The notes under the pieces: model-generated
What the model was told of the DNA's origin: nothing
The model's database searches: none
The model's input: the letters and a program-made list of their open reading frames with translations, nothing else
DNA from: Nocardiopsis eucommiae
Lineage (GTDB): Bacteria > Actinomycetota > Actinomycetes > Streptosporangiales > Streptosporangiaceae
NCBI GenBank assembly: GCA_018388625.1
Contig: CP074402.1
Location: 4,216,001 to 4,280,000, forward strand
Length of the DNA: 64,000 nucleotides
Reading direction: 5' to 3'
In this document: piece after piece, positions 1-64,000 of the stretch
Layout: each line of letters starts with the position of its first letter
Numbering within the stretch: the stretch's first letter is position 1
Program-made: the position numbers and the translations under genes

Positions 1-1238
1 GCCCTGAGCGTGTCCGGGTCGGCGGCGTCGACCTTGTTCACCACGATGAGCTCGGGCACGTCCACGGCCTCGATCTCCGCGAACACCTCGCGGACCGCGC
101 TGATCTGCTGCTCCGGGTCGGGGTGGGCGCCGTCGACCACGTGCAGGATCAGGTCGGAGTCGGCCACCTCCTCCAGGGTGGAGCGGAACGCCTCGACCAG
201 CTGGTGCGGCAGGTGCCGGACGAAGCCCACGGTGTCGCTCAGGGTGAAGCCGCGACCGTCGGGCGTGCGGGCCTGACGGACGGTCGGGTCCAGGGTGGCG
301 AACAGCGCGTTCTCCACCAGCACCCCGGCACCGGTGAGCCGGTTGAGCAGGCTGGACTTGCCCGCGTTGGTGTACCCGGCGATCGCCACCGAGGGCACCT
401 CGCGGCTGCGGCGAACGTCCTTCTTGACCTCGCGCGCGGTCCGCATGTGGGCGAGCTGACGGCGCAGCTTGGCCATCTTGTCGTTGATGCGTCGGCGGTC
501 TGTCTCGATCTTGGTCTCACCGGGACCGCGCGTGCCGACGCCGCCGCCCGCACCGCCACCGCCGGAGCCGCCCGCCTGTCGGGACAGGGAGTCACCCCAG
601 CCGCGCAGTCGCGGGAGCAGGTAGTTGAGCTGGGCGAGTTCGACCTGGGCCTTGCCCTCGCTGCTGCTGGCGTGCTGGGCGAAAATGTCGAGGATCAGAG
701 CGGTCCGGTCGACCACCTTGACCTTGACGACGTCCTCCAGCTGGCGCAGCTGGCCCGGGGTGAGCTCGCCGTCGCAGATGACGGTGTCGGCGCCGGTGGC
801 CTCGACGATGTCGCGCAGTTCCGCGGCCTTGCCCTTGCCGACGTAGGTCGCGGGATCGGGCTTGGAGCGGCGCTGGGTGAGTCCTTCGAGGACGAGGGCG
901 CCCGCCGTCTCGGCGAGTGCGGCCAGCTCGGTCAGTGAGTTGTCGGCGTCGGTCTGGGTCCCCCTGGTCCAGACGCCGATAAGCACGACCCGCTCCAGGC
1001 GCAGCTTCCGGTACTCGACCTCGGTGACGTCGGTGAGCTCGGTGGAGAGCCCTTGGACGCGGCGGAGCGCGTGCCGTTCGGCCAGCTCCATCTCGCCCTG
1101 GTCGGGCGTGTGGCCCTGGTCCTCGTAGTGGTCACCGCCAGCGGCTCCGCCGCCGACGGTGCTCTCCTCACGGAAGTCGTCCTCGCTGTGGGCCTGGTGC
1201 CCCGCGCGGTCGCTTCCGTGGGTGTCAGCTGTATTCAT
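1..1238 (-). CDS. hflX: GTPase HflX (3' end cut by the window edge)
   Basis: Ribosome-associated GTPase of the Obg-HflX superfamily, known to split or rescue stalled 70S ribosomes. Read on the minus strand from ATG at 1238 (protein begins MNTADTHGSD), preceded by a GGAGGG ribosome site about 4 bases upstream. The acidic N-terminus of about 60 residues is followed by the HflX domain (GKGKAAELRD near residue 130), a glycine-rich linker, and the G domain: G1 GYTNAGKSS near residue 286, G3 DTVGFVRHLPHQL near 335, G4 NKVD near 398. The last residues lie outside the window. No frameshift is seen. The gene is at the expected end of the dapF-miaA-miaB neighbourhood but is separated from dapF by the aceB-glcDEF cassette. 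Confidence 0.95.
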   Translation of the reverse strand, partial: MNTADTHGSDRAGHQAHSEDDFREESTVGGGAAGGDHYEDQGHTPDQGEMELAERHALRRVQGLSTELTDVTEVEYRKLRLERVVLIGVWTRGTQTDADNSLTELAALAETAGALVLEGLTQRRSKPDPATYVGKGKAAELRDIVEATGADTVICDGELTPGQLRQLEDVVKVKVVDRTALILDIFAQHASSSEGKAQVELAQLNYLLPRLRGWGDSLSRQAGGSGGGGAGGGVGTRGPGETKIETDRRRINDKMAKLRRQLAHMRTAREVKKDVRRSREVPSVAIAGYTNAGKSSLLNRLTGAGVLVENALFATLDPTVRQARTPDGRGFTLSDTVGFVRHLPHQLVEAFRSTLEEVADSDLILHVVDGAHPDPEQQISAVREVFAEIEAVDVPELIVVNKVDAADPDTLR

Positions 1239-1573
1239 ATCCCTCCAGGTGGGTCAACGCATGTGCCGCCATGGTTCTTCCCGGAGCGGGTACGACGGCC
1301 GTGGTCACGATGCTCGCACCTCCGCTCGGGCAGGGCATCCGAATTATCGCAGGGAACGTGACACAGGCCATGTGTCCGCGCGGACGCGTGAGATCCTTGG
1401 AGTAGCTCCAACACTCAAGAAGCGCAGATCTTCCGTCGGAACTTTGGACATACTTCCGCCTTGATGAAGATCTTCACTGATCAAGCACGTGAGTGACGTT
1501 GACCGCTCGACATCAAGATAGTAGCTTCATTTCCACATCCCAGAAGCTTGTTTCGTATTGCGGAAGGTTATCC
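1239..1573. promoter_or_regulatory. Divergent intergenic region hflX/aceB with candidate operator
   Basis: 335 bases without a gene between the divergent starts of hflX and aceB. It contains the inverted repeat TTGGAG-TAG-CTCCAA at 1397-1411 (perfect 6-base arms), a plausible dimeric-repressor site, and the palindrome GAAGATCTTC at 1466-1475. Both would suit control of glyoxylate-cycle genes, but no regulator is encoded beside it. I could not pick a convincing -35/-10 pair. The sites are seen; their function is inferred. Confidence 0.35.
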
Positions 1574-3177
1574 ATGGGCGCCACGCACGGGGTCGAGATC
1601 ACCGGCCCCCTCAACGATCGGTTCGACGAGATCCTCACCGAGGACGCCCTCGCCCTCGTCGCCGAGCTGCACCGCACCTTCGAGTCACGCCGCCAGGAAC
1701 TGCTGGCCGCGCGCCGGACCCGCGAGGAGCGGATCGCCGCCGGCGAGGACCTCGACTTCCTCCCCGAGACCCGGCACATCCGCGAGGACGACAGCTGGAA
1801 GGTGGCTCCGGCCGCCCCCGGCATCACCGACCGCCGCGTCGAGATCACCGGTCCCACGGACCGCAAGATGACCATCAACGCGCTCAACTCCGGCGCGAAG
1901 GTGTGGCTGGCCGACTTCGAGGACGCCAACACCCCGCTGTGGGAGAACATGATCCAGGGGCAGCTCAATCTGCGTGACTCCCTGGACCGCGAGATCGACT
2001 TCACCTCCCCCAGGGCAAGACCTACGCCCTCAAGGACGACTCCGAGCTGGCCACGATCGTGGTCCGCCCGCGCGGCTGGCACCTGGACGAGAAGCACATC
2101 CTCGTCGACGGCCAGCGCACCAGCGGCGGCATCGTGGACTTCGCGCTGTACTTCTTCCACAGCGCCAAGCGCCAGATCGCCAAGGGCAGGGGCCCCTACT
2201 TCTACCTGCCGAAGATGCAGAGCCACCTCGAGGCCCGCCTCTGGAACGACATCTTCGTCCTGGCCCAGGAGCGCCTGGGGATCCCGCGCGGCACCATCCG
2301 CGCCACCTGCCTGATCGAGACCATCCCGGCCGCGTTCGAGATGGAGGAGATCCTCTACGAGCTGCGCGAGCACTCCGCCGGTCTCAACGCCGGTCGCTGG
2401 GACTACCTCTTCAGCATCATCAAGACCCACCGCACCCGAGGTCGCGGCTTCCTGCTGCCCGAGCGCAACGCCGTCACCATGACCGCACCGATGATGCGCG
2501 CCTACACCGAACTGCTGGTCAAGACCTGCCACAAGCGCGGCGCCCACGCGATCGGCGGCATGGCCGCCTTCATCCCGTCCCGCAAGGACGAGGAGGTCAA
2601 CCGGAACGCCTTCGCCAAGGTCCGCGACGACAAGTCCCGCGAGTCCGGCGACGGTTTCGACGGCTCCTGGGTCGCCCACCCCGACCTGGTCCCGATCGCC
2701 CGTGAGATCTTCGACGGCGTCCTGGGCGACCGCCCCAACCAGATCGACAAGCAGCGCCCCGAGGTCGAGGTGTCCGCCGCCGACCTGCTCGCCGTGGACC
2801 AGACCCCCGGCGGCGTGACGCTCACCGGTCTGCGCGGCAACGTCAACGTCGCCCTCCAGTACCTGGCGGCGTGGATGGGCGGCAACGGCGCGGTGGCCAT
2901 CCACAACCTCATGGAGGACGCCGCCACGGCCGAGATCTCCCGGTCCCAGATCTGGCAGTGGCTGCACAACGACGTCACCCTGGACGGCGGCGAGAAGGTC
3001 ACCGCCGACCTGGTCAGGCAGATCATCGGTGAGGAGCTGGCCGCCATCCGCGAGGCCCTCGGCGCCCACTTCAACGAGGACCTGTACAAGCAGGCCAGCG
3101 AGCTCTTCACCGAGGTCGCGCTGGACGACGACTACGTCGACTTCCTGACCCTGCCCGCCTACGAGCGCATGCCGTAG
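1574..3177 (+). CDS. aceB: Malate synthase A (one apparent frameshift)
   Basis: Condenses glyoxylate with acetyl-CoA to malate, the second step of the glyoxylate bypass and the outlet for glycolate oxidation. Start ATG at 1574 ([17 protein letters not shown]) follows GGAAGG. The restored protein is about 534 residues, the usual malate synthase A length. Recognisable family segments are [12 protein letters not shown], the substrate-loop region [26 protein letters not shown] and [18 protein letters not shown]. The frame breaks at the C run 2007-2011: one extra C restores [15 protein letters not shown] and joins the two halves. Directly upstream of glcDEF, the product of which supplies its glyoxylate. 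Confidence 0.93.
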
Positions 3178-3260
3178 CCGACCGGAACCCGTCCAGCGCG
3201 GCCAACCTGGACGGATCGGGCCGGTCCACCGAGTCCGACTCGCGGACCGCCCCGCACCGG

Positions 3261-3316
3261 TTTCACAAAACGAAATACCGTTTCCACCGTGCCCCTTGCC
3301 TCGGCAGGGGGCACGG
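3261..3316. terminator. Candidate operator and hairpin between aceB and glcD
   Basis: The 9-base stem CCGTGCCCC (3287-3295) / GGGGCACGG (3308-3316) can form a hairpin after aceB, without a T tract. Just upstream the AT-rich stretch 3261-3285 holds overlapping TTTC/GAAA inverted repeats (TTTCACAAAACGAAA), unusual in this GC-rich DNA and reminiscent of IclR-type sites. Whether it ends aceB transcription or controls glcD is not decided by the sequence. Confidence 0.35.
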
Positions 3317-3395
3317 TCGTACGGTCCCCTTGCGAGGCCGCAGTCGGAGAGCGCCACCCCCAGCCGTGCTCTCCGGACGGAACCGGGAGGCGCCC

Positions 3396-4879
3396 ATGAC
3401 CACGTCCGCACCCGACACGCCCACGGTGCTGGCCACCCTGCTCCCCGGCTGCGTGAGATCTGCGGTGACGACGGCGTCCTCACCGACCCCTCCCAACGGC
3501 GCGTCTACGAGAGCGACGGCCTCACCTACCACCGCTCCACCCCGGGTGTCGTGGTCATGCCGACCACCACCGAGCAGGTCGCCGCCGTGATTCGCCTCTG
3601 CGCCGAGCACCGCGTCCCCTTCGTCCCGCGCGGGGCGGGCACCGGTCTGTCCGCGGGCGCGCTCCCCCACGCCGAGGGCGTCCTGCTCGTCACCTCCCGC
3701 ATGCGCCGCGTCGTCGAGATCGACGTGGAGAACGAGTGCGCGGTGGTCGAACCGGGTGTGGCCAACCTCGACGTCACCCGGGCCGCGAGCCCCCACGGCT
3801 ACTACTACGCACCCGACCCCTCCAGCCAGCAGGTGTGCTCGGTGGGCGGCAACGTCGCGGAGAACTCCGGCGGCGCCCACTGCCTCAAGTACGGGTTCAC
3901 CGTCAACCACGTGCGCGGACTCCAGATCGTCACCCCGGCGGGCGAGATCGTCGAGCTCGGCGGCAAGGCACCGGGCGCGCACGGGTACGACCTCATCGGG
4001 GCGTTCGTCGGATCCGAGGGCACCCTGGGCGTGGCCACCCGCGTCACCGTGTCCCTGACCCGCTCCCCCGAGAAGACCGTGACCCTGCTGTCGGCGTTCA
4101 CCTCGCTGGACGCGGGCGGCGAGGCGGTGAGCGCGATCATCTCCGCCGGGGTGCTGCCGTCCGCCATCGAGATGATGGACGCCCTGGCCATCGAGGCCGC
4201 CGAGCGCGCCGTGGCCTGCGACTACCCCGAGGGAGCGGCCGCCGTGCTGGTGGTGGAGCTGGACGGCCCCGCCGAGGAGGTCGACGCCCAGCTGGAGAGG
4301 GTCACCGCCCTGTGCGCGGACGCGGGTTCCTTCGAGACCCGCGCGGCCAGCGGCGCCGAGGAGCGCGCCCTCATCTGGAAGGGCCGCAAGTCCGCCTTCG
4401 CCGCCGTGGGCCGGATCAGCCCGGCCTACATCGTGCAGGACGGGGTGGTACCGCGCACCTCGCTGGGCGAGGTGCTGGGGCGGATCGCCGCGCTGTCGGC
4501 GGAGTCCGGCATCCGGGTGGCCAACGTGTTCCACGCCGGAGACGGGAACCTGCACCCGCTCGTGCTGTTCGACGACTCCGAGCCCGGCGCGGGCGAGCGC
4601 GCCGAGCGGGTGTCGGGGGCGATCCTGGACCTGTGCATCGAGCACGGCGGGTCCATCACCGGGGAGCACGGGGTGGGCGTGGACAAGGCGTGCAAGATGC
4701 CCCGCATGTTCGACGACGCCGCGCTGGAGACCTTCGACCTGTTCCGGAGGGCCTTCGACCCGGACGGGATCGCCAACCCGGAGAAGCTCCTGCCCACACC
4801 GCGCCTGTGTGGCGAGCGGCCGGGGGTGCGCACCGGGGTGCACCCGCTGGTGGAGTCCGGCGAGGCCGAGCAGTTCTGA
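3396..4879 (+). CDS. glcD: Glycolate oxidase FAD subunit GlcD (one apparent frameshift)
   Basis: FAD-linked oxidase that converts glycolate (or D-lactate) to the 2-oxo acid, partner of GlcE and GlcF. ATG at 3396 (MTTSAPDTPTVLATLLPG) has GGGAGG 5 bases upstream. The main frame then begins LREICGDDGVLTDPSQRRVY, so one base is missing near 3443-3449. The FAD_binding_4 domain carries VPRGAGTGLSAGA near residue 85 and GGNVAENSGG near 150; the C-terminal FAD-oxidase domain carries NVFHAGDGNLHP and GSITGEHGVGVDK, typical of GlcD. About 494 residues, family-like. The last 20 residues are non-conserved. Confidence 0.92.
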
Positions 4880-4925
4880 ACCGCCGGGCCGCGGCGGAGT
4901 GACGACGAGGGCCGGGAGGCCGAGG

Positions 4926-6148
4926 GTGAACCTGGATGTCGATGGCTGTGACCTGAGGGAGGCGACCGTTGAGGACGCCGTGTGCGGGGTCGTGCCCCGG
5001 TACGTGGCGGCGCCGTCCGACACTGACGCCCTCGCGGGCGTGATGGCGGCGGCGCACCGGAGCGCGCTCTCGGTGACCGTGCGCGGTGGCGGCACCGCAC
5101 TGGACTGGGGCGGGACACCGCGCTCCCTCGACCTGCTGGTGGACGTCTCCGCGCTCTCCTGGATCGACCACATCGCCGGTGACCTGGTGGTGGAGGTCGG
5201 TGCGGGCACCCCGGTGGCCGACCTGTACGCGGCCCTGGCCTCGGCCGGGCAGCGACTGTCCTACGACCCGGTCCGGCTCGGCTGCACGGTGGGCGGAGCC
5301 GTGGCGACGGGGGTGAGCGGCCCGCGCCGTCTGCTCTCGGGAGCCCTGCGCGACCTCGTGATCGGGATGACGGTGGTGCGCGCGGACGGGGTGGTGGCCA
5401 GCAGCGGCGGCCGGGTGGTCAAGAACGTGGCCGGGTACGACCTCGCCAAGCTGCACACCGGCGGGTTCGGCACGCTCGGTGTGATCGCGTCGGTCGCCTT
5501 CCGCCTGCACCCCCTCCCGGAGTCCCTGCGGGTGGTGAGCGCGCGGGTGTCCTCCCGGTCGCGGGCCGAGGAGGCCCTGGCCGCGTTGCGGGCGACCTCC
5601 GTGGTGCCCTCGGCCGTGGAGCTGGACTGGCCCCCGAGGGCCCCGGACGGCTGGACGTGGTGTTGGAGGGGACCCCGGCCGGGCTGGAGGCACGCGCGGG
5701 GAGGACGGTGCGGGCCCTGGCCGAGAACGGCGCCGACGGCCCGCCCACGGTCCGCGAGGAGTTGCCCGAGGGCTGGGGCCTGCTCCCCGCCGAGGGCACC
5801 CTCGCCCTGGTCACGACCCCACCGGCCCAGAGTGTCGCGGCCGCCGCCTGGGTCGCGGAGGTCTCCGGGGCGGTCGACGCGGGCGCGCGCACGCAGGGTT
5901 CGGCCTCGACCGGGTCCCTGGTCGTGTCCTTCCCCCGGGAACCGCCCCGGAGCGGATCGGGCTGGTGGTCGACGGCGTCCGGTCGGCCACCGAGCATCCG
6001 CTGGTCCTGCTGCGTTCCGAACCGGACGTGCGCGCCGCCGGGATCAGCCCGTGGGGCGAGGTCCCCGGCCTGGGGCTGATGCGCGCGGTGAAGGACTCAC
6101 TCGACCCCGGGCACCGCCTCTCCCCGGCCGGTTCGCCGGGGGATCTGA
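4926..6148 (+). CDS. glcE: Glycolate oxidase subunit GlcE (four apparent frameshifts)
   Basis: Second FAD-binding subunit of the glycolate oxidase complex. GTG start at 4926 (VNLDVDGCDLREATVED) with GGGAGG upstream. Seen in order: the short FAD motif VTVRGGGTALDWGG, GCTVGGAVATGVSGPRR, VVKNVAGYDLAKLHTGGFG, then a substrate-domain remainder. The frame breaks at the C run 5631-5635, near 5945-5948, at 6122-6125 and at 6138-6142. Restoring one base at each gives the usual GlcE end HRLSPGRFAGGI followed by TGA at 6146-6148. Without this the frame runs into glcF and imitates a GlcE-GlcF fusion. Restored length about 408 residues. Confidence 0.87.
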
Positions 6149-6192
6149 GCCACCCGACCCGCCACCCGCCCGCCTCGACACCAGGGAGCCCC

Positions 6193-7542
6193 GTGACCGA
6201 CCTACCGACCGAACCGGCCAGAGGTGGACCCGGCGAGCGCGAACGGCTCTTCGGTGACCTGCTGAACGACTGTGTGCACTGCGGTTTCTGTCTGCCCACC
6301 TGCCCCACCAATGTGTTGTGGGGCCAGGAGATGGACTCCCCGCGCGGACGCATCCACCTCATGGGGCAGATGCACGAGGAGGACGTGCTCACCGAGACGG
6401 CGGTCGGGCACTTCGACAACTGCCTGGGCTGTCTGGCGTGCGTGTCGTCGTGCCCCTCCGGGGTGGCCTACGACGCCCTCATCGAGCACACCCGGTACCG
6501 GGTGGAGGAGGAGCACCGACGGTCCCCCGGCGAGCGCGTGCTGCGCGGGGCCGTGTTCTCGCTCTTCCCGCACCGGGGGCGGCTCCGGGCGCTGCGCGGG
6601 CCGTTGCGCGCCTACCAGGCGAGCGGAGTCTCCGCGCTGGTTCGCAGGTCCGGGCTCCTGGACCGGATCTCACCGACCCTGGCCACCATGGAGCGGATCG
6701 CCCCGCCCCTGTCCGCGCCCCCTCCCCCGCTGCCCGAGCTCGTCCCGGCGGTCGGTGAGCGGCGCGCCCGGGTGGGCATGCTCGTGGGCTGTGTGCAGGG
6801 CGCGTTCTTCCCCGAGGTCAACACGGCCACCGCCCGGGTGCTGGCCCTGGAGGGCTGCGAGGTGGTGATCCCGCGCGCCCAGGGGTGCTGCGGGGCGCTG
6901 TCGGGGCACTCGGGGCGGCTCGGCGAGGCGGCGGACTTCGCGAAGGGCCTGATCGAGGTGTTCGAGGCCCGTCAGGTGGACCGCGTCGTGGTGAACTCCG
7001 CCGGGTGCGGGTCCAGCATGAAGCACTTCGACCGGACCCTGGACGAGGCGGGGGCGGGACCGGCGTGGGTGGAGCGTGCCCGGGCGGTCGCGTCGAAGGT
7101 GGTGGACCTGACCGAGTACCTGGTGGCCCTGGGCCCCCGCGCCGAACGCCATCCGATCCCGCTCCGGGTGGCCTACCACGACGCGTGCCACCTGTCCCAT
7201 GGCCAGGGGGTGACCCGCCAGCCGCGTGAGCTGCTCCGCCAGATCCCCGGCCTGGAGGTGGTCGACCTGCCCAACAAGGAGGTCTGCTGCGGTTCGGCGG
7301 GGGTGTACAACCTGTTCAGGCCGGAGGCCGCGAGCGAACTGGGCGACCGCAAGGGAGCGGACGTCGCCTCCACCGGGGCCCGGGTGCTGGTCTCGGGCAA
7401 CCCCGGGTGCTCCCTCCAGATCGCCTCCGCCATGGAACGCGCGGGTTCGCCGGTGGCGGTGACGCACACCGCCCAGATCCTGGACGCCTCCCTGCGCGGG
7501 CTGGACGCGGGTCGGTTCACGGGGGCGCTCTCCCCGCGCTGA
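6193..7542 (+). CDS. glcF: Glycolate oxidase iron-sulfur subunit GlcF
   Basis: Electron-transfer subunit of glycolate oxidase. GTG start at 6193 with GGGAG upstream; 449 residues, intact. Two ferredoxin-like clusters are present: CVHCGFCLPTCP near residue 27 and CLGCLACVSSCP near residue 77. Two cysteine-rich CCG domains follow (GCCGALSGHSG near residue 235 and VCCGSAGVYN near 365), as in GlcF/heterodisulfide-reductase-like proteins that pass electrons to the quinone pool. Last gene of the aceB-glcDEF cassette, ending 17 bases from convergent dapF. Confidence 0.93.
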   Translation: MTDLPTEPARGGPGERERLFGDLLNDCVHCGFCLPTCPTNVLWGQEMDSPRGRIHLMGQMHEEDVLTETAVGHFDNCLGCLACVSSCPSGVAYDALIEHTRYRVEEEHRRSPGERVLRGAVFSLFPHRGRLRALRGPLRAYQASGVSALVRRSGLLDRISPTLATMERIAPPLSAPPPPLPELVPAVGERRARVGMLVGCVQGAFFPEVNTATARVLALEGCEVVIPRAQGCCGALSGHSGRLGEAADFAKGLIEVFEARQVDRVVVNSAGCGSSMKHFDRTLDEAGAGPAWVERARAVASKVVDLTEYLVALGPRAERHPIPLRVAYHDACHLSHGQGVTRQPRELLRQIPGLEVVDLPNKEVCCGSAGVYNLFRPEAASELGDRKGADVASTGARVLVSGNPGCSLQIASAMERAGSPVAVTHTAQILDASLRGLDAGRFTGALSPR

Positions 7543-7559
7543 ACCGCCGGGCGGTCCCG

Positions 7560-8375
7560 TCAGATCAGGAGGGTCTCGCCCTCGGCGACGATCACGGCGG
7601 GGCCGCTCAGGCGGGCGCCGGAGGCGTCCACGTGGACCGTGCACTCACCGCCGGGAACCCGTACGCGCCACGTGGCGTCCTCCCCCTCGGGGGTGGCCGC
7701 GGCGGCCGCCGCCACGATCCCGGTGCCGCAGGAGCGGGTCTCGCCGGAACCCCGCTCGTACACGCGCATCTCCAGCACGCCGGGGCCGACCTCGGAGTAC
7801 ACCTCGACGTTGGCTCCCTGGGGGAAGGCCTCGGTGTCGAGCACCGGCAGTGCGGTCAGGTCGATCCCGGCCACCGGAGCGTCGACCTCGCAGGCGAGGT
7901 GCGGGTTGCCCACCGAGATGCGGGCGCCGTGCACGACCTGTCGGGCGAGCTTGGCCGAGGAGGTGCCCAGGCGCTCCACCCGGCCCATGTCCACGGTGAC
8001 GTCGCCGTCGGACTCGATCACGACGCCCTTGGCGCCGTCACGGGTGCCGACCTCGAACCGGTCCTCCGAGACGAGACCGGCGTGCCGCAGGTAGTGCGCG
8101 AAGACCCGCACCCCGTTGCCGCACATCTCCGCGACGCTGCCGTCGGAGTTGCGGTAGTCCATGAACCACGCGGTCCGCTCGGCGGTGCGGGCCGCCGGGG
8201 CGAGCGTCTCGCCCAGCGCGTTCGTGCGCACCACCCGGAGGACACCGTCACCCCCGATACCGGCCCGTCGGTCGCACAGCGAACGTACGGTCTCCTCCGT
8301 GAGCTGGAGCTCCCCGTCCGGGTCGGGGAGGATCACGAAGTCGTTCTCGGTTCCGTGGCCCTTGGCGAATCGCAT
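7560..8375 (-). CDS. dapF: Diaminopimelate epimerase
   Basis: Interconverts LL- and meso-diaminopimelate for lysine and cell-wall synthesis. Start ATG at 8375 (MRFAKGHGTENDFVILPD); an in-frame GTG at 8450 gives an unconserved extension and is not preferred. 271 residues. Both catalytic cysteine regions are visible: EMCGNGVRVFAHYL near residue 85 and ETRSCGTGIVAAA near 220. Intact frame. Divergent from miaA with a 119-base shared promoter region, and convergent with glcF. Confidence 0.95.
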   Translation of the reverse strand: MRFAKGHGTENDFVILPDPDGELQLTEETVRSLCDRRAGIGGDGVLRVVRTNALGETLAPAARTAERTAWFMDYRNSDGSVAEMCGNGVRVFAHYLRHAGLVSEDRFEVGTRDGAKGVVIESDGDVTVDMGRVERLGTSSAKLARQVVHGARISVGNPHLACEVDAPVAGIDLTALPVLDTEAFPQGANVEVYSEVGPGVLEMRVYERGSGETRSCGTGIVAAAAAATPEGEDATWRVRVPGGECTVHVDASGARLSGPAVIVAEGETLLI

Positions 8376-8494
8376 GCTGGCCATCCTAGACGCGCGCGCC
8401 CAGGTCATCGAACGGGCCGAGGTCCCGTCGAACTCCCACCGATCTCTCACCCGCTCCGGCCCCGGAGCGGGCCGGACGTGGTTACGCTGGAGGG

Positions 8495-9487
8495 ATGATC
8501 AAGGTGATCGCGGTCGTGGGCCCGACCGCTGTGGGCAAGTCGGACCTGGCCGTCGATCTGGCGGAGTGGTTGGAGGAACGCACCGGGCGCCGGGGTGAGG
8601 TGATCAACGCCGACTCCATGCAGCTCTACCGGGGCATGGACATCGGTACCGCCAAGCTCCCCGTGGGCGAGCGCCGGGGTGTGCCGCACCATCTGCTGGA
8701 CCTCTGGGACGTGCGGGAACCCGCCGACGTCGCCACCTACCAGACCCTCGCGCGGGAACGGGTGGACGACTGCGCCGACCGGGACGTCATCCCCGTTCTG
8801 GTGGGCGGTTCCGGGCTGTACGTGCGCGCGGTCCTGGACCACATGGAGTTCCCGGGCACCGACCCCCGGGTGCGGGCCCGGCTGGAGAACGAGCTGGCCG
8901 ACGTGGGCCCCGGGCTGATGCACGCCCGGCTGGCCGAGTCCGACCCCGAGGCCGCCCGCACCATCCTGCCGGGCAACGGACGGCGGATCGTCCGTGCCCT
9001 GGAGGTCATCGAGCTGACCGGGCGCCCGTTCACCGCCAACCTGCCCGACCACACCTCCTTCTACCCGTGTGTGCAGCTCGGGCTGACCGCCCCGCGCCCG
9101 GAACTCGACGAGCGCATCGACCTGCGGGTCGAGCGCATGTGGGACCAGGGTCTGCTGGAGGAGGTCCGTCGCCTGGACAAGCAGGGCCTGCGCGAGGGGC
9201 GCACCGCGTCCAAGGCGCTCGGCTACGCGCAGGCGCTCGCCCAGCTGGACGGTGAGATCACCGAGACCGAGGCCAAGGAGCAGACCGCACAGGCCACGCG
9301 CCGGTTCGCCCGTCGCCAGGAGTCGTGGTTCCGCCGTGACCCCCGGGTGGACTGGCTCCCCTACGACGCCCCGAACCTGCTGGAGCGGGCGATGACCCAG
9401 GTGGAGTCGGCGCTGTCGGGGCGTACCGAGGAGCCGGGCGAGGCCCTGGTGGACGTCGCGACGCTGCTGCCGAACCCGCAGCGCTGA
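8495..9487 (+). CDS. miaA: tRNA dimethylallyltransferase
   Basis: Adds a dimethylallyl group to A37 of UNN-reading tRNAs, providing the substrate for MiaB encoded 3 kb away. 330 residues, intact. P-loop GPTAVGKSDLAVDLA at the N-terminus, NADSMQLYRGMDIGTAK near residue 36, and GGSGLYVRAVLDHMEFPG near 105 identify the family. It lies on the plus strand while dapF, the LigB-like gene and miaB are all on the minus strand; in mycobacteria these genes share one direction, so this gene appears individually inverted. Confidence 0.95.
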   Translation: MIKVIAVVGPTAVGKSDLAVDLAEWLEERTGRRGEVINADSMQLYRGMDIGTAKLPVGERRGVPHHLLDLWDVREPADVATYQTLARERVDDCADRDVIPVLVGGSGLYVRAVLDHMEFPGTDPRVRARLENELADVGPGLMHARLAESDPEAARTILPGNGRRIVRALEVIELTGRPFTANLPDHTSFYPCVQLGLTAPRPELDERIDLRVERMWDQGLLEEVRRLDKQGLREGRTASKALGYAQALAQLDGEITETEAKEQTAQATRRFARRQESWFRRDPRVDWLPYDAPNLLERAMTQVESALSGRTEEPGEALVDVATLLPNPQR

Positions 9488-9499
9488 GCGCCCCCGGGC

Positions 9500-10178
9500 T
9501 CACGCCCAGGCGGCCACGAAGTACCCCACGCCGTAGGGCGCCTCGTAGGCGAGCAGGTCCCCGGTGAGGGCGCCCTCCCGGGCGGCCCCGGCCAGGACCT
9601 GCCAGGCGGGGCGCCCGGCCACCATGAGTTCGAGGGCCAGCTGGGGGTCGAGCCCGGCGAGGAACGCGGTGTCCGCCGCCCCCAAGGCCTCGGCGACGGC
9701 GTCGTCGTGGGGGCGGCCCGCGCGTCCACGTACCCCGGTGAGTGTTCGGTCCTGCGCGCGCTTCCGTCCCCCATGACCAGGAGCGCGACCCGGTCCGCCG
9801 ACCCCGCGAGTTCCGCGCCGAGCCCCGCCGCGCGTTCCGGGGTGGTCCCGGAGGAGACCTCCAGGTAACCGTCCGGGGTCAGGCCGCCGCGCTCGGCCAG
9901 CCAGCGGCCGGTCGTGGCCGCCAGGTCCAGAACGGCCGGTTCCGGTCCCACGCGCAGGACGACTCCGAAGTCGGCGAGGTCTCCACCGGCGTCGGACCCG
10001 AACAGGTGCTCACGCGGGCCCCGGCCCACCACGACGAGACGGTCGGCCCCGGCCCTGCCGAGCCCGGCGACGGCGCGGTCGCACGCGGCGCGCAGACCGT
10101 CGAGGTCCGGCGCCGCCCCCGGGCGACCTCGGGGAAGAGCACGGGCGGATGCGGGCACACGGCGGCGGCGATCAACAC
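9500..10178 (-). CDS. LigB/class III extradiol dioxygenase-like protein (two apparent frameshifts)
   Basis: Resembles the small class III extradiol dioxygenase-like proteins commonly encoded beside miaA in actinobacteria; their substrate is not established. Likely GTG start at 10178 gives MLIAAAVCPHPPVLFPEVARG, with the CPHPP metal-binding-type segment. Restoring one base at the C run 10116-10120 and one at the G run 9709-9713 joins GAAPDLDGLRAACDRAV to the end TAFLAGLDPQLALELM...VGYFVAAWA. About 226 residues. Other visible family-type stretches are VVGRGP and SPGYVDARAAPHDDAV. Convergent with miaA (12-base gap). Confidence 0.75.
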
Positions 10179-10287
10179 AGGGGCGAGGCTATCGTCCCGT
10201 CCGCTCCGGTTCGGGCGATCCCCTTCGACTCGCATCCTCGGTTTCCCTCGACGGGGGCTTGTCCCGGGGTGCGATCTGGCCTAGCTT

Positions 10288-10326
10288 TGACTCTGTGACC
10301 AGATTTGAAATTCAGTCACAGAGTCA
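10288..10326. promoter_or_regulatory. TetR operator: 12-base perfect inverted repeat overlapping a promoter
   Basis: TGACTCTGTGAC at 10288-10299 and its exact complement GTCACAGAGTCA at 10315-10326 are separated by 15 bases containing ATTTGAAAT. A -35-like TTGACT (10287-10292) lies in the left arm, so binding would block transcription. It is 32 bases before the tetR start, a standard position for autoregulation of tetR and the following P450 gene. The repeat is seen directly; which protein binds it is inferred. Confidence 0.75.
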
Positions 10327-10358
10327 GAAGGATGCGGTCCGGGAGGGGAGGTCTGGAT

Positions 10359-11177
10359 ATGGTCTTCGCGTCAAGGCTGGTGAGTGCCCTCACCGGCGGC
10401 CCCGTACCGAAGGAGCCGTACGTGTCCCCGTCCGCCGACCACAACGCCCAGGACCGGCCCGCCTCCGAACGCGAGCTACGGGCCGACCGCATCCTCGACG
10501 CCGCGGAGGAGCTGATCGTGGCCTGGGGTCAACGCAAGACCACCATCGACGACGTCGCCCGCCGGGCGGGGGTCGGCAAGGGAACCGTCTACCTGCACTT
10601 CCCCACGAAGGAACGGCTCTTCCTCACTGTGGTGATGCGCGCCCAGCACGACATCGTCAGTCGCCTCCTGGAGCTCATGCGCGAGGACCCGGAGGCGGCC
10701 CGACCCAGCGAGATCGCGCGCCACATCTACCTCCTCCAGTTCGACTCCCCCGTCGTCCACGCGCTCTACAACAACAGCAGCGAGGAGCTCAGGTCCTTCT
10801 CCCGCACCCTTCCCGAGCTGGTCAAGGACCTCGCGGAGGCCCGGCAGAAGGTCCTGCGCGACTACTGGGACCTGTTGGAGAAGCACGGGGTGCTGAGCCC
10901 GCTGCTCCCCTCGGAACAGCAGTTCTACGCCTACAGCTCCACCGTCATCGGACACCTGCTCGCCGAACCCCTGCTCGCCCAGCAGGGGTACCCCGTTCCC
11001 GACCGCACCACCCGGGCCGACCTGGCCGCACGCAGCATCCGCCTGCTCATGGAACAGGACGTGACCGCGACCGCCATGGAGGCCGTGCAGGCGGGGGCCA
11101 TCACCCTCTTCTCCGGACTCGACCGGCTCCTGACCGGCGAGATCGAGGAACAGAAACGCGTCAAGCGCAGCACGTAG
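10359..11177 (+). CDS. TetR family transcriptional regulator
   Basis: DNA-binding repressor of the TetR/AcrR family, 272 residues from ATG at 10359 (MVFASRLVSALTGG), chosen because AGGGGAGG lies about 6 bases upstream; an upstream in-frame TTG at 10305 falls inside the operator. The HTH domain runs about residues 45-95 (RILDAAEELIVAWGQRKTTI, then DDVARRAGVGKGTVYLHF). The C-terminal ligand-binding part is divergent, so the inducer is unknown. It is followed 19 bases later by the P450 gene and they probably form one operon under the operator at 10288-10326. Confidence 0.9.
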   Translation: MVFASRLVSALTGGPVPKEPYVSPSADHNAQDRPASERELRADRILDAAEELIVAWGQRKTTIDDVARRAGVGKGTVYLHFPTKERLFLTVVMRAQHDIVSRLLELMREDPEAARPSEIARHIYLLQFDSPVVHALYNNSSEELRSFSRTLPELVKDLAEARQKVLRDYWDLLEKHGVLSPLLPSEQQFYAYSSTVIGHLLAEPLLAQQGYPVPDRTTRADLAARSIRLLMEQDVTATAMEAVQAGAITLFSGLDRLLTGEIEEQKRVKRST

Positions 11178-11196
11178 ACCCCACGAGGAGGGGCAC

Positions 11197-12494
11197 ATGA
11201 CCACCGCCGCACCAGCCACGGACCACTCCCGCGACCCCGAACCCATCAACATGCGCGCCGAGGACTTCGCCGCACGGCCGCTGGAGGTGATCGAGCGGAT
11301 CCGGGCCGCGGGCGGTTCGGCCCCGGTCGTCTTCCTCGACGGTCAGCCCGCACGGGCCTTCGTCGACGACGCCGACGTGCGCACCATCCTCAGCGACCGG
11401 CGGTTCGTCGTCGACCCCGAGAACGTGCCCCAGGGGCTGGAGACGACACGGCGGTCGGACGCCATGGTGGCGCTGGGACTCCGCCGCGACCTCGTCACCT
11501 ACCTGACGGAGTCACTGCTGGACAAGGACGGCTCCGACCACGCCCGCCTGCGCAAACTCGTCTCCCGCACGTTCACCGTGCGTCGTGTCAACGAGATGCG
11601 GGCGAGCGTCGAGCGGATCAGCGCCGACCTTCTGGCGGCGCTCCCCGACCACACGGACGAGGACGGGGTGGTCGACCTGATCGAGCACTTCGCCTACCCG
11701 CTGCCCATCACGGTCATCTGCGACCTGGTGGGGGTCCCCGTGGCCGACCGCGCCCGGTGGCACGCCTGGAGCCACCAGCTGGCCCAGTTCGACCCCGCCC
11801 GGCCGGAGGTGATGAACGAGGCCCTCGGCGCGATGATCGACCACGTCGAGGCGATGATCACCGAACGCCGGGAACACCCGCGCGGGGACCTGCTCGACGC
11901 CCTCGTGCGCGCCCGGGACGCGGACGGCGGCCGACTCTCCCAGAGCGAACTGGTGACACTGGTGTTCACCCTGGTCATCGCCGGTCACGAGACCACCGCC
12001 CACCTGCTGGGCAACGGTACCCGCGCGCTCCTGGAACACCCGGACCAGCTCGCCCTCCTCAGGTCCGACCCCGGACTGCTGCCGACCGCCGTCCACGAGA
12101 TGCTCCGCGTCGGCGGGACCGCCGTCTCGGCCAAGGCCCGGTACGCCACGGAGGAGGTCAGGCTCGAACGTGGGGTGGTGCCCGCCGGGCAGCGGGCGGT
12201 GGCGCTGATCTCCGGGGCCAACCACGACCCGGAGGTCCACTCCGAACCGCACCGGTTCGACGTCACCCGACAGCAGGGCAGGCCCGGCGAGGCCCACGTG
12301 GCCTTCGGGCACGGCGCGCACTACTGCCTGGGCGCGGCCCTGGCACGCCAGGAGGGGAGGTCGCGTTCGGCTCCCTGCTCACGACCTACCCCGAGCTGTC
12401 CCTGGTGCCCGGCCGCCCGCCGGTGTCCGACGCCGTCCCGGGGACGCTGCGCCTGAGGGAACTGCCGATCCGGCTCCGGCCAGCCGAGGTGTGA
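11197..12494 (+). CDS. Cytochrome P450 (one apparent frameshift)
   Basis: Soluble bacterial class I P450 mono-oxygenase of the CYP105/107-like type, about 432 residues. ATG at 11197 follows GAGGAGGGG. The I-helix oxygen-binding motif AGHETTA is near residue 268, the ExxR motif EMLR near 305, and the heme-cysteine loop FGHGAHYCLG near 370. One base is missing at the G run 12354-12357; restoring it gives EGEVAFGSLLTTYPELSLV and the normal end at 12494. No ferredoxin gene is adjacent, so redox partners must come from elsewhere. Substrate unknown; co-transcription with the TetR gene suggests induction by a ligand. Confidence 0.9.
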
Positions 12495-12512
12495 GCCGCG
12501 CCCGGACGGCAC

Positions 12513-12544
12513 GAGGCCCCCGGCGCGTGTGCGTCGGGGGCCTC
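12513..12544. terminator. Bidirectional hairpin terminator between P450 and miaB
   Basis: GAGGCCCCCG (12513-12522) pairs perfectly with CGGGGGCCTC (12535-12544) around a 12-base loop. It sits between the convergent ends of the P450 gene and miaB and could end transcription from both sides. Confidence 0.8.
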
Positions 12545-12557
12545 GGAGGCGTACGGG

Positions 12558-14048
12558 TCAGGCGTCGCAGCAGCCGCCAGCGGGGGCGGGCTGCTCGTCC
12601 GGAACACCGATCTTCGGCATGCCCAGCAGCACGTCCGGCTTGGTGACCTGGACGGGCCTGCCCTGGCGGGCGTCCCAGGCGTCACCGGCGCGGGTGCGGC
12701 GCAGGTTCCTGACGCCGGAGTCCGCGACCAGGTGGTGCGGGGCGGCGTAGGTGACCTCGACGGTGACCATGTCGCCCGGGCGGGGTTCCTCGGCGTCGCC
12801 CACGGCGAAGTGCACGAGACGGTTGTCGGGGGCGCGGCCGGACAGGCGCCGGTGCGCGCCGTCCTTCTTGCCCTCGCCCTCGGAGACCATCAGCTCGACC
12901 TCGCGGCCGACCAGCTTCTGGTTCTCCTCCCAGGAGATCTGGTCCTGGAGCTCGACCAGCCGCTGGTAGCGCTCCTTGACGACCTCGGGCGGGACCTGGC
13001 CGTCCATGGTGGCGGCCGGGGTGCCGGGGCGCTTGGAGTACTGGAAGGTGAACGCCATGGCGAACCGGGACTCACGGACCACGTGCAGGGTCTGCTCGAA
13101 GTCCTCCTCGGTCTCACCGGGGAAGCCCACGATGATGTCCGTGGTGATGGCGGCCCGGGGCATCGCCGCGCGCACCTTCTCCACGATGCCGAGGAAGCGC
13201 TCCTGGCGGTAGGAGCGGCGCATGTCCTTGAGGACCCTGCTGGACCCGGACTGCAACGGCATGTGCAGCTGCGGCATCACGTTGGGCGTCTCGGCCATGG
13301 CCTCGATGACGTCGTCGGTGAAGTCGCGCGGGTGCGGGGAGGTGAAGCGGACCCGCTCCAGCCCCTCGATCTCACCGCAGGCGCGCAGCAGCTTGGAGAA
13401 GGCCTGCCGGTCCCCGAACTCGCTGCCGTAGGCGTTGACGTTCTGGCCGAGCAGTGTCACCTCGGTGACGCCCTCGTCGACCAGGGCGCGGACCTCGGCG
13501 AGCACGTCTCCGGGGCGCCGGTCCTTCTCCTTGCCGCGCAGCGCGGGCACGATGCAGAAGGTGCAGGTGTTGTTGCAGCCGACCGAGATCGACACCCAGG
13601 CCGCGTAGGCGGACTCGCGACGGCTGGGGAGCGTCGACGGGAAGTGCTCCAGCGCCTCCGCGATCTCGACCTGCGCCTCGCGTTGGACGCGGGCGCGCTC
13701 CAACAGCGCGGGCAGGGAGCCGATGTTGTGGGTTCCGAACACCACGTCCACCCAGGGGGCGCGGCGCACGATCTCCCCGCGGTCCTTCTGGGCGAGGCAG
13801 CCGCCCACGGCGATCTGCATCCCCGGGTTGGCGTCCTTGACCGGGCGCAGGTGACCGAGGTTGCCGTAGAGGCGGTTGTCCGCGTTCTCACGGACCGCAC
13901 AGGTATTGAAGACGACGATGTCTGCGGTGGTGTCCTCAGCTGCGCGAGCGTACCCAGCGTCCTCCAGCAGACCGGAGAGGCGCTCGGAGTCGTGGACGTT
14001 CATCTGGCAGCCGTAGGTCCGCACTTGGTAGGTACGACTCTGGCTCAC
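12558..14048 (-). CDS. miaB: tRNA-2-methylthio-N6-dimethylallyladenosine synthase
   Basis: Radical-SAM methylthiotransferase that adds the 2-methylthio group to i6A37 made by MiaA. 496 residues, intact, from ATG at 14048 ([20 protein letters not shown]). The N-terminal UPF0004 cluster cysteines are in [18 protein letters not shown] and VGGCLAQ; the radical-SAM cysteines are in [12 protein letters not shown] near residue 160; a TRAM domain lies near the C-terminus ([12 protein letters not shown]). The extra C-terminal tail ends GGCCDA. Confidence 0.95.
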
Positions 14049-14547
14049 CGTTCCAGGCTATCCGCTTCGCGGCGGCCTCCAGGACGCTCGCGCGGAGTCC
14101 GGTCCGGAGCCTCGGGGCGGAGTCGGCCGGACCGCCGGTCGGGGCGCTCCGCCGGACCGGATTCGGTCTCCCGGATCATTGGGGACAGGCCAGCCGCCGG
14201 TTATCGGGAGCGTGGTTTCCGAGGGCGTTCCCCGAGCCTCCTCCCGTCTTCCTGAAGTCCTCCTTAAGGCGGAAAGCCAGTTTCCGGGAAAAGGGACGCT
14301 CCGTAACACGCCCGCAATCCCTGTTACGGAACCCGGCACCACACCTCCCGCGTGACCTGGAGGGACGGCGCCCACCATGGTCGGCTCGGAGTTCCGACGC
14401 CGTCACGGAGAGCCACCACCGGAAACTCTGGAGAGTGACTCCGACACTCCGCGCGACAGAATCCGTCCTACACAACGAAATCGATAACGGTTTTGCCGAT
14501 CACGCCGTAACAAGTCAGCTACTCCTGGGTCAAGCAGCGTTTTCGTG
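14049..14547. promoter_or_regulatory. Upstream region of gluABCD with inverted repeat and GlnR-like box
   Basis: Non-coding stretch of 499 bases between miaB and the gluA promoter. It carries a perfect 8-base inverted repeat TCCGTAAC (14300-14307) / GTTACGGA (14323-14330) with 15 bases between, and at 14507-14522 the sequence GTAAC-N6-GCTAC, which resembles the GlnR half-sites known from streptomycetes (gTnAc-N6-GaAAc). Nitrogen control of glutamate uptake is therefore plausible but inferred. I looked for a c-di-AMP riboswitch and did not find one. Confidence 0.35.
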
Positions 14548-14583
14548 ATGACACGGCAACTTGGACCCATTAGGTTCCGATGC
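14548..14583 (+). promoter_or_regulatory. gluA promoter, probably leaderless
   Basis: ATGACA (14548-14553, five of six matches to TTGACA), a 17-base spacer, and TAGGTT (14571-14576) form a sigma-70-type promoter. The gluA ATG at 14584 starts only 8 bases after the -10 element and no Shine-Dalgarno sequence precedes it, so transcription and translation probably begin at the same base. Confidence 0.65.
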
Positions 14584-15327
14584 ATGACTTCAACTCCTCT
14601 CGTCGTGCTGGAGAACGTCAACAAGCACTTCGGCGACCTGCACGTGCTCCGCGACATCGATCTGACGGTTAACTCCGGCGAGGTGGTAGTCGTCATCGGC
14701 CCGTCCGGGTCCGGCAAGTCGACGCTCTGCCGCACCATGAACCGGCTCGAGACGATCGACTCCGGTGTCATCTCCCTGGACGGTCAGCCCCTGCCCGCCG
14801 AGGGCCGCGGCCTGGCCAAGCTGCGCAGCGACGTCGGCATGGTGTTCCAGTCGTTCAACCTGTTCGCGCACAAGACCGTGCTCCAGAACGTCACGCTCGG
14901 CCCGATGAAGGTGCTCCGCCAGTCCAAGGCCGACGCCGAGGCCCGTGGCATGGAGCTCCTCGACCGGGTGCGGATCGGCAACCAGGCACACAAGTACCCC
15001 GCCCAGCTCTCCGGTGGTCAGCAGCAGCGTGTGGCCATCGCCCGCGCGCTGGCGATGAACCCGAAGGTGATCCTCTTCGACGAGCCGACCTCCGCTCTGG
15101 ACCCCGAGATGGTCCAGGAGGTCCTCGACGTCATGACCGACCTCGCCAGCGAGGGCATGACCATGGTCGTGGTCACGCACGAGATGGGCTTCGCCCGCCG
15201 TGCCGCCAACCGGGTCGTCTTCATGGCCGACGGCCAGATCGTCGAGGAGAACACCCCCGACGAGTTCTTCACCAACCCCCGGTCGGAGCGGGCCCAGGAC
15301 TTCCTGTCGAAGATCCTGACCCACTAG
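14584..15327 (+). CDS. gluA: Glutamate ABC transporter ATP-binding protein
   Basis: ATPase of a polar amino acid (glutamate) importer, cytoplasmic face. 247 residues from ATG at 14584 ([17 protein letters not shown]). Walker [10 protein letters not shown] near residue 41, Q-loop [11 protein letters not shown] signature LSGGQQQR near 142, Walker [14 protein letters not shown] near 160, H-loop THEM. Intact. First gene of gluABCD, a conserved actinobacterial operon near recA. Confidence 0.93.
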
Positions 15328-15333
15328 GTTTCC

Positions 15334-15347
15334 GAGCCTTCGGGCTC
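15334..15347 (+). terminator. UUCG-type hairpin in the gluA-gluB gap
   Basis: GAGCC-TTCG-GGCTC, a 5-base stem with a stable UUCG tetraloop, lies just after the gluA stop. It could protect or partly terminate the gluA message ahead of the highly expressed binding-protein gene. Confidence 0.45.
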
Positions 15348-15394
15348 CCCCAGATCTTCGCGTTCTTCGCACGCTCAAGGAAGAGGTACCCCAC

Positions 15395-16245
15395 ATGCGA
15401 GCACGTCGTTTCAACACCATCCTGGGCGGCGCCGCCGTCCTCGCCCTGACCCTGTCCGCCTGTGGCACCGCCGACGTCGGCGGCGAGGGTGACGGCGGCT
15501 CCGGCGACGGTGGCGGCAACGGTGACACCATCACCATCGGCGTCAAGTACGACCAGCCGGGCCTGGGCCTGAGCGAGGGCGGCACCCCCGCCGGTTTCGA
15601 CGTCGACGTCGCCACCTACGTCGCCGGTGAGCTCGGGTACTCCCCGACCAGATCGAGTGGACCGAGGCGGCCTCCGCCAACCGTGAGTCCTTCCTCCAGC
15701 AGGGCACGGTCGACATGATCCTCGCGACCTACTCGATCACCGACGAGCGCCGCCAGGTCGTCGACTTCGGCGGTCCGTACTACGTCGCCAAGCAGGACAT
15801 CCTGACCCAGGCCGACAACTCCGACATCAACAGCCCCGAGGACCTCAGCGGCAAGGTGCTGTGCTCGGCCTCCGGCTCCCGCTCGGCGCACAACATCACC
15901 GAGGAGATGGAGATCGACGCCGAGCTGCGCGAGGCGGGCAACTACTCCGAGTGCCTCGAGCTGCTCAGCAACGGCACCGTCGACGCCGTCACCACCGACA
16001 ACACCATCCTCGCGGGCTTCGCCGCCCAGAACCCCGAGGACTACCGGCTGGTGAACAACCCGTTCGGCGAGGAGAAGTACGGCGTCGGCCTGCCCGCCGG
16101 CTCCACCGAGCGCTGCGAGGAGGTCAACGCGGCCATCACCAAGATGTGGGAGGACGGTTCGGCCGTCGAGTACCTGGAGAGCGCCTTCGGTGAGACCGAC
16201 TTCGCCTTCGAGGAGTCCGTCCCCGAGCTCGAGGCCTGCGCCTAA
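15395..16245 (+). CDS. gluB: Glutamate-binding lipoprotein (one apparent frameshift)
   Basis: Extracellular solute-binding protein of the SBP_bac_3 family delivering glutamate to GluCD. ATG at 15395 follows AAGGAAGAGG. The signal peptide ends in the lipobox LSAC near residue 23, followed by a Gly-rich linker and TITIGVKYDQPG. The frame breaks at the C run 15642-15645; one more C gives LGYSPDQIEWTEAASANRES and the typical NGTVDAVTTDNTILAG lies downstream. Restored length 283 residues. Confidence 0.92.
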
Positions 16246-16264
16246 AACCGTCATCTGACCTTGT

Positions 16265-16304
16265 TCGGAAGGTGGGGTCGGGACCGCCCGGCCCCACCTT
16301 CCGA
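16265..16304 (+). terminator. Strong hairpin between gluB and gluC
   Basis: TCGGAAGGTGGGG (16265-16277) pairs perfectly over 13 bases with CCCCACCTTCCGA (16292-16304). Such hairpins after a binding-protein gene commonly stabilise its message and lower permease expression. Confidence 0.75.
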
Positions 16305-16324
16305 GCCTTGACCGGCTGGGACCT

Positions 16325-16998
16325 ATGGAAGCCTTTCTCAGCAACATCGACAAAGTCGTCGACGGTTTCTCATGGACCGTCCGGCTCACCCTGTTCAGCG
16401 CCGTCTTCTCGTTCGTCCTCGGTGTCCTGCTCACCGCCATGCGGGTCTCCCCGTCCCGCTGCTGCGCGGTCTGTCCACCGCCTACGTCGAGGGCATCCGG
16501 AACTCGCCCCTCACCCTGGTCCTGCTCTTCTGCGGACTGGGCCTGAACAGCGCCCTCGGGCTGAGCCTGGCCGACAGCGTGGCCTGGGACGTGTTCTGGT
16601 GGGCGGTCATCGGACTGTCCGCCTACACCGCGTGCTTCGTGTCCGAATCGCTGCGCGCCGGTATCAACACCATCCCGCTGGGCCAGGTCGAGGCGGCCCG
16701 TTCCCTGGGCCTGACCTTCACCCAGAACCTGCGGCTGATCGTCATCCCGCAGGCGCTGCGCACCGTCGTCGGCCCGCTGGGCAGCGTGCTGATCGCGCTG
16801 ACCAAGAACACCACCGTCGCCTCCGTCGCGGGGCTGGGCGTCCAGGAGGCGTCCCGGGAGATGAAGCTCATGTTCGACCAGGGCGTCGCCCCGGTCCTGC
16901 CGACCTTCGTCGGATTCGCGATCGGGTTCCTGATCCTGACCCTGCCGATGGGGTACTTCTTCGGCTGGCTCGCCAAGCGAGTGGCGGTGGTCCGATGA
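16325..16998 (+). CDS. gluC: Glutamate ABC transporter permease GluC (one apparent frameshift)
   Basis: Inner-membrane permease of the His/Glu/Gln type, 224 residues when restored. The EAA loop is seen as EAARSLGLTFTQNLRLIVIP. The frame breaks at the C run 16449-16452; one more C gives MRVSPVPLLRGLSTAYVEG. It starts 20 bases after the hairpin and its TGA overlaps the gluD ATG (ATGA). Confidence 0.9.
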
Positions 16999-18169
16999 GC
17001 GCGCAGTCCGTTCTCTTCGACGCTCCGGGGCCCAGGGCCCGGGCGCGCAACGTCCTCTACACGATCGTCACCGTGGCCCTCGGGCTGGTCGGTCTGGCCG
17101 TGCTGTACCTGGGGTTCAACCGGACCCTGAGCGAGCGCGAGTCCCCCTCTTCTCGGCCCAGACCTGGGCGGTCAATCCGTCCGGGCAGTGGGCCGCGGAG
17201 AAGTGGGAACCGTTCCTGCGGCCGGAGACGTGGACGGGCTACGTCCTCCCCGGTCTCCAGAACACGCTGACGGCGGCGCTGACCGCGTCGGTGCTCGCGG
17301 TGCTGTTCGGCCTGGTCTTCGGCATCGGACGGCTCTCCGAGCGCTGGTGGATCCGCATCCCGTCCGGGGCCGTCGTGGAGTTCTTCCGCGGCATCCCGCT
17401 GCTGATGCTGATCTTCTTCACGATGGCGCTGCCCATCGTCGCCTGGCAGCTCTTCGACATCCCGACGGGCACCTTCCAGGTGACCGCGCTGGTCGCGGTG
17501 GTCACGGGCCTGACGCTGTACAACGGTTCGGTGCTGGCCGAGGTGTTCCGCGCGGGCATCCTCGCCGTGCCGAAGGGGCAGGCCGAGGCCGCGCAGTCCA
17601 TCGGTATGAGCCGGACCCAGACGATGTGGACGATCCTGATCCCGCAGGCCGTCACCTCGATGATGCCCGCGATCGTGGCGCAGCTGGTGGTCCTGCTCAA
17701 GGACTCCGCGCTGGGTTACATCATCGCCTTCCCGGAGCTCCTGCGCAGCTTCACGCTGGTCGCCACCCGGGAGAGCAACGTGATCCCCGCGGCGATCATC
17801 TGCGCGGTCATCTACATCATCATCAACCTGTCGCTCAGCCGGTTCGCGATCTGGCTGGAGCGCCGCAACGCCCGACGGGGCCGGCCCTCCGCCAAGGCGA
17901 CGGCGGCGGGCGGCGCACCCACCGACGTGACCGGCCCGACCGCCGCACCGAGCGGTCAGCCCGGCGGGGCGGCGGCCCAGCCCCGTGGCGACGTCGTCGT
18001 GGTCGAGACCGAGGAGGGCTCCGAGCGGGACGAGTCGCGTCCCGAGCCCGAGTCCGAGCCGCGTCCCGAGCCAGGCGAGGGCGGTTCCGCTCCTGACGGG
18101 GGCTCGGGCTCCGGTGGGGACTCCGGTTCCGGCGGAGGCTCCGGCGGCGACGGGGGTTCGAGCTCGTAA
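16995..18169 (+). CDS. gluD: Glutamate ABC transporter permease GluD with long acidic Gly/Ser tail (one apparent frameshift)
   Basis: Second permease of the transporter, about 391 residues. One base is missing at the C run 17143-17147; restoring it gives ERESPLFSAQTWAVNPSGQW. The EAA loop reads EAAQSIGMSRTQTMWTILIP. After the last membrane segment (about residue 290) comes a roughly 100-residue low-complexity tail rich in Pro/Ala, then Glu/Pro repeats, then Gly/Ser repeats ending GGDGGSSS. Such a tail is not part of the family core and should be cytoplasmic. Confidence 0.9.
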
Positions 18170-18191
18170 CCGAGCCCCCAGAGCACCCCGC

Positions 18192-18236
18192 GACGGCCCC
18201 GTGGACGCACCCCCGAGTGCGTTCCGCGGGGCCGTC
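18192..18236 (+). terminator. Terminator after gluABCD
   Basis: GACGGCCCCG (18192-18201) and CGGGGCCGTC (18227-18236) form a perfect 10-base stem, continued inside by CGCAC/GTGCG. It lies 22 bases after the gluD stop. Confidence 0.75.
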
Positions 18237-18399
18237 GTCGTGGGCCCGTGGACGCACGGGGGCGGCGACGGGGTCTCCCACCGACCCCCACCGCGCCCCA
18301 CCGTCCACAGGTGGCCCCACCGGGACTGCACACGAAGGCCATGGAGCACTAAGGTCGACATGTCATCTGATCACACCCACGACCCATCCTGAGCGGGAC

Positions 18400-20486
18400 A
18401 TGTCTGAACTGTCGAGCCCCCACGGCTCCTGGCCATCACCCATCAGTGCCGGTGACGTCGCCCGAGGAGTGCGCCAGATGGCGTACCCCTCCGTCCTGGG
18501 CGAGGAGGTCTGGTGGGAGGAGTACCGACCAGGGGAGGAGGGGCGCACCACGCTCGTGCGCCGGGACGCGGACGGCACCGTGCGCGACCTGCTCCCCGCC
18601 CCGTGGAGCGTGGGCACGAGGGTGCACGAGTACGGCGGCCGCTCCCACCTGCCGGTCCCCCGCCGTGACGACAAGGCCATCGCCCGGGTGGGCGTGGTCT
18701 TCGCCAACGCCGAGGACCAGCGCCTCTACCTGCTCGAACGCGGTGCGAAGGACCCGGTCCCGCTGACACCCGAACCCGAGGCGCCCGGGGCCCTGCGCTA
18801 CGCCGACCCGGCGCTGGGCGCCGACGGCCGGCAGCTGCTGTGTGTGCGGGAGCAGCACGTCGACGGCGGCGTGCGCCGTTCCATCGTCGCGGTGCCGCTC
18901 TCGGGGCGGGGCGGGCACGACCCGTCCGCGATCCGCGAGCTGGTCTCCGGCGCGCACTTCTACGCCTCCCCCACCGTCTCACCGGACGGCACCCACCTCG
19001 CCTACGTACGGTGGAACCATCCGAGGATGCCCTGGGACGGCACCGAGCTGCGGGTGGGCGAGCTCACCGAGAACGGGCTGCTCGGGGAGTACACGCTCAA
19101 GGGCGGCGTGGACGAGTCCGTGCTCGCCCCCGTCTGGGCGGACGACTCCACACTGTACGTGGCCTCGGACTGGCCGGGCTTCTGGAACCTCTACCAGGCG
19201 GGTCTGAAGGGCCAGGCCATCGCGCTGTACCCGGCCGAGGAGGAGTTCCACTCCCCGCCGTGGCGCCTGGGCGAGCGCTGCTTCCGACTGCTGGACGACG
19301 GTCGGATCGTGACCCTGCACGGTGACACCGCGATGCGGCCGAGCGTGTACGACCCGGACACCCTCGACCTGGAACCGGTCGGCACCGACCTGACCGCGTG
19401 GTCGCACCTGGACTCCGACGGGACCAGCGTGGTGGCCCTCGCCGCCTCGGCGGACACCGCCCCGTGCCTGGTGCGGCTGGACCCGGACCGCCGCACGGTG
19501 GAGGTCCTCGTGGGCTCCGACGTGCCGGTGGACCCCGCGTACCTGCCCGTTCCCCGCACGGAGACGCTCCCCGGCCGCTACGGGGCGACGGTGCACGCCA
19601 ACGTGTACCCGCCCACCAACCCCGAGGTCTCCTCGGAGGGTCCGGCCCCTACGTGGTGTGGGCGCACGGCGGCCCGGTGGGGCAGGCCTCGCGCTCGCTG
19701 GACCTGGTCAAGGCCTACTTCACCAGCCGTGGGATCGGCGTCGTGGACGTGGACTACGGCGGTTCGACGGGCTACGGGCGCTCCTACCGCAAGCGCCTGC
19801 ACAAGCAGTGGGGCGCGGTGGACGTCGAGGACTGCACCGCCGCCGCCCGAGCCCTGGTGGAGCAGGGGCTGGCCGACCCCGAGCGTCTGGCCATCCGGGG
19901 CCCGAGCGCGGGCGGACTCACGGCCCTGCTCGCCCTGACCGGTGACACCTTCGCCTGCGGGGTGTCGTACTTCGGTGTCACGGACCTGCTGGGGCTGGTC
20001 AAGTCCACCCACGACTTCGAGTCCCGCTTCACGGACACGCTGGTGGGCACCCTGCCGGGGTTCGTGGAAACCTACCGGGAGCGGTCACCGATCAACCGGA
20101 TCGGTGAGATCACGGCCCCCGTACTGCTCTTCCAGGGTCTGGAGGACCGGGTGGTCACCCCGGACCAGGCGACCCGCATGGCCACGGGGCTCAGCAGGCG
20201 GGAGGTGCCGTACGCGCTGCTGGAGTTCGAGGGTGAGGCGCACGGCTTCCGGTCCGAGGCCGCGCGCGTTCGCACCCTGGAGGCTGAGCTGGCCTTCTAC
20301 GCGGGGGTCTTCGGTTTCACGCCGGACGTGGCCCCGTTGGAGCTCACCACCGATCCTCCCGCGCCGCGCGAGGAGCCGGAGGACGATCTCCCCGTCGTGG
20401 AGCAGCTGCCCGAGGTGACCCCGGAGGCCGGTGTGACCGCCGTGACCGGTGAGCCCGTGATCCGGGAAGCCACGGAACCGTCCTGA
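18400..20486 (+). CDS. S9 family prolyl oligopeptidase-like serine peptidase (one apparent frameshift)
   Basis: Cytoplasmic S9 peptidase of the acyl-aminoacyl peptidase/DPP type, about 695 residues. ATG at 18400 (MSELSSPHGSWPSP) has only weak GCGGG upstream. Residues 1 to about 380 form the beta-propeller; the alpha/beta hydrolase half has the oxyanion stretch VVWAHGGPVGQ, VVDVDYGGSTGYGR, the nucleophile GPSAGG, Asp in GLEDRVVTP and His in EGEAHGF. One base is missing at the C run 19646-19649. The Pro/Glu-rich C-terminal 60 residues are an extra tail. Confidence 0.9.
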
Positions 20487-20712
20487 TCGCCGTGCGGCCC
20501 CGGTCGGGGCGGGCCGAGTGAGGCGCGCTGGGACGGGCTCTGGGGCGTGTTTCCCGGATCGTTCCGCGGCGCTCGCGTCGCCACGCTGCCTCTCGCCGCG
20601 CCGATGAGGCCCGGACGGCCAGACCCGGTCGGGCCCCGCTGTGCGAGCCCGCGTCCAGCGCACACGACGGCGGCCCCACCACCACCGGCGAAGGCACCCG
20701 CACAGGCACGCC

Positions 20713-21342
20713 CTAGCCGAGGCGGGCGAGGAGGTGGGCGTCGAGGAAGCCGCGTTCGGAGGCCGGATCGTGGAGCAGTCGGGCCACCACGGTGAACCCG
20801 GCCCCGGTCAGCAGCCCGGCGAGCCGGTCCGCGGGCCAGCTGTGGGCGGGTGCCACCCTGTGGTCGAAGCGGATCGTCTCCGGCCCGTCCGTGGCGAAGA
20901 ACGAGACCAGCAGCAGTCCCCCTGTGGTCAGGACGCGCGCCTGCTCGGCCAGAAGCGCGGGCAGCTCCTCGGGCGGGGTGTGGATCATCGAGTAGTGGGC
21001 CAGCACGCCGCCGAGCGCGCCGTCCTCGACCGGCAGCGCCTCCATCCGCGCCTCGTCGAACCGCAGGGACGGGTACGCCCGCCGCGCGTGCTCGACCATG
21101 GCCGGGGAGAGGTCCAGGCCGAAGGCGTCCAACCCCAGGTCGTCCAGCATGGCCGTCAGATGCCCGGGACCGCAGCCGACATCGGCCGCCCGTGGGTTCC
21201 CCGTCCCGCGCACCAGCTCGGCGAAGGTGCCGATCATGTTCCGCGCGAACGGTTGGGTCTCCAGCCGACCGGCGAACAACGACGCGTACAGTTCGACGAC
21301 CCCGTCGTAGGCCGCCCTGGTCCGGTCCTGGTGCTCCGTCAT
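20713..21342 (-). CDS. Class I SAM-dependent methyltransferase
   Basis: Small-molecule-type methyltransferase, about 209 residues, intact. ATG at 21342 (MTEHQDRTRAAYDGVVELY) is preferred; another in-frame ATG lies at 21360 and neither has a clear ribosome site. The SAM pocket is seen as ADVGCGPGHLTAML near residue 53 and GLDLSPAMVEHAR near 75; then LAHYSMIHTPPEELP and LTTGGLLLVSFF. Substrate unknown. The 226 bases before S9 hold no gene that I can see. Confidence 0.8.
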   Translation of the reverse strand: MTEHQDRTRAAYDGVVELYASLFAGRLETQPFARNMIGTFAELVRGTGNPRAADVGCGPGHLTAMLDDLGLDAFGLDLSPAMVEHARRAYPSLRFDEARMEALPVEDGALGGVLAHYSMIHTPPEELPALLAEQARVLTTGGLLLVSFFATDGPETIRFDHRVAPAHSWPADRLAGLLTGAGFTVVARLLHDPASERGFLDAHLLARLG

Positions 21343-21551
21343 GGGAAGGGAAGCTAGCATCCGCGCGTGGCCCGCGTCGCGCGGGCCGTCGCTCCCCGCC
21401 CCCGCCCACGCTCACGGCGACCGGGGCCGTTCCGACCCGCGTCCCGTGGGGACCGGTGCGCCCGAGGGCGGCCGGCACGGCGTGATCACCCGCCGGAACC
21501 CACGTCGCACGGATGCACGTCGCACGGATGAGCGCACCCCCGAGCGGGCGG

Positions 21552-22145
21552 CTAGAGGTCGGGGTGGTCCAGGTCGGCCTCCAGGCCTTCCTGTTCCATC
21601 TCCTCGCGCACGATGCGGTAGGACAGACCGCCCGGGTAGCCCTTGCGACCCAGGACACCCAGGGCGCGGCGGATCCGGGACTCCTTGTCCTTGCCACGAC
21701 TTCCGCGCAGGCTCTTGCGGGCCAGGGCGCGGGCCGCCTCCTGCTCGTCCTCGTCGCTGACCTCGGAGACCGCCTCACGGACGGTCTCCTCCTCCACTCC
21801 CCGGGTGCGCAGCTCCTGGGTCAGGGCCCGGCGGGACAGGTGTCTGCCGTGCTGCCGGGAGGAGACCCAGGCCTGGGCGAAGGCGGCGTCGTCGATCAGC
21901 CCGGCCTCGTCGAGGCCGTTGAGGACCTGTTCCACCACCTCGTCCGGGTACTCCCTGCGGTGCAGGGAGCGTTCCAGCTGGGCACGGGTGCGCGGGGAGT
22001 GGGTGAGCATCCTCAGGACCAGGTTCCTGGCCTTGTTCTCGAGGTCCGCTCCGGGTCTCCCGCCCGGAGCGGCCTCCTCGTCGGCGCTCACCGGGTCGGC
22101 CTCGGCCGCTCCGGTGCGGTCGGCTGACCGGCGCCCCTCACGCAT
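21552..22145 (-). CDS. recX: RecA regulatory protein RecX
   Basis: Modulates RecA filaments. 197 residues; ATG at 22145 overlaps the end of recA by 8 bases, indicating translational coupling. After a 40-residue acidic leader come the RecX three-helix repeats: [40 protein letters not shown] and the C-terminal [20 protein letters not shown]. Intact. Confidence 0.93.
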
Positions 22146-23259
22146 CCGGGGCGGCGGCCTTGGTGGTCTTGGCGGCGGCCCGCTTGGCGGGCGCCTTGGG
22201 CTCCTCGACCTTGACCGGGTCGGTCTTGGCGGGCTCCGCGGGGCCGGAGGCGCTGTCGTCACCCTGTCCGGGGATGCCCAGCTTCTCCTTGATCTTCTTC
22301 TCGATCTCCTTGGCCACGTCCACGTTCTCGCGCAGGAAGTTGCGGGCGTTCTCCTTGCCCTGCCCGAGCTGGGTGCCGTCGTAGGTGTACCAGGCACCGG
22401 ACTTGCGCACGATGGCGTGCTCCACGCCCAGGTCGATGAGGCTGCCCTCACGGGAGACGCCGACACCGTAGAGGATGTCGAATTCGGCCTGCTTGAAGGG
22501 CGGCGCGACCTTGTTCTTGACGACCTTGACGCGGGTGCGGTTGCCGACCGCGTCGGTGCCGTCCTTGAGCGTCTCGATGCGACGCACGTCCAGGCGGACC
22601 GAGGCGTAGAACTTCAGCGCCTTGCCACCGGTGGTGGTCTCCGGCGAGCCGAACATGACGCCGACCTTCTCGCGGAGCTGGTTGATGAAGATCGCGGTGG
22701 TGCCGGTGGAGTGCAGGGCACCGGCGATCTTGCGCAGCGCCTGGGACATGAGCCGGGCCTGGAGGCCGACGTGGCTGTCGCCCATCTCGCCCTCGATCTC
22801 GGCGCGGGGCACCAGGGCCGCCACGGAGTCGATCACGATGATCGAGACGGCGCCGGAGCGGATGAGCATGTCGACGATCTCCAGCGCCTGCTCACCGGTG
22901 TCCGGCTGGGAGAGAAGGAGGTTGTCGGTGTCGACGCCGATCTTCTTGGCGTACTCGGGGTCGAGCGCGTGCTCGGCGTCGACGAAGGCGGCGATGCCGC
23001 CCATCTTCTGGGCGCTGGCCACCGCGTGCAGCGCGACGGTGGTCTTACCGCTGGACTCGGGGCCGTAGACCTCGACGACCCGGCCCTTGGGCAGGCCGCC
23101 GATACCCAGGGCGACGTCCAGCGCGATGGCGCCGGTGGGGATCGCCTCGATCGGCGGACGGTCGTCGTCCCCCAAGCGCATGACGGAGCCCTTGCCGAAC
23201 TGCCGCTCGATCTGCGCGAGCGCTGTTTCGAGAGCCTTGTCTCGGTCTCCAGATGCCAC
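22138..23259 (-). CDS. recA: Recombinase RecA
   Basis: ATP-dependent strand-exchange protein and SOS co-protease. GTG start at 23259 ([20 protein letters not shown]) with AGGGGAA upstream; about 373 residues, intact. Walker [10 protein letters not shown] near residue 67, [20 protein letters not shown] containing Walker B, the L2 loop [16 protein letters not shown], and a Lys/Ala-rich acidic tail typical of actinobacteria. An in-frame ATG further upstream (near 23328) is less likely because it lies within the damage promoter. Confidence 0.97.
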
Positions 23260-23305
23260 GGGATTCCCCTGTTGGGTTGATGCCTTTTTCTTCATGATGC
23301 GCATG

Positions 23306-23328
23306 ACGCTACGCGGTCGGTACGACAA
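23306..23328 (-). promoter_or_regulatory. PafBC (RecA-NDp)-type damage promoter of recA
   Basis: On the minus strand TTGTCG (23328-23323) is followed after 11 bases by TAGCGT (23311-23306). This spacing and both boxes match the LexA-independent DNA-damage promoter described for mycobacterial recA (TTGTCRGTGG...TAnnnT), now attributed to PafBC. Sequence seen; regulator inferred. Confidence 0.6.
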
Positions 23329-23369
23329 TCGCGACGCTCGGCGTCCGCCCGTCGAGAACCCAGACTACC

Positions 23370-23383
23370 CGAACTCATGTTCG
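23370..23383. promoter_or_regulatory. LexA SOS box upstream of recA
   Basis: CGAAC-TCAT-GTTCG is a perfect match to the actinobacterial SOS box (GAAC-N4-GTTC with flanking CG). It is 110 bases before the recA start and also faces the DUF3046 gene. Confidence 0.85.
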
Positions 23384-23440
23384 AAATCCGGTGCGAACCC
23401 CTGGCGTCCCGGTTTTTACGCGGGCTTGGCGAAGGACGGG

Positions 23441-23635
23441 TCAGCGCACGGAGGCGGGAAGGTCGAACGCGTCACACACGGCCCGCCACACCTCCTTGGC
23501 CGAGATCCCGTCGGCCAGCGCCTGGTTGACCGTGCGGGAGCCGAGCTTCTCGATGACGTAGTCCTTGGCCAGGCTGTCCGCGTAGGCCTCGCCGAACTGG
23601 GCGTGCATGTTGTGCCAGAAAACAGTGAGTCTCAT
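23441..23635 (-). CDS. DUF3046 family small protein
   Basis: 64-residue protein from ATG at 23635 (MRLTVFWHNMHAQFGEAYAD), with the conserved KDYVIEKLGSRTVNQAL and EVWRAVCDAFDLP. It belongs to a small actinobacterial family regularly encoded next to recA-recX (Rv2738c position); its function is not known. Too short and overlapped by other open frames to be obvious, but its family match and location are clear. Confidence 0.85.
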   Translation of the reverse strand: MRLTVFWHNMHAQFGEAYADSLAKDYVIEKLGSRTVNQALADGISAKEVWRAVCDAFDLPASVR

Positions 23636-23756
23636 CGGCCCCAGTATGAGTGACCGGAGGGAGCCGGTGGGACTCGTCCACAGGACGGGTTCCACCGGGT
23701 CCCGGGCGCCGGGTGTCCTGCGCCGATCTGTCGGCCCCCTTGGGCAGACTGGTGCG

Positions 23757-26700
23757 ATGAGCGGAGCGACCGACCCCCTGGCACCCTTCGGAACGGCGAC
23801 CCGGACCTGGTTCGGACGGGCCTTCCCGCACGGTCCCACGGCCGCCCAGACCGAGGCCTGGCGGACGATCGCCTCCGGCCGCGACACGCTGGTGGTGGCG
23901 CCGACCGGGTCCGGCAAGACACTGTCGGCCTTCCTGTGGTCCCTGGACCGCCTCACCCACGCCCCCGTGCCGACGGACCGGACGAGGCGCTGCCGGGTCC
24001 TGTACGTGTCACCGCTCAAGGCGCTCGCCGTGGACGTGGAACGCAACCTCCGCCAGCCGCTGGCGGGGATCGCGGCCGCCGCCGAGCGCGGCGGGGAGGC
24101 CCTGTCCCCGGTCACCGTGGGGGTGCGCACCGGCGACACCCCGGCCCAGGAGCGGCGCCGGATGGCCACCCACCCGCCGGACGTCCTCATCACCACGCCC
24201 GAGTCGCTCTTCCTGGTCCTGACCTCCCGGGCGCGCGAGGGACTGGCGGGGGTGGAGACGGTCATCGTCGACGAGGTGCACGCCCTGGCCGGGACCAAGC
24301 GCGGCGCCCACCTGGCGCTGAGCCTGGAGCGCCTGGCCGCCCTGCTGGACCGCCCGGCCCAGCGGATCGGCCTGTCCGCCACCGTGCGCCCGCGCGAGAC
24401 CGTCGCCTCCTACCTGACCGGAACCGGTGGGGGCACCCCCGGTGCGGGCGCCGTGATCGTCGCACCGCCGGACACCCCGCGCATGGACCTGCGGGTGGAG
24501 GCGTCCGTCCCCGACCTGGACGAACCCGGGAGCCCGCCCGCCACCGCCGAGGGCCTGCCCCGGACCCGCGCGCGGGCAACACCATGAGCCGGGGCTCGGT
24601 GTGGCCGCACATGGAGCGCCGGGTCCTGGACCTGGTCGAGGCCAACCGCTCCACCATCGTGTTCACCAACGGCCGCCGTACCGCCGAGAAGCTGTGTGCC
24701 CGGCTCAACGACCTCCACGCCGAACGCGTCGACGGCGGTCTGCCCGGTGAGGAGGTCGCCGCCCAGGTGATCGGCCAGTCGGAGCAGAGCCGTGGCGGTG
24801 CCCCGGTGATCGCGCGCGCCCACCACGGGTCCGTGTCCAAGGCCGAGCGGGAGCTCATCGAGGACGACCTCAAGGCGGGGCGGCTGCGGTGTGTGGTGGC
24901 CACCTCCAGCCTCGAACTCGGGGTGGACATGGGCGCGGTGGACCTGGTGGTCCAGGTGGCCGCTCCCCGTCCGTGGCCAGCGGCCTCCAGCGGGTGGGCC
25001 GCGCGGGTCACCAGGTGGGTGAGACCTCGCGCGGGGTGTTCCTGCCGCAGTACCGGGGCGACCTGCTGGCGACCACCGTGGTGACCGAGCGCATGCGCGC
25101 GGGCGGGATCGAACGGCTGGAGATGCCGAGCGACCCCCTGGACGTGCTGTCACAGCAGGTCGTGGCGATGGTGGCGATGGACGACTGGACGGTGCCCGAG
25201 CTGGCGGCGCTGGTGCGCCGGGCGGCGCCCTTCGCCCGCCTGAGCGACGCGGTCCTGGAGTCGGTGCTCGACATGCTGTCGGGCCGCTACCCCTCGGACG
25301 AGTTCGCCGAGCTGCGCCCGCGCCTGGTGTGGGACCGCGACGAGGACGTGCTGCGGGCCCGGCCCGGCGCCCAGCGGCTGGCGGTGATCAGCGGCGGCAC
25401 CATCCCGGACCGGGGCATGTACGGCGTGCACCTGGCCTCGGAGTCGTCGAGCAGGGCACCGACGCGTGTCGGTGAGTTGGACGAGGAGATGGTGTACGAG
25501 TCGCGGGTGGGCGACGTGTTCGTGCTGGGTTCGACCTCGTGGCGGATCGAGGCGATCACCGCCGACCGCGTGATGGTCTCCCCGCCCCGGGCAGGCCGGG
25601 CCGGATGCCGTTCTGGAAGGCGGACGCCCTGGGGCGCCCGGCTGAGCTGGGCCGGGCGGTGGGCGCGATGACCCGCGAGCTGGCCGATCGCGACCGGGTC
25701 GCCGGGCGCGAGCTGGCCACGGAGGCCGGGCTGGACGGCTGGGCCGCCGACAACCTCGTGGAGTACGTGGCCGACCAGCGGGAGGCGACCGGGAGCGTGC
25801 CCGACGACCGCACGGTGGTGATCGAGCGCTTCCGGGACCAGGTGGGCGACTGGCGGGCGGTGGTGCACTCTCCGCTGGGTGCCCGGGTGCACGCCCCGTG
25901 GGCGCTGGCGATCGCCGGGCGCGTGCGGGAGCGGTTCGGCACGGACGCGCAGGTGGTGCACGGTGACGACGGGATCGTGCTGCGGCTGCCGGACGTGGAG
26001 GCGGGTGGCCTCCTGCGGGCGGGTGAGCTGACCGACCTGGTGTCGTTGGACCCCGGAACCGTGGAGGCCGTGGTCACCGACGAGCTCACCGGCTCGGCGC
26101 TGTTCGCGTCCCGGTTCCGCGAGTGCGCGGCGCGGGCGCTGCTGCTGCCCCGCCAGCGTCCGGACCGGCGGATGCCGCTGTGGCAGCAGCGGTTGCGCGC
26201 CCAGCACCTGTTGTCGGTGGCGGGCCGGTACGGGTCGTTCCCGATCGTGTTGGAGACGGTGCGGGAGTGCCTGCGGGACGTGTTCGACGTGCCCGCGCTG
26301 GCCGAGGTGCTCACCGACGTGCGGGCGCGGCGGGTGCGGGTGGTGGAGGTGGAGACCCCGCAGGCCTCACCGTTCGCCCGGTCGCTGCTGATGGAGTACA
26401 CGGCGGCGTTCCTGTACGAGGGGACGCGCCCGCCGCCGAGCTGCGCGCGCAGGCGCTCACCCTGGACCCGTCGCTGCTGGCGGACCTGTTGGGCAGCGCG
26501 GACCTGCGGGAGCTGCTGGACCCGGAGGTGGTGGAGCACACCGACGCCCTGTTGCAGCGGATCGCCGCGCCGGTGCGGGATCTGGAGGGCGCCGCCGACC
26601 TGCTGCGGGAGGTGGGGCCGCTGACCACGGCCGAGGCGGCCGAGCGGGGCGCGCGGCGGGAGTGGCTGGAGGAGCTGGAGGGTTCCGGCCGCGTGGTCCG

Positions 26701-28315
26701 GATGCGGGTGGCCGGGGCCGAGCGGTGGTGCGCGGTGGAGGACGTGGCCCGGCTGCGTGACGCCCTGGGCGCGGAGCCCCCGCCCGGTGTCCCGGAGGTG
26801 TTCCTGGAGCCGGTGGCGGAGCCGCTGGTCGACCTGGTCTCCCGGTACGCGCGCACGCACGCGCCGTTCACCTCGGCGCGGGCGGCCGCGCGGCTCGGGC
26901 TGGGGCGCGACGCGGTGGAGGGTGCCCTGCGGGAGCTGGCGGGACGCGGACGGGTGGTCAGGGGCGGGTTCCGGCCCGGCGGCAGCGGTACCGAGTGGTG
27001 CGACGACGACGTGCTGCGCCGTCTGCGGCGGGGTTCGGTCGCCCGGCTGCGCAGGGAGGTCGAGCCGGTCGAACCACGGGCGCTGGCCCGGTTCGTGCCC
27101 CTGTGGCAGCGTGCCGTCCCGGACGCGCGACTGCGCGGCCCCGACGCGGTGTTCGAGGCGGTGGAGTCGTTGCGCGGGACGGCACTGGTCGCCTCGTCGC
27201 TGGAGTCGACGGTGCTGCCCGCCCGGGTGGAGGGCTACTCCCCGGTGTCCCTGGACGCGCTCACGCAGGCCGGCGAGGTCGTCTGGGCGGGGACCGGGTC
27301 GCTGCCGGGCGAGGACGGCTGGCTGGCGCTGGCCCCGGCGGACGAGGCCCGGCTGCTGCTGCCCGATCCGGTCCCGCCGGAGGAGGGTTCCCTGGCCGAG
27401 ACCGTCCTGGAGGTGCTGCGGGAGGGCGGTGCCCTGTTCTTCCGGGACGTGTCCGACCGCGTGGCCCGTGCCCTGGGCGGGGCGGTGGTCTCCGACGCGG
27501 ACCTGGTGGCGGCCGTGTGGCTCCTGGTGTGGTCGGGGTGCGTCACCAACGACACCCTGGCCCCGCTGCGCGCCGCGCTGGGTGCGGGCCCCGTCACGCG
27601 CCGGGGCTCCTCCCGTGCCCGGCGCCGTCCGGTGATGCCGACGCGGTCCGGTCCTCCCACGGCGGCGGGCCGCTGGTCGGCGCTGCCGGTGCCCGACCCG
27701 GACCCGACCCGGCGCACGCTGGCGCGGGTGGAGGCCCGGCTCGAACGGGACGGGCTCCTGCTCAAGGGGCAGCAGGGCCGGGGCATCTCGTCGGACGAGT
27801 ACCGGGTGCTGCGGTCCATGGAGGAGGCGGGGCGGGTGCGCCGGGGGTACTTCGTGGAGGGGCTGGGCGGGGCGCAGTTCGCGCTGCCCGGGGCGGTGGA
27901 CCGGTTGCGGGCGCTGTCCGGTGAGGATCCGGGCGGTCCGACCCCGCCCGTGGTGCTGGCCGCCACGGATCCGGCCAATCCGTTCGGCGCGGCGCTGTCC
28001 TGGCCCGCGGGCGCGGCGGGTGTGGAGGCGTCCCACCGGCCGGGACGGGTCGCGGGCGCGCTGGTGGTGCTCGACGGCGGCCGCCCGACCCTGTTCGTGG
28101 GCCGGGGCGGGCGGTCGGTGCTGACCTTCGGCTCCACCCCGGCGCTGCTGGAGCGGGCCGCCCGCGCGGTGGCGGAACTGGTGGACGCGGGCGGGGTGGA
28201 GTCGCTCACGGTGGAGCGGGCGGACGGCGCGGAGGTCTTCGGGACCCCGGCGGACACCGCGCTGGTCGCGGCCGGGTTCCACGTCACCCCGAAGGGGCTG
28301 CGTCTGCGCCGCTGA
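23757..28315 (+). CDS. lhr: Large ATP-dependent DNA helicase Lhr (four apparent frameshifts)
   Basis: Superfamily 2 DNA translocase-helicase implicated in DNA repair, about 1520 residues, the usual actinobacterial Lhr length. ATG at 23757. Q-motif/GPTAAQTEAW near residue 28, Walker A APTGSGKT near 48, DEVH near 173, GLSATVRP near 207, then VFTNGRRTAEKL, ARAHHGSVSKAERE, ATSSLELGVDMG and QRVGRAGHQ of the second RecA domain. The winged-helix, Lhr-specific and C-terminal domains fill the rest. Single bases are missing at the runs 24558-24561, 24965-24968, 25580-25583 and 26420-26423; restoring each joins the segments without any loss. Promoter region is 121 bases shared with DUF3046. Confidence 0.93.
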
Positions 28316-28403
28316 GCGCGGCACGGTGGTGGGACCCCTGACCGAGCCGCGTCATGGTGCGAGGATCAGCCTCGACCACACGCACCCTACGCAGGAGGTG
28401 GCC

Positions 28404-28903
28404 TTGCCACTCGTGATCCGTCCCATGGAGCCGGGGGACACCGACGCCCTGGTGGAGGTGTCCCTCGCCGCGGACACCCTCTTCGCGGAGGCCGGGCTGG
28501 AACTCCCGCCGGACGATCCCCGGGAGATGCTCGACCACGTGGAGCGGGTGCTGGTGGCCGTCACCGACCAGGGCGTGTGCGGTCTGGCCGCCACGGTCGT
28601 CCTGGACGGGGCCGTCCACCTCGAACAGCTCGCCGTGCACCCGGACCACGGGCGGCGCGGGATCGGCGGGGCCCTGCTGGACGCGGTGTGCGCCCACGCC
28701 GAGGAGGACGGGTACGACCGGGTCACCCTCACCACCTTCCGGGACCTGCCGTGGAACGGCCCTGGTACGGGCGCCGGGGCTTCGAGGAGCTCCCTCGGGA
28801 ACGGTGGGGCCCCGAGCTGGAACGGCAGTGGGAGGTCGAGGAGGAGGCGGGGATCATGGTCCGGCCCAGGATCGCGATGGCGCGGCCGCTCGGGCGCGGC
28901 TGA
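28404..28903 (+). CDS. GNAT family N-acetyltransferase (one apparent frameshift)
   Basis: About 166 residues. TTG at 28404 (MPLVIRPMEPGDTDALVEVS) is chosen because AGGAGG is 5 bases upstream; the in-frame GTG at 28398 overlaps that site. The acetyl-CoA loop is HPDHGRRGIGGALLDAV near residue 78. The frame breaks at 28760-28762; one more C gives LPWNGPWYGRRGFEEL, the typical GNAT beta-6/7 segment. Substrate unknown. Confidence 0.85.
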
Positions 28904-28973
28904 CCGAGGGCGTTCCGCCCCGGAGGGCCACCTTCGCTTTCGTCCCGCTTCGCGGTGTTGAGAGGATGGGGTC

Positions 28974-30616
28974 ATGCACCCCACCGATCCCTCGGACCCC
29001 TCCGGCCCGACCGCCGACCTCAGCCAGACCTCCCCGCGCGGATCGGTCGGGCGTTACACGTTCCTCGGCGAACTGGGCAGCGGGGCCATGGGGACGGTGT
29101 GGCGGGCCCACGACACCGGGCTGAACCGGGAGGTCGCGGTGAAGGAGGTCCACCTCCCCACGACATGCCGCCGCGCGAGCGCGAGCGCGCCCGGGCCCGG
29201 ATGGTGCGCGAGGCCCAGGCGGCGGCGCGGGTCTCCCACCCCTCGGTGGTGACCGTGCACGACGTCCTGGACGAGGGCGGCGTCACGTTCATCGTCATGG
29301 AGCTGCTGGACGGTGAGTCACTGCGGGACCGGCTCCGGCGTACCGGGCCCCTGTCCGAGGACGAGGTGGAGCGGATCGCCCGACCGCTGCTGGGGGCCCT
29401 GTGGGCCGCCCACCGGGCCGGGGTGATCCACCGCGACGTCAAGCCCGCCAACATCATGCTGAGCGAGGGCGGTGCCCGGCCGGTCCTGACCGACTTCGGG
29501 ATCGCCAACCTGCCCGACCACGAGGGCACCGCGCTCACCGGGACCGGGACCATCCTCGGTACGGCGGCCTACGCGGCTCCGGAGCGGCTGGAGGACGACG
29601 AGACGAGCGCGGTCTCGGACCTCTGGAGCCTGGGCGCCACCCTGTTCGCGGCGCTGTCCGGGGAGTCCCCGTTCAAGCGGGACACGCTCACGGGGACCCT
29701 CACGGCGGTGCTCACCCAGCCCGTTCCCCCGGTGCCCGCGCGTGGACCGGTGGCCGCCGTGGTCGCCGGGCTGCTGGTGCGGGACCCCCGGCGGCGCCTG
29801 CTCCCGGAGCGGGCGCTGGAGCTGCTCGACGCGCCCGCTCCCACCGCCTCGGCACCCCGGGTGTTCGCGGTGGCACCGCCCACCGCTCCGGTGGGCGGCT
29901 CCCGGCGCTCCCGCGCCCCGCTGTGGATCGGCTCCGCCGTGCTCGCGGGGGTGCTGGTGCTGGGCTGGTTCACCGTCCCGGCCCTGTTGGCCGACGGGGA
30001 CTGGAACGAGGCGGAGGCCCAGCTCACCGAGGAGGAGCCGACCCCCGAGCCGAGCGGTGCCCCCTCCGACGCCGAGGGCGCGTCCGACACGCTTCCCGAG
30101 ACCCTCTCGGACGACGCGCCCGAGGGACACGTCCGCCTCGGGGACGGCGTGGTGGGGCTGGTCATGCCGGAGGACTGGACGGTGCGCGACGGGGACCTCC
30201 AGGGCGGCGGCGAGTCAGCCACCCGGCTGGCCTCGTACGACCTGGTCACCGGTGACGAGCACGGGTCCGTCACGGTCGTGGCCACCGAGTACGACTTCCT
30301 GGTCCGCGACGCCGAGGGCGCCATGGTGCGGATGGAGGAGCTGCTCCAGGAGGACGAGGACTTCAGCGACGTCCGGCAGCAGCGGCTGGAGACCGAACAG
30401 CTGGAGGGCCGCCTCCAGAGCGCCGTCTACGAGGTGCTGTTCCGCCACGAGGAGCGCGAGTCGCCGGACCGGTGGATGTTCACCCGGGAGATCACCGACG
30501 AGAGCCGGGGGATCTCCTACCGGATCAGCTTCAACTTCCCGGCCGACCTCCGCGAGGAGCGCCAGGACGAGTTCCAGGCCGTCATCGACTCCTTCGGCCC
30601 CGACACCGGGAACTGA
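28974..30616 (+). CDS. Transmembrane Ser/Thr protein kinase (one apparent frameshift)
   Basis: PknB-like kinase, about 547 residues, from ATG at 28974. Kinase domain about residues 27-290: glycine loop LGSGAMGTVWRA, ATP lysine VAVKEVHLP, catalytic loop HRDVKPANIML, DFGIANL, and GTAAYAAPERLED. One transmembrane helix at about residues 315-340 (GSAVLAGVLVLGWF), then an acidic linker and a roughly 170-residue extracytoplasmic domain with no PASTA repeats, which I cannot name. One base is missing at the C run 29156-29159 (HLPHDMPPRERERAR). No adjacent phosphatase. Confidence 0.9.
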
Positions 30617-30631
30617 CCCGCGCGTCCACGT

Positions 30632-30668
30632 CCCGCCGGGCGCGACCACGCCCGCGCGCCCCGGCGGG
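30632..30668. terminator. Hairpin between convergent kinase and ROK genes
   Basis: CCCGCCGGG (30632-30640) pairs with CCCGGCGGG (30660-30668). Position between two convergent genes fits a bidirectional terminator. Confidence 0.6.
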
Positions 30669-30706
30669 TGAGGTGCCGGGGCGCGGAGTCGGTGGGGGAC
30701 GGGGGT

Positions 30707-31919
30707 TCAGACGGTGGAGGAGAAGACCTCGTCCCGGGCGCGTTCCAGGGCGTGCAGCAGGGCGCCCCGCACCACGGGGCTGCCCTCGACGGTGCCCATG
30801 GCCACCTCGGTGACGTTGGGTGCTATCCGCGCGGTGGCCGCCTGGACCCGCTCCGCGAGCTTGGGGCCGCCCGCCTTGGCGACGTCGCCGCCCAGGACCA
30901 CCAGGCCCGGGTCGATGATGACGCTGACCGCCGCCACGCCCCGGGCGAGACGGTCGGCGAAGGCGTCGAGGAACGCGTCGCTCTCGGGAGTGTCACCGGC
31001 CGAGGCCGCGGCCACGACCTCGGTGACGCCGTCGCCGGGGATGCCGTGCTCGGCGGCGAGCTGGACCACCTGCTTGGCCTTGACCAGTGCCTGGAAGCCG
31101 TGCGGCAGCTCCCGGTCCCCCTGGGCCAGGTGGGATTCGTAGCTCCCGGTCAGGCCCACGTCGACCGGCATGGGGGCGCCGGGCACCGGCAGGTAGCCGA
31201 TCTCCCCGCGCCACCGGAACGGCCCCGGAGGATACGGCCGTCGATCATCGTGGACATACCGACGCCGCCCGCCGCGCTGAGCCAGATGAGCACGAACTCG
31301 TCCGCGCCCTCGGCCGCGCCCTCGGAGTACTCGGCCAGCGCCGCCAGGTTGACGTCGTTCTCCAGCATGACCGAGCGCTTGAGGTCGCTGCGCAGGGCCT
31401 CCAGGACACCCTCGTGCCAGGACATGAGGTCGAAGGAGAACCGGATGTCACCGGTGCGGGGGTCGACGACACCGGGGGTGCCGATCACGCAGGCGCGGAC
31501 CTTGTCCAGCGGTACCTCGGCGGTCTCGGCCAGGCGCATCACGGCGGTGTGCACCAGGGCGACGGGATCGTCGGAGGCGCTGGGGTCGACCGTCACCTCG
31601 CTGATGACCCGGCCGGTGATGTCCGCGATCGTGGCGGTGACCCGTCCCGCGCTGACGTCGAGCGCCGCCACGTAGGCGCTCTCCGGGACGACCGCGTAGA
31701 GGGCCGCGTTGGGCCCCCTGCCCCCGCCTGGCTGCCGACGACCCGGACCAGGTCGCGTTCCTCCAGACGGGAGAGGAGCTGGGACGCCGTCACCTTGGAC
31801 AGGCCCGTCCTCGTGCCGAGTTGGGTCCTGGTCAACGGACCGCCGGACAAGAGGAGTTCCAGTGCCGCGCGATCGTTGAGCTGGCGCAGCAGCCGGGGAG
31901 TCCCCGGACGTTGAGACAT
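30707..31919 (-). CDS. ROK family transcriptional repressor lacking the zinc cysteines (two apparent frameshifts)
   Basis: About 404 residues from ATG at 31919 (MSQRPGTPRLLRQLNDRAAL). N-terminal winged helix (TRTQLGTRTGLSKVTASQLL), then a ROK sugar-sensor domain with VAALDVSAGRV, CVIGTPGVVDPRTG, LENDVNLAALAEY and VVLGGDVAKAGG. Where most ROK proteins have the zinc motif CxCGxxGCxE, this protein reads VDVGLTGSYE, so all three cysteines are replaced. Bases are missing at the C runs 31721-31725 and 31204-31207. Divergent from the sugar transporter operon and probably its repressor. Confidence 0.88.
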
Positions 31920-31947
31920 AACCGTGACACCTCACCCTGTTTTTATT

Positions 31948-31960
31948 AGGAAAGTTTCCT
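31948..31960. promoter_or_regulatory. ROK operator in the divergent promoter region
   Basis: AGGAAA-G-TTTCCT is a perfect 6-base inverted repeat in an AT-rich island (31941-31969), 29 bases before the ROK gene and 218 before the sugar-binding protein gene. It closely resembles the TTAGGAAA-type sites known for actinobacterial ROK regulators. Confidence 0.65.
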
Positions 31961-32178
31961 GTTAATTTAGCTGACAACCTCACAGGAGGTCACGTCCCGG
32001 CAGGTCCGAGGCTGTATTCGGGCCACCGGTACCCGCGCCGGCGGGGCGGCCACAACCAGTGCTGTCCCAGCACACCCCCATAAGAGACGTCGAGGCGCCC
32101 GGGTCCGTTCATGATCCCAGGTCGTTTCGAGCACAGGCGCCGAGCCCCGGCGTGACGTGCGAAGGGAGATACGTTCAC

Positions 32179-33456
32179 ATGAGGTTCCCCAAGATCGCTC
32201 TGGCCTCGGCCGTGGTGATGCTCGCGGCCGCCTGCGGCGGTGGCGACGACAGTTCTTCCGGCGAGAATCCTGATTCCCTGACCGTGTGGGTCATGGGCAC
32301 CTCCCAGGACGACCTGGTCGCGTACTTCGACGAAGCCGAGACCCGCTTCCAGGAGCAGTACCCGGACACCGCCGTCAACGTCGAGTTCATCCCGTGGGGT
32401 GACGCCCAGGAGTCGATCACCAACGCCATCGCGGGCGGCGACGCTCCCGACGTCCTCGAGGTCGGCAACGACCAGGTCTCCAGCTGGGCCTCCCAGGGCG
32501 CGCTGCTCGACATCGGCGACCACGTCGGCGAGTGGGCCCCCGCCGCCGACATGGACCAGGAAGCCCTGGAGTACGGCACGTACAACGGCGTCCAGTACGG
32601 CGTCCCGTGGTTCTCCGGCGTGCGCACCCTCTACTACCGCGCCGACTGGCTCCAGGAGATCGGCCACGAGCCGCCCGCGACCTGGGACGAGCTCATCGAG
32701 GTCTCCGAGGCTATCGAGGAGGAGTACGGCGTCCCCGGTTTCGCCGCGCCCACCGACTTCACCAACGGCATCGCCAGCTTCATCTGGGGCAACGGCGGCG
32801 AGATCGCCGTCCAGGACGGCGAGGAGTGGACGGGTCGGCTCACCGACCCCGAGACCGTCGAGGCCGTGGAGTTCTACGCCGGGCTCACCCAGGACGGCAT
32901 CTCCCCGCAGAGCTACGTCGGTGAGACCGAGCTGGTCGCCCTGGCCGACATCGCCAACAGCCAGCTCGGCATGTACATCGACGGCGGCTGGGCCCTGGGC
33001 TCCATCGAGGAGCAGGCCGAGGACCCGGAGGTCCTGGAGAACATCGCCTCCGCCCCGATCCCCGGCGCCGAGGGCAACGCCCCGGTCTTCGCCGGTGGTT
33101 CGGCCCTGACCGTCTTCGGTCTCACCTCGTACCCGGACCAGGCCTTCGACCTGCTCGGCGTCCTGGGCGACCAGGAGGGCGGCAAGGCCTACGCCGACGT
33201 CGCGGGCTTCTTCCCGGCCTACCCGGAGCTGCTCCAGGCGGACGAGTACCAGAACGACCCCGCCCGCGCCGCCGCGGCCACGAGCATGCAGAACACGCGC
33301 TTCTTCCCCAGCACCCCGCGCTGGAACGCCGCCGACCTGGACAACAAGATCCTGCCCGGCGCCGTGCTCGACATCGTGCGGGGCGGCGACCCCGAAGAGG
33401 TCATGGAAGGCGCCAACGAGCAGCTGACCACCATCCTCAACGAGCCGGTCGAGTAA
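32179..33456 (+). CDS. Sugar ABC transporter substrate-binding lipoprotein
   Basis: SBP_bac_1 family protein, 425 residues, intact, from ATG at 32179 after GAAGGGAG. The lipobox LAAAC lies near residue 19, followed by GGGDDSSSGEN. Family segments: LTVWVMGTSQDDL, GGDAPDVLEVGNDQV, GVQYGVPWFSGVRTLYYRAD, FAGGSALTVFGLTS. Binds a sugar for the permeases encoded next; the GH3 gene in the same operon suggests a beta-linked oligosaccharide, possibly amino sugars. Confidence 0.92.
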   Translation: MRFPKIALASAVVMLAAACGGGDDSSSGENPDSLTVWVMGTSQDDLVAYFDEAETRFQEQYPDTAVNVEFIPWGDAQESITNAIAGGDAPDVLEVGNDQVSSWASQGALLDIGDHVGEWAPAADMDQEALEYGTYNGVQYGVPWFSGVRTLYYRADWLQEIGHEPPATWDELIEVSEAIEEEYGVPGFAAPTDFTNGIASFIWGNGGEIAVQDGEEWTGRLTDPETVEAVEFYAGLTQDGISPQSYVGETELVALADIANSQLGMYIDGGWALGSIEEQAEDPEVLENIASAPIPGAEGNAPVFAGGSALTVFGLTSYPDQAFDLLGVLGDQEGGKAYADVAGFFPAYPELLQADEYQNDPARAAAATSMQNTRFFPSTPRWNAADLDNKILPGAVLDIVRGGDPEEVMEGANEQLTTILNEPVE

Positions 33457-33485
33457 GAGCCCGTCCCTTCTGAGCACAGCCGTGA

Positions 33486-33512
33486 GGGCGGGCGCGGACC
33501 CCGCGCCCGCCC
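33486..33512 (+). terminator. Hairpin between binding protein and permease genes
   Basis: GGGCGGGCGCGG (33486-33497) pairs over 12 bases with CCGCGCCCGCCC (33501-33512) around a 3-base loop. Same arrangement as gluB-gluC: probably keeps binding-protein message in excess of permease message. Confidence 0.7.
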
Positions 33513-33545
33513 CTTCCGGTCGAACCCGCCCTGATTGAGAAGCCC

Positions 33546-34525
33546 ATGCCGAGAACCGTCGACAAAGCGTCAGCCGAACCGGACGGCGCCGTGGGTCAGG
33601 CCCCCGCCCGAGCCAGGCGGCCCAAGCCGATCCCGTACCTGCTCATCATCCCGTCGGTGATCCTGCTGGCGGTCGTCCTGCTCTGGCCGATCGTCCAGAT
33701 GGTCTGGTACTCGTTCACGAGTTTCACCACCCGCAACCTGATGCCCAACCAGCCGGGTCCGGAGTGGAACGACTTCGCTCACTACCAGAGCCTGCTCACC
33801 GACCCCGCCTTCTGGTCGATCCTGCGCAACACGGTCGTCGTCTGCGTCCTCATGGTGGGCATCACCATGGTGCTCGGAACGCTGATCGGCATCCTGCTGC
33901 ACAAGCTGCCCAAGTGGTTCTCCACCTTCGTGGCCATCGGCATGATGCTGGCCTGGTCGACGCCGGCCCTGAGCGCCTCCCTGGTGTTCCGGTGGCTGTT
34001 CCTGCCCGAGCGCGGCCTCGTCAACGTCGTCCTCGACCGTCTGCCGAACTGGCTCGTCGGTGACGGATGGCTCCAGTACAACTGGTTCCTCGAACCGCTG
34101 TCGCTGTTCAGCATCCTCATCATGGTGATCGTCTGGCAGTCGTTCCCGTTCGTCGCGGTGTCGGTGCTCGCCGGTCTCAAGAGCATCCCGTCCGAGCTGT
34201 ACGAGGCGGCCCGGATGGACGGCGCCAACGCCTGGAAGTCGTTCTGGAACGTCACCTTCCCGATGCTGCGTCCGCTGTTCGCGCTCCTGCTGGTCCTCCA
34301 GATCATCTGGGACCTGCGCGTGTTCACCCAGCTGTACATCCTGGCGAACAGCTTCCAGAACAAGGACGTCTACCTGCTCTCCTACTACATCTACCAGCAG
34401 GGGTTCAGCGCCAGCCCGGCCAACTACGGCATGGGTTCGGCCATCGCGGTGGTCATGACCGTCATGATCCTCGCCGTCACCGCGTACTACCTGCGCATCA
34501 TGATCCGCCAGGGGAGACCCGATGA
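33546..34525 (+). CDS. Sugar ABC transporter permease, MalF/UgpA type (one apparent frameshift)
   Basis: Six-helix inner-membrane permease, about 326 residues. ATG at 33546. First helix PYLLIIPSVILLAVVLLWPI, EAA loop EAARMDGANAWKSFWNVTFP. As given, the frame runs past malG's start to 34583 with a meaningless Arg-rich end. One more G at 34511-34514 instead gives MIRQGETR and a TGA at 34523-34525 that overlaps the next ATG (ATGA), the usual arrangement. Confidence 0.9.
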
Positions 34526-35489
34526 CCGCCGTCGACAAGACCGCTCGTCCCGCGACCGCCGCTCCCGGCTCCACGTCGGGTGATTCCGGCGGCACCGGGA
34601 CCCCGCGACGCGTCCACCGCCGCAGCCCGCTGCGCCGCCTGCGCGACCTCCCCTGTACCTGGCCGGGATCGCCGTCTTCCTGTTCTCGGTCTTCCCCGTC
34701 TACTGGATGGTCTCGACGGCCTTCAAGCCGACCGGCGAGATCTTCACCCGGGACCAGCGGCTGTTCCCCCAGGCGCCCACGCTGGAACACTTCGACCGGG
34801 TGATCAACGGCCAGCTCATCCCCGGGGTGAACTTCGGGACCTTCCTCGCCAACAGTCTCCTGGTCACCCTCGGCGCCGTGGCCATGGGAGCCCTGTTCTC
34901 CCTGCTGGCGGCGGTGGCCGTCGCCAGGTTCCGGTTCAAGCTCCGCTCCGCCTTCATCATGCTGCTCATCGTCATCCAGATGGTGCCGATGGAAGCGATG
35001 ATCATCTCGATCTTCATCAACTTCCGGTCGCTCTCGGAGGCCACCGGGGTGCAGCTGCTCGGCAACCTCTCCGGCCTGCTGATCGTCTACACCGCCGTGT
35101 CGCTGCCGATCACCATCCTGATGCTCCGCGGCTTCGTCGCCGCGGTCCCCAAGGAGCTGGAGGAGGCCGCGGCCATCGACGGCGCCAGCGGCTGGACCAT
35201 CTTCTGGCGCATCCTGATGCCGCTCGTCGCACCCGGCCTGGTGGCGGCCAGCATCTTCGCGTTCATCACGGCGTGGAACGAGTTCATCGTCGCCCTGACC
35301 TTCCTCGGCCGGAGCACGGACAACTACACGCTGCCGCTGACCCTCTCCTACTACTTCGGCCGCTTCGGCACGGAGTGGGGTCCGATCATGGCCGCCTCGA
35401 CCCTGCTGACCATCCCGGTGATGATCTTCTTCCTCTTCGTCCAGCGCCGCATGGTCTCCGGCCTGACCATGGGGGCCGTCAAGGGCTGA
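34522..35489 (+). CDS. Sugar ABC transporter permease, MalG/UgpE type (one apparent frameshift)
   Basis: About 322 residues from ATG at 34522. A Pro/Arg-rich N-terminus leads into the first helix YLAGIAVFLFSVFPVYWMV. EAA loop EAAAIDGASGWTIFWRILMP; final helices ITAWNEFIVALTFLG and IPVMIFFLFVQRRMVSG. One base is missing at the C run 34650-34653. Like many such systems, no dedicated ATPase gene is in the operon; a shared MsiK-type ATPase is likely (inference). Confidence 0.9.
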
Positions 35490-35579
35490 CCGCCCGACAC
35501 GACCGACCGTCACACCACACCATCCCCGCCACGCGTCTGCCCTCCCCTGGGCACCCTTGCTCACCGAACGGAGTTCGTC

Positions 35580-37049
35580 ATGCCGCACGACCCGACACTG
35601 GAGCGTCTGGCCAACGCCACGCTGCTGGTGCCCTTCGAGTCCCTCCAGGCCCCCCGATGGATCTTGGACGGGCTGGCGGACGGGATCTCCGGCGTCTGTC
35701 TCTTCCACAACAACCTGGAGAGCCCCGAGCAGGTCACCGCGCTCAACGCGAGCCTGTGCGAGGCCACGGACACGCCGTTGATCTCCCTGGACGAGGAGGG
35801 CGGCGACGTCACCCGTATCGGCCAGGCCCGGGGCAGTGACTACCCCGGCAACGCCGCCCTGGGCGCGGTGGACGACCCCGACCTCACCCGGGCCACCCTG
35901 CGCGCGCTCGGCCACCAGCTGTCCGGTCTGGGCTTCAACCTGGACCTGGCCCCCTCCGTGGACGTCAACGTCGCGGACGACAACCCGGTGATCGGCACCC
36001 GTTCCTTCGGAGCCGACGCCGAGCTGGTCGCCCGACACGCCGCCGCCTCCGTTCGTGGCCTCCAGGAGGCCGGAGTGGCCGCGTGCGCCAAGCACTTCCC
36101 CGGCCACGGCGCCACCTCCCAGGACTCGCACCACACCCTGCCCCGTGTGGAGGCCGACGCGGACCTGCTGCACCGGCGTGAACTGCTGCCCTTCCGGGCG
36201 GCCATCGACGCCGGGGTCCGATCCATCCTGACCGCGCACATCGAGCTGCCCGGTCTGGGCGGCGGCGACGGCCCGGCCACGCTCAACCAGGCGCTGCTCA
36301 ACGAACTGCTGCGCGGCGAGCTCGGGTTCGACGGGGTCGTGGTGAGCGACGCCATGGACATGCGCGGGGTCAGCGGTGAGATCGGCATCCCCGAGGCCAG
36401 CGTGCTCGCGGTGGCCGCCGGGTGCGACCTGCTGTGCCTGGGCCGGTTCGTCTACGCGGACCAGGTCGCCCAGGTCCGCACGGCACTGGTCGAGGCCGTC
36501 CGGGAGGGCCGCCTGGCCGGTGAGCGGCTGGAGGAGGCGGCCGACCGCAACGCCCGGCTGCGTCAGTGGATCAGGGACTCCGCCGAGGGCCGCGCGGACG
36601 CGGAGGACAACGAGCGGGTCGGCCTGACCGGCGCCCGCCGCGCCGTCCGCGTGGACGGGGACCTCCCGCCGCTGGAGAACCCGTACGTGGTCGAGGTGGA
36701 CGCCCCCGCCGGGGTGGCCGTCGGCGACGTGCCGTGGGGCCTGGGCCCCTGGTTCAGCGACACCGTCCGGGTCTCCCCGGAGACCGACGACCCCACCGCC
36801 GTGCTGACCGCCGCCTCCGGCCGCGACCTGGTCGTCGTGGTGCGCGACGCGCACCGGTACCCGACCGCCCAGGCGTTCGTGAACGCCCTGATCAGCGCCT
36901 ACCCGAAGGCCGTGGTCGTCGAGATGGGCCTGCCCATCTGGCGGCCCGACTGCGGGGCCTATGTGAGCACCTACGGCGCCGCGCACGTCAACGGGCTCAG
37001 CGCCGCCGAGCTCCTGGGCTCCACGGGCGCGCTGGAGGCCGCGCGGTAG
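35580..37049 (+). CDS. Glycoside hydrolase family 3 (beta-N-acetylhexosaminidase-like)
   Basis: 489 residues, intact, ATG at 35580 after GGAG. The NagZ-type segment KHFPGHGATSQDSHHTLP near residue 178 carries the His-Asp general acid pair of bacterial beta-N-acetylglucosaminidases, and VVSDAMDMRGV near 256 the nucleophile Asp. No signal peptide is seen, so it acts in the cytoplasm on imported sugar. Linked to the binding protein and permease genes; a role in chitin or cell-wall amino-sugar recycling is likely but not proven. C-terminal 120 residues are a GH3 C-domain-like extension. Confidence 0.88.
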   Translation: MPHDPTLERLANATLLVPFESLQAPRWILDGLADGISGVCLFHNNLESPEQVTALNASLCEATDTPLISLDEEGGDVTRIGQARGSDYPGNAALGAVDDPDLTRATLRALGHQLSGLGFNLDLAPSVDVNVADDNPVIGTRSFGADAELVARHAAASVRGLQEAGVAACAKHFPGHGATSQDSHHTLPRVEADADLLHRRELLPFRAAIDAGVRSILTAHIELPGLGGGDGPATLNQALLNELLRGELGFDGVVVSDAMDMRGVSGEIGIPEASVLAVAAGCDLLCLGRFVYADQVAQVRTALVEAVREGRLAGERLEEAADRNARLRQWIRDSAEGRADAEDNERVGLTGARRAVRVDGDLPPLENPYVVEVDAPAGVAVGDVPWGLGPWFSDTVRVSPETDDPTAVLTAASGRDLVVVVRDAHRYPTAQAFVNALISAYPKAVVVEMGLPIWRPDCGAYVSTYGAAHVNGLSAAELLGSTGALEAAR

Positions 37050-37103
37050 GCCGCCCGCCCCTCGACCCCTCCCAGGGCGTACCCACCCCGTACGCTCCGC
37101 CTC

Positions 37104-37140
37104 GGCCCGGTCCCCACCACTCCACCAGGGACCGGGCCGC
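37104..37140 (+). terminator. Terminator after the GH3 gene
   Basis: CGGCCCGGTCCC (37104-37115) pairs perfectly over 12 bases with GGGACCGGGCCG (37129-37140). Confidence 0.75.
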
Positions 37141-37281
37141 GGGTGTTCTCCGGTTCCGACACGAGGGGGACATCACCCATGTCCCCGAAAGTCGGTAGGA
37201 GAAGTACCCTTGGCGTGTAGCATCCCGGCCGCTGGCAACACTCGTCGGCGCCCGGTGCCCCATTCGCCCTTCTAACCACGG

Positions 37282-37293
37282 CATAATCACAGC
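37282..37293 (+). promoter_or_regulatory. -10 element of a leaderless Rrf2 gene
   Basis: CATAAT at 37282-37287 (five of six matches to TATAAT) ends 6 bases before the ATG at 37294, and no ribosome site is present, so the message is probably leaderless. No clear -35 is seen, suggesting an activator or extended contact. Confidence 0.5.
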
Positions 37294-37758
37294 ATGCGCC
37301 TTTCAGCCCGGGTCGACTACGCGCTTCGCGCGGCCGCAGAGCTCGCTGTCGCCAGCGACGGTCCGGTGACGGCCGAGCAGCTCGCACGCGCGCAGGCCAT
37401 CCCCGGAAAATTCCTAGAGAACATCCTCACCCAGCTACGCCGTGCCGGTCTGGTACGCAGCCAACGGGGTCCCGTCGGCGGTTACTGGCTGGCCCGACCA
37501 GCGGCGGAGATCTCCCTCGCCGACATCATCCGAGCGGTCGACGGACCGCTCGCCAACGTGCGCGGGGAACGCCCCGAGCACGTCGACTACGACGGGGCCG
37601 CCCGCAGCCTGCAACAGGTGTGGATCGCCCTGCGCGCCAGTGAGCGCTCCATCCTGGAGGGGGTCAACCTCCAGCACCTCGTCACCAACGAACTCCCCGA
37701 ACAGGTGCGCGTGCTGGCCGAGGACCCCGAGTCCTGGGTCAACCACACCCACCGCTGA
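37294..37758 (+). CDS. Rrf2 family transcriptional regulator without cysteines
   Basis: 154 residues, intact. Begins MRLSARVDYALRAAAELAVA; winged helix with IPGKFLENILTQLRRAGLVRSQRGPVGGYWLA, the Rrf2 signature. Unlike IscR, NsrR and RirA the protein contains no cysteine at all, so the usual three-Cys iron-sulfur site is absent. It resembles actinobacterial Rrf2 proteins often annotated near cysteine or sulfite metabolism, but no such genes are adjacent. Monocistronic between two terminators. Confidence 0.9.
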   Translation: MRLSARVDYALRAAAELAVASDGPVTAEQLARAQAIPGKFLENILTQLRRAGLVRSQRGPVGGYWLARPAAEISLADIIRAVDGPLANVRGERPEHVDYDGAARSLQQVWIALRASERSILEGVNLQHLVTNELPEQVRVLAEDPESWVNHTHR

Positions 37759-37762
37759 ACGG

Positions 37763-37826
37763 ACGCCCCTCCGGGGCGCCGCCCAGAACGCCGGAAGCCG
37801 GTCACCCCGAGGGGTGACCGGCTTCC
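37763..37826. terminator. Double terminator between rrf2 and clgR
   Basis: A small hairpin CGCCCC/GGGGCG (37764-37778) is followed by a perfect 16-base stem, GGAAGCCGGTCACCCC (37793-37808) with GGGGTGACCGGCTTCC (37811-37826). Lies between convergent genes and can serve both. Confidence 0.85.
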
Positions 37827-37877
37827 TGAGTGCGGACTCGTACGGTCCGCGCTGACGAGTGCGGGTGGGACCTGGTG

Positions 37878-38234
37878 TCACACACCGGCCATGTCCGCGA
37901 CCTGCGGAACGCGATCCGGGACGGGCGCGATGCCGAGGTCCTGCGCGGGAACGGGGTCGGTCGTGACCGCGTCGCCCAGCAGTGCGGCCTCCTGGAGCTC
38001 GGCCAGTGCCAGCTGGTCGGAGACCTCCCTGAGGACCTGCGAGAGCGGAACCCCGAGGGCCCCACAGATCGAGGAGAGCAGTTCGGAGGACGCTTCCTTC
38101 TGTCCCCGCTCGACCTCGGACAGGTATCCGAGGGAGACCCGTGCATCGGCCGACACCTCGCGGAGGGTGCGACCCTGGCGCTGGCGCAGCCGCCTGAGCA
38201 CGTCACCAAGTAGGTGACGAAGCAGGACCATCAT
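37878..38234 (-). CDS. clgR: XRE family regulator ClgR
   Basis: 118 residues from ATG at 38234 after GGGAGGGAG (a second ATG follows immediately at 38231). HTH core about residues 13-70: [20 protein letters not shown], then [20 protein letters not shown], nearly identical to ClgR of Streptomyces and mycobacteria, which activates clp protease genes and other stress functions. Located beside cinA-pgsA as in M. tuberculosis. The C-terminal tail is Pro/Val-rich. The protein ends before the convergent terminator. Confidence 0.9.
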
Positions 38235-38392
38235 TCGCGCTCCCTCCCACCGGTAACGACCTTCATATACAACACCGTACCTGCCCCACGCCCGATTCGG
38301 GCACCTCTTGCCGTCCTGTTCGCTGGAGGGGGAACCGTGCCCGGGGGTGGTTTTGTTCCCTCACCCCGGGGGAGGCGGACCAGCCGGAGGGA

Positions 38393-38924
38393 TCAGGCCC
38401 GGGTGTTTCCCGCCACGTCCCCGCGAACGGCGGCCCCCAGGAGCCTCAGCGCACCCGTGACCGTGTCAAGGCGGATACCCGAACGATCCCCGGTGAAACT
38501 GAACCGGACGACCCGGGTGTGTGACTCCGGTCCCGCGACCGCCGCGTAGACGGTGCCGACGGGCCGCCCGTCCTGCGGTTCGGGCCCGGCCACGCCGGTG
38601 ACGGCGACCCCGAAGTCGGCTCCGGTGAGTCGGCGCGCCCCGCACGCCATGTGGACGGCGACGTCCGGGTGGACGGCGCCGTGCTCGGCGAGCAGTGCCT
38701 CGGGGACCCCGAGGACGGAGGCCTTGGTGTCCGTGGCGTAGGTGACGGCCCCGCCCCGGTAGGTGGCGGAGGCGCCGGGGACCGCGGTGAGGTGGGCGCC
38801 GATCAGACCGCCGGTGAGGGACTCGGCGGTGGCGGCGGTGGACCCGGCCTCCAGGAGGGCGCGGTGGGCGGCCTGCGCGGCCTCCAGCGCCTCCCCCGAT
38901 CCGGGTGTCCCCCGCTCCGTCCAC
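38393..38924 (-). CDS. CinA-family NMN amidohydrolase domain protein (two apparent frameshifts near the start)
   Basis: Single CinA C-terminal (PncC-like) domain, which deamidates nicotinamide mononucleotide in characterised homologues. The conserved frame contains AATAESLTGGLIGAHLT, GGAVTYATDTKASVLGV, GADFGVAVTGVAGPEPQDG and PVGTVYAAV. The only plausible start is GTG at 38924, 4 bases after pgsA; it connects to the conserved frame if one base is restored in each of the C runs 38909-38913 and 38893-38897, giving about 177 residues. The start is therefore less certain than the domain. Confidence 0.8.
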
Positions 38925-38928
38925 GGCC

Positions 38929-39538
38929 CTACTGCTTCCCGCCGTCGGCGCCCCTGGCCCGCACGAGGCGGACGGCGTCGACCACGTAGGTCAGACCGGT
39001 CCAGAGGGTGACGGCCAGCGCCGCCGCCATGACCCCGTGCGCGATCCAGATGAACACGCTGGTGAAGGGCAGCAGCCCCAACGGGAACAGGTAGATGCTG
39101 ATCGCCACGATCTGGAGGACGGTCTTGAGCTTGCCGCCGCTGCTGGCGGGCATGACGCCGTAGCGCAGCACCGCGAAGCGCAGGGCGGTGATCCCCACTC
39201 GCGCAGCAGGATCGCGATGGTGACCCACCACCACAGGTCTCCCTGGACGGAGAGCACGATCAGCGCGGCGCCGGTCAGCGCCTTGTCCGCGATGGGGTCC
39301 GCGATCTTGCCGAAGTCCGTGACCAGGTTCCGACGGCGGGCCAGCTCACCGTCCACCCGGTCCGTGATGGCGGCGATCACGAAGACGGAGAACGCGGCGA
39401 GCTGCCAGCCGAGCCCGTCCAGGAACATGAACCAGACGAAGACCGGCACCATGACCAGGCGGCTCATCGTGAGGATGTTCGCGATGTTCCACAGCGGAGC
39501 TTGGGGGCGGGCGAGGCCGCGGGGTCGTGGGTGCTCAT
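38929..39538 (-). CDS. pgsA: CDP-diacylglycerol-glycerol-3-phosphate phosphatidyltransferase (two apparent frameshifts)
   Basis: Makes phosphatidylglycerophosphate, the precursor of phosphatidylglycerol and cardiolipin. About 203 residues from ATG at 39538, overlapping the rimO stop (ATGA). [20 protein letters not shown], then the CDP-alcohol transferase motif spread through [18 protein letters not shown] and [13 protein letters not shown]. Bases are missing near 39496-39497 and at the C run 39193-39196 ([18 protein letters not shown]). Membrane protein with several helices; essential in actinobacteria. Confidence 0.9.
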
Positions 39539-40968
39539 CTGTCGGCGGCTTCCCCGTCCTGCTCAGCGACGAGGTCGGCCCCCATCGACTGGATGACGGT
39601 GGCGCGCACGAGGTCACCGACGGCCAGACCCTCGCCGTACAGGATGGTGCTGCCGTCGACCTCGGGCGCCTGGTGCTCGGAGCGGCCCTCGTAGGCGCCG
39701 TCCTCCAGGACGGTCTCCACCAGGACGGTCACCTCGGTGCCGATCCGCTCCTCGGCCCGCTGGACCATGAGCTCCTCGGCCAGGCGGTTGAGGGTGTCCA
39801 CGCGCTCCTGGACGACCTCCTCGGGCACCTTGCCCTCGTGGGTCAGGGCCTCGGTGCCGTCCTCGTCGGAGTAGCCGAACACACCGATGGCGTCCAGGCG
39901 GGCCTCGCTGAGGAAGGCCACCAGCTCCTGGAACTCCTCCTCCGTCTCGCCGGGGAAGCCGACGATGAAGTTGGAGCGCGCACCGGCCTCCGGAGCGCCC
40001 TTGCGGGCGGTCTCCAGCAGCTCGAGGAAGCGCTCGCGGTCACCGAAGCGGCGCATGCGGCGCAGCAGCGGGCCGCTGGCGTGCTGGAAGGAGAGGTCGA
40101 AGTAGGGCACCACACCGGGGGTGTTGGTGAGCACGTCCACCAGCCCGGGGCGGACCTCGGCGGGCTGGAGGTAGCTGACCCGGACCCGCTCCAGGCCCTC
40201 GACAGCGGCCAGGCGCGGCAACAGCTTCTCCAGCGCGCGCACGTCGCCCAGGTCCTTGCCGTAGGACGTGGAGTTCTCGCTGACGAGGAAGACCTCGCGT
40301 ACGCCCTCGCTAGCCAGCCACTCGGCCTCGCGGACGATCTCGTCGGGCTGGCGGGAGATGTAGGCGCCCCGGAAGGCGGGGATGGCACAGAAGGTGCACC
40401 GTCTGTCGCAGCCGGAGGCGATCTTGAGGTTGGCGACGGGGCCGCCGGTCAGGCGACGGCGCGGGGTGGCCGCGCGGTAGGGAAGCTCGGTGCCCTCAGC
40501 GCCCTCGGAGTCGGTGAAGGCGGCGTGTCCGGGCACGTGGACCTGGGAGGCGTCGCGCTCGGCCGGGCTGATCGGCAGCAGGGTGCGGCGGTCGCGCGGG
40601 TCGTGCGGGGCCAGCTTGCGTCCGGCGACGACGTCGTCGAGCCGGTCGGTGATGGTGGCGTAGTCGTCGAACCCGATGACGTTGGCCTCGGGGAGGGCCT
40701 CGGCCAGCTCGGAGCCGTAGCGCTCGGCCATGCAGCCGGCGGCGATGACCTTGCCGCCGCCCTCGGCCGCCTCCAGCAGGGTCTCGATGGAGTCCTGTTT
40801 GGCGGCGTCGATGAACCCGCAGGTGTTGACGACGGTCACGTCGGCCTTGGTGTCGTCGTCGACGAGGTCCCAGCCGCCAGCGGCAAGGCGACCGGCGAGC
40901 TCTTCGGAGTCGACCTCGTTACGCGCACACCCCAGGGTGACGAGTGAGACAGTACGGCGCGATGACAT
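39535..40968 (-). CDS. rimO: Ribosomal protein S12 methylthiotransferase
   Basis: Radical-SAM enzyme that methylthiolates Asp of ribosomal protein S12. 477 residues, intact. ATG at 40968 ([20 protein letters not shown]) with GGAAG upstream; a 40-residue in-frame extension to 41088 is unconserved. N-terminal cysteines in [15 protein letters not shown] and [10 protein letters not shown]; radical-SAM motif [12 protein letters not shown] near residue 200; C-terminal TRAM domain ([16 protein letters not shown]). RimO is distinguished from MiaB, also in this window, by [10 protein letters not shown] and the CGFID motif. Confidence 0.94.
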
Positions 40969-41160
40969 GGCTTCCAAGCGTGTGGGAGAGCTACGGGTGC
41001 AGCGGGCGCGGCGCGGCCGAAGGCCGGGGTACCGGTCGGGTCGTGCTCGCACGAAGGCGTCGATGGTCGCCGCCCGCAGCCCCCACACTACCGTGGTTGA
41101 CCTACCCGCCCGTACCCCGGCCTCGTCGCACGTGGTGCCGTGCCGCGCCGTGGGAACCCG

Positions 41161-42286
41161 TCAGTTCTCGAGGCCCTCGGCCCCGATGGTGACCTCCCGG
41201 ACCTCTCCGATCTCGCCGGCGGGACCGTGGTCCTCACCGTCCACGGCCACGTCGATCGCGCCCGCGTTGCCGATCCACAGGTTCAGCGGCACCTCGGTGG
41301 CGTAGTCCTGGGTCTCCCCTCCAGGAGGAACCCGGTGTAGATCGCCTCGCCGTCGGCCTCGCTGACCTCGATCCAGCTGCGGTCGCTGGCGGTGAAGGAG
41401 ACGGTGAACTCGACCGGCTCCACCTCGGCCGGGGCCTCCTCGACCGTCTCGGCGCGGTCGAGGGGGACGGCCGCGTCCTCCGGGAGCAGCACGGAGTCGG
41501 CACCTCCCTCGCCGCCCGACCGGGCCGACTCGAAGGCGGTCCGGACGGGATTGCCCTCCTCCCAGCCCTGCCAGGTGCGCACACCCACGAACACGGCGGC
41601 GATCAGGATGATGCCGACGACGGCCCAGGGCCAGTGTCGCCGGACCGCCTCGGCGCGGCGGGTCCTGGTGCTGCTGACGCCGCTCCGGGGCGCGGCGGCT
41701 CGGGCGGCGCCCGGTCGGGCCCCCGGCGGCGGGCTCTCCGGCCTGCTGTGCCGTCCGGGTCGACGCGGTTCCGGTACCGCCGCCCCACCGTTGGCCCCGG
41801 CCGTCGGGACCCCCGGGGTCTGTTGCGCTGTGGCGGCCGGGCCAGCCGCTGGTTGCGTTCGAAGTGGCCCCAGCTCTCGGCCCGCTGCTCCGGGTCGGCC
41901 TCCTCGTCGCCGAAGGTGCGCCGAACGTCCGGGGACGCCTGGCGCTCGTCGGCTCCGGCGTGGGTTCGTCCGCCGTGGGCCGCCGCGACCCTGGCCGCCT
42001 TTGGCTTCGCGGACGGGTGCCGGGGCGGAGGGACGAAGGTGGCCTTCTCAGGCGACGCGTGTTCCCTGTCGAACTCCTCCAGCAACGGTGCGGGGTCCAC
42101 ACCGAAGAGCTTGCAGATCCTCCGGATGTGTCCTCGCGCGTAGAAGTCCCCTCCGCAGGGGACGAAGTCCTCGTTCTCGATCCCCCTCAGGACCTGCATA
42201 CGGATACGTGTGCGTGTGCTCAGGTTCTCCAAGGAGCAACCCGCCGCGATCCGTGCGGCGGACAGGGTCTGGCCGATCGTCGCCAT
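41161..42286 (-). CDS. RodZ-like membrane protein, HTH plus DUF4115 (two apparent frameshifts)
   Basis: About 375 residues from ATG at 42286 (MATIGQTLSAARIAAGCSLE). Cytoplasmic Xre-type HTH (residues 1-70, including GHIRRICKLFGVDPAPLLEEF), a Pro/Arg-rich linker, one membrane helix (WAVVGIILIAAVFVGV) and an extracytoplasmic DUF4115 domain (VSFTASDRSWIEVSEADG). This is the RodZ layout, though cell-shape function is not shown in actinomycetes. Bases are missing near 41835-41841 and at the C run 41316-41319. Sits between ftsK and rimO as in Streptomyces. Confidence 0.87.
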
Positions 42287-42418
42287 GCGCACTCCCCCGC
42301 GACTGTCTGTGCCTACGTCTACCCACTCTGCTACCCGGACACGGACAACGCAGGTCACCACGCCCCATGAAGGCCTCAAGATCGCGCCAAATCGGGCGTC
42401 ACGGACGTGGTTTCGGTC

Positions 42419-44907
42419 TCATCCGCCCCGGATGTCGGTGAGCACGGCCGCGAGTTCGTCGGGCTGCACGAGCACGTCGCGCGCCTTGGAACCCTCGCTG
42501 GGGCCGACGACGTCGCGGCTCTCCATGAGGTCCATCAGGCGACCGGCCTTGGCGAACCCGACCCTGAGCTTGCGCTGGAGCATCGACGTGGATCCGAACT
42601 GGGTGGTGACGACCAGCTCGACCGCCTGGAGCAGCAGGTCCATGTCGTCGCCGATGTCCTCGTCGATCTCCTTCTTCTTGGTGTCGACGACCGCGACGTC
42701 CTCGCGGTAGCTGGGCTCGGACTGCTTCTTGCAGTGGTCGACGATCCCCCGGATCTCCTTCTCCGCCACCCAGGCGTTCTGGAGGCGGATGGGCTTGCCC
42801 GCGCCCATCGGGAGGAAGAGCGAGTCGCCCTTGCCGACCAGCTTCTCCGCGCCGGGCTGGTCGAGGATGACGCGGCTGTCGGCGAGGCTGGAGGTGGCGA
42901 AGGCCAGCCGCGAGGGGACGTTGGCCTTGATCAGGCCGGTGACGACGTCGACGCTGGGGCGCTGGGTGGCCAGGACCAGGTGGATGCCCGCGGCGCGGGC
43001 CAGCTGGGTGATGCGCACGACCGCGTCCTCGACGTCGCGGGGGCGACCATCATGAGGTCGGCCAGCTCGTCGACGATCACCAGCAGGTAGGGGTAGGGCT
43101 CGTAGACCCGTTCGCTGCCCAGCGGGGCCGTGAGCTCCCCGGTGCGCACGGCGGCGTTGAAGTCGTCGACGTGCCGGTATCCGGAGGCCGCGAGGTCGTC
43201 GTACCGCCGGTCCATCTCCCCCACCACCCACTGGAGGGCCTCGGCGGCCTTCTTGGGGTTGGTGATGATGGGCGTGATCAGGTGCGGGATGCCCTCGTAC
43301 ATGGTCAGCTCGACCCGCTTGGGGTCGACCAGGATCATGCGCACCTCGTCGGGGGTGGCGCGCATCATCAACGAGGTGATGAGTCCGTTGATGCAGGTGG
43401 ACTTACCCGCGCCGGTGGCACCGGCGACCAGCACGTGCGGCATCTTGGCGAGGTTGGCGACGACGTTGCTGCCCTCGACGTCCTTGCCCAGACCCACCAG
43501 CATGGGGTGGTCGTCCGAGGTGGCGGCCGAGGAGCGCAGGACGTCGCCCAGGCTCACTATGTCCTTGTCCGTGTTGGGGATCTCCACGCCGATCGCGGAC
43601 TTGCCGGGGATCGGCGACTGGATACGTACGTCGGCGCTCTTCACCGCGAGCGAGATGTTCTTGGAGAGCGCCGTGACCTTCTCGACCTTCACCGCGGGGC
43701 CGAGCTCGATCTCGTAGCGGGTGACCGTAGGGCCCCGGGTGAACCCGGTGACCTCGGCGTCGATCTTGAACTGGTCCAGGACCCCGCTCAGGGCCGCGAC
43801 GACGTCGTCGTTGGCCTGTGTGCGGGGCTTGACCGGCGTGCCCGGCTTGAGCATGGTCGGCGCGGGAAGCTCGTAGTCGCCCTCGACCACGCGGGAGGGG
43901 ATGGAGAGCTGCTCGGTGGTGACCGGCGGCGGCGTGGGGTCGGGGGTCGGGGCCTTGGCCTTCTTGCGGGCGGGCTTCTTCGCCGCCGAGGCCTCCGCCT
44001 CCTCCTCGTCGGTGAGAGCGGGGGCGATCGACGCGGCCTCGGGCTCACTGGGCAGGACCGGGCTGTCGTAGGGGCGCTCGTGGTCCCCGGCGACGGTCTG
44101 GGCCTCAGCGGTCTGGGCCTTCGGCTTGCGCTTGCGCGGCTTGGCGGGCTTCTCCGGGTCCGCGCCGAGGAGGCCGATCCCGGAGTCGGGGCCGGTGTCG
44201 CGCTCCATCAGGGCGCCGAAGAGGGTCTGGAGCCGGTCCGGGATGCGGCGGATGGGGGTGGCGGTCACCACGAGGATGCCGAAGATCAGGATCAGGGCCA
44301 GCAGGAGCCCGGTGAGCCAGGGGGTGACCACCGCGCTGAGCGGGCCGGAGGCGACGAAGCCGATGACGCCGCCCGCCTCCTGGAGCCCCTCGATACCGTC
44401 GGCGGGCTGCGGGATGCCGTGGGCGATGTGGATGAGCCCGAGGAGGCCGAGCATGATCGAGGTGACCCCGATGAACAACCGCCCCGCGTCGCCCTCCTTG
44501 CTCGTGCTCGGGGTGCGCATCAGCTTGACCGCGATCGGCAGGAAGAGGAGGGGAAGGATCGGCGAGAAGGTGCCGAAGCCCCCGACCACCACGAAGCGGG
44601 TGGCCTCCAGCAGCGGGCCGTCGCTCTGCCACCACACGGCGGAGGCGACCAGGATGCCCAGGGCCAGCAGGATCAGCCCCGCCCCGTCGCGCCGCAGGTC
44701 GGGGTCGAGGCCGCGGGCGCTGCGTCCGACCGCGCGGGCCGCCCCGCCCACCGTGTGCGCGACGAGCTTCCACATCACCAGCAGGAACTGACCGAAGAGC
44801 GTGACCACGTACGCGATGGGCCCGTCGGGCATGCGCTTCTTCGCCGCCGGTCTGCGCGCTGCGGGCTTCTTGCGCCCAGCACCGCCTGAGGAGGCACGCG
44901 TGGCCAT
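42419..44907 (-). CDS. ftsK: DNA translocase FtsK (one apparent frameshift)
   Basis: Septal DNA pump, about 829 residues. ATG at 44907. Basic N-terminus, four membrane helices (residues about 35-230), an acidic/Lys-Pro linker, then the RecA-like motor: [20 protein letters not shown], Walker [16 protein letters not shown] near 448, [18 protein letters not shown], and Walker [14 protein letters not shown] near 610. The C-terminal gamma domain that reads KOPS-type signals is present ([20 protein letters not shown]). One base is missing at the G run 43039-43043 ([16 protein letters not shown]). Confidence 0.95.
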
Positions 44908-45031
44908 CGGGGGTCACCTCCACCGGGGACGGGGTCGATTCCGAGGTGCGGGCACAGCGACCCGGCACGGCGGGAAGCCTACTAAGCCGTCCAGCCCGGA
45001 GCACCCAGGGGGCACGGCGTGTTCTCTGTTT

Positions 45032-45391
45032 TCTTTGGGCCTCCGCTTCGCTTCGGCCCGGGTTCGGCGCCTTTGCAGAGGGATTCTTCATCCTCGTCCA
45101 CGCCTGGCTCGTTCCTCGCTGGCGGCTTGACTCGTCTTGCAGAACCCTCTCCGGCGCTCGAACGGGGCACCCCCGGTGGCCAAGGCGGACAGGCGGGACT
45201 CACGCCCACCCACAGTCGTGAGTCCCGCTCAGGGCCCAAGGCCACGGGGGTGCTTTCGTTCGGGCGCCGGCAGGGTTCTGGAGGTGCCGCAGGTGGGATC
45301 GCGAGGAACGAGCCATCACACCGCAGGCGCCGAAGGTTCCTGCCTTTCCAGGCGCCCGAACACGCATCGAAGCGAAGCGGAGATGCAAAGA
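45032..45391. repeat. Long imperfect inverted repeat with covarying hairpins (unassigned element)
   Basis: Two copies of one module face each other around 45205-45216 in the rnj-ftsK gap. Matching blocks, left/right: TCTTTG 45032-45037/45386-45391; TCCGCTTCGCTTCG 45042-45055/45368-45381; GTTCGG-CGCCT 45062-45072/45350-45361; TGGCTCGTTCCTCGC 45105-45119/45301-45315; CAGAACCCT 45140-45148/45272-45280; CCGGCGCYCGAACG 45151-45164/45257-45270; GCACCCCCG 45167-45175/45245-45253; GCGGGACTCACG 45193-45204/45217-45228. Blocks four and five are 20 bases apart in both copies although those 20 bases differ. The loop TCCGCTTCGCTTC is closed by GGGCC/GGCCC on the left and GCATC/GATGC on the right, a compensatory change. 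No transposase or coding frame seen. Function unknown. Confidence 0.85.
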
Positions 45392-45399
45392 GATAAGGA

Positions 45400-45431
45400 A
45401 CGGCCCGGGAACGCGGACGTTCCCGGGCCGT
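45400..45431 (-). terminator. Terminator after rnj
   Basis: ACGGCCCGGGAACG (45400-45413) and CGTTCCCGGGCCGT (45418-45431) form a perfect 14-base stem with a CGGA loop, 20 bases beyond the rnj stop. Confidence 0.85.
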
Positions 45432-45450
45432 GTCCCTGCTTCCCCTACGG

Positions 45451-47135
45451 TCAGACCTCGACCAGGACGGGGATGATCATGGGACGTCGACGGTAGGTCT
45501 CGTTGACCCAGCGTCCCGTGCTGCGGCGGATGAGCTGACGCAGCTGGTGCGGGTCGTTGACCCCGTCGGCGGCCGCCTTGTCCAGGGCGTCCTGGATCTT
45601 GTCGATCACGTCGTCGTAGGCCGCGGCGCCCATGCCCGCGCCCCGGGTGTGGATCTCGGGGTCCCCGAGGATCTTCCCGGAGTTGGAGTCCACCGCGACG
45701 ACGACGGAGATGAAGCCCTCCTCGCCCAGGATGCGGCGGTCCTTCAGGGCGGCGTCGGTGACGTCCCCGACCGAGGAGCCGTCCACGTAGACGTACCCGG
45801 CCTGCACCGCGCCGACGATCTTGGCGCGGTTCTTGTACACGTCCACGACCACGCCGTCCTCGGCGATGACGACGCGGTCGCTCGGCACGCCCGTGAGCTT
45901 GGCCAGGTCGGCGTGGGCGCGCATGTGCCGCCACTCGCCGTGCACCGGCATGAAGTTGCGCGGACGCACCATGTTGAGCACGTACAGCAGCTCACCGGCG
46001 GAGGCGTGGCCGGACACGTGCACGAGCGCGTTGCCCTTGTGCACGACCTTGGCACCCCAGCGGGTCAGGCCGTTGATGACCCGGTTGACCGAGTTCTCGT
46101 TGCCCGGGATGAGCGACGAGGCGAGCAGGATGGTGTCGCCCTCCTCGATGCGGATCTGGTGGTCCCGGTTGGCCATACGGCTCAGCGCCGCCATGGGCTC
46201 GCCCTGGGAACCGGTGCAGATCAGCACGACCTCGTCGGCGGGCATCTTGTCGAGCTGCTTGACGTCGACGATGGTGTCGCCGGGGATGCTCAGGTAGCCC
46301 AGGTCGCGTGCGATGTTCATGTTGCGGACCATGGAGCGGCCCACGAACGCGATCTTGCGGCCGTGCGCGGTCGCGGAGTCGATGACCTGCTGGACGCGGT
46401 GCACGTGCGAGGCGAAGCAGGCCACCACGATGCGCTTCTTCGCCTGCCGGAACACCTTGTCGATGGCCTCGGTGAGGTTGCGCTCGTTGACCACGAACCC
46501 GGGCTGCTCGGCGTTGGTGGAGTCCGACAGCAGGATGTCCACGCCCTCGTCACCGAAGCGGGCGAACCCGGCCAGGTCGGTGAGGCGGCTGTCCAGCGGC
46601 AGCTGGTCCATCTTGAAGTCGCCCGTGTGGAGTACCGTGCCGCCGGGCGTGCGGATGCCCACGGCGAGTGCGTCCGGAATCGAGTGGTTGACCGCGAAGA
46701 ACTCCAGGTCGAAGGGGCCGAAGTCGTGGCGCTCCCCTCCTCCACCAGGACGGTCTCCGGCTTGATCCGGTGCTCGCCGAGCTTGGCGCTGATCAGCGCC
46801 AGGGTGAGCTTGGAACCCACGATCGGGATGTCGGCCCGCTCGCGCAGCAGGAACGGCACGCCGCCGATGTGGTCCTCGTGCCCGTGGGTGAGCACGATCG
46901 CCTCGATGTCGTCGAGACGGTCCCGGATGTAGTCGAAGTCCGGCAGGATCAGGTCGACGCCGGGCTGCTCCTCCTCCGGGAAGAGCACACCGCAGTCGAC
47001 GATGAGCAGACGGCCGTCGTACTCGAAGACGGTCATGTTGCGGCCGATCTCACCGAGACCGCCGAGCGGGACGATGCGCAGGACACCCTTGCCCTGGGGC
47101 GGGGGCGGGCCGAGTTCGGGGTGCGGGTGACTCAT
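45451..47135 (-). CDS. rnj: Ribonuclease J (one apparent frameshift)
   Basis: Metallo-beta-lactamase-fold 5' exo/endoribonuclease for RNA maturation and decay, about 561 residues, the standard length. ATG at 47135 overlaps the dapA stop (ATGA). Zn motif THGHEDHIGG near residue 80, then HTGDFKMDQLP, SDSTNAEQPGF, CTGSQGEPMAALSRMA and HVSGHAS of the beta-CASP domain, with the C-terminal domain after residue 450. One base is missing at the C run 46734-46737 (VLVEEGERHDFGPFDLEFF). Confidence 0.95.
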
Positions 47136-48102
47136 ACGGAACCCTCCGTCAGACGTTCGACGCGCACGGCGCTGGCGGGCACGGCCTGGTGCGGGGCGAG
47201 CCCGATCGGGCCCTTGACCCCGGCGGCGGCCAGGTCCTCGCGCAGGAGGGCCTGGAGCTCCGAGGAGGCGTCCGCGAGCGGAGTGCGGACCGGACCGGAG
47301 GGAGCCCGAACAGGTTCAGGATCGCCTTGGTCGTGATGACGCCCTGGGTGCGGAACATGCCGGTGTAGACCGGGGTGAGGCGGCGGTGGATGGCCAGCGC
47401 CTGGCCGACCTCGCCCTCCTCGAAGGCGTCGATCATGTCCTTGAGGTCGCTGCCGACGATGTGGCCGACGACGCTCACGAATCCGGCCGCGCCGACCGAC
47501 AGCAGCGGCAGGTTCAGGATGTCCGTGCCGCAGTAGTAGGCGAGGTCGGTGCGCTCCATGACCCAGGAGCTGGCGCCGACGTTGTCCTTGGCGTCCTTGT
47601 TGGCGACGATGCGCGGGTGCTCGGCCAGCCGGACCAGGGTCTCGGAGGCGATCGGCGTCCCGGTGCGGTGCGGGATGTCGTAGAGCATGACCGGCAGGTC
47701 GGTGGTGTCGGCGATCTCGGTGAAGTGCCGGATCAGCCCCTCCTGCGGGGGCTTGTTGTAGTAGGGCGTGACAGCCAGCAGGCCGTGCGCGCCCGCCTTC
47801 TCGGCGGCCCGGGCCAGCTTGACGCTGTGGCGGGTGTCGTTGGTGCCGACCCCCGCGATGATCTGGGCGCGGTCTCCGACGGCCTCGACCACGGAGCGCA
47901 GCAGACGGTCCTTCTCGTCGTCGCTGGTCGTGGGCGACTCACCGGTCGTGCCGCTGATCACCAGACCGTCGTTGTGCTGCTCGTCCACCAGGTAGGTGGC
48001 GAGGCGGGCGGCACCGTCGTAGTCGAGTTCCCCGTCTTCGAGCATCGGGGTGACCATCGCGGTCAGCATCTTGCCGAATGGGCGGTTCTTGGGTTCCACC
48101 AT
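47132..48102 (-). CDS. dapA: 4-hydroxy-tetrahydrodipicolinate synthase (one apparent frameshift)
   Basis: First committed step of DAP/lysine synthesis: pyruvate plus aspartate semialdehyde. About 323 residues from ATG at 48102 (MVEPKNRPFGKMLTAMVTPM). SGTTGESPT near residue 50, catalytic-triad Tyr in VTPYYNKPP, and Schiff-base Lys in IVANKDAKDN. One base is missing at 47300-47302; restoring it gives LFGLPSGPVRTPLADASSEL and the end VRVERLTEGSV. Works with DapB (52067) and DapF (7560) of this window. The thyX gene found beside dapA in mycobacteria is absent here. Confidence 0.94.
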
Positions 48103-48520
48103 CGTGTGTGAAAGGCTCTCGGGCCCCAGCCGGAAGGCGTCGGGGCCCTGGGTTGCCCTTCCTCCTCTCCATGTGCGTGAAACGGGTGCGTGTCCCGAGC
48201 CGGGTGCTTTCCTCCGTGCAACGGGTGAAGACGGCGTTGAACGTCCGTCGCCGCGACCGGTGAACGCGGGCCACCGGAAGCGGGAAAGTCTGTGTGTCCC
48301 TCACACGTGGGAGTGCGCGGGAGCGGGTCCGGTTCGGCCCCCGTCCTCGTGGGTTGAGGTGAGGGACCGTCACGGGTGTGACCGACCAGGTCACCTGGAG
48401 CCTACGCGCTCGACCGGTGCCCGGAAGTGTGAACCTACCCGCACCGGGCCCTCGTCACGCGGACGGGGCCCGGTGTCACCGTGGTCGGAGGACGGCGCGC
48501 GGGTGGCGTTCGGGCGTGTC
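48103..48520. other. Non-coding region upstream of dapA
   Basis: 418 bases without a convincing gene. Near the dapA start lies the hairpin GGGCCCC (48121-48127)/GGGGCCC (48142-48148), which would fold in the dapA leader. Farther up is the exact palindrome CCAGGT-C-ACCTGG at 48386-48398, next to a -10-like TAGGCT on the minus strand (48404-48399). No lysine riboswitch was recognised. Regulation of dapA by these sites is a guess. Confidence 0.35.
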
Positions 48521-48901
48521 TCAGTCGTCCTTGCCGTCGGGCAGGAACATGCTGACGATCCAGCTCACGATGGTGACGATGATGGCGCCCCAGAAGGCGG
48601 GCCAGAATCCGTCCACGTGGAACGGGATGTTGAACAGCCCGGCGATCCACTCGGTGAGCATGAACAGCAACGCGTTCACCACGAGCCCGATCAGCCCGAG
48701 GGTGAGGGCGTAGAACAGGCAGCCGACCGTCTTGACGATCGGTTTGATGACCGCGTTGACCACACCGAAGATCGCGCCGACCACGAGATAGACGAAGATC
48801 TGACCGGCGGTGTCCTGCGCCGTGACGTCGATCCCGTCGACAAGGAGGACAGCGGCCCAAAGGGCCAGCGCGTTCGCGATAACTCTGATAATGAGGCTCA
48901 C
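48521..48901 (-). CDS. Phage holin family (superfamily IV) membrane protein
   Basis: 126 residues from GTG at 48901 (VSLIIRVIANALALWAAVLL); four membrane helices and the family pattern GIDVTAQDTAG, IFGVVNAVIKPIVKTVGC, LGLIGLVVNALLFMLT, FWGAIIVTIVSWIVSM. Despite the name, chromosomal copies in actinobacteria are ordinary small membrane proteins of unknown role; nothing phage-like surrounds it. An upstream in-frame ATG at 48976 would add a basic non-conserved stretch. Confidence 0.85.
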   Translation of the reverse strand: MSLIIRVIANALALWAAVLLVDGIDVTAQDTAGQIFVYLVVGAIFGVVNAVIKPIVKTVGCLFYALTLGLIGLVVNALLFMLTEWIAGLFNIPFHVDGFWPAFWGAIIVTIVSWIVSMFLPDGKDD

Positions 48902-49018
48902 AACGTAGATGTTCCCATGCCGGTGCAAGGTCCGGAAACTCCGGCGTGGGTGATCTTTTCTTCCGGCGTGTCGCACACCCGCGCCACGCCGGGTGCGGAA
49001 CCAACCGAGAGGCCCCTC

Positions 49019-49573
49019 GTGTCCAGTGCGCAGTTCGTCCGTCCCGCCCGTGCCGCCGACGTGGACAGGGTGGTGGACCTCCAGGTCGCGTCATGGCGGT
49101 CGGTGTACAAGGACCTGTTGCCCGCCGAGGTGGCGGAGGAGCTCTCCGGAGACCAGGCCCGGGAGAGCTTCCGTGAGCAGTGGACGGCGGCCCTGGAGTC
49201 GCCGCCCACCTCCAAGCACCGGCTGGTGGTGGCCACCGACGAGGACGGCGGGGTGCGCACGGTGGTCGGGTTCGCGGCGTTCGGCCCGGGCGGGGACCCG
49301 GACCTGTGGCCCGCCAGGGACGCCGAGGTGTTCGCGCTGCACGTGGATCCGGAGCGGGTGCGCGAGGGGCACGGCAGCCGTCTGGTGAACGCCTGCGTGG
49401 ACCACCTGGTGGAGGGCGGGTTCGGCACGGCGCACGTGTGGGTTCCGGAGGAGGAGAACGCGCTGCGGTCGTTCTTCGAGGCCTCGGGGTGGCGCGCGGA
49501 CGGGGCCCGGCGGGAGATCGACATGGGTCGTCTGCTGCCGATGGTGAGGTTGCACGCGGCCGTGTCCGAGTAG
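49019..49573 (+). CDS. GNAT family N-acetyltransferase
   Basis: 184 residues, intact, GTG at 49019 with GAGAGG upstream. Begins FVRPARAADVDRVVDLQVAS; acetyl-CoA site VFALHVDPERVREGHGSRLV near residue 105; AHVWVPEEENALRSFFEASG near 145 completes the GNAT fold. Substrate unknown. Divergent from the holin-like gene. Confidence 0.88.
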   Translation: MSSAQFVRPARAADVDRVVDLQVASWRSVYKDLLPAEVAEELSGDQARESFREQWTAALESPPTSKHRLVVATDEDGGVRTVVGFAAFGPGGDPDLWPARDAEVFALHVDPERVREGHGSRLVNACVDHLVEGGFGTAHVWVPEEENALRSFFEASGWRADGARREIDMGRLLPMVRLHAAVSE

Positions 49574-49663
49574 TGCGGCGGCGCGTCGGCCAGGCACTAC
49601 CGTTGGGTAGTTGTCCGGCGCGCCCCACGGCGCGCCACCGTCTCGAATCTGGAGGACCGGCGC

Positions 49664-50536
49664 GTGGCCACGGTCAGTGAATGGGTCTCGGGGCTGCGCC
49701 CCCGCACGCTTCCGAACTCGATCGTCCCGGTGGCGGTGGGTACCGCGCTCGCCTTCTCCCTGGACGGGTTCGTGTGGTGGAAGGCGCTGCTCGCCCTGGT
49801 GGTGTCCATGGCGCTCCAGGTGGGCGTGAACTTCGCCAACGACTACAGCGACGGGGTCAAGGGCACCGACACCGAGGAACGCACCGGGCCCACACGGTTG
49901 ACCGCGAGCGGGCTGGCGGCGCCCAGGCAGGTGCTGGCCGCCGCGCTGGGGAGCTTCGCCTTCGCCGGTGTCGTCGGCCTGGTCCTGGTGGCGACCAGTT
50001 CGTGGTGGCTGCTGCTGATCGGCGCCGCCGCGATCGCCGCCGCCTGGTACTACACCGGTGGGAACACCCCGTACGGCTACCGGGGCCTGGGCGAGGTCTC
50101 GGTGTTCGTGTTCTTCGGCGTGGTGGCCGTGGTGGGCACGGTGTTCGTGCAGATGGAGTCGCTGCCCTGGCAGGCCTGGGTGGCCTCGGTGCCGGTCGGT
50201 CTGCTCTCCTGCGCGGTGCTGGTGATCAACAACCTGCGGGACATCCCCACGGACCGGGAGACCGGGAAGATCACCCTGGCCGTCCGCCTGGGCGAGACCG
50301 GCACCCGGCGCCTCTACGCGGGCATGATCGTGGCTTCCTTCCTGGTCGCCCTGGTGCTGACCACGGTGTCGTGGTGGGTGCCGCTGGTCCTGCTGGCCGC
50401 GCCGCTGGCGGTGCCCCCGCTGCGCCGGGTGCTCGGCGGGCAGGTCGGCCGCGACCTGGTCCTGGGGCTGGGTGAGACCGGGAAACTCCAGATGGCTTTC
50501 GGCGTGCTGTTCTCGGTGGCGCTCGCCCTGGGCTAG
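49664..50536 (+). CDS. menA: 1,4-dihydroxy-2-naphthoate polyprenyltransferase
   Basis: Membrane UbiA-family prenyltransferase joining the isoprenoid tail to DHNA in menaquinone synthesis. GTG at 49664 (VATVSEWVSGLRPRTLPNSI), GGAGG 8 bases upstream; 290 residues, intact, about eight helices. First Asp-rich motif NFANDYSDGVKGTD near residue 58 and second NNLRDIPTDRETGK near 190, which bind the prenyl diphosphate-Mg. No other men genes in the window. Confidence 0.93.
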   Translation: MATVSEWVSGLRPRTLPNSIVPVAVGTALAFSLDGFVWWKALLALVVSMALQVGVNFANDYSDGVKGTDTEERTGPTRLTASGLAAPRQVLAAALGSFAFAGVVGLVLVATSSWWLLLIGAAAIAAAWYYTGGNTPYGYRGLGEVSVFVFFGVVAVVGTVFVQMESLPWQAWVASVPVGLLSCAVLVINNLRDIPTDRETGKITLAVRLGETGTRRLYAGMIVASFLVALVLTTVSWWVPLVLLAAPLAVPPLRRVLGGQVGRDLVLGLGETGKLQMAFGVLFSVALALG

Positions 50537-50554
50537 GCGGGTTAGGGTCGTCGG

Positions 50555-51045
50555 GTGGATCAGAGCGACGACGACTTCTTCGCGAACCTGCCCGCGACCC
50601 GGGGTGCGGCGGGCGGACTCATCCGTTCGACCTCGGGCGACGTGCTCCTGGTGCGGCGCGTGTACGACCCGGAGCGGCCCTGGGGCATCCCCGGCGGGAT
50701 CATGGAGGCCGACGAGTCCCCGTGGCCGCCTGCCGCCGTGAGATCGCCGAGGAGCTGGGTGTGACCGCCCGTGTGCTGGCCCCGCTCGTCATCGACTGGG
50801 TGCCGTCCCGACCACCCCGCACGGCCGCCTACCAGTGGCTGTTCCGCGTGGAGGTCCCGCACACCGACTTCCGTCTCCAGCCCGACGAACTGTCCGGTTG
50901 GGAGTGGGTCCCGCCCTCGCGGCTGTCCGAGCACCTCGCCGCCGGGACGGCCCGACGCCTGGAGGCGGCGGTGTCGGTGGACGACCAGGGGCTTGGCCTG
51001 GTCTACCTGGAGGACGGACACGCCGTCCTGCCTGCGCGGACCTGA
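50555..51045 (+). CDS. Nudix hydrolase (one apparent frameshift)
   Basis: About 163 residues. GTG at 50555 stands 6 bases after a -10-like TAGGGT (50543-50548) with no ribosome site, so it may be leaderless. The Nudix box reads GGIMEADESPVAACRREIAE then ELG once a C is restored at 50718-50721. Substrate not predictable from sequence. Confidence 0.88.
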
Positions 51046-51113
51046 GCGGACCCACCACCGGACCCCGGTCCGGTTACGATGCCTGCCCCGCCTACGTACC
51101 CCCTTGGAGAACC

Positions 51114-51794
51114 GTGCCGAGCGACCACCCCACCGATCCCCTCGAGCTCGCCCCCGACCCGGTGGCCTGGGCCGAACGCAACGCCCGCCAGGCGAACGCG
51201 TTCGACACGATCGGAGACCGCTACGACGAGGCCTTCCCCAACAAGGAAGGCCAGGAGGACTGCGTGCGCAGGCTGCTGAGTCTGCTGCCACCGAGCGCGC
51301 AGGTGCTCGACCTCGGTTCGGGAACCGGCCTGCCCACCGCCCGTCAGCTGGTCAGCTCTGGCGCCCAGGTGACCGGCTTCGAGATCTCCGAGCAGATGAT
51401 CGCGCTCGCCCGCGAGAACGTCCCCGAGGCGACGTTCCGTCAGGCCGACATCGTCGACCTCGACCCGGTGGAGTGCTCGTACGACGCCATCGTGGCCTTC
51501 TTCTCGCTGCTCTGCCTGCCCAAGGACCGCATCCCCCAGGCCCTGGGCCGCGTGCGGGCCTCCCTGGTGCCAGGCGGCCTGGTGTGCCTGTCGATGGTCG
51601 AGGCCGACCTGGACGATCAGCCGATCTCCTTCCTGGGGAACGAGATCCGCGTGTCCGGGTACCCCCGCGACGAACTGCGGGAGGTGGTGGAGAGGGCCGG
51701 GCTCATCATCGAGGACGAGCGCGTGGTGGCCTACAACCCCGAGGGCGCCCACCCCGAGGTGCAGATCTTCCTGACCTGCCGCCGAGGCGCCTAG
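51114..51794 (+). CDS. Class I SAM-dependent methyltransferase
   Basis: 226 residues, intact, GTG at 51114 after TTGGAGA. SAM motif I VLDLGSGTGLPTARQL near residue 63, motif II GFEISEQMIALAREN near 88, then YDAIVAFFSLLCLPK and LVPGGLVCLSMVEAD. Substrate unknown. Its stop is 72 bases before the first CRISPR repeat. Confidence 0.85.
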   Translation: MPSDHPTDPLELAPDPVAWAERNARQANAFDTIGDRYDEAFPNKEGQEDCVRRLLSLLPPSAQVLDLGSGTGLPTARQLVSSGAQVTGFEISEQMIALARENVPEATFRQADIVDLDPVECSYDAIVAFFSLLCLPKDRIPQALGRVRASLVPGGLVCLSMVEADLDDQPISFLGNEIRVSGYPRDELREVVERAGLIIEDERVVAYNPEGAHPEVQIFLTCRRGA

Positions 51795-51866
51795 CCGGAC
51801 ATGTCCGTTTCTCGGGAAGTTGGAGAAATCGACCCTTGCCACTGGTAAGTCCCCAGGTGGAGAAGG

Positions 51867-52017
51867 GTGCTCCCCGCGCACGCGGGGATGGTCCCAGTGG
51901 AAACGGCTCCACACCGATGACCTGCTGGTGCTCCCCGCGCACGCGGGGATGGTCCCGCCCCGGCCCTTCCGTCCGCCGGGGCGTTTCTGTGCTCCCCGCG
52001 CACGCGGGGATGGAACA
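51867..52017 (+). CRISPR. Orphan mini-CRISPR, type I-E repeat, three repeats and two spacers
   Basis: Repeats at 51867-51895, 51928-51956 and 51989-52017, 29 bases each, beginning GTGCTCCCCGCGCACGCGGG and ending GATGGTCCC in the first two. The third matches 25 bases and then diverges (AACA), as expected of a leader-distal terminal repeat, so the leader is on the left (51795-51866). Both spacers are exactly 32 bases. The repeat holds the CCCCGCG/CGCGGGG stem of actinobacterial type I-E arrays. No cas gene occurs anywhere in the window. Confidence 0.95.
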
Positions 52018-52022
52018 TGACT

Positions 52023-52053
52023 GAGGGGGACCACCCGTGTGGCGGTCCCCCTC
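52023..52053. terminator. Terminator after dapB / CRISPR
   Basis: GAGGGGGACC (52023-52032) pairs with GGTCCCCCTC (52044-52053). It would end dapB transcription and also stop a CRISPR transcript five bases after the last repeat. Confidence 0.75.
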
Positions 52054-52066
52054 GGTGGTCTGATGG

Positions 52067-54553
<2,487 letters not shown>

Positions 54554-54619
54554 GGTGCCTCCTGTGTCCCTTACGGATGTACCCGGGGCGGGTGAAACCA
54601 GTGGAGTGCGCGACCGGGG

Positions 54620-55353
54620 TCAGCCGAGCGGGTGGATGTCGGTGCGCTCGCGGGTGGCCACGACCACGGAGTTCTCCGGGACCTGCCGCCAGCCGCGGCC
54701 GTCGTCGAAGGGCTCGGAGGCCAGCCAGGCCCCCTCACGGCGCAGGGTGTAGAGGGTGTCGCCCGCCGTGGTCCCGACGATCACCTCGCCGTCGCTGGCC
54801 AGCAGGTTGTACCGGCCCTGGGAGAGTTCCCGCGCGCGGTGCACCGCCGAGACCAGCGCCCCGGCGAGGTCCCTGGACGTCCGCCAGGCCCGGAGGGTCT
54901 GCGCGAACAGCGGCGCGGAGTCGACCGGAGCGCGGGCGTCCAGGGCGCCCGGCGGGGAGGGCGCCGCGAGGCCGTCCAGGAGCGCCTGGTCGTCCCGGGC
55001 GGCCCCGTTGTGGCTGAACAGCAGGCGGTCGGCCCGGAAGGGCTGGGCCCCGGACTCCTCGGAGCCGAAGCCGACGGTGGCGTCACGCACCGCGGCGACC
55101 ACGCACCCGGAGCTGATGGACCGGGCGGCGTCCGCGAAGGAGGAGTCGCCCCAGATCGGCATGGCGCGCCGGTAGCGGAGCGGCGCGGTCTCGGCCCCTC
55201 CGGGTACCAGCCGACGCCGAAGCCGTCCGCGTTGACCGTCCCGTACCGCTGCTGTCGCGGGGCCCAGGACTGGACGTGCAGCGAGTGGGGCGCCGCGTAC
55301 AGCAGTTCGTGCACGGTACGCGGCGGCCCCAGGTAGGCGAGGTGTCGGCACAT
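54620..55353 (-). CDS. egtC: Gamma-glutamyl hercynylcysteine sulfoxide hydrolase EgtC (one apparent frameshift)
   Basis: Class II glutamine amidotransferase-like Ntn hydrolase that removes the glutamyl group in ergothioneine synthesis. About 244 residues; ATG at 55353 overlaps the egtB stop (ATGA). Catalytic Cys2 in MCRHLAYLG; NADGFGVGWYPEG near residue 40; LLFSHNGA near 105. One base is missing at the C run 55196-55199 (WYPEGAETAPLRYRR). Confidence 0.94.
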
Positions 55354-56696
55354 CAGGCGCGGTCCGCGTCGCGTGCGCAGCGGAACCCGCTGAAGATCTG
55401 CCGTCGGATCGGGTGGTCCCAGTTACGGAAGGTGGAGCGCACCGCCGTGGGGTGGGTGGCCCAGGAGCCGCCGCGCAGGACCTTGTACCCGCCGCCGAAG
55501 AAGACCTCCGAGTACTCGCGGTAGGGGAACGCGGAGAACCCGGGGTAGCCGTGGAAGGTGGTGGAGGTCCACTCCCACACGTCACCGATCAGGTGCCGTA
55601 CTCCCAGGGGTGAGTCCCCCTCGGGATGACTGCCGACCGGGTGCGGGCCGAGCGCCCGCTGGCCGAGGTTGGCGTGGCCGCCGGTGGGCTCCTCGTCGCC
55701 CCAGGGGAAGCGGCGTGAGCGTCCGCTGGCGGGGTCGAAGCGGGCGGCCTTCTCCCACTCGGCCTCGGTGGGCAGTCGCCTGCCCGCCCACCGGGCGTAG
55801 GCCTCGGCCTCGTGGAAGGACACGTGCTGGACGGGCTGGTCCGGCGGCACCTCCTCGACCCGGCCGAAGCGGCGCCGGACCCAGCCGTCGCCGTCCGGCG
55901 TCCAGAAGGCGGGGGCCACGGCGTCGCGGCGCCGCTTCCACTCCCAGCCCTCGTCGGACCACCAGCGCGGGTCCTGGTAGCCGCCGTCCTCGACGAACCG
56001 CAGGTAGGCGCGGTTGGTGACCGGGTCGGTGTCGATCCAGTAGGCGTCCAGGTCCACTGTGTGTGCGGAGCGCTCGTTGTCGTAGGACCAGGGGTCGTCG
56101 TCGGTGCCCATGGTGAAGGGCCCCGCGGGGACCAGGACCTCCTCGGCCGTTGGCGGGCTCGGCTCCGGTGGCGCGCTCTCCTCCTCCAGCAGCACGGGGG
56201 CGCCCCGGCGGAGCTGGTGGGTGGCGAGCATGGTCTCGTCGTGCATGTGCTCGTGCTGGATCACCATGTGGAAGACGAACCCGGCCTCCAGCAGGGACCG
56301 CTCCCCCGCGCTCCGGGGTGCGGGGACCGTCTCCAGGTCCACCGAGTCGAGGGTGTCCAGGACCTCCCTGCGCACCCGGTCGTTGTAGTCGCGGGCCTCC
56401 TCCGGCCGCAGCAGGGGCAGGGCGACCCGGTCGGCCCGGGGGTTCTCGAAGGCGTCGTACAGGCCGTCGATGTCGGGGCGCAGCGCCTCACGTCCCCCGG
56501 CGGCCCTCAGCAGCCACTGCTCCTCGTAGTTGCCGATGTGCGCCAGGTCCCAGACCAGCGGGGACATGAGCGGGGAGTGCTGGGCGAGCAGGTCCGCCTC
56601 GTCAAGGGAGTCGAGCGTCAGCCCGTTGCTGCGGCGTCTGCTCCGGTCCAGTTCGGCGGCGATGCGCTCCTTGGCGCGTTCCTGTTCCCGACTCAT
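55353..56696 (-). CDS. egtB: Ergothioneine sulfoxide synthase EgtB
   Basis: Non-heme iron enzyme that joins hercynine to gamma-glutamylcysteine with O2. 447 residues, intact; ATG at 56696 overlaps the egtA stop. DinB-like N-terminal domain with iron ligands in DLAHIGNYEEQW near residue 52 and QHEHMHDETM near 145; formylglycine-generating-enzyme-type C-terminal domain with VPAGPFTMGTDDDPWSYDNE, RLPTEAEWEKAARF, GDVWEWTSTTFHGYPGF and VLRGGSWATHP. Confidence 0.96.
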   Translation of the reverse strand: MSREQERAKERIAAELDRSRRRSNGLTLDSLDEADLLAQHSPLMSPLVWDLAHIGNYEEQWLLRAAGGREALRPDIDGLYDAFENPRADRVALPLLRPEEARDYNDRVRREVLDTLDSVDLETVPAPRSAGERSLLEAGFVFHMVIQHEHMHDETMLATHQLRRGAPVLLEEESAPPEPSPPTAEEVLVPAGPFTMGTDDDPWSYDNERSAHTVDLDAYWIDTDPVTNRAYLRFVEDGGYQDPRWWSDEGWEWKRRRDAVAPAFWTPDGDGWVRRRFGRVEEVPPDQPVQHVSFHEAEAYARWAGRRLPTEAEWEKAARFDPASGRSRRFPWGDEEPTGGHANLGQRALGPHPVGSHPEGDSPLGVRHLIGDVWEWTSTTFHGYPGFSAFPYREYSEVFFGGGYKVLRGGSWATHPTAVRSTFRNWDHPIRRQIFSGFRCARDADRA

Positions 56697-57993
56697 GGCG
56701 TGTCTCCCCCTCGCACGGCGTGGACGCCGCCGTGGTCCTCGTCCCGGGTGCCGGTCTCCGCGCGCGGCTCGGGCACCAGTCGCCCGAGCGCGCCGTCGGC
56801 CGGGCACCGTCCGCGTCGGACGTAATGGTCCGCGTAGGCGTCCACCAGGTGGGCGAGCCCGGCGGCGCCCATCCTCGGCAGTGCCTCCACCGCGGCGTCG
56901 AAGCAGATCCGCGTGCAGGCGTCGATCTCGGGATCGGCCGGTCCCAGGCTGGCCGAGCGCCGCCACAGCGCGGGGTCGGGGAAGCGGCCCCGGCACAGGC
57001 GTTCGGTGGCCTCCTCCGCGACGGCGCGGGCGCGGGGCTCGTCGAACAGCGCGGCGGCCAGTGCCATCGGGACCGGCCACCAGTCCAGCGGCAGGGCGTC
57101 GATCATCCGCAGTTCCCACCAGCCGCGCGGGCGTACGGGCGGGAAGAGCGTGGACAGGTGGAACTCCAGGTCGGCCAGCGTGATGGGCCGGGCTCCGCGC
57201 CCGCCGATCCAGTCCGCCAGGGTGATGCCGGGGTCGGCCGTCCACTCCCCTCCGCCGCCGGGGACCTCCGACACGGCCAGGAGGTGGGCGGCGAGGGCGT
57301 ACTCGGCCCAGGCGGTGGCGGGGTCCGGGTGGGTGTGGGACTCCAGGGCCGGGCGGGTGCGGGTGCCGTCGGTGGCCGCCCAGATCGCCCAGCGGGTGGA
57401 CTTCCAGCCGGTGGGGCGTCCGCGCCACACGGCGGAGTTGGCGAAGGCCGACACCAGGACGGGACCGAGCCGGTGCGCGAGTTCCCAGCGGGCGCCCGCG
57501 TCGGCGGGGTCGGCGCCGGTGTCCAGGCAGACCTGGAGTGACGCGGTGCTGCACATCATGGTGTGTCCGCTGGGCTGGCGGCGGTTGGCGAAGAACCGTT
57601 CCATGGCCGTGTAGCGGGGCAGGCGGAGCTGGCGGACGGGCGGCCGTACCGGGTCGAGTGCGGTCTCGGCCAGGTGCAGTCCGTCGTCCGCGAGGGTCTT
57701 GCGTAGGTGGTCGAGGTCCCGGGCGAGTGCCTCGTGGGCGCGCGCCGGGCCGGGCAGGGCCGCCGAGCTGAGCTCGATCTGGCCGCCGGGCTCGAAGGTG
57801 ATCCGGCTTCCCGCGGGCGGGGGCCACAGGCCTCCAGCAGCTCCGCGAGGCGGTCGATGGTGACGGGTGCTGTGGGGTCCTCGGGGTCGGTGACGAGCCA
57901 TTCGGTCTCGGCCCCGACCTTTCCGGGCGGGCCGGTCTTGAAGCAGACACCGTTGATGTAGTCGTGGACGTCTTCCGTGGTCATGTGCGCCAT
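56693..57993 (-). CDS. egtA: Glutamate-cysteine ligase EgtA (one apparent frameshift)
   Basis: Makes gamma-glutamylcysteine for EgtB. About 433 residues from ATG at 57993 (MAHMTTEDVHDYINGVCFKT) after GGGAGC. GCS2 family segments: GAETEWLV near residue 27, SRITFEPGGQIELSS near 73, CSTASLQVCLDTG near 145, RPRGWWELRMIDALP near 285. One base is missing at the G run 57819-57823 (EACGPPPAGSRITFEP). First gene of egtABCD; genes are linked by ATGA overlaps except the 66-base egtC-egtD gap. Confidence 0.94.
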
Positions 57994-58206
57994 GAGCAGC
58001 TCCCTGTGGGTCGCGCCCCACAGGTCCTGCCCCGACACGCACGGTCACGAACGTGTGCGATCACCCCAAATCGTGGCAAGCCGCACGGGCCCGTTCAGCG
58101 GGTGCGTCATCAGGTGCACGACACACCCGTTGGCGTCGGGCTTCGTGACGGAGCCGTCCGGCGGGCGCCCTCCAACGTGACGACGATCACATAGCGCGGG
58201 CTCGGG

Positions 58207-59132
58207 TCAGGCATCCAGGAACTCCCGCACCCGAGCCTCGATGATCCGGCGTTCCTCCTGGTCAAGGGCGATGTCAAACACCTCACGCAACACCGTTCCC
58301 ACCTCCCCCAGAGCCAACTCCCGCACCTCGCCGGTGCCGTCGACCCGCTCGACGGACAGGGTCGTGTCGTCGAGCGCGTACCGGGAACCGCCGACCGTCC
58401 GCGCGACCATCAGTCGGTGGCGGAAGGGTGACCGCGGGTGGGTGGTGAGGTAGTGGCTGAACACCGCGTAGTCCTGGGGGAGCACCCCGAGGCGGCGAAG
58501 GAGTACAGGTTCCGCCACTGCCGACCCTCGAAGCCCCGCAGCAGCCACTCTTCGTCACCGATCTCCGACACCCGGTCCAGCCGCAGGTTCCAGCCGCCCT
58601 GCGAGACCTGCTGGCCGTCCGCGAAACGGAGGGGTTCCACGAGGCCACCGCCGCCGAAGCCGACGTCGGCCAACCAGGGCTCTCCCTTCACCCGCACCCG
58701 CAGGAGGGCGTGGGTGGAGGGCCGGGGGCGGCCGTCCCCGCCCAGCAGCACCCGGGCGGTGAAGGCGGTCAGGGTGAACCCGAGCCGGTCCAGGGCGGCG
58801 GCGAGGAGCAGGTTCTGCTCGTAGCAGTAGCCTCCCCGGCGGTGGTGGACCATCTTGTCCGTCAGCGAGGGGACGTCCAGCGGGACCGGGCGTCCCAGGA
58901 GCAGCTGGAGGTTCTCGAAGGGGATGGCCGCCAGGTGGGCGCGGTGCACAGCGGTGAGGGTGTCCAGGGTGGGTGGCGGTGACCCGGACAGGCCCAGGCG
59001 CGCCAGATAGGCGTCCAGGTCGAGGGCCGCGCCGTGCCAGAAGTCACGGTCGGTGAGGGCCGGTTCGGGTACCGGTGCCGGACCCGGCGGCGTCGCGGGT
59101 ACGGGTCGCCCATGCTGCTCGTTGGTCCCCAT
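58207..59132 (-). CDS. nat: Arylamine N-acetyltransferase (one apparent frameshift)
   Basis: Acetyl-CoA-dependent transferase acting on arylamines, or a biosynthetic amide-forming relative. About 308 residues from ATG at 59132 (MGTNEQHGRP). The catalytic triad is visible: Cys in RRGGYCYEQN near residue 108, His in PSTHALLRV near 145, Asp in LADVGFGGGG near 160. IPFENLQLLLGRPV is another family mark. One base is missing near 58491-58492; restored sequence reads NLYSFAALGVLPQDYAVFS. Start is approximate, as no clear ribosome site is present. Confidence 0.88.
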
Positions 59133-59456
59133 GTCCTGGCTAACGGCACCCGCTCCGGAGCTGTTCCGGCACCCGCACGCCCGCCTCCCCCACACCGCGC
59201 GGACACACGCGGCCCTCTGGCCACCCGCGCGCACGCCCCTCCCGACCTCCCCGGAGGCACACACGCGACCCCAGGGCGAGACAGCGAACCGCACTGGCAC
59301 CGTCACTGCACCCACGCGCAGCGCTCACGCCCCTGTCCACTCGGGACACTCCTTTCTCCCAGGGCCCCACGTACTGCGCGCGCGGCCCGGGCCGACACCC
59401 TCCCCTCGGTCACCGAGGAGCACGCGTACCGTGACCGGGCGTCGGCCAGGACTCCC
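59133..59456. other. Non-coding region between oppF and nat
   Basis: 324 bases with no convincing gene and a noticeable excess of CAC/CCA-type triplets. One exact short palindrome, CCTCGGT-C-ACCGAGG at 59404-59418, lies 39 bases beyond the oppF stop and might be a weak terminator or an operator for nat. No promoter could be fixed. Confidence 0.3.
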
Positions 59457-60551
59457 CTACACGGTGACGGGACCGGGCGGACCGTCCGCGCGCAGGCGCC
59501 CGGTCTCGTCCTCGGCCGCCCAGTGGCAGGCCACCCGCCGCTCGGCGCCGCCGCCGAGCACCGCCGGGTCCACGGTGGTGCACAGGTGGGCCACCCCGGC
59601 CCGCTCGGCCTCCCCGAGGCCAGCACGGGACAGCGCGGATGGAACCGGCAGCCCGCGGGCACCTGTTTGGGGTCCGGCGGCTCTCCGGAGAGCACCACCG
59701 GTTCCTCCTCGGCCCCGGCGTCGGGCAGGACCGACAGCAGCGCCCGCGTGTACGGGTGGGCGGGCGCGGACAGGACCTCCTCCACGGTGCCGAGCTCCAC
59801 CACGCGCCCCAGGTACATCACGGCGACCCGGTCCGCGATGTTCCACGCCAGCCCGAGGTCGTGCGTGGCCACCAGCGCGGACAGGCCAAGTTCGTCGCGC
59901 AGCTCCAGCAGCAGCCGCAGGATCTCGCCGCGCACCGACGCGTCCAGGGACGCCACCGGTTCGTCAGCCACCAGCACCTCGGGGTCCAGGACCAGCGCCC
60001 CGGCGATCACCACGCGCTGCCGCTGGCCGCCGGAGAGCTCGTGGGGGTAGCGGGTGAAGAACCGCTCGGGCGGGCGCAGCCCGGCCTGGGACAGGGCCCG
60101 GGAGACCCGTTCGGTCTCGTCCGCGGTCGTGCCCTCGTGGATGCGCAGGCCCTCCACGACGGACTCGTAGACGGTGCGGCGGGGGTTGAGCGAGCCCATC
60201 GGGTCCTGCTGCACGAGCTGGACGCGGCGCCGGTAGGCACGCAGGTCGCGCGAGCGGTAGCCCAGCGGGGCGCCCTCGAACAGGACGCGGCCGCCGGTGG
60301 GACGCTCCAGCCCGAGCAGGGCCCGGGCCAGGGTGGTCTTGCCGCAGCCGGACTCCCCCACCAGGGCGACGATCTCCCCGCCGCCACGTCGAGGTTGACG
60401 CCGTCGACCGCACGGGCGGTCCCCGGCCACCGCCCGGGGCGGCTCCGGCGGCGAAGGCCACCCGCACGTCGTCGGCGCGCAGGATCGGTCCGGTGTCCTC
60501 CCTCGGAACGGAGAGGGAGGAGGGCTGTCGTGAGTCGGTGTCGGCGCTCAA
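59457..60551 (-). CDS. oppF: Peptide ABC transporter ATPase, OppF/DppF type (three apparent frameshifts)
   Basis: About 365 residues. Probable TTG start at 60551 inside a TTGA overlap with the oppD stop, GAGGAG 8 bases upstream. Walker A VGESGCGKTT, Q-loop LVQQDPMGSLNPR, signature LSGGQRQR, Walker B VLVADEPVASLD, H-loop ATHD, and the oligopeptide-type C-terminal CRFHPRCP. Bases are missing at the C runs 60421-60424, 60376-60379 and 59612-59615, giving GTARAVDGVNLDVAAGEIVA and LASGEAERAGVAHLC. Confidence 0.9.
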
Positions 60552-61626
60552 CGGCTCGTCTCCTCGGTGTCGTGGGAACCGCTCGTGTCGTGGGAACCGC
60601 GTGCGCCGCCGTCCCCCGGGGCCCCGCTCCGGTCCGGCAGGCCCGGCCCGTGCCCCACGTGCACGCAGGCCGCGTGCCGGTCGGCGTGGCCGTCGCGGTC
60701 GGGGCGGACCGGCCACAGCGGCGGGTCGACGGTGGCGCACACCGTCTCCGCGACGGCACAGCGCGGCCGGAACACACAGCCCGAGGGCGGGTCCGAGGGA
60801 TCGGGCGGGTCGCCCGGCAGCCCCCGGGGGCCAGGCGCGAGGCCGGGTCACCGATCTTGGGGAAGGCCGCGCTGAGCGCGCTCGCGTAGGGGTGCGCCGG
60901 GGCGTGCACGACCTCGCGCGCGGGCCCCTGCTCGACGATCCGCCCCGCGTACATCACCGCGACCCGGTCGCAGGTGGCCGCGAGGACGGAGAGGTCGTGG
61001 CTGATCATCAGCATGCCGATCCCGGTCTCGTCCACGAGCCGTTCCAGCAGGCCGAGGATCTGCGCCTGGATCATCACGTCCAGGGCGGTGGTCGCCTCGT
61101 CCGCGATGATCAGGCGCGGTTCGCAGGCCAGCGCCATCGCGATCATGACCCGCTGGCGCTGGCCGCCGGACAGCTGGTGGGGGTAGTCGCGTCGGCGGGA
61201 GGCGGGCAGCCCCACCTGTTCGAGGAGCTCGGACACCCGCGCGTCCACCCGGGCCGGTCGGACCAGTTCGTGGATGAGCAGCGGCTCCGCGATCTGCTCA
61301 CCGATCCGCTTCACCGGGTTGAGCGAGTGCATGGCGCCCTGGAAGACCACCGAGGCGCCCACCCAGCGCACGGCGCGCAGACGGCCCCACTTCATCTGGA
61401 GGACGTCCTCGCCCTCCAGCAGGATGCTTCCGGTGACCTTCGCGCTCGCGGGCAGCAGCCGCAGCAGAGCCAGGGCCACCGTGGACTTCCCGCTGCCGGA
61501 CTCCCCTGCCACCCCGAGGGTGTCGCCGGGGTTCAGGGACAGGCTCACGCCGCGTACGGCGGGGACGTCCCCGCCGCTGCCGGAGTAGGTGACGCGCAGG
61601 TCGCTGACGTCGAGAAGGCTGGTCAA
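60548..61626 (-). CDS. oppD: Peptide ABC transporter ATPase, OppD/DppD type (one apparent frameshift)
   Basis: About 359 residues. Probable TTG start at 61626 in a TTGA overlap with the oppC stop (LTSLLDVSDLRVTYSGSG). Walker A AGESGSGKST, Q-loop VFQGAMHSLNPV, signature LSGGQRQR, Walker B LIIADEATTALD, H-loop MISHD; C-terminal Cys-containing CVFRPRCAVAETVC appears once a base is restored near 60821-60830. The tail past it is low-complexity Gly/Ser/Thr. Confidence 0.9.
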
Positions 61627-62600
61627 CTCTGCCCCCGGAGCCGTGGGTTGATGACGGACTCGACCGCGCGCCCGCACAGGGTGAAGGAGAGCGCGACCAC
61701 GGCGATGGCCAGGCCGGGCGGGACGATGTACCACCAGATCCCGGCGCTGATCGCCCCGGCGGTGCGGGCCGCCTCCAGGATCCCGCCCCAGGAGATGGTG
61801 GTGGGGTCGCCCATTCCGAGGAAGGCCAGGGTGGACTCCGCGATGATGGAGGTGGCGACCAGCAGCGTGGTCTGGGCGAGCACCACCGGCATGACGTTGG
61901 GCAGCACGTGCCAGCCCATCACGTGCGCGTGGCCGCCGCCGAGGGCGCGGGCGCGCTCCACGAACGGTCGGGCCTCCACGGCCAGGGTCTGCGCGCGCAC
62001 CAGGCGTGCGGTGGGCGGCCAGACGGTGAGGCCGATCGCGATGATGATGGTGCCGGTGCCGCGCGGCAGGACGGCGGCCAGCGCCACGGCGAGGACCAGG
62101 GTGGGCAGGACCAGGAACCAGTCGGTGACGCGCATGAGCACCGTGGACACGATCCGGCCGCCGACGCCGCCGGACGAGCCGAAGTGCCCGGCGGTGACGC
62201 CCACGAGGGTGCCGAGGGTGACCGAGACGAACGTGGCCAGCAGGCCGACCGTCAGCGAGACCCGCGCGCCCCAGATCACGAGGTCGAGGATGGAGCGGCC
62301 GAAGTTGTCGGTTCCCAGGGGGAACCGCCAGCTCGGCGGTTCGTGGGAGGCGCCGGGCGCTCCGGTGATGGTCAGGTGGGTCTGGTCGATGAACAGCGGG
62401 GCCGTCACGGCGAGCACGCCGATGGTGAGGAGCAGGCCCAGGCCGAGGAGCCCGGCCCGGTTGCGCGCGTACTCGCGGGCGAAGCCGACCAGGGCCTCGC
62501 GGCGGCGCCTGCGGGCCAGGGCGCTCGCGGAGAGCGTCGGGACCGGCGGCGTGCCGTCCGCCGACGGTCCGGCCGTGGCGGGTCCGGTGGGTGTGTTCAT
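61623..62600 (-). CDS. oppC: Peptide/nickel ABC transporter permease, OppC type
   Basis: 325 residues, intact; ATG at 62600 overlaps the oppB stop (ATGA). N-terminal helix LLGLGLLLTIGVLAVTAPLF, the DppC mark FPLGTDNFGRSILDLVIWGA, permease loop ERARALGGGHAHVMGWHVLP, and GISAG-type end segment with SFTLCGRAVESVINPRL. Inner-membrane channel half. Confidence 0.92.
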   Translation of the reverse strand: MNTPTGPATAGPSADGTPPVPTLSASALARRRRREALVGFAREYARNRAGLLGLGLLLTIGVLAVTAPLFIDQTHLTITGAPGASHEPPSWRFPLGTDNFGRSILDLVIWGARVSLTVGLLATFVSVTLGTLVGVTAGHFGSSGGVGGRIVSTVLMRVTDWFLVLPTLVLAVALAAVLPRGTGTIIIAIGLTVWPPTARLVRAQTLAVEARPFVERARALGGGHAHVMGWHVLPNVMPVVLAQTTLLVATSIIAESTLAFLGMGDPTTISWGGILEAARTAGAISAGIWWYIVPPGLAIAVVALSFTLCGRAVESVINPRLRGQS

Positions 62601-63661
62601 GGGCGCACCCTCGGGTCGAGCAGCGGATACACCAGGTCGGCCAGGAGGTTCATGAGGATCACCGAGGCCGCGAACACCACGAACAGCCCCTGGACGAGGC
62701 CGAGGTCGGGTACGCGCAGGCCGGAGTAGAAGAGCTGGCCGAGGCCGGGCCAGGAGAAGACCGTCTCCACGAGGATGACCCCGGAGACGACCTGCCCGAG
62801 GTTGAGGAAGATGAGCGTCACTGTGGGCAGCAGCGCGTTGGGCACGGCGTGCCTGCGGCGCACCAGCGCGTCGCGCAGCCCCTTGGCGCGGGCGGTGACC
62901 AGGTAGTCGGCGCCCTTCTCGTCCATCAGCGAGGAGCGCATGATCATGAGGTACTGCGCGTAGATCACCGCGACCATGGTCACGACCGGCAGCACCATGT
63001 GCCGGGCGGTGCTCAGCGCGGTCTCCAGCGGTCCGGTGGCGCTGGGCGAGACCATGCCGCCGGTCGGGAACAGGCCGGGCATGAACCCGCGCCCCGAGGC
63101 GAGCAGCACGATCAGCAGCAGGCCGAGCCAGAACGTGGGCACCGACCAGAAGAACAGTGCCACCGCCGTGTTGATCCGGTCCCCGCGCCCGCCCGGCCGC
63201 CACCCGGCGCGGGCGCCGAGGAACAGACCGAGCAGCGCGGCGATGACCGTGCCGGTCCCGGCGAGCAGGATCGTCGGGCCCAGGCGTTCGAGGATGAGGT
63301 CGACCACCGGTTCCCGGTACTGGAAGGAGATCCCCAGGTCCAGCCGGAGCAGTCCGGCGGCGTAGTCGAGGAACTGCTGCCAGAGGGGCTGGTCGAGGCC
63401 GAACTGGCGGCGCAGTTCCTCGCGCTGTTCGGCGGAGACCTCTCGGCCCTCGGTCATGGCGCGGACGGGGTCGCCGGGCAGGATCCTGAAGAGGAAGAAC
63501 CCGGCGACGATCACGGCGAACAGGGAGACCACGGCGGTGGTCAGGCGGCCGAGCACGTAGGTGGCCACGGGGGCCACGCGGCCGAGCCCCGTGGGGCCCG
63601 CCGGGGCGGGGACGTCGCTGGTCCCCGCCCCGGTCGGTTCGTCCGCCTCGGTGGGCGTCAT
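62597..63661 (-). CDS. oppB: Peptide/nickel ABC transporter permease, OppB type
   Basis: 354 residues, intact, ATG at 63661 (MTPTEADEPTGAG), 2 bases after the binding-protein stop. Family marks: FFLFRILPGDPVRAMTEGRE, LRRQFGLDQPLWQQFLDY, DYLVTARAKGLRDALVRRRH and the terminal VETVFSWPGLGQLFYSGLRV. An in-frame upstream extension is Arg-rich noise. Confidence 0.92.
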   Translation of the reverse strand: MTPTEADEPTGAGTSDVPAPAGPTGLGRVAPVATYVLGRLTTAVVSLFAVIVAGFFLFRILPGDPVRAMTEGREVSAEQREELRRQFGLDQPLWQQFLDYAAGLLRLDLGISFQYREPVVDLILERLGPTILLAGTGTVIAALLGLFLGARAGWRPGGRGDRINTAVALFFWSVPTFWLGLLLIVLLASGRGFMPGLFPTGGMVSPSATGPLETALSTARHMVLPVVTMVAVIYAQYLMIMRSSLMDEKGADYLVTARAKGLRDALVRRRHAVPNALLPTVTLIFLNLGQVVSGVILVETVFSWPGLGQLFYSGLRVPDLGLVQGLFVVFAASVILMNLLADLVYPLLDPRVRP

Positions 63662-63663
63662 GG

Positions 63664-64000
63664 TCACTCGCGGTCCTCCACGGTGGAGCGTCGACGGAAG
63701 AAGACGAAGGCACCCGCGACCACCAGCACCAGCACGCCGGCGCCGATGCCGATGAGCGCCCCGGTGGACACACCCGAGCCGCCGCTGCCGGCGCCCTCGG
63801 CGGGCTCGGCCGACCACCAGGCCCAGTAGCCGTCCTGCCCCCAGATGTTCCCGCCCTCGGCGGGCTCCAGCTGGAGGCTGGCGACGTGGTCGGTCCGGTA
63901 GGCCTCCATGATGTTCGGGTAGGTCAGGACGTTGACCACGGCCTCCCGGTACAGGACCTCCTGGAGCTGGTGGATGATCTCGGCGCGGGCCGCGCGGTCG
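63664..64000 (-). CDS. oppA: Peptide-binding protein with C-terminal membrane anchor (5' end outside window)
   Basis: Only the last 111 residues are inside the window. EIIHQLQEVLYREAVVNVLT and WGQDGYWAWWSAEP match the end of SBP_bac_5 peptide-binding proteins. After a Gly/Ser linker it has a membrane helix (ALIGIGAGVLVLVVAGAFVFF) and the basic end RRRSTVEDRE. Thus it appears tethered by its C-terminus. No LPXTG motif is present. Confidence 0.85.
   Translation of the reverse strand, partial: DRAARAEIIHQLQEVLYREAVVNVLTYPNIMEAYRTDHVASLQLEPAEGGNIWGQDGYWAWWSAEPAEGAGSGGSGVSTGALIGIGAGVLVLVVAGAFVFFRRRSTVEDRE

Follow-up and report, generated by a model that had tools for sequence, protein, structure and literature searches.

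Extragenic palindromic repeats of the REP/BIME type often lie near the 3' ends of genes, occur as subtypes in inverted pairs or clusters, and serve as a strand-specific folded substrate (PMC8266576, PMC3733652). The phyla named for REP/RAYT in one of these accounts do not include Actinobacteria (PMC3733652), and another gives three Actinomycetota genomes with generically predicted REPs (PMC12306157). In the RepRanger data, 446 of 4,072 E. coli REPs lie within 15 nt of a stop codon (PMC12306157). Here we analyze a palindromic region of Nocardiopsis in the window, the whole 64,000-nt stretch of DNA under study, whose numbering is used for positions. Window positions 45026-45396 are two diverged, inverted copies (subtype A on the plus strand, subtype B on the minus strand) of one non-coding module of about 130-150 bp. 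Each module comprises a T-rich leader, a small hairpin (hairpin I) with a fixed loop and a changeable stem, and a rod of about 100 nt whose stems covary and whose apical loop is fixed. The module has spread within genomes, its leader end often directly after the 3' end of a gene. Our preferred reading, in which we place moderate confidence, is that two copies of a non-autonomous mobile repeat are combined in the region, and that this repeat is recognized as a folded single strand and put behind gene ends by an enzyme.

The region separates the rnj 3' end from the ftsK 5' end, with both genes on the minus strand, and the flanking open reading frames hold RNase J and FtsK domains (Pfam). The coding sequences of ftsK (42419-44907) and rnj (45451-47135) are each split into two overlapping frames, with the Pfam domains divided between ORFs, which is suggestive of either frameshifts introduced by sequencing or pseudogenes; the listed completeness of the genome is 84%. 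Copy B stands about 53 nt behind the rnj stop, after the terminator-like hairpin of rnj, and copy A faces the ftsK start (Table 1). The initial annotation of this DNA had described two inverted copies of one module, which is borne out, the two halves being subtypes A and B of a family. An inverted-repeat search recovered the outer arms (45032-45067/45356-45391; 36 nt, 81%), a central pair (45193-45204/45217-45228), and the perfect 15-of-15 block that had been pointed out at 45105-45119/45301-45315. The outer hairpins, described earlier as the same loop on different stems, can be read directly in the sequence: the 13-nt loop TCCGCTTCGCTTC is common to both, and the 5-bp stems differ (GGGCC/GGCCC versus GCATC/GATGC). 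The diverged segments reported between matching blocks are also present and correspond to the differences between subtypes A and B.

Table 1. Features of the two modules between rnj and ftsK
Feature	Position	Strand	Evidence
Module copy A (subtype A): leader, hairpin I, long rod, ACCCCC right end	45026-45174	+	Repeat-family matches; 98.5% identity over about 130 bp to the copy at C1:4604517
T-rich leader, copy A: CTGTTTTCTTT; usual form in the family GTGTTTGCTTT	45026-45036	+	Aligned left ends
Hairpin I, copy A: GGGCC / loop TCCGCTTCGCTTC / GGCCC	45037-45059	+	Sequence, inverted-repeat search, consensus fold, loop count
Rod, copy A: stem II TTCGGCGCC/GGCGCTCGAA (45063-45071/45153-45162), stem III AGAGGG/CCCTCT (45077-45082/45145-45150)	45063-45162	+	Consensus fold of 30 subtype-A copies; single-sequence folds
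Apical loop CTCGTTCCTCGC, copy A	45108-45119	+	Conserved in A and B; slightly altered in other genera
Module copy B (subtype B), leader at right end, behind rnj terminator-like hairpin	45246-45396	-	HMM and covariance-model matches (C1:4261257-4261389)
Hairpin I, copy B: stem GCATC/GATGC, loop as in copy A	45364-45386	-	Sequence, inverted-repeat search, loop count
Rod, copy B: stem II GTTCGGGCGCC/GGCGCCCGAAC (45258-45268/45351-45361), stem III (45270-45274/45339-45343), stems IV and V inside	45258-45361	-	Consensus fold, covariation analysis, single-sequence fold
Apical loop, copy B, as in copy A	45301-45312	-	Inverted-repeat search, covariation analysis
Inverted tail between modules, GCGGGACTCACG/CGTGAGTCCCGC, like the 32-bp tandem unit behind some other copies	45193-45228	.	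Inverted-repeat search, tandem-repeat comparison

Copies, arrangement and distribution of the family

A blastn search with positions 45000-45420 returned 47 pieces in the same genome (G000), from a nearly full-length match at 88% to parts holding a single module, and 18 further repeat regions were fetched from it. Sequence search matched the repeat in 37 of 40 Nocardiopsis genomes, with none in G010, G014, and G039; a covariance model also matched 37 of the 40, but here the genomes lacking a match were G010, G019, and G039. Hits are not confined to this locus, and copies in 37 genomes rule out a chance palindrome or an assembly artefact; that the palindrome is not due to chance follows from the dispersed copies together with the covariation described below. 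No match was found in plasmid and phage records, which rules out a plasmid or phage element. The window gave no match above gathering score to 4,227 Rfam families, only 10 weak ones below it (E at least 0.087, mostly over the rnj terminator), so that a known Rfam RNA is ruled out. The family is apparently undescribed; no description of this repeat was found in the open-access PMC text.

Modules occur singly, in direct tandem, or as inverted pairs, and seven of them stand in direct tandem in G021 with a period of about 134. Among 30 pairs of neighboring copies with both ends present, 25 are direct and five are inverted; all five inverted pairs join an A with a B copy, leaders outward. The subtypes differ in the inner rod, and most aligned modules have a leader, mostly GTGTTTG-like, at one end and ACCCC at the other. 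Some copies bear tails of 32-bp tandem repeats, seen by eye at several loci and by TRF on two. Such tails lie behind modules at L015:2968-3070 and L042:1725-1850, and the unit sequences differ between these two species. The 221 HMM hits divide into 150 full copies, 24 that keep the leader end, 40 that keep the other end, and seven internal ones; many of the 40 belong to genera in which the HMM fails to align hairpin I. By eye, truncation at one end had at first looked like convincing evidence of retro-type movement, but this full count does not bear it out.

At E<=0.01, covariance model R1 has matches in 50 of the 298 family genomes searched, which belong to 7 of 68 genera: 37 of the 40 Nocardiopsis genomes match, as do 13 of the 258 from elsewhere in the family. 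E-values here are rough, the large searches ran with stricter filters, and some marginal matches may be chance. In the eleven of the 13 genomes outside the genus that were inspected, nearly every match is full-length, and a single genome has up to 36 of them (G156); their stems diverge widely and their apical loop hardly varies. A class-wide draw gave matches at E<=0.001 in 15 of 394 genomes. One of these, G623, lies outside the family and has two matches, including C1:3203272-3203390, which reflect either horizontal transfer or chance. Furthermore, a 39-position subtype-B pattern found 75 stretches in 84,980 species genomes, labeled Nocardiopsis, 'Glycomyces fuscus' TRM 49117, or Nocardiopsaceae bacterium YIM 96095; the second of these record names looks misassigned, its counterpart G011 being placed in Nocardiopsis. 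The loop pattern CTCCGCTTCGCTTCRG has 21, 14, 11, 14, and 11 matches in G000, G021, G012, G037, and G002, respectively, and none in G009, G010, G014, and G039; the reversed control gave none. The 21 exact hairpin-loop matches of G000 all fall in two stretches of the 6.0-Mb contig C1, 0.82-1.54 Mb and 4.26-5.90 Mb, and the 2.7 Mb between them hold a single weaker copy, at 2.01 Mb.

Fold, covariation and strand

The fold was analyzed on alignments of B copies (A1, 26 of 27) and A copies (A2, 30 of 49; 37 after removal of near-duplicates, with seven odd ones omitted by hand). Alignments A3 and A5 omit four further B copies (L016, L022, L035, and L053), and A4 and A6 two further A copies (L010 and L016), some of which pair less well. 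RNAalifold gave 31 pairs for the 26 B copies, 12 of them with double changes, and 29 pairs for the 30 A copies, eight with double changes. In A5 (22 trimmed B copies, bottom strand, named structure of 39 modelled pairs), 97.1% of cells pair against 89.3% in shuffled alignments, 15 pairs show double changes against 8.0, in 59 cells against 12.7, and the covariation score is 0.243 against 0.091; none of 500 shuffles reaches any observed value, a count that is not a probability since the copies are related. Sliding the A5 structure by 1-3 columns, a control that keeps the relatedness although the structure is partly derived from the same sequences, leaves at most 43.8% of cells paired. Hairpin I and stem III are 100% paired in A5 across several stem types. 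With all 26 B copies kept, standard pairs fill 961 of 1,011 cells (95.1%) on the bottom strand and 931 (92.1%) on the top strand. Selection on folded structure, which the initial annotation had proposed from three compensatory changes, is thus strongly supported by covarying stems in both A and B copies, and the alignments show the excess covariation that it predicted among homologs.

The bottom strand folds better than the top strand. Consensus energies (alifold) are -66.1 versus -51.7 for B and -33.6 versus -20.0 for A, bottom against top. Relative to shuffles, the RNA fold z values of bottom and top strands are -2.97 and -0.78 for copy A and -3.92 and -3.16 for copy B; as DNA they are -2.10 and -1.01 for copy A and -3.87 and -2.70 for copy B. 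With no base imposed, hairpin I with a 2-bp inner stem fits 158 of 174 leader-bearing copies. Its inner loop on the bottom strand reads GAA in 101 of these, GCA in 22, GGA in 16, GCCA in eight, GCTA in three, and otherwise in eight, that is, GNA (139) or GNNA (11) in 150 of 158. Hairpins of the form d(GCGNAGC) are unusually stable in DNA, and mini-hairpins of this type have been used in published work. Taken together, predicted folding would lean toward a single-stranded form of the bottom strand, either RNA or DNA.

Covariation together with fixed loops would likewise be in keeping with a functional RNA, and the initial annotation had listed a structured RNA family among its candidates. One version of this idea, which we judge unlikely although not negligibly so, holds that the family consists of mobile structured RNA genes, whose bottom strand is transcribed and whose RNA is selected as a trans-acting molecule, a guide, or a retro-type intermediate. 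The selected fold agrees with it, as does the purine-rich character of the loops when the bottom strand is read. In A1, pairs 72-116 and 73-115 are mostly mismatches on the top strand and form by G-U or Watson-Crick pairing on the bottom strand only. Departures from standard pairs in bottom-strand alifold structures are G-U rather than A-C (19:4 for B, 23:2 for A, and 15:6 for a fixed B structure), as in RNase P of the same genus (60:14), whereas top-strand structures give 6:8 for B and 3:10 for A. These bottom-only pairs and G-U departures lean to RNA. On structures predicted without G-U, however, the bottom strand shows little asymmetry (10 G-U to 7 A-C for B and 2:1 for A, against 16:4 for RNase P on its own strand), which leans against RNA, on few pairs. 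Depending on the pair set, such structures gave 1-19 G-T against 2-14 A-C for the element, with only 7-11 pairs from 97 B-like copies, which makes the comparison a weak one, and RNase P on the other two pair sets gave 2:5 and 2:4. The lack of an Rfam match, the GCCA and GCTA loops (11 of 158), which are not GNRA, and the lack of a sigma-70-like promoter in 44900-45500 also speak against RNA genes. The same holds for the enzymes: RVT_1 (PF00078) is undetected in the five high-copy genomes G000, G002, G012, G021, and G037, and TnpB in G000 and G021.

Insertion sites and the search for a mover

Copies at unrelated loci of G000 are identical at 129 of 130 positions, and their flanks are unrelated. 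Loci between rnj and ftsK were fetched from 30 of 40 genomes searched; four of them hold the repeat (the own genome G000, G012, G020, and G021), and 26 have no HMM hit. Ten further occupied sites were queried, and seven were compared with counterparts lacking the repeat. Five of these seven lie behind a gene whose stop codon keeps its position with or without the repeat, the letters sometimes differing (at L062, TAG with the repeat and TAA without). The native spacer of about 6-40 nt is usually replaced, which is untidy for a plain insertion, and no target duplication is visible by eye at the seven sites. At two sites one copy is common to a pair of species (G012/G037 and G000/G021), which shows that some insertions are old. 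These comparisons indicate that the repeat is mobile, in agreement with one candidate of the initial annotation, a mobile palindromic repeat. Another candidate, a protein-binding array tied to ftsK, is not supported, since copies adjoin many different genes.

The position of the copies was counted on 164 of the 221 hits, leaving out those with no leader end or with less than 400 nt upstream. The stop codon of a composition-checked ORF lies 0-4 nt before the leader in 58 of the 164 ends, compared with 0-2 at 12 slid positions. The stops before leaders are 37 TAG, 21 TGA, and no TAA, against 175 TAG, 350 TGA, and 23 TAA in the background ORFs of the fetched loci. The stop and the leader are frequently separated by GC or AC and one further base, which means that the module's true left end may extend up to the stop codon. 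By eye, copies in other genera (L283, L308, and L309) also start behind a stop codon. The remaining 106 ends include the leader ends of both window copies; 33 of the 106 have motifs from a further copy in the 230 nt upstream, 73 have neither feature, and some of the 106 stand behind terminator-like hairpins or tail repeats (by eye). In three species, copies follow the same tRNA-Leu (anticodon TAA) gene (L018 in G000, L043 in G037, and L272 in N. prasina).

Tight spacing after stop codons could also mean that the repeat is a cis-acting gene-end device, with a benefit that explains its position: the upstream transcript would carry hairpin I about 11-15 nt after the stop and thereby end transcription, protect the mRNA, or stall ribosomes. 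Ribosome stalling has been reported for E. coli REPs located up to 15 nt from a stop codon (PMC12306157). At the rnj-ftsK site of G020 (L076), the copy lies 2 nt behind the rnj stop and the terminator-like hairpin of relatives is gone; in the window, a terminator-like site predicted at 45006-45028 takes the copy A leader as its T tail. Against such a device, the T-rich tract precedes rather than follows hairpin I, some copies stand behind a terminator-like hairpin or the tRNA-Leu gene, the bottom strand folds better, and both the spread and the conserved loops are left unexplained. We consider it very improbable.

Three enzyme families were searched for in the 40 genus genomes. Y1_Tnp (PF01797) was found in 13 and is missing from G000, G002, G021, and G037, RVT_1 was found in 12, and TnpB (PF07282) in 33. 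All three are undetected in the repeat-matching genomes G000, G004, G005, G021, G032, and G033; G000 is about 84% complete, and its absences alone are weak. Given these six carriers, Y1/RAYT, RT, and TnpB are rejected as necessary movers: none of them is needed at present, or they were lost after the repeat had spread. G020 and G009, both poor in the repeat, contain series of RT matches of equal score and ORF length (490 aa and 566 aa, respectively) that resemble bursts of group II introns.

The repeat might instead derive from a known insertion sequence as a MITE, moved in trans by an ordinary transposase. The module is short, non-coding, and dispersed, the right flanks of L053, L057, L068, and L072 contain a stretch similar to CACAAAACAG, possibly a leader in inverted orientation, and the 32-bp tails have a parallel in a minisatellite recorded inside a MITE (PMC4596501). 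Opposed to it are the lack of target duplications at the seven sites and the lack of plasmid or phage matches; on a search of three enzyme families, we regard this origin as no more than improbable.

On our preferred reading, the module would be recognized in folded single-stranded form, most likely as the bottom strand, with hairpin I near the 3' end of that strand. A putative enzyme would then place it after stop codons and in some cases after terminator-like hairpins or a tRNA gene. Selection on recognition would preserve the fold, holding the loops constant and allowing a stem to vary as long as its two sides vary together, and inverted A/B pairs such as that in the window would represent BIME-like composites. 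The replaced native spacer, the lack of a visible duplication, the lack of a mover among Y1, RT, and TnpB, the poorer pairing of the four B copies omitted from A5, and the 106 of 164 ends that are not 0-4 nt behind a checked stop all count against this model. A stricter form, which we hold only tentatively and think rather doubtful, takes the folded single strand as the only identity of a mobile element targeted to gene ends (stop codons, terminator-like hairpins, and a tRNA 3' end), with an enzyme outside the HUH, reverse-transcriptase, and TnpB classes.

Significance and comparison with known systems

The family offers a compact natural case in which selection acts visibly on the fold of a spreading DNA, with stems double-changed and loops frozen, and it reveals in actinomycete intergenic DNA a family of structured repeats that is missing from Rfam. 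For a bacterial mobile element, so close a position after stop codons is unusual, and it may point to transcript ends or some other cue guiding insertion. Among the carriers are named type strains, such as Nocardiopsis prasina DSM 43845 and N. alba DSM 43377, which makes direct tests of the mover, the strand, and the gene-end effect possible.

Several known systems share part of this picture. Mycobacterial MIRU sit at junctions of stop and start codons, and the repeat resembles them and MITEs in being short, non-autonomous, intergenic, and dispersed; it differs from MITEs in lacking a visible target duplication and in having a strong covarying fold, and clear terminal inverted repeats are not established. 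Palindromic elements derived from IS200/IS605 have subterminal hairpins recognized as a single strand and make no target duplication, but neither TnpA nor TnpB was detected in G000 or G021. The attC site of integrons is a folded bottom-strand site directly behind a stop codon; by eye, however, its end boxes RYYYAAC...GTTRRRY are absent from the repeat in that polarity, and the order of neighbors at the compared sites is the same whether or not the repeat is there. Group IIC introns insert behind terminators, whereas RVT_1 is missing from the five high-copy genomes and the repeat has no Rfam match.

The repeat also resembles REP/BIME in being extragenic and folded, with subtypes in inverted pairs and clusters outside genes and at gene ends. 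Closeness to stop codons is common in kind to E. coli REPs and the repeat, and tighter in the latter. However, a REP is a hairpin of 20-50 nt with a GTAG/CGTC tag in front, whereas the repeat is a multi-helix rod module of about 130-150 nt in which the tag is absent; and REP/BIME has TnpA_REP (RAYT), whereas Y1_Tnp is undetected in 27 of the 40 genus genomes. The repeat thus works like a large REP/BIME, yet fails the definition of a REP on size, tag, and RAYT.
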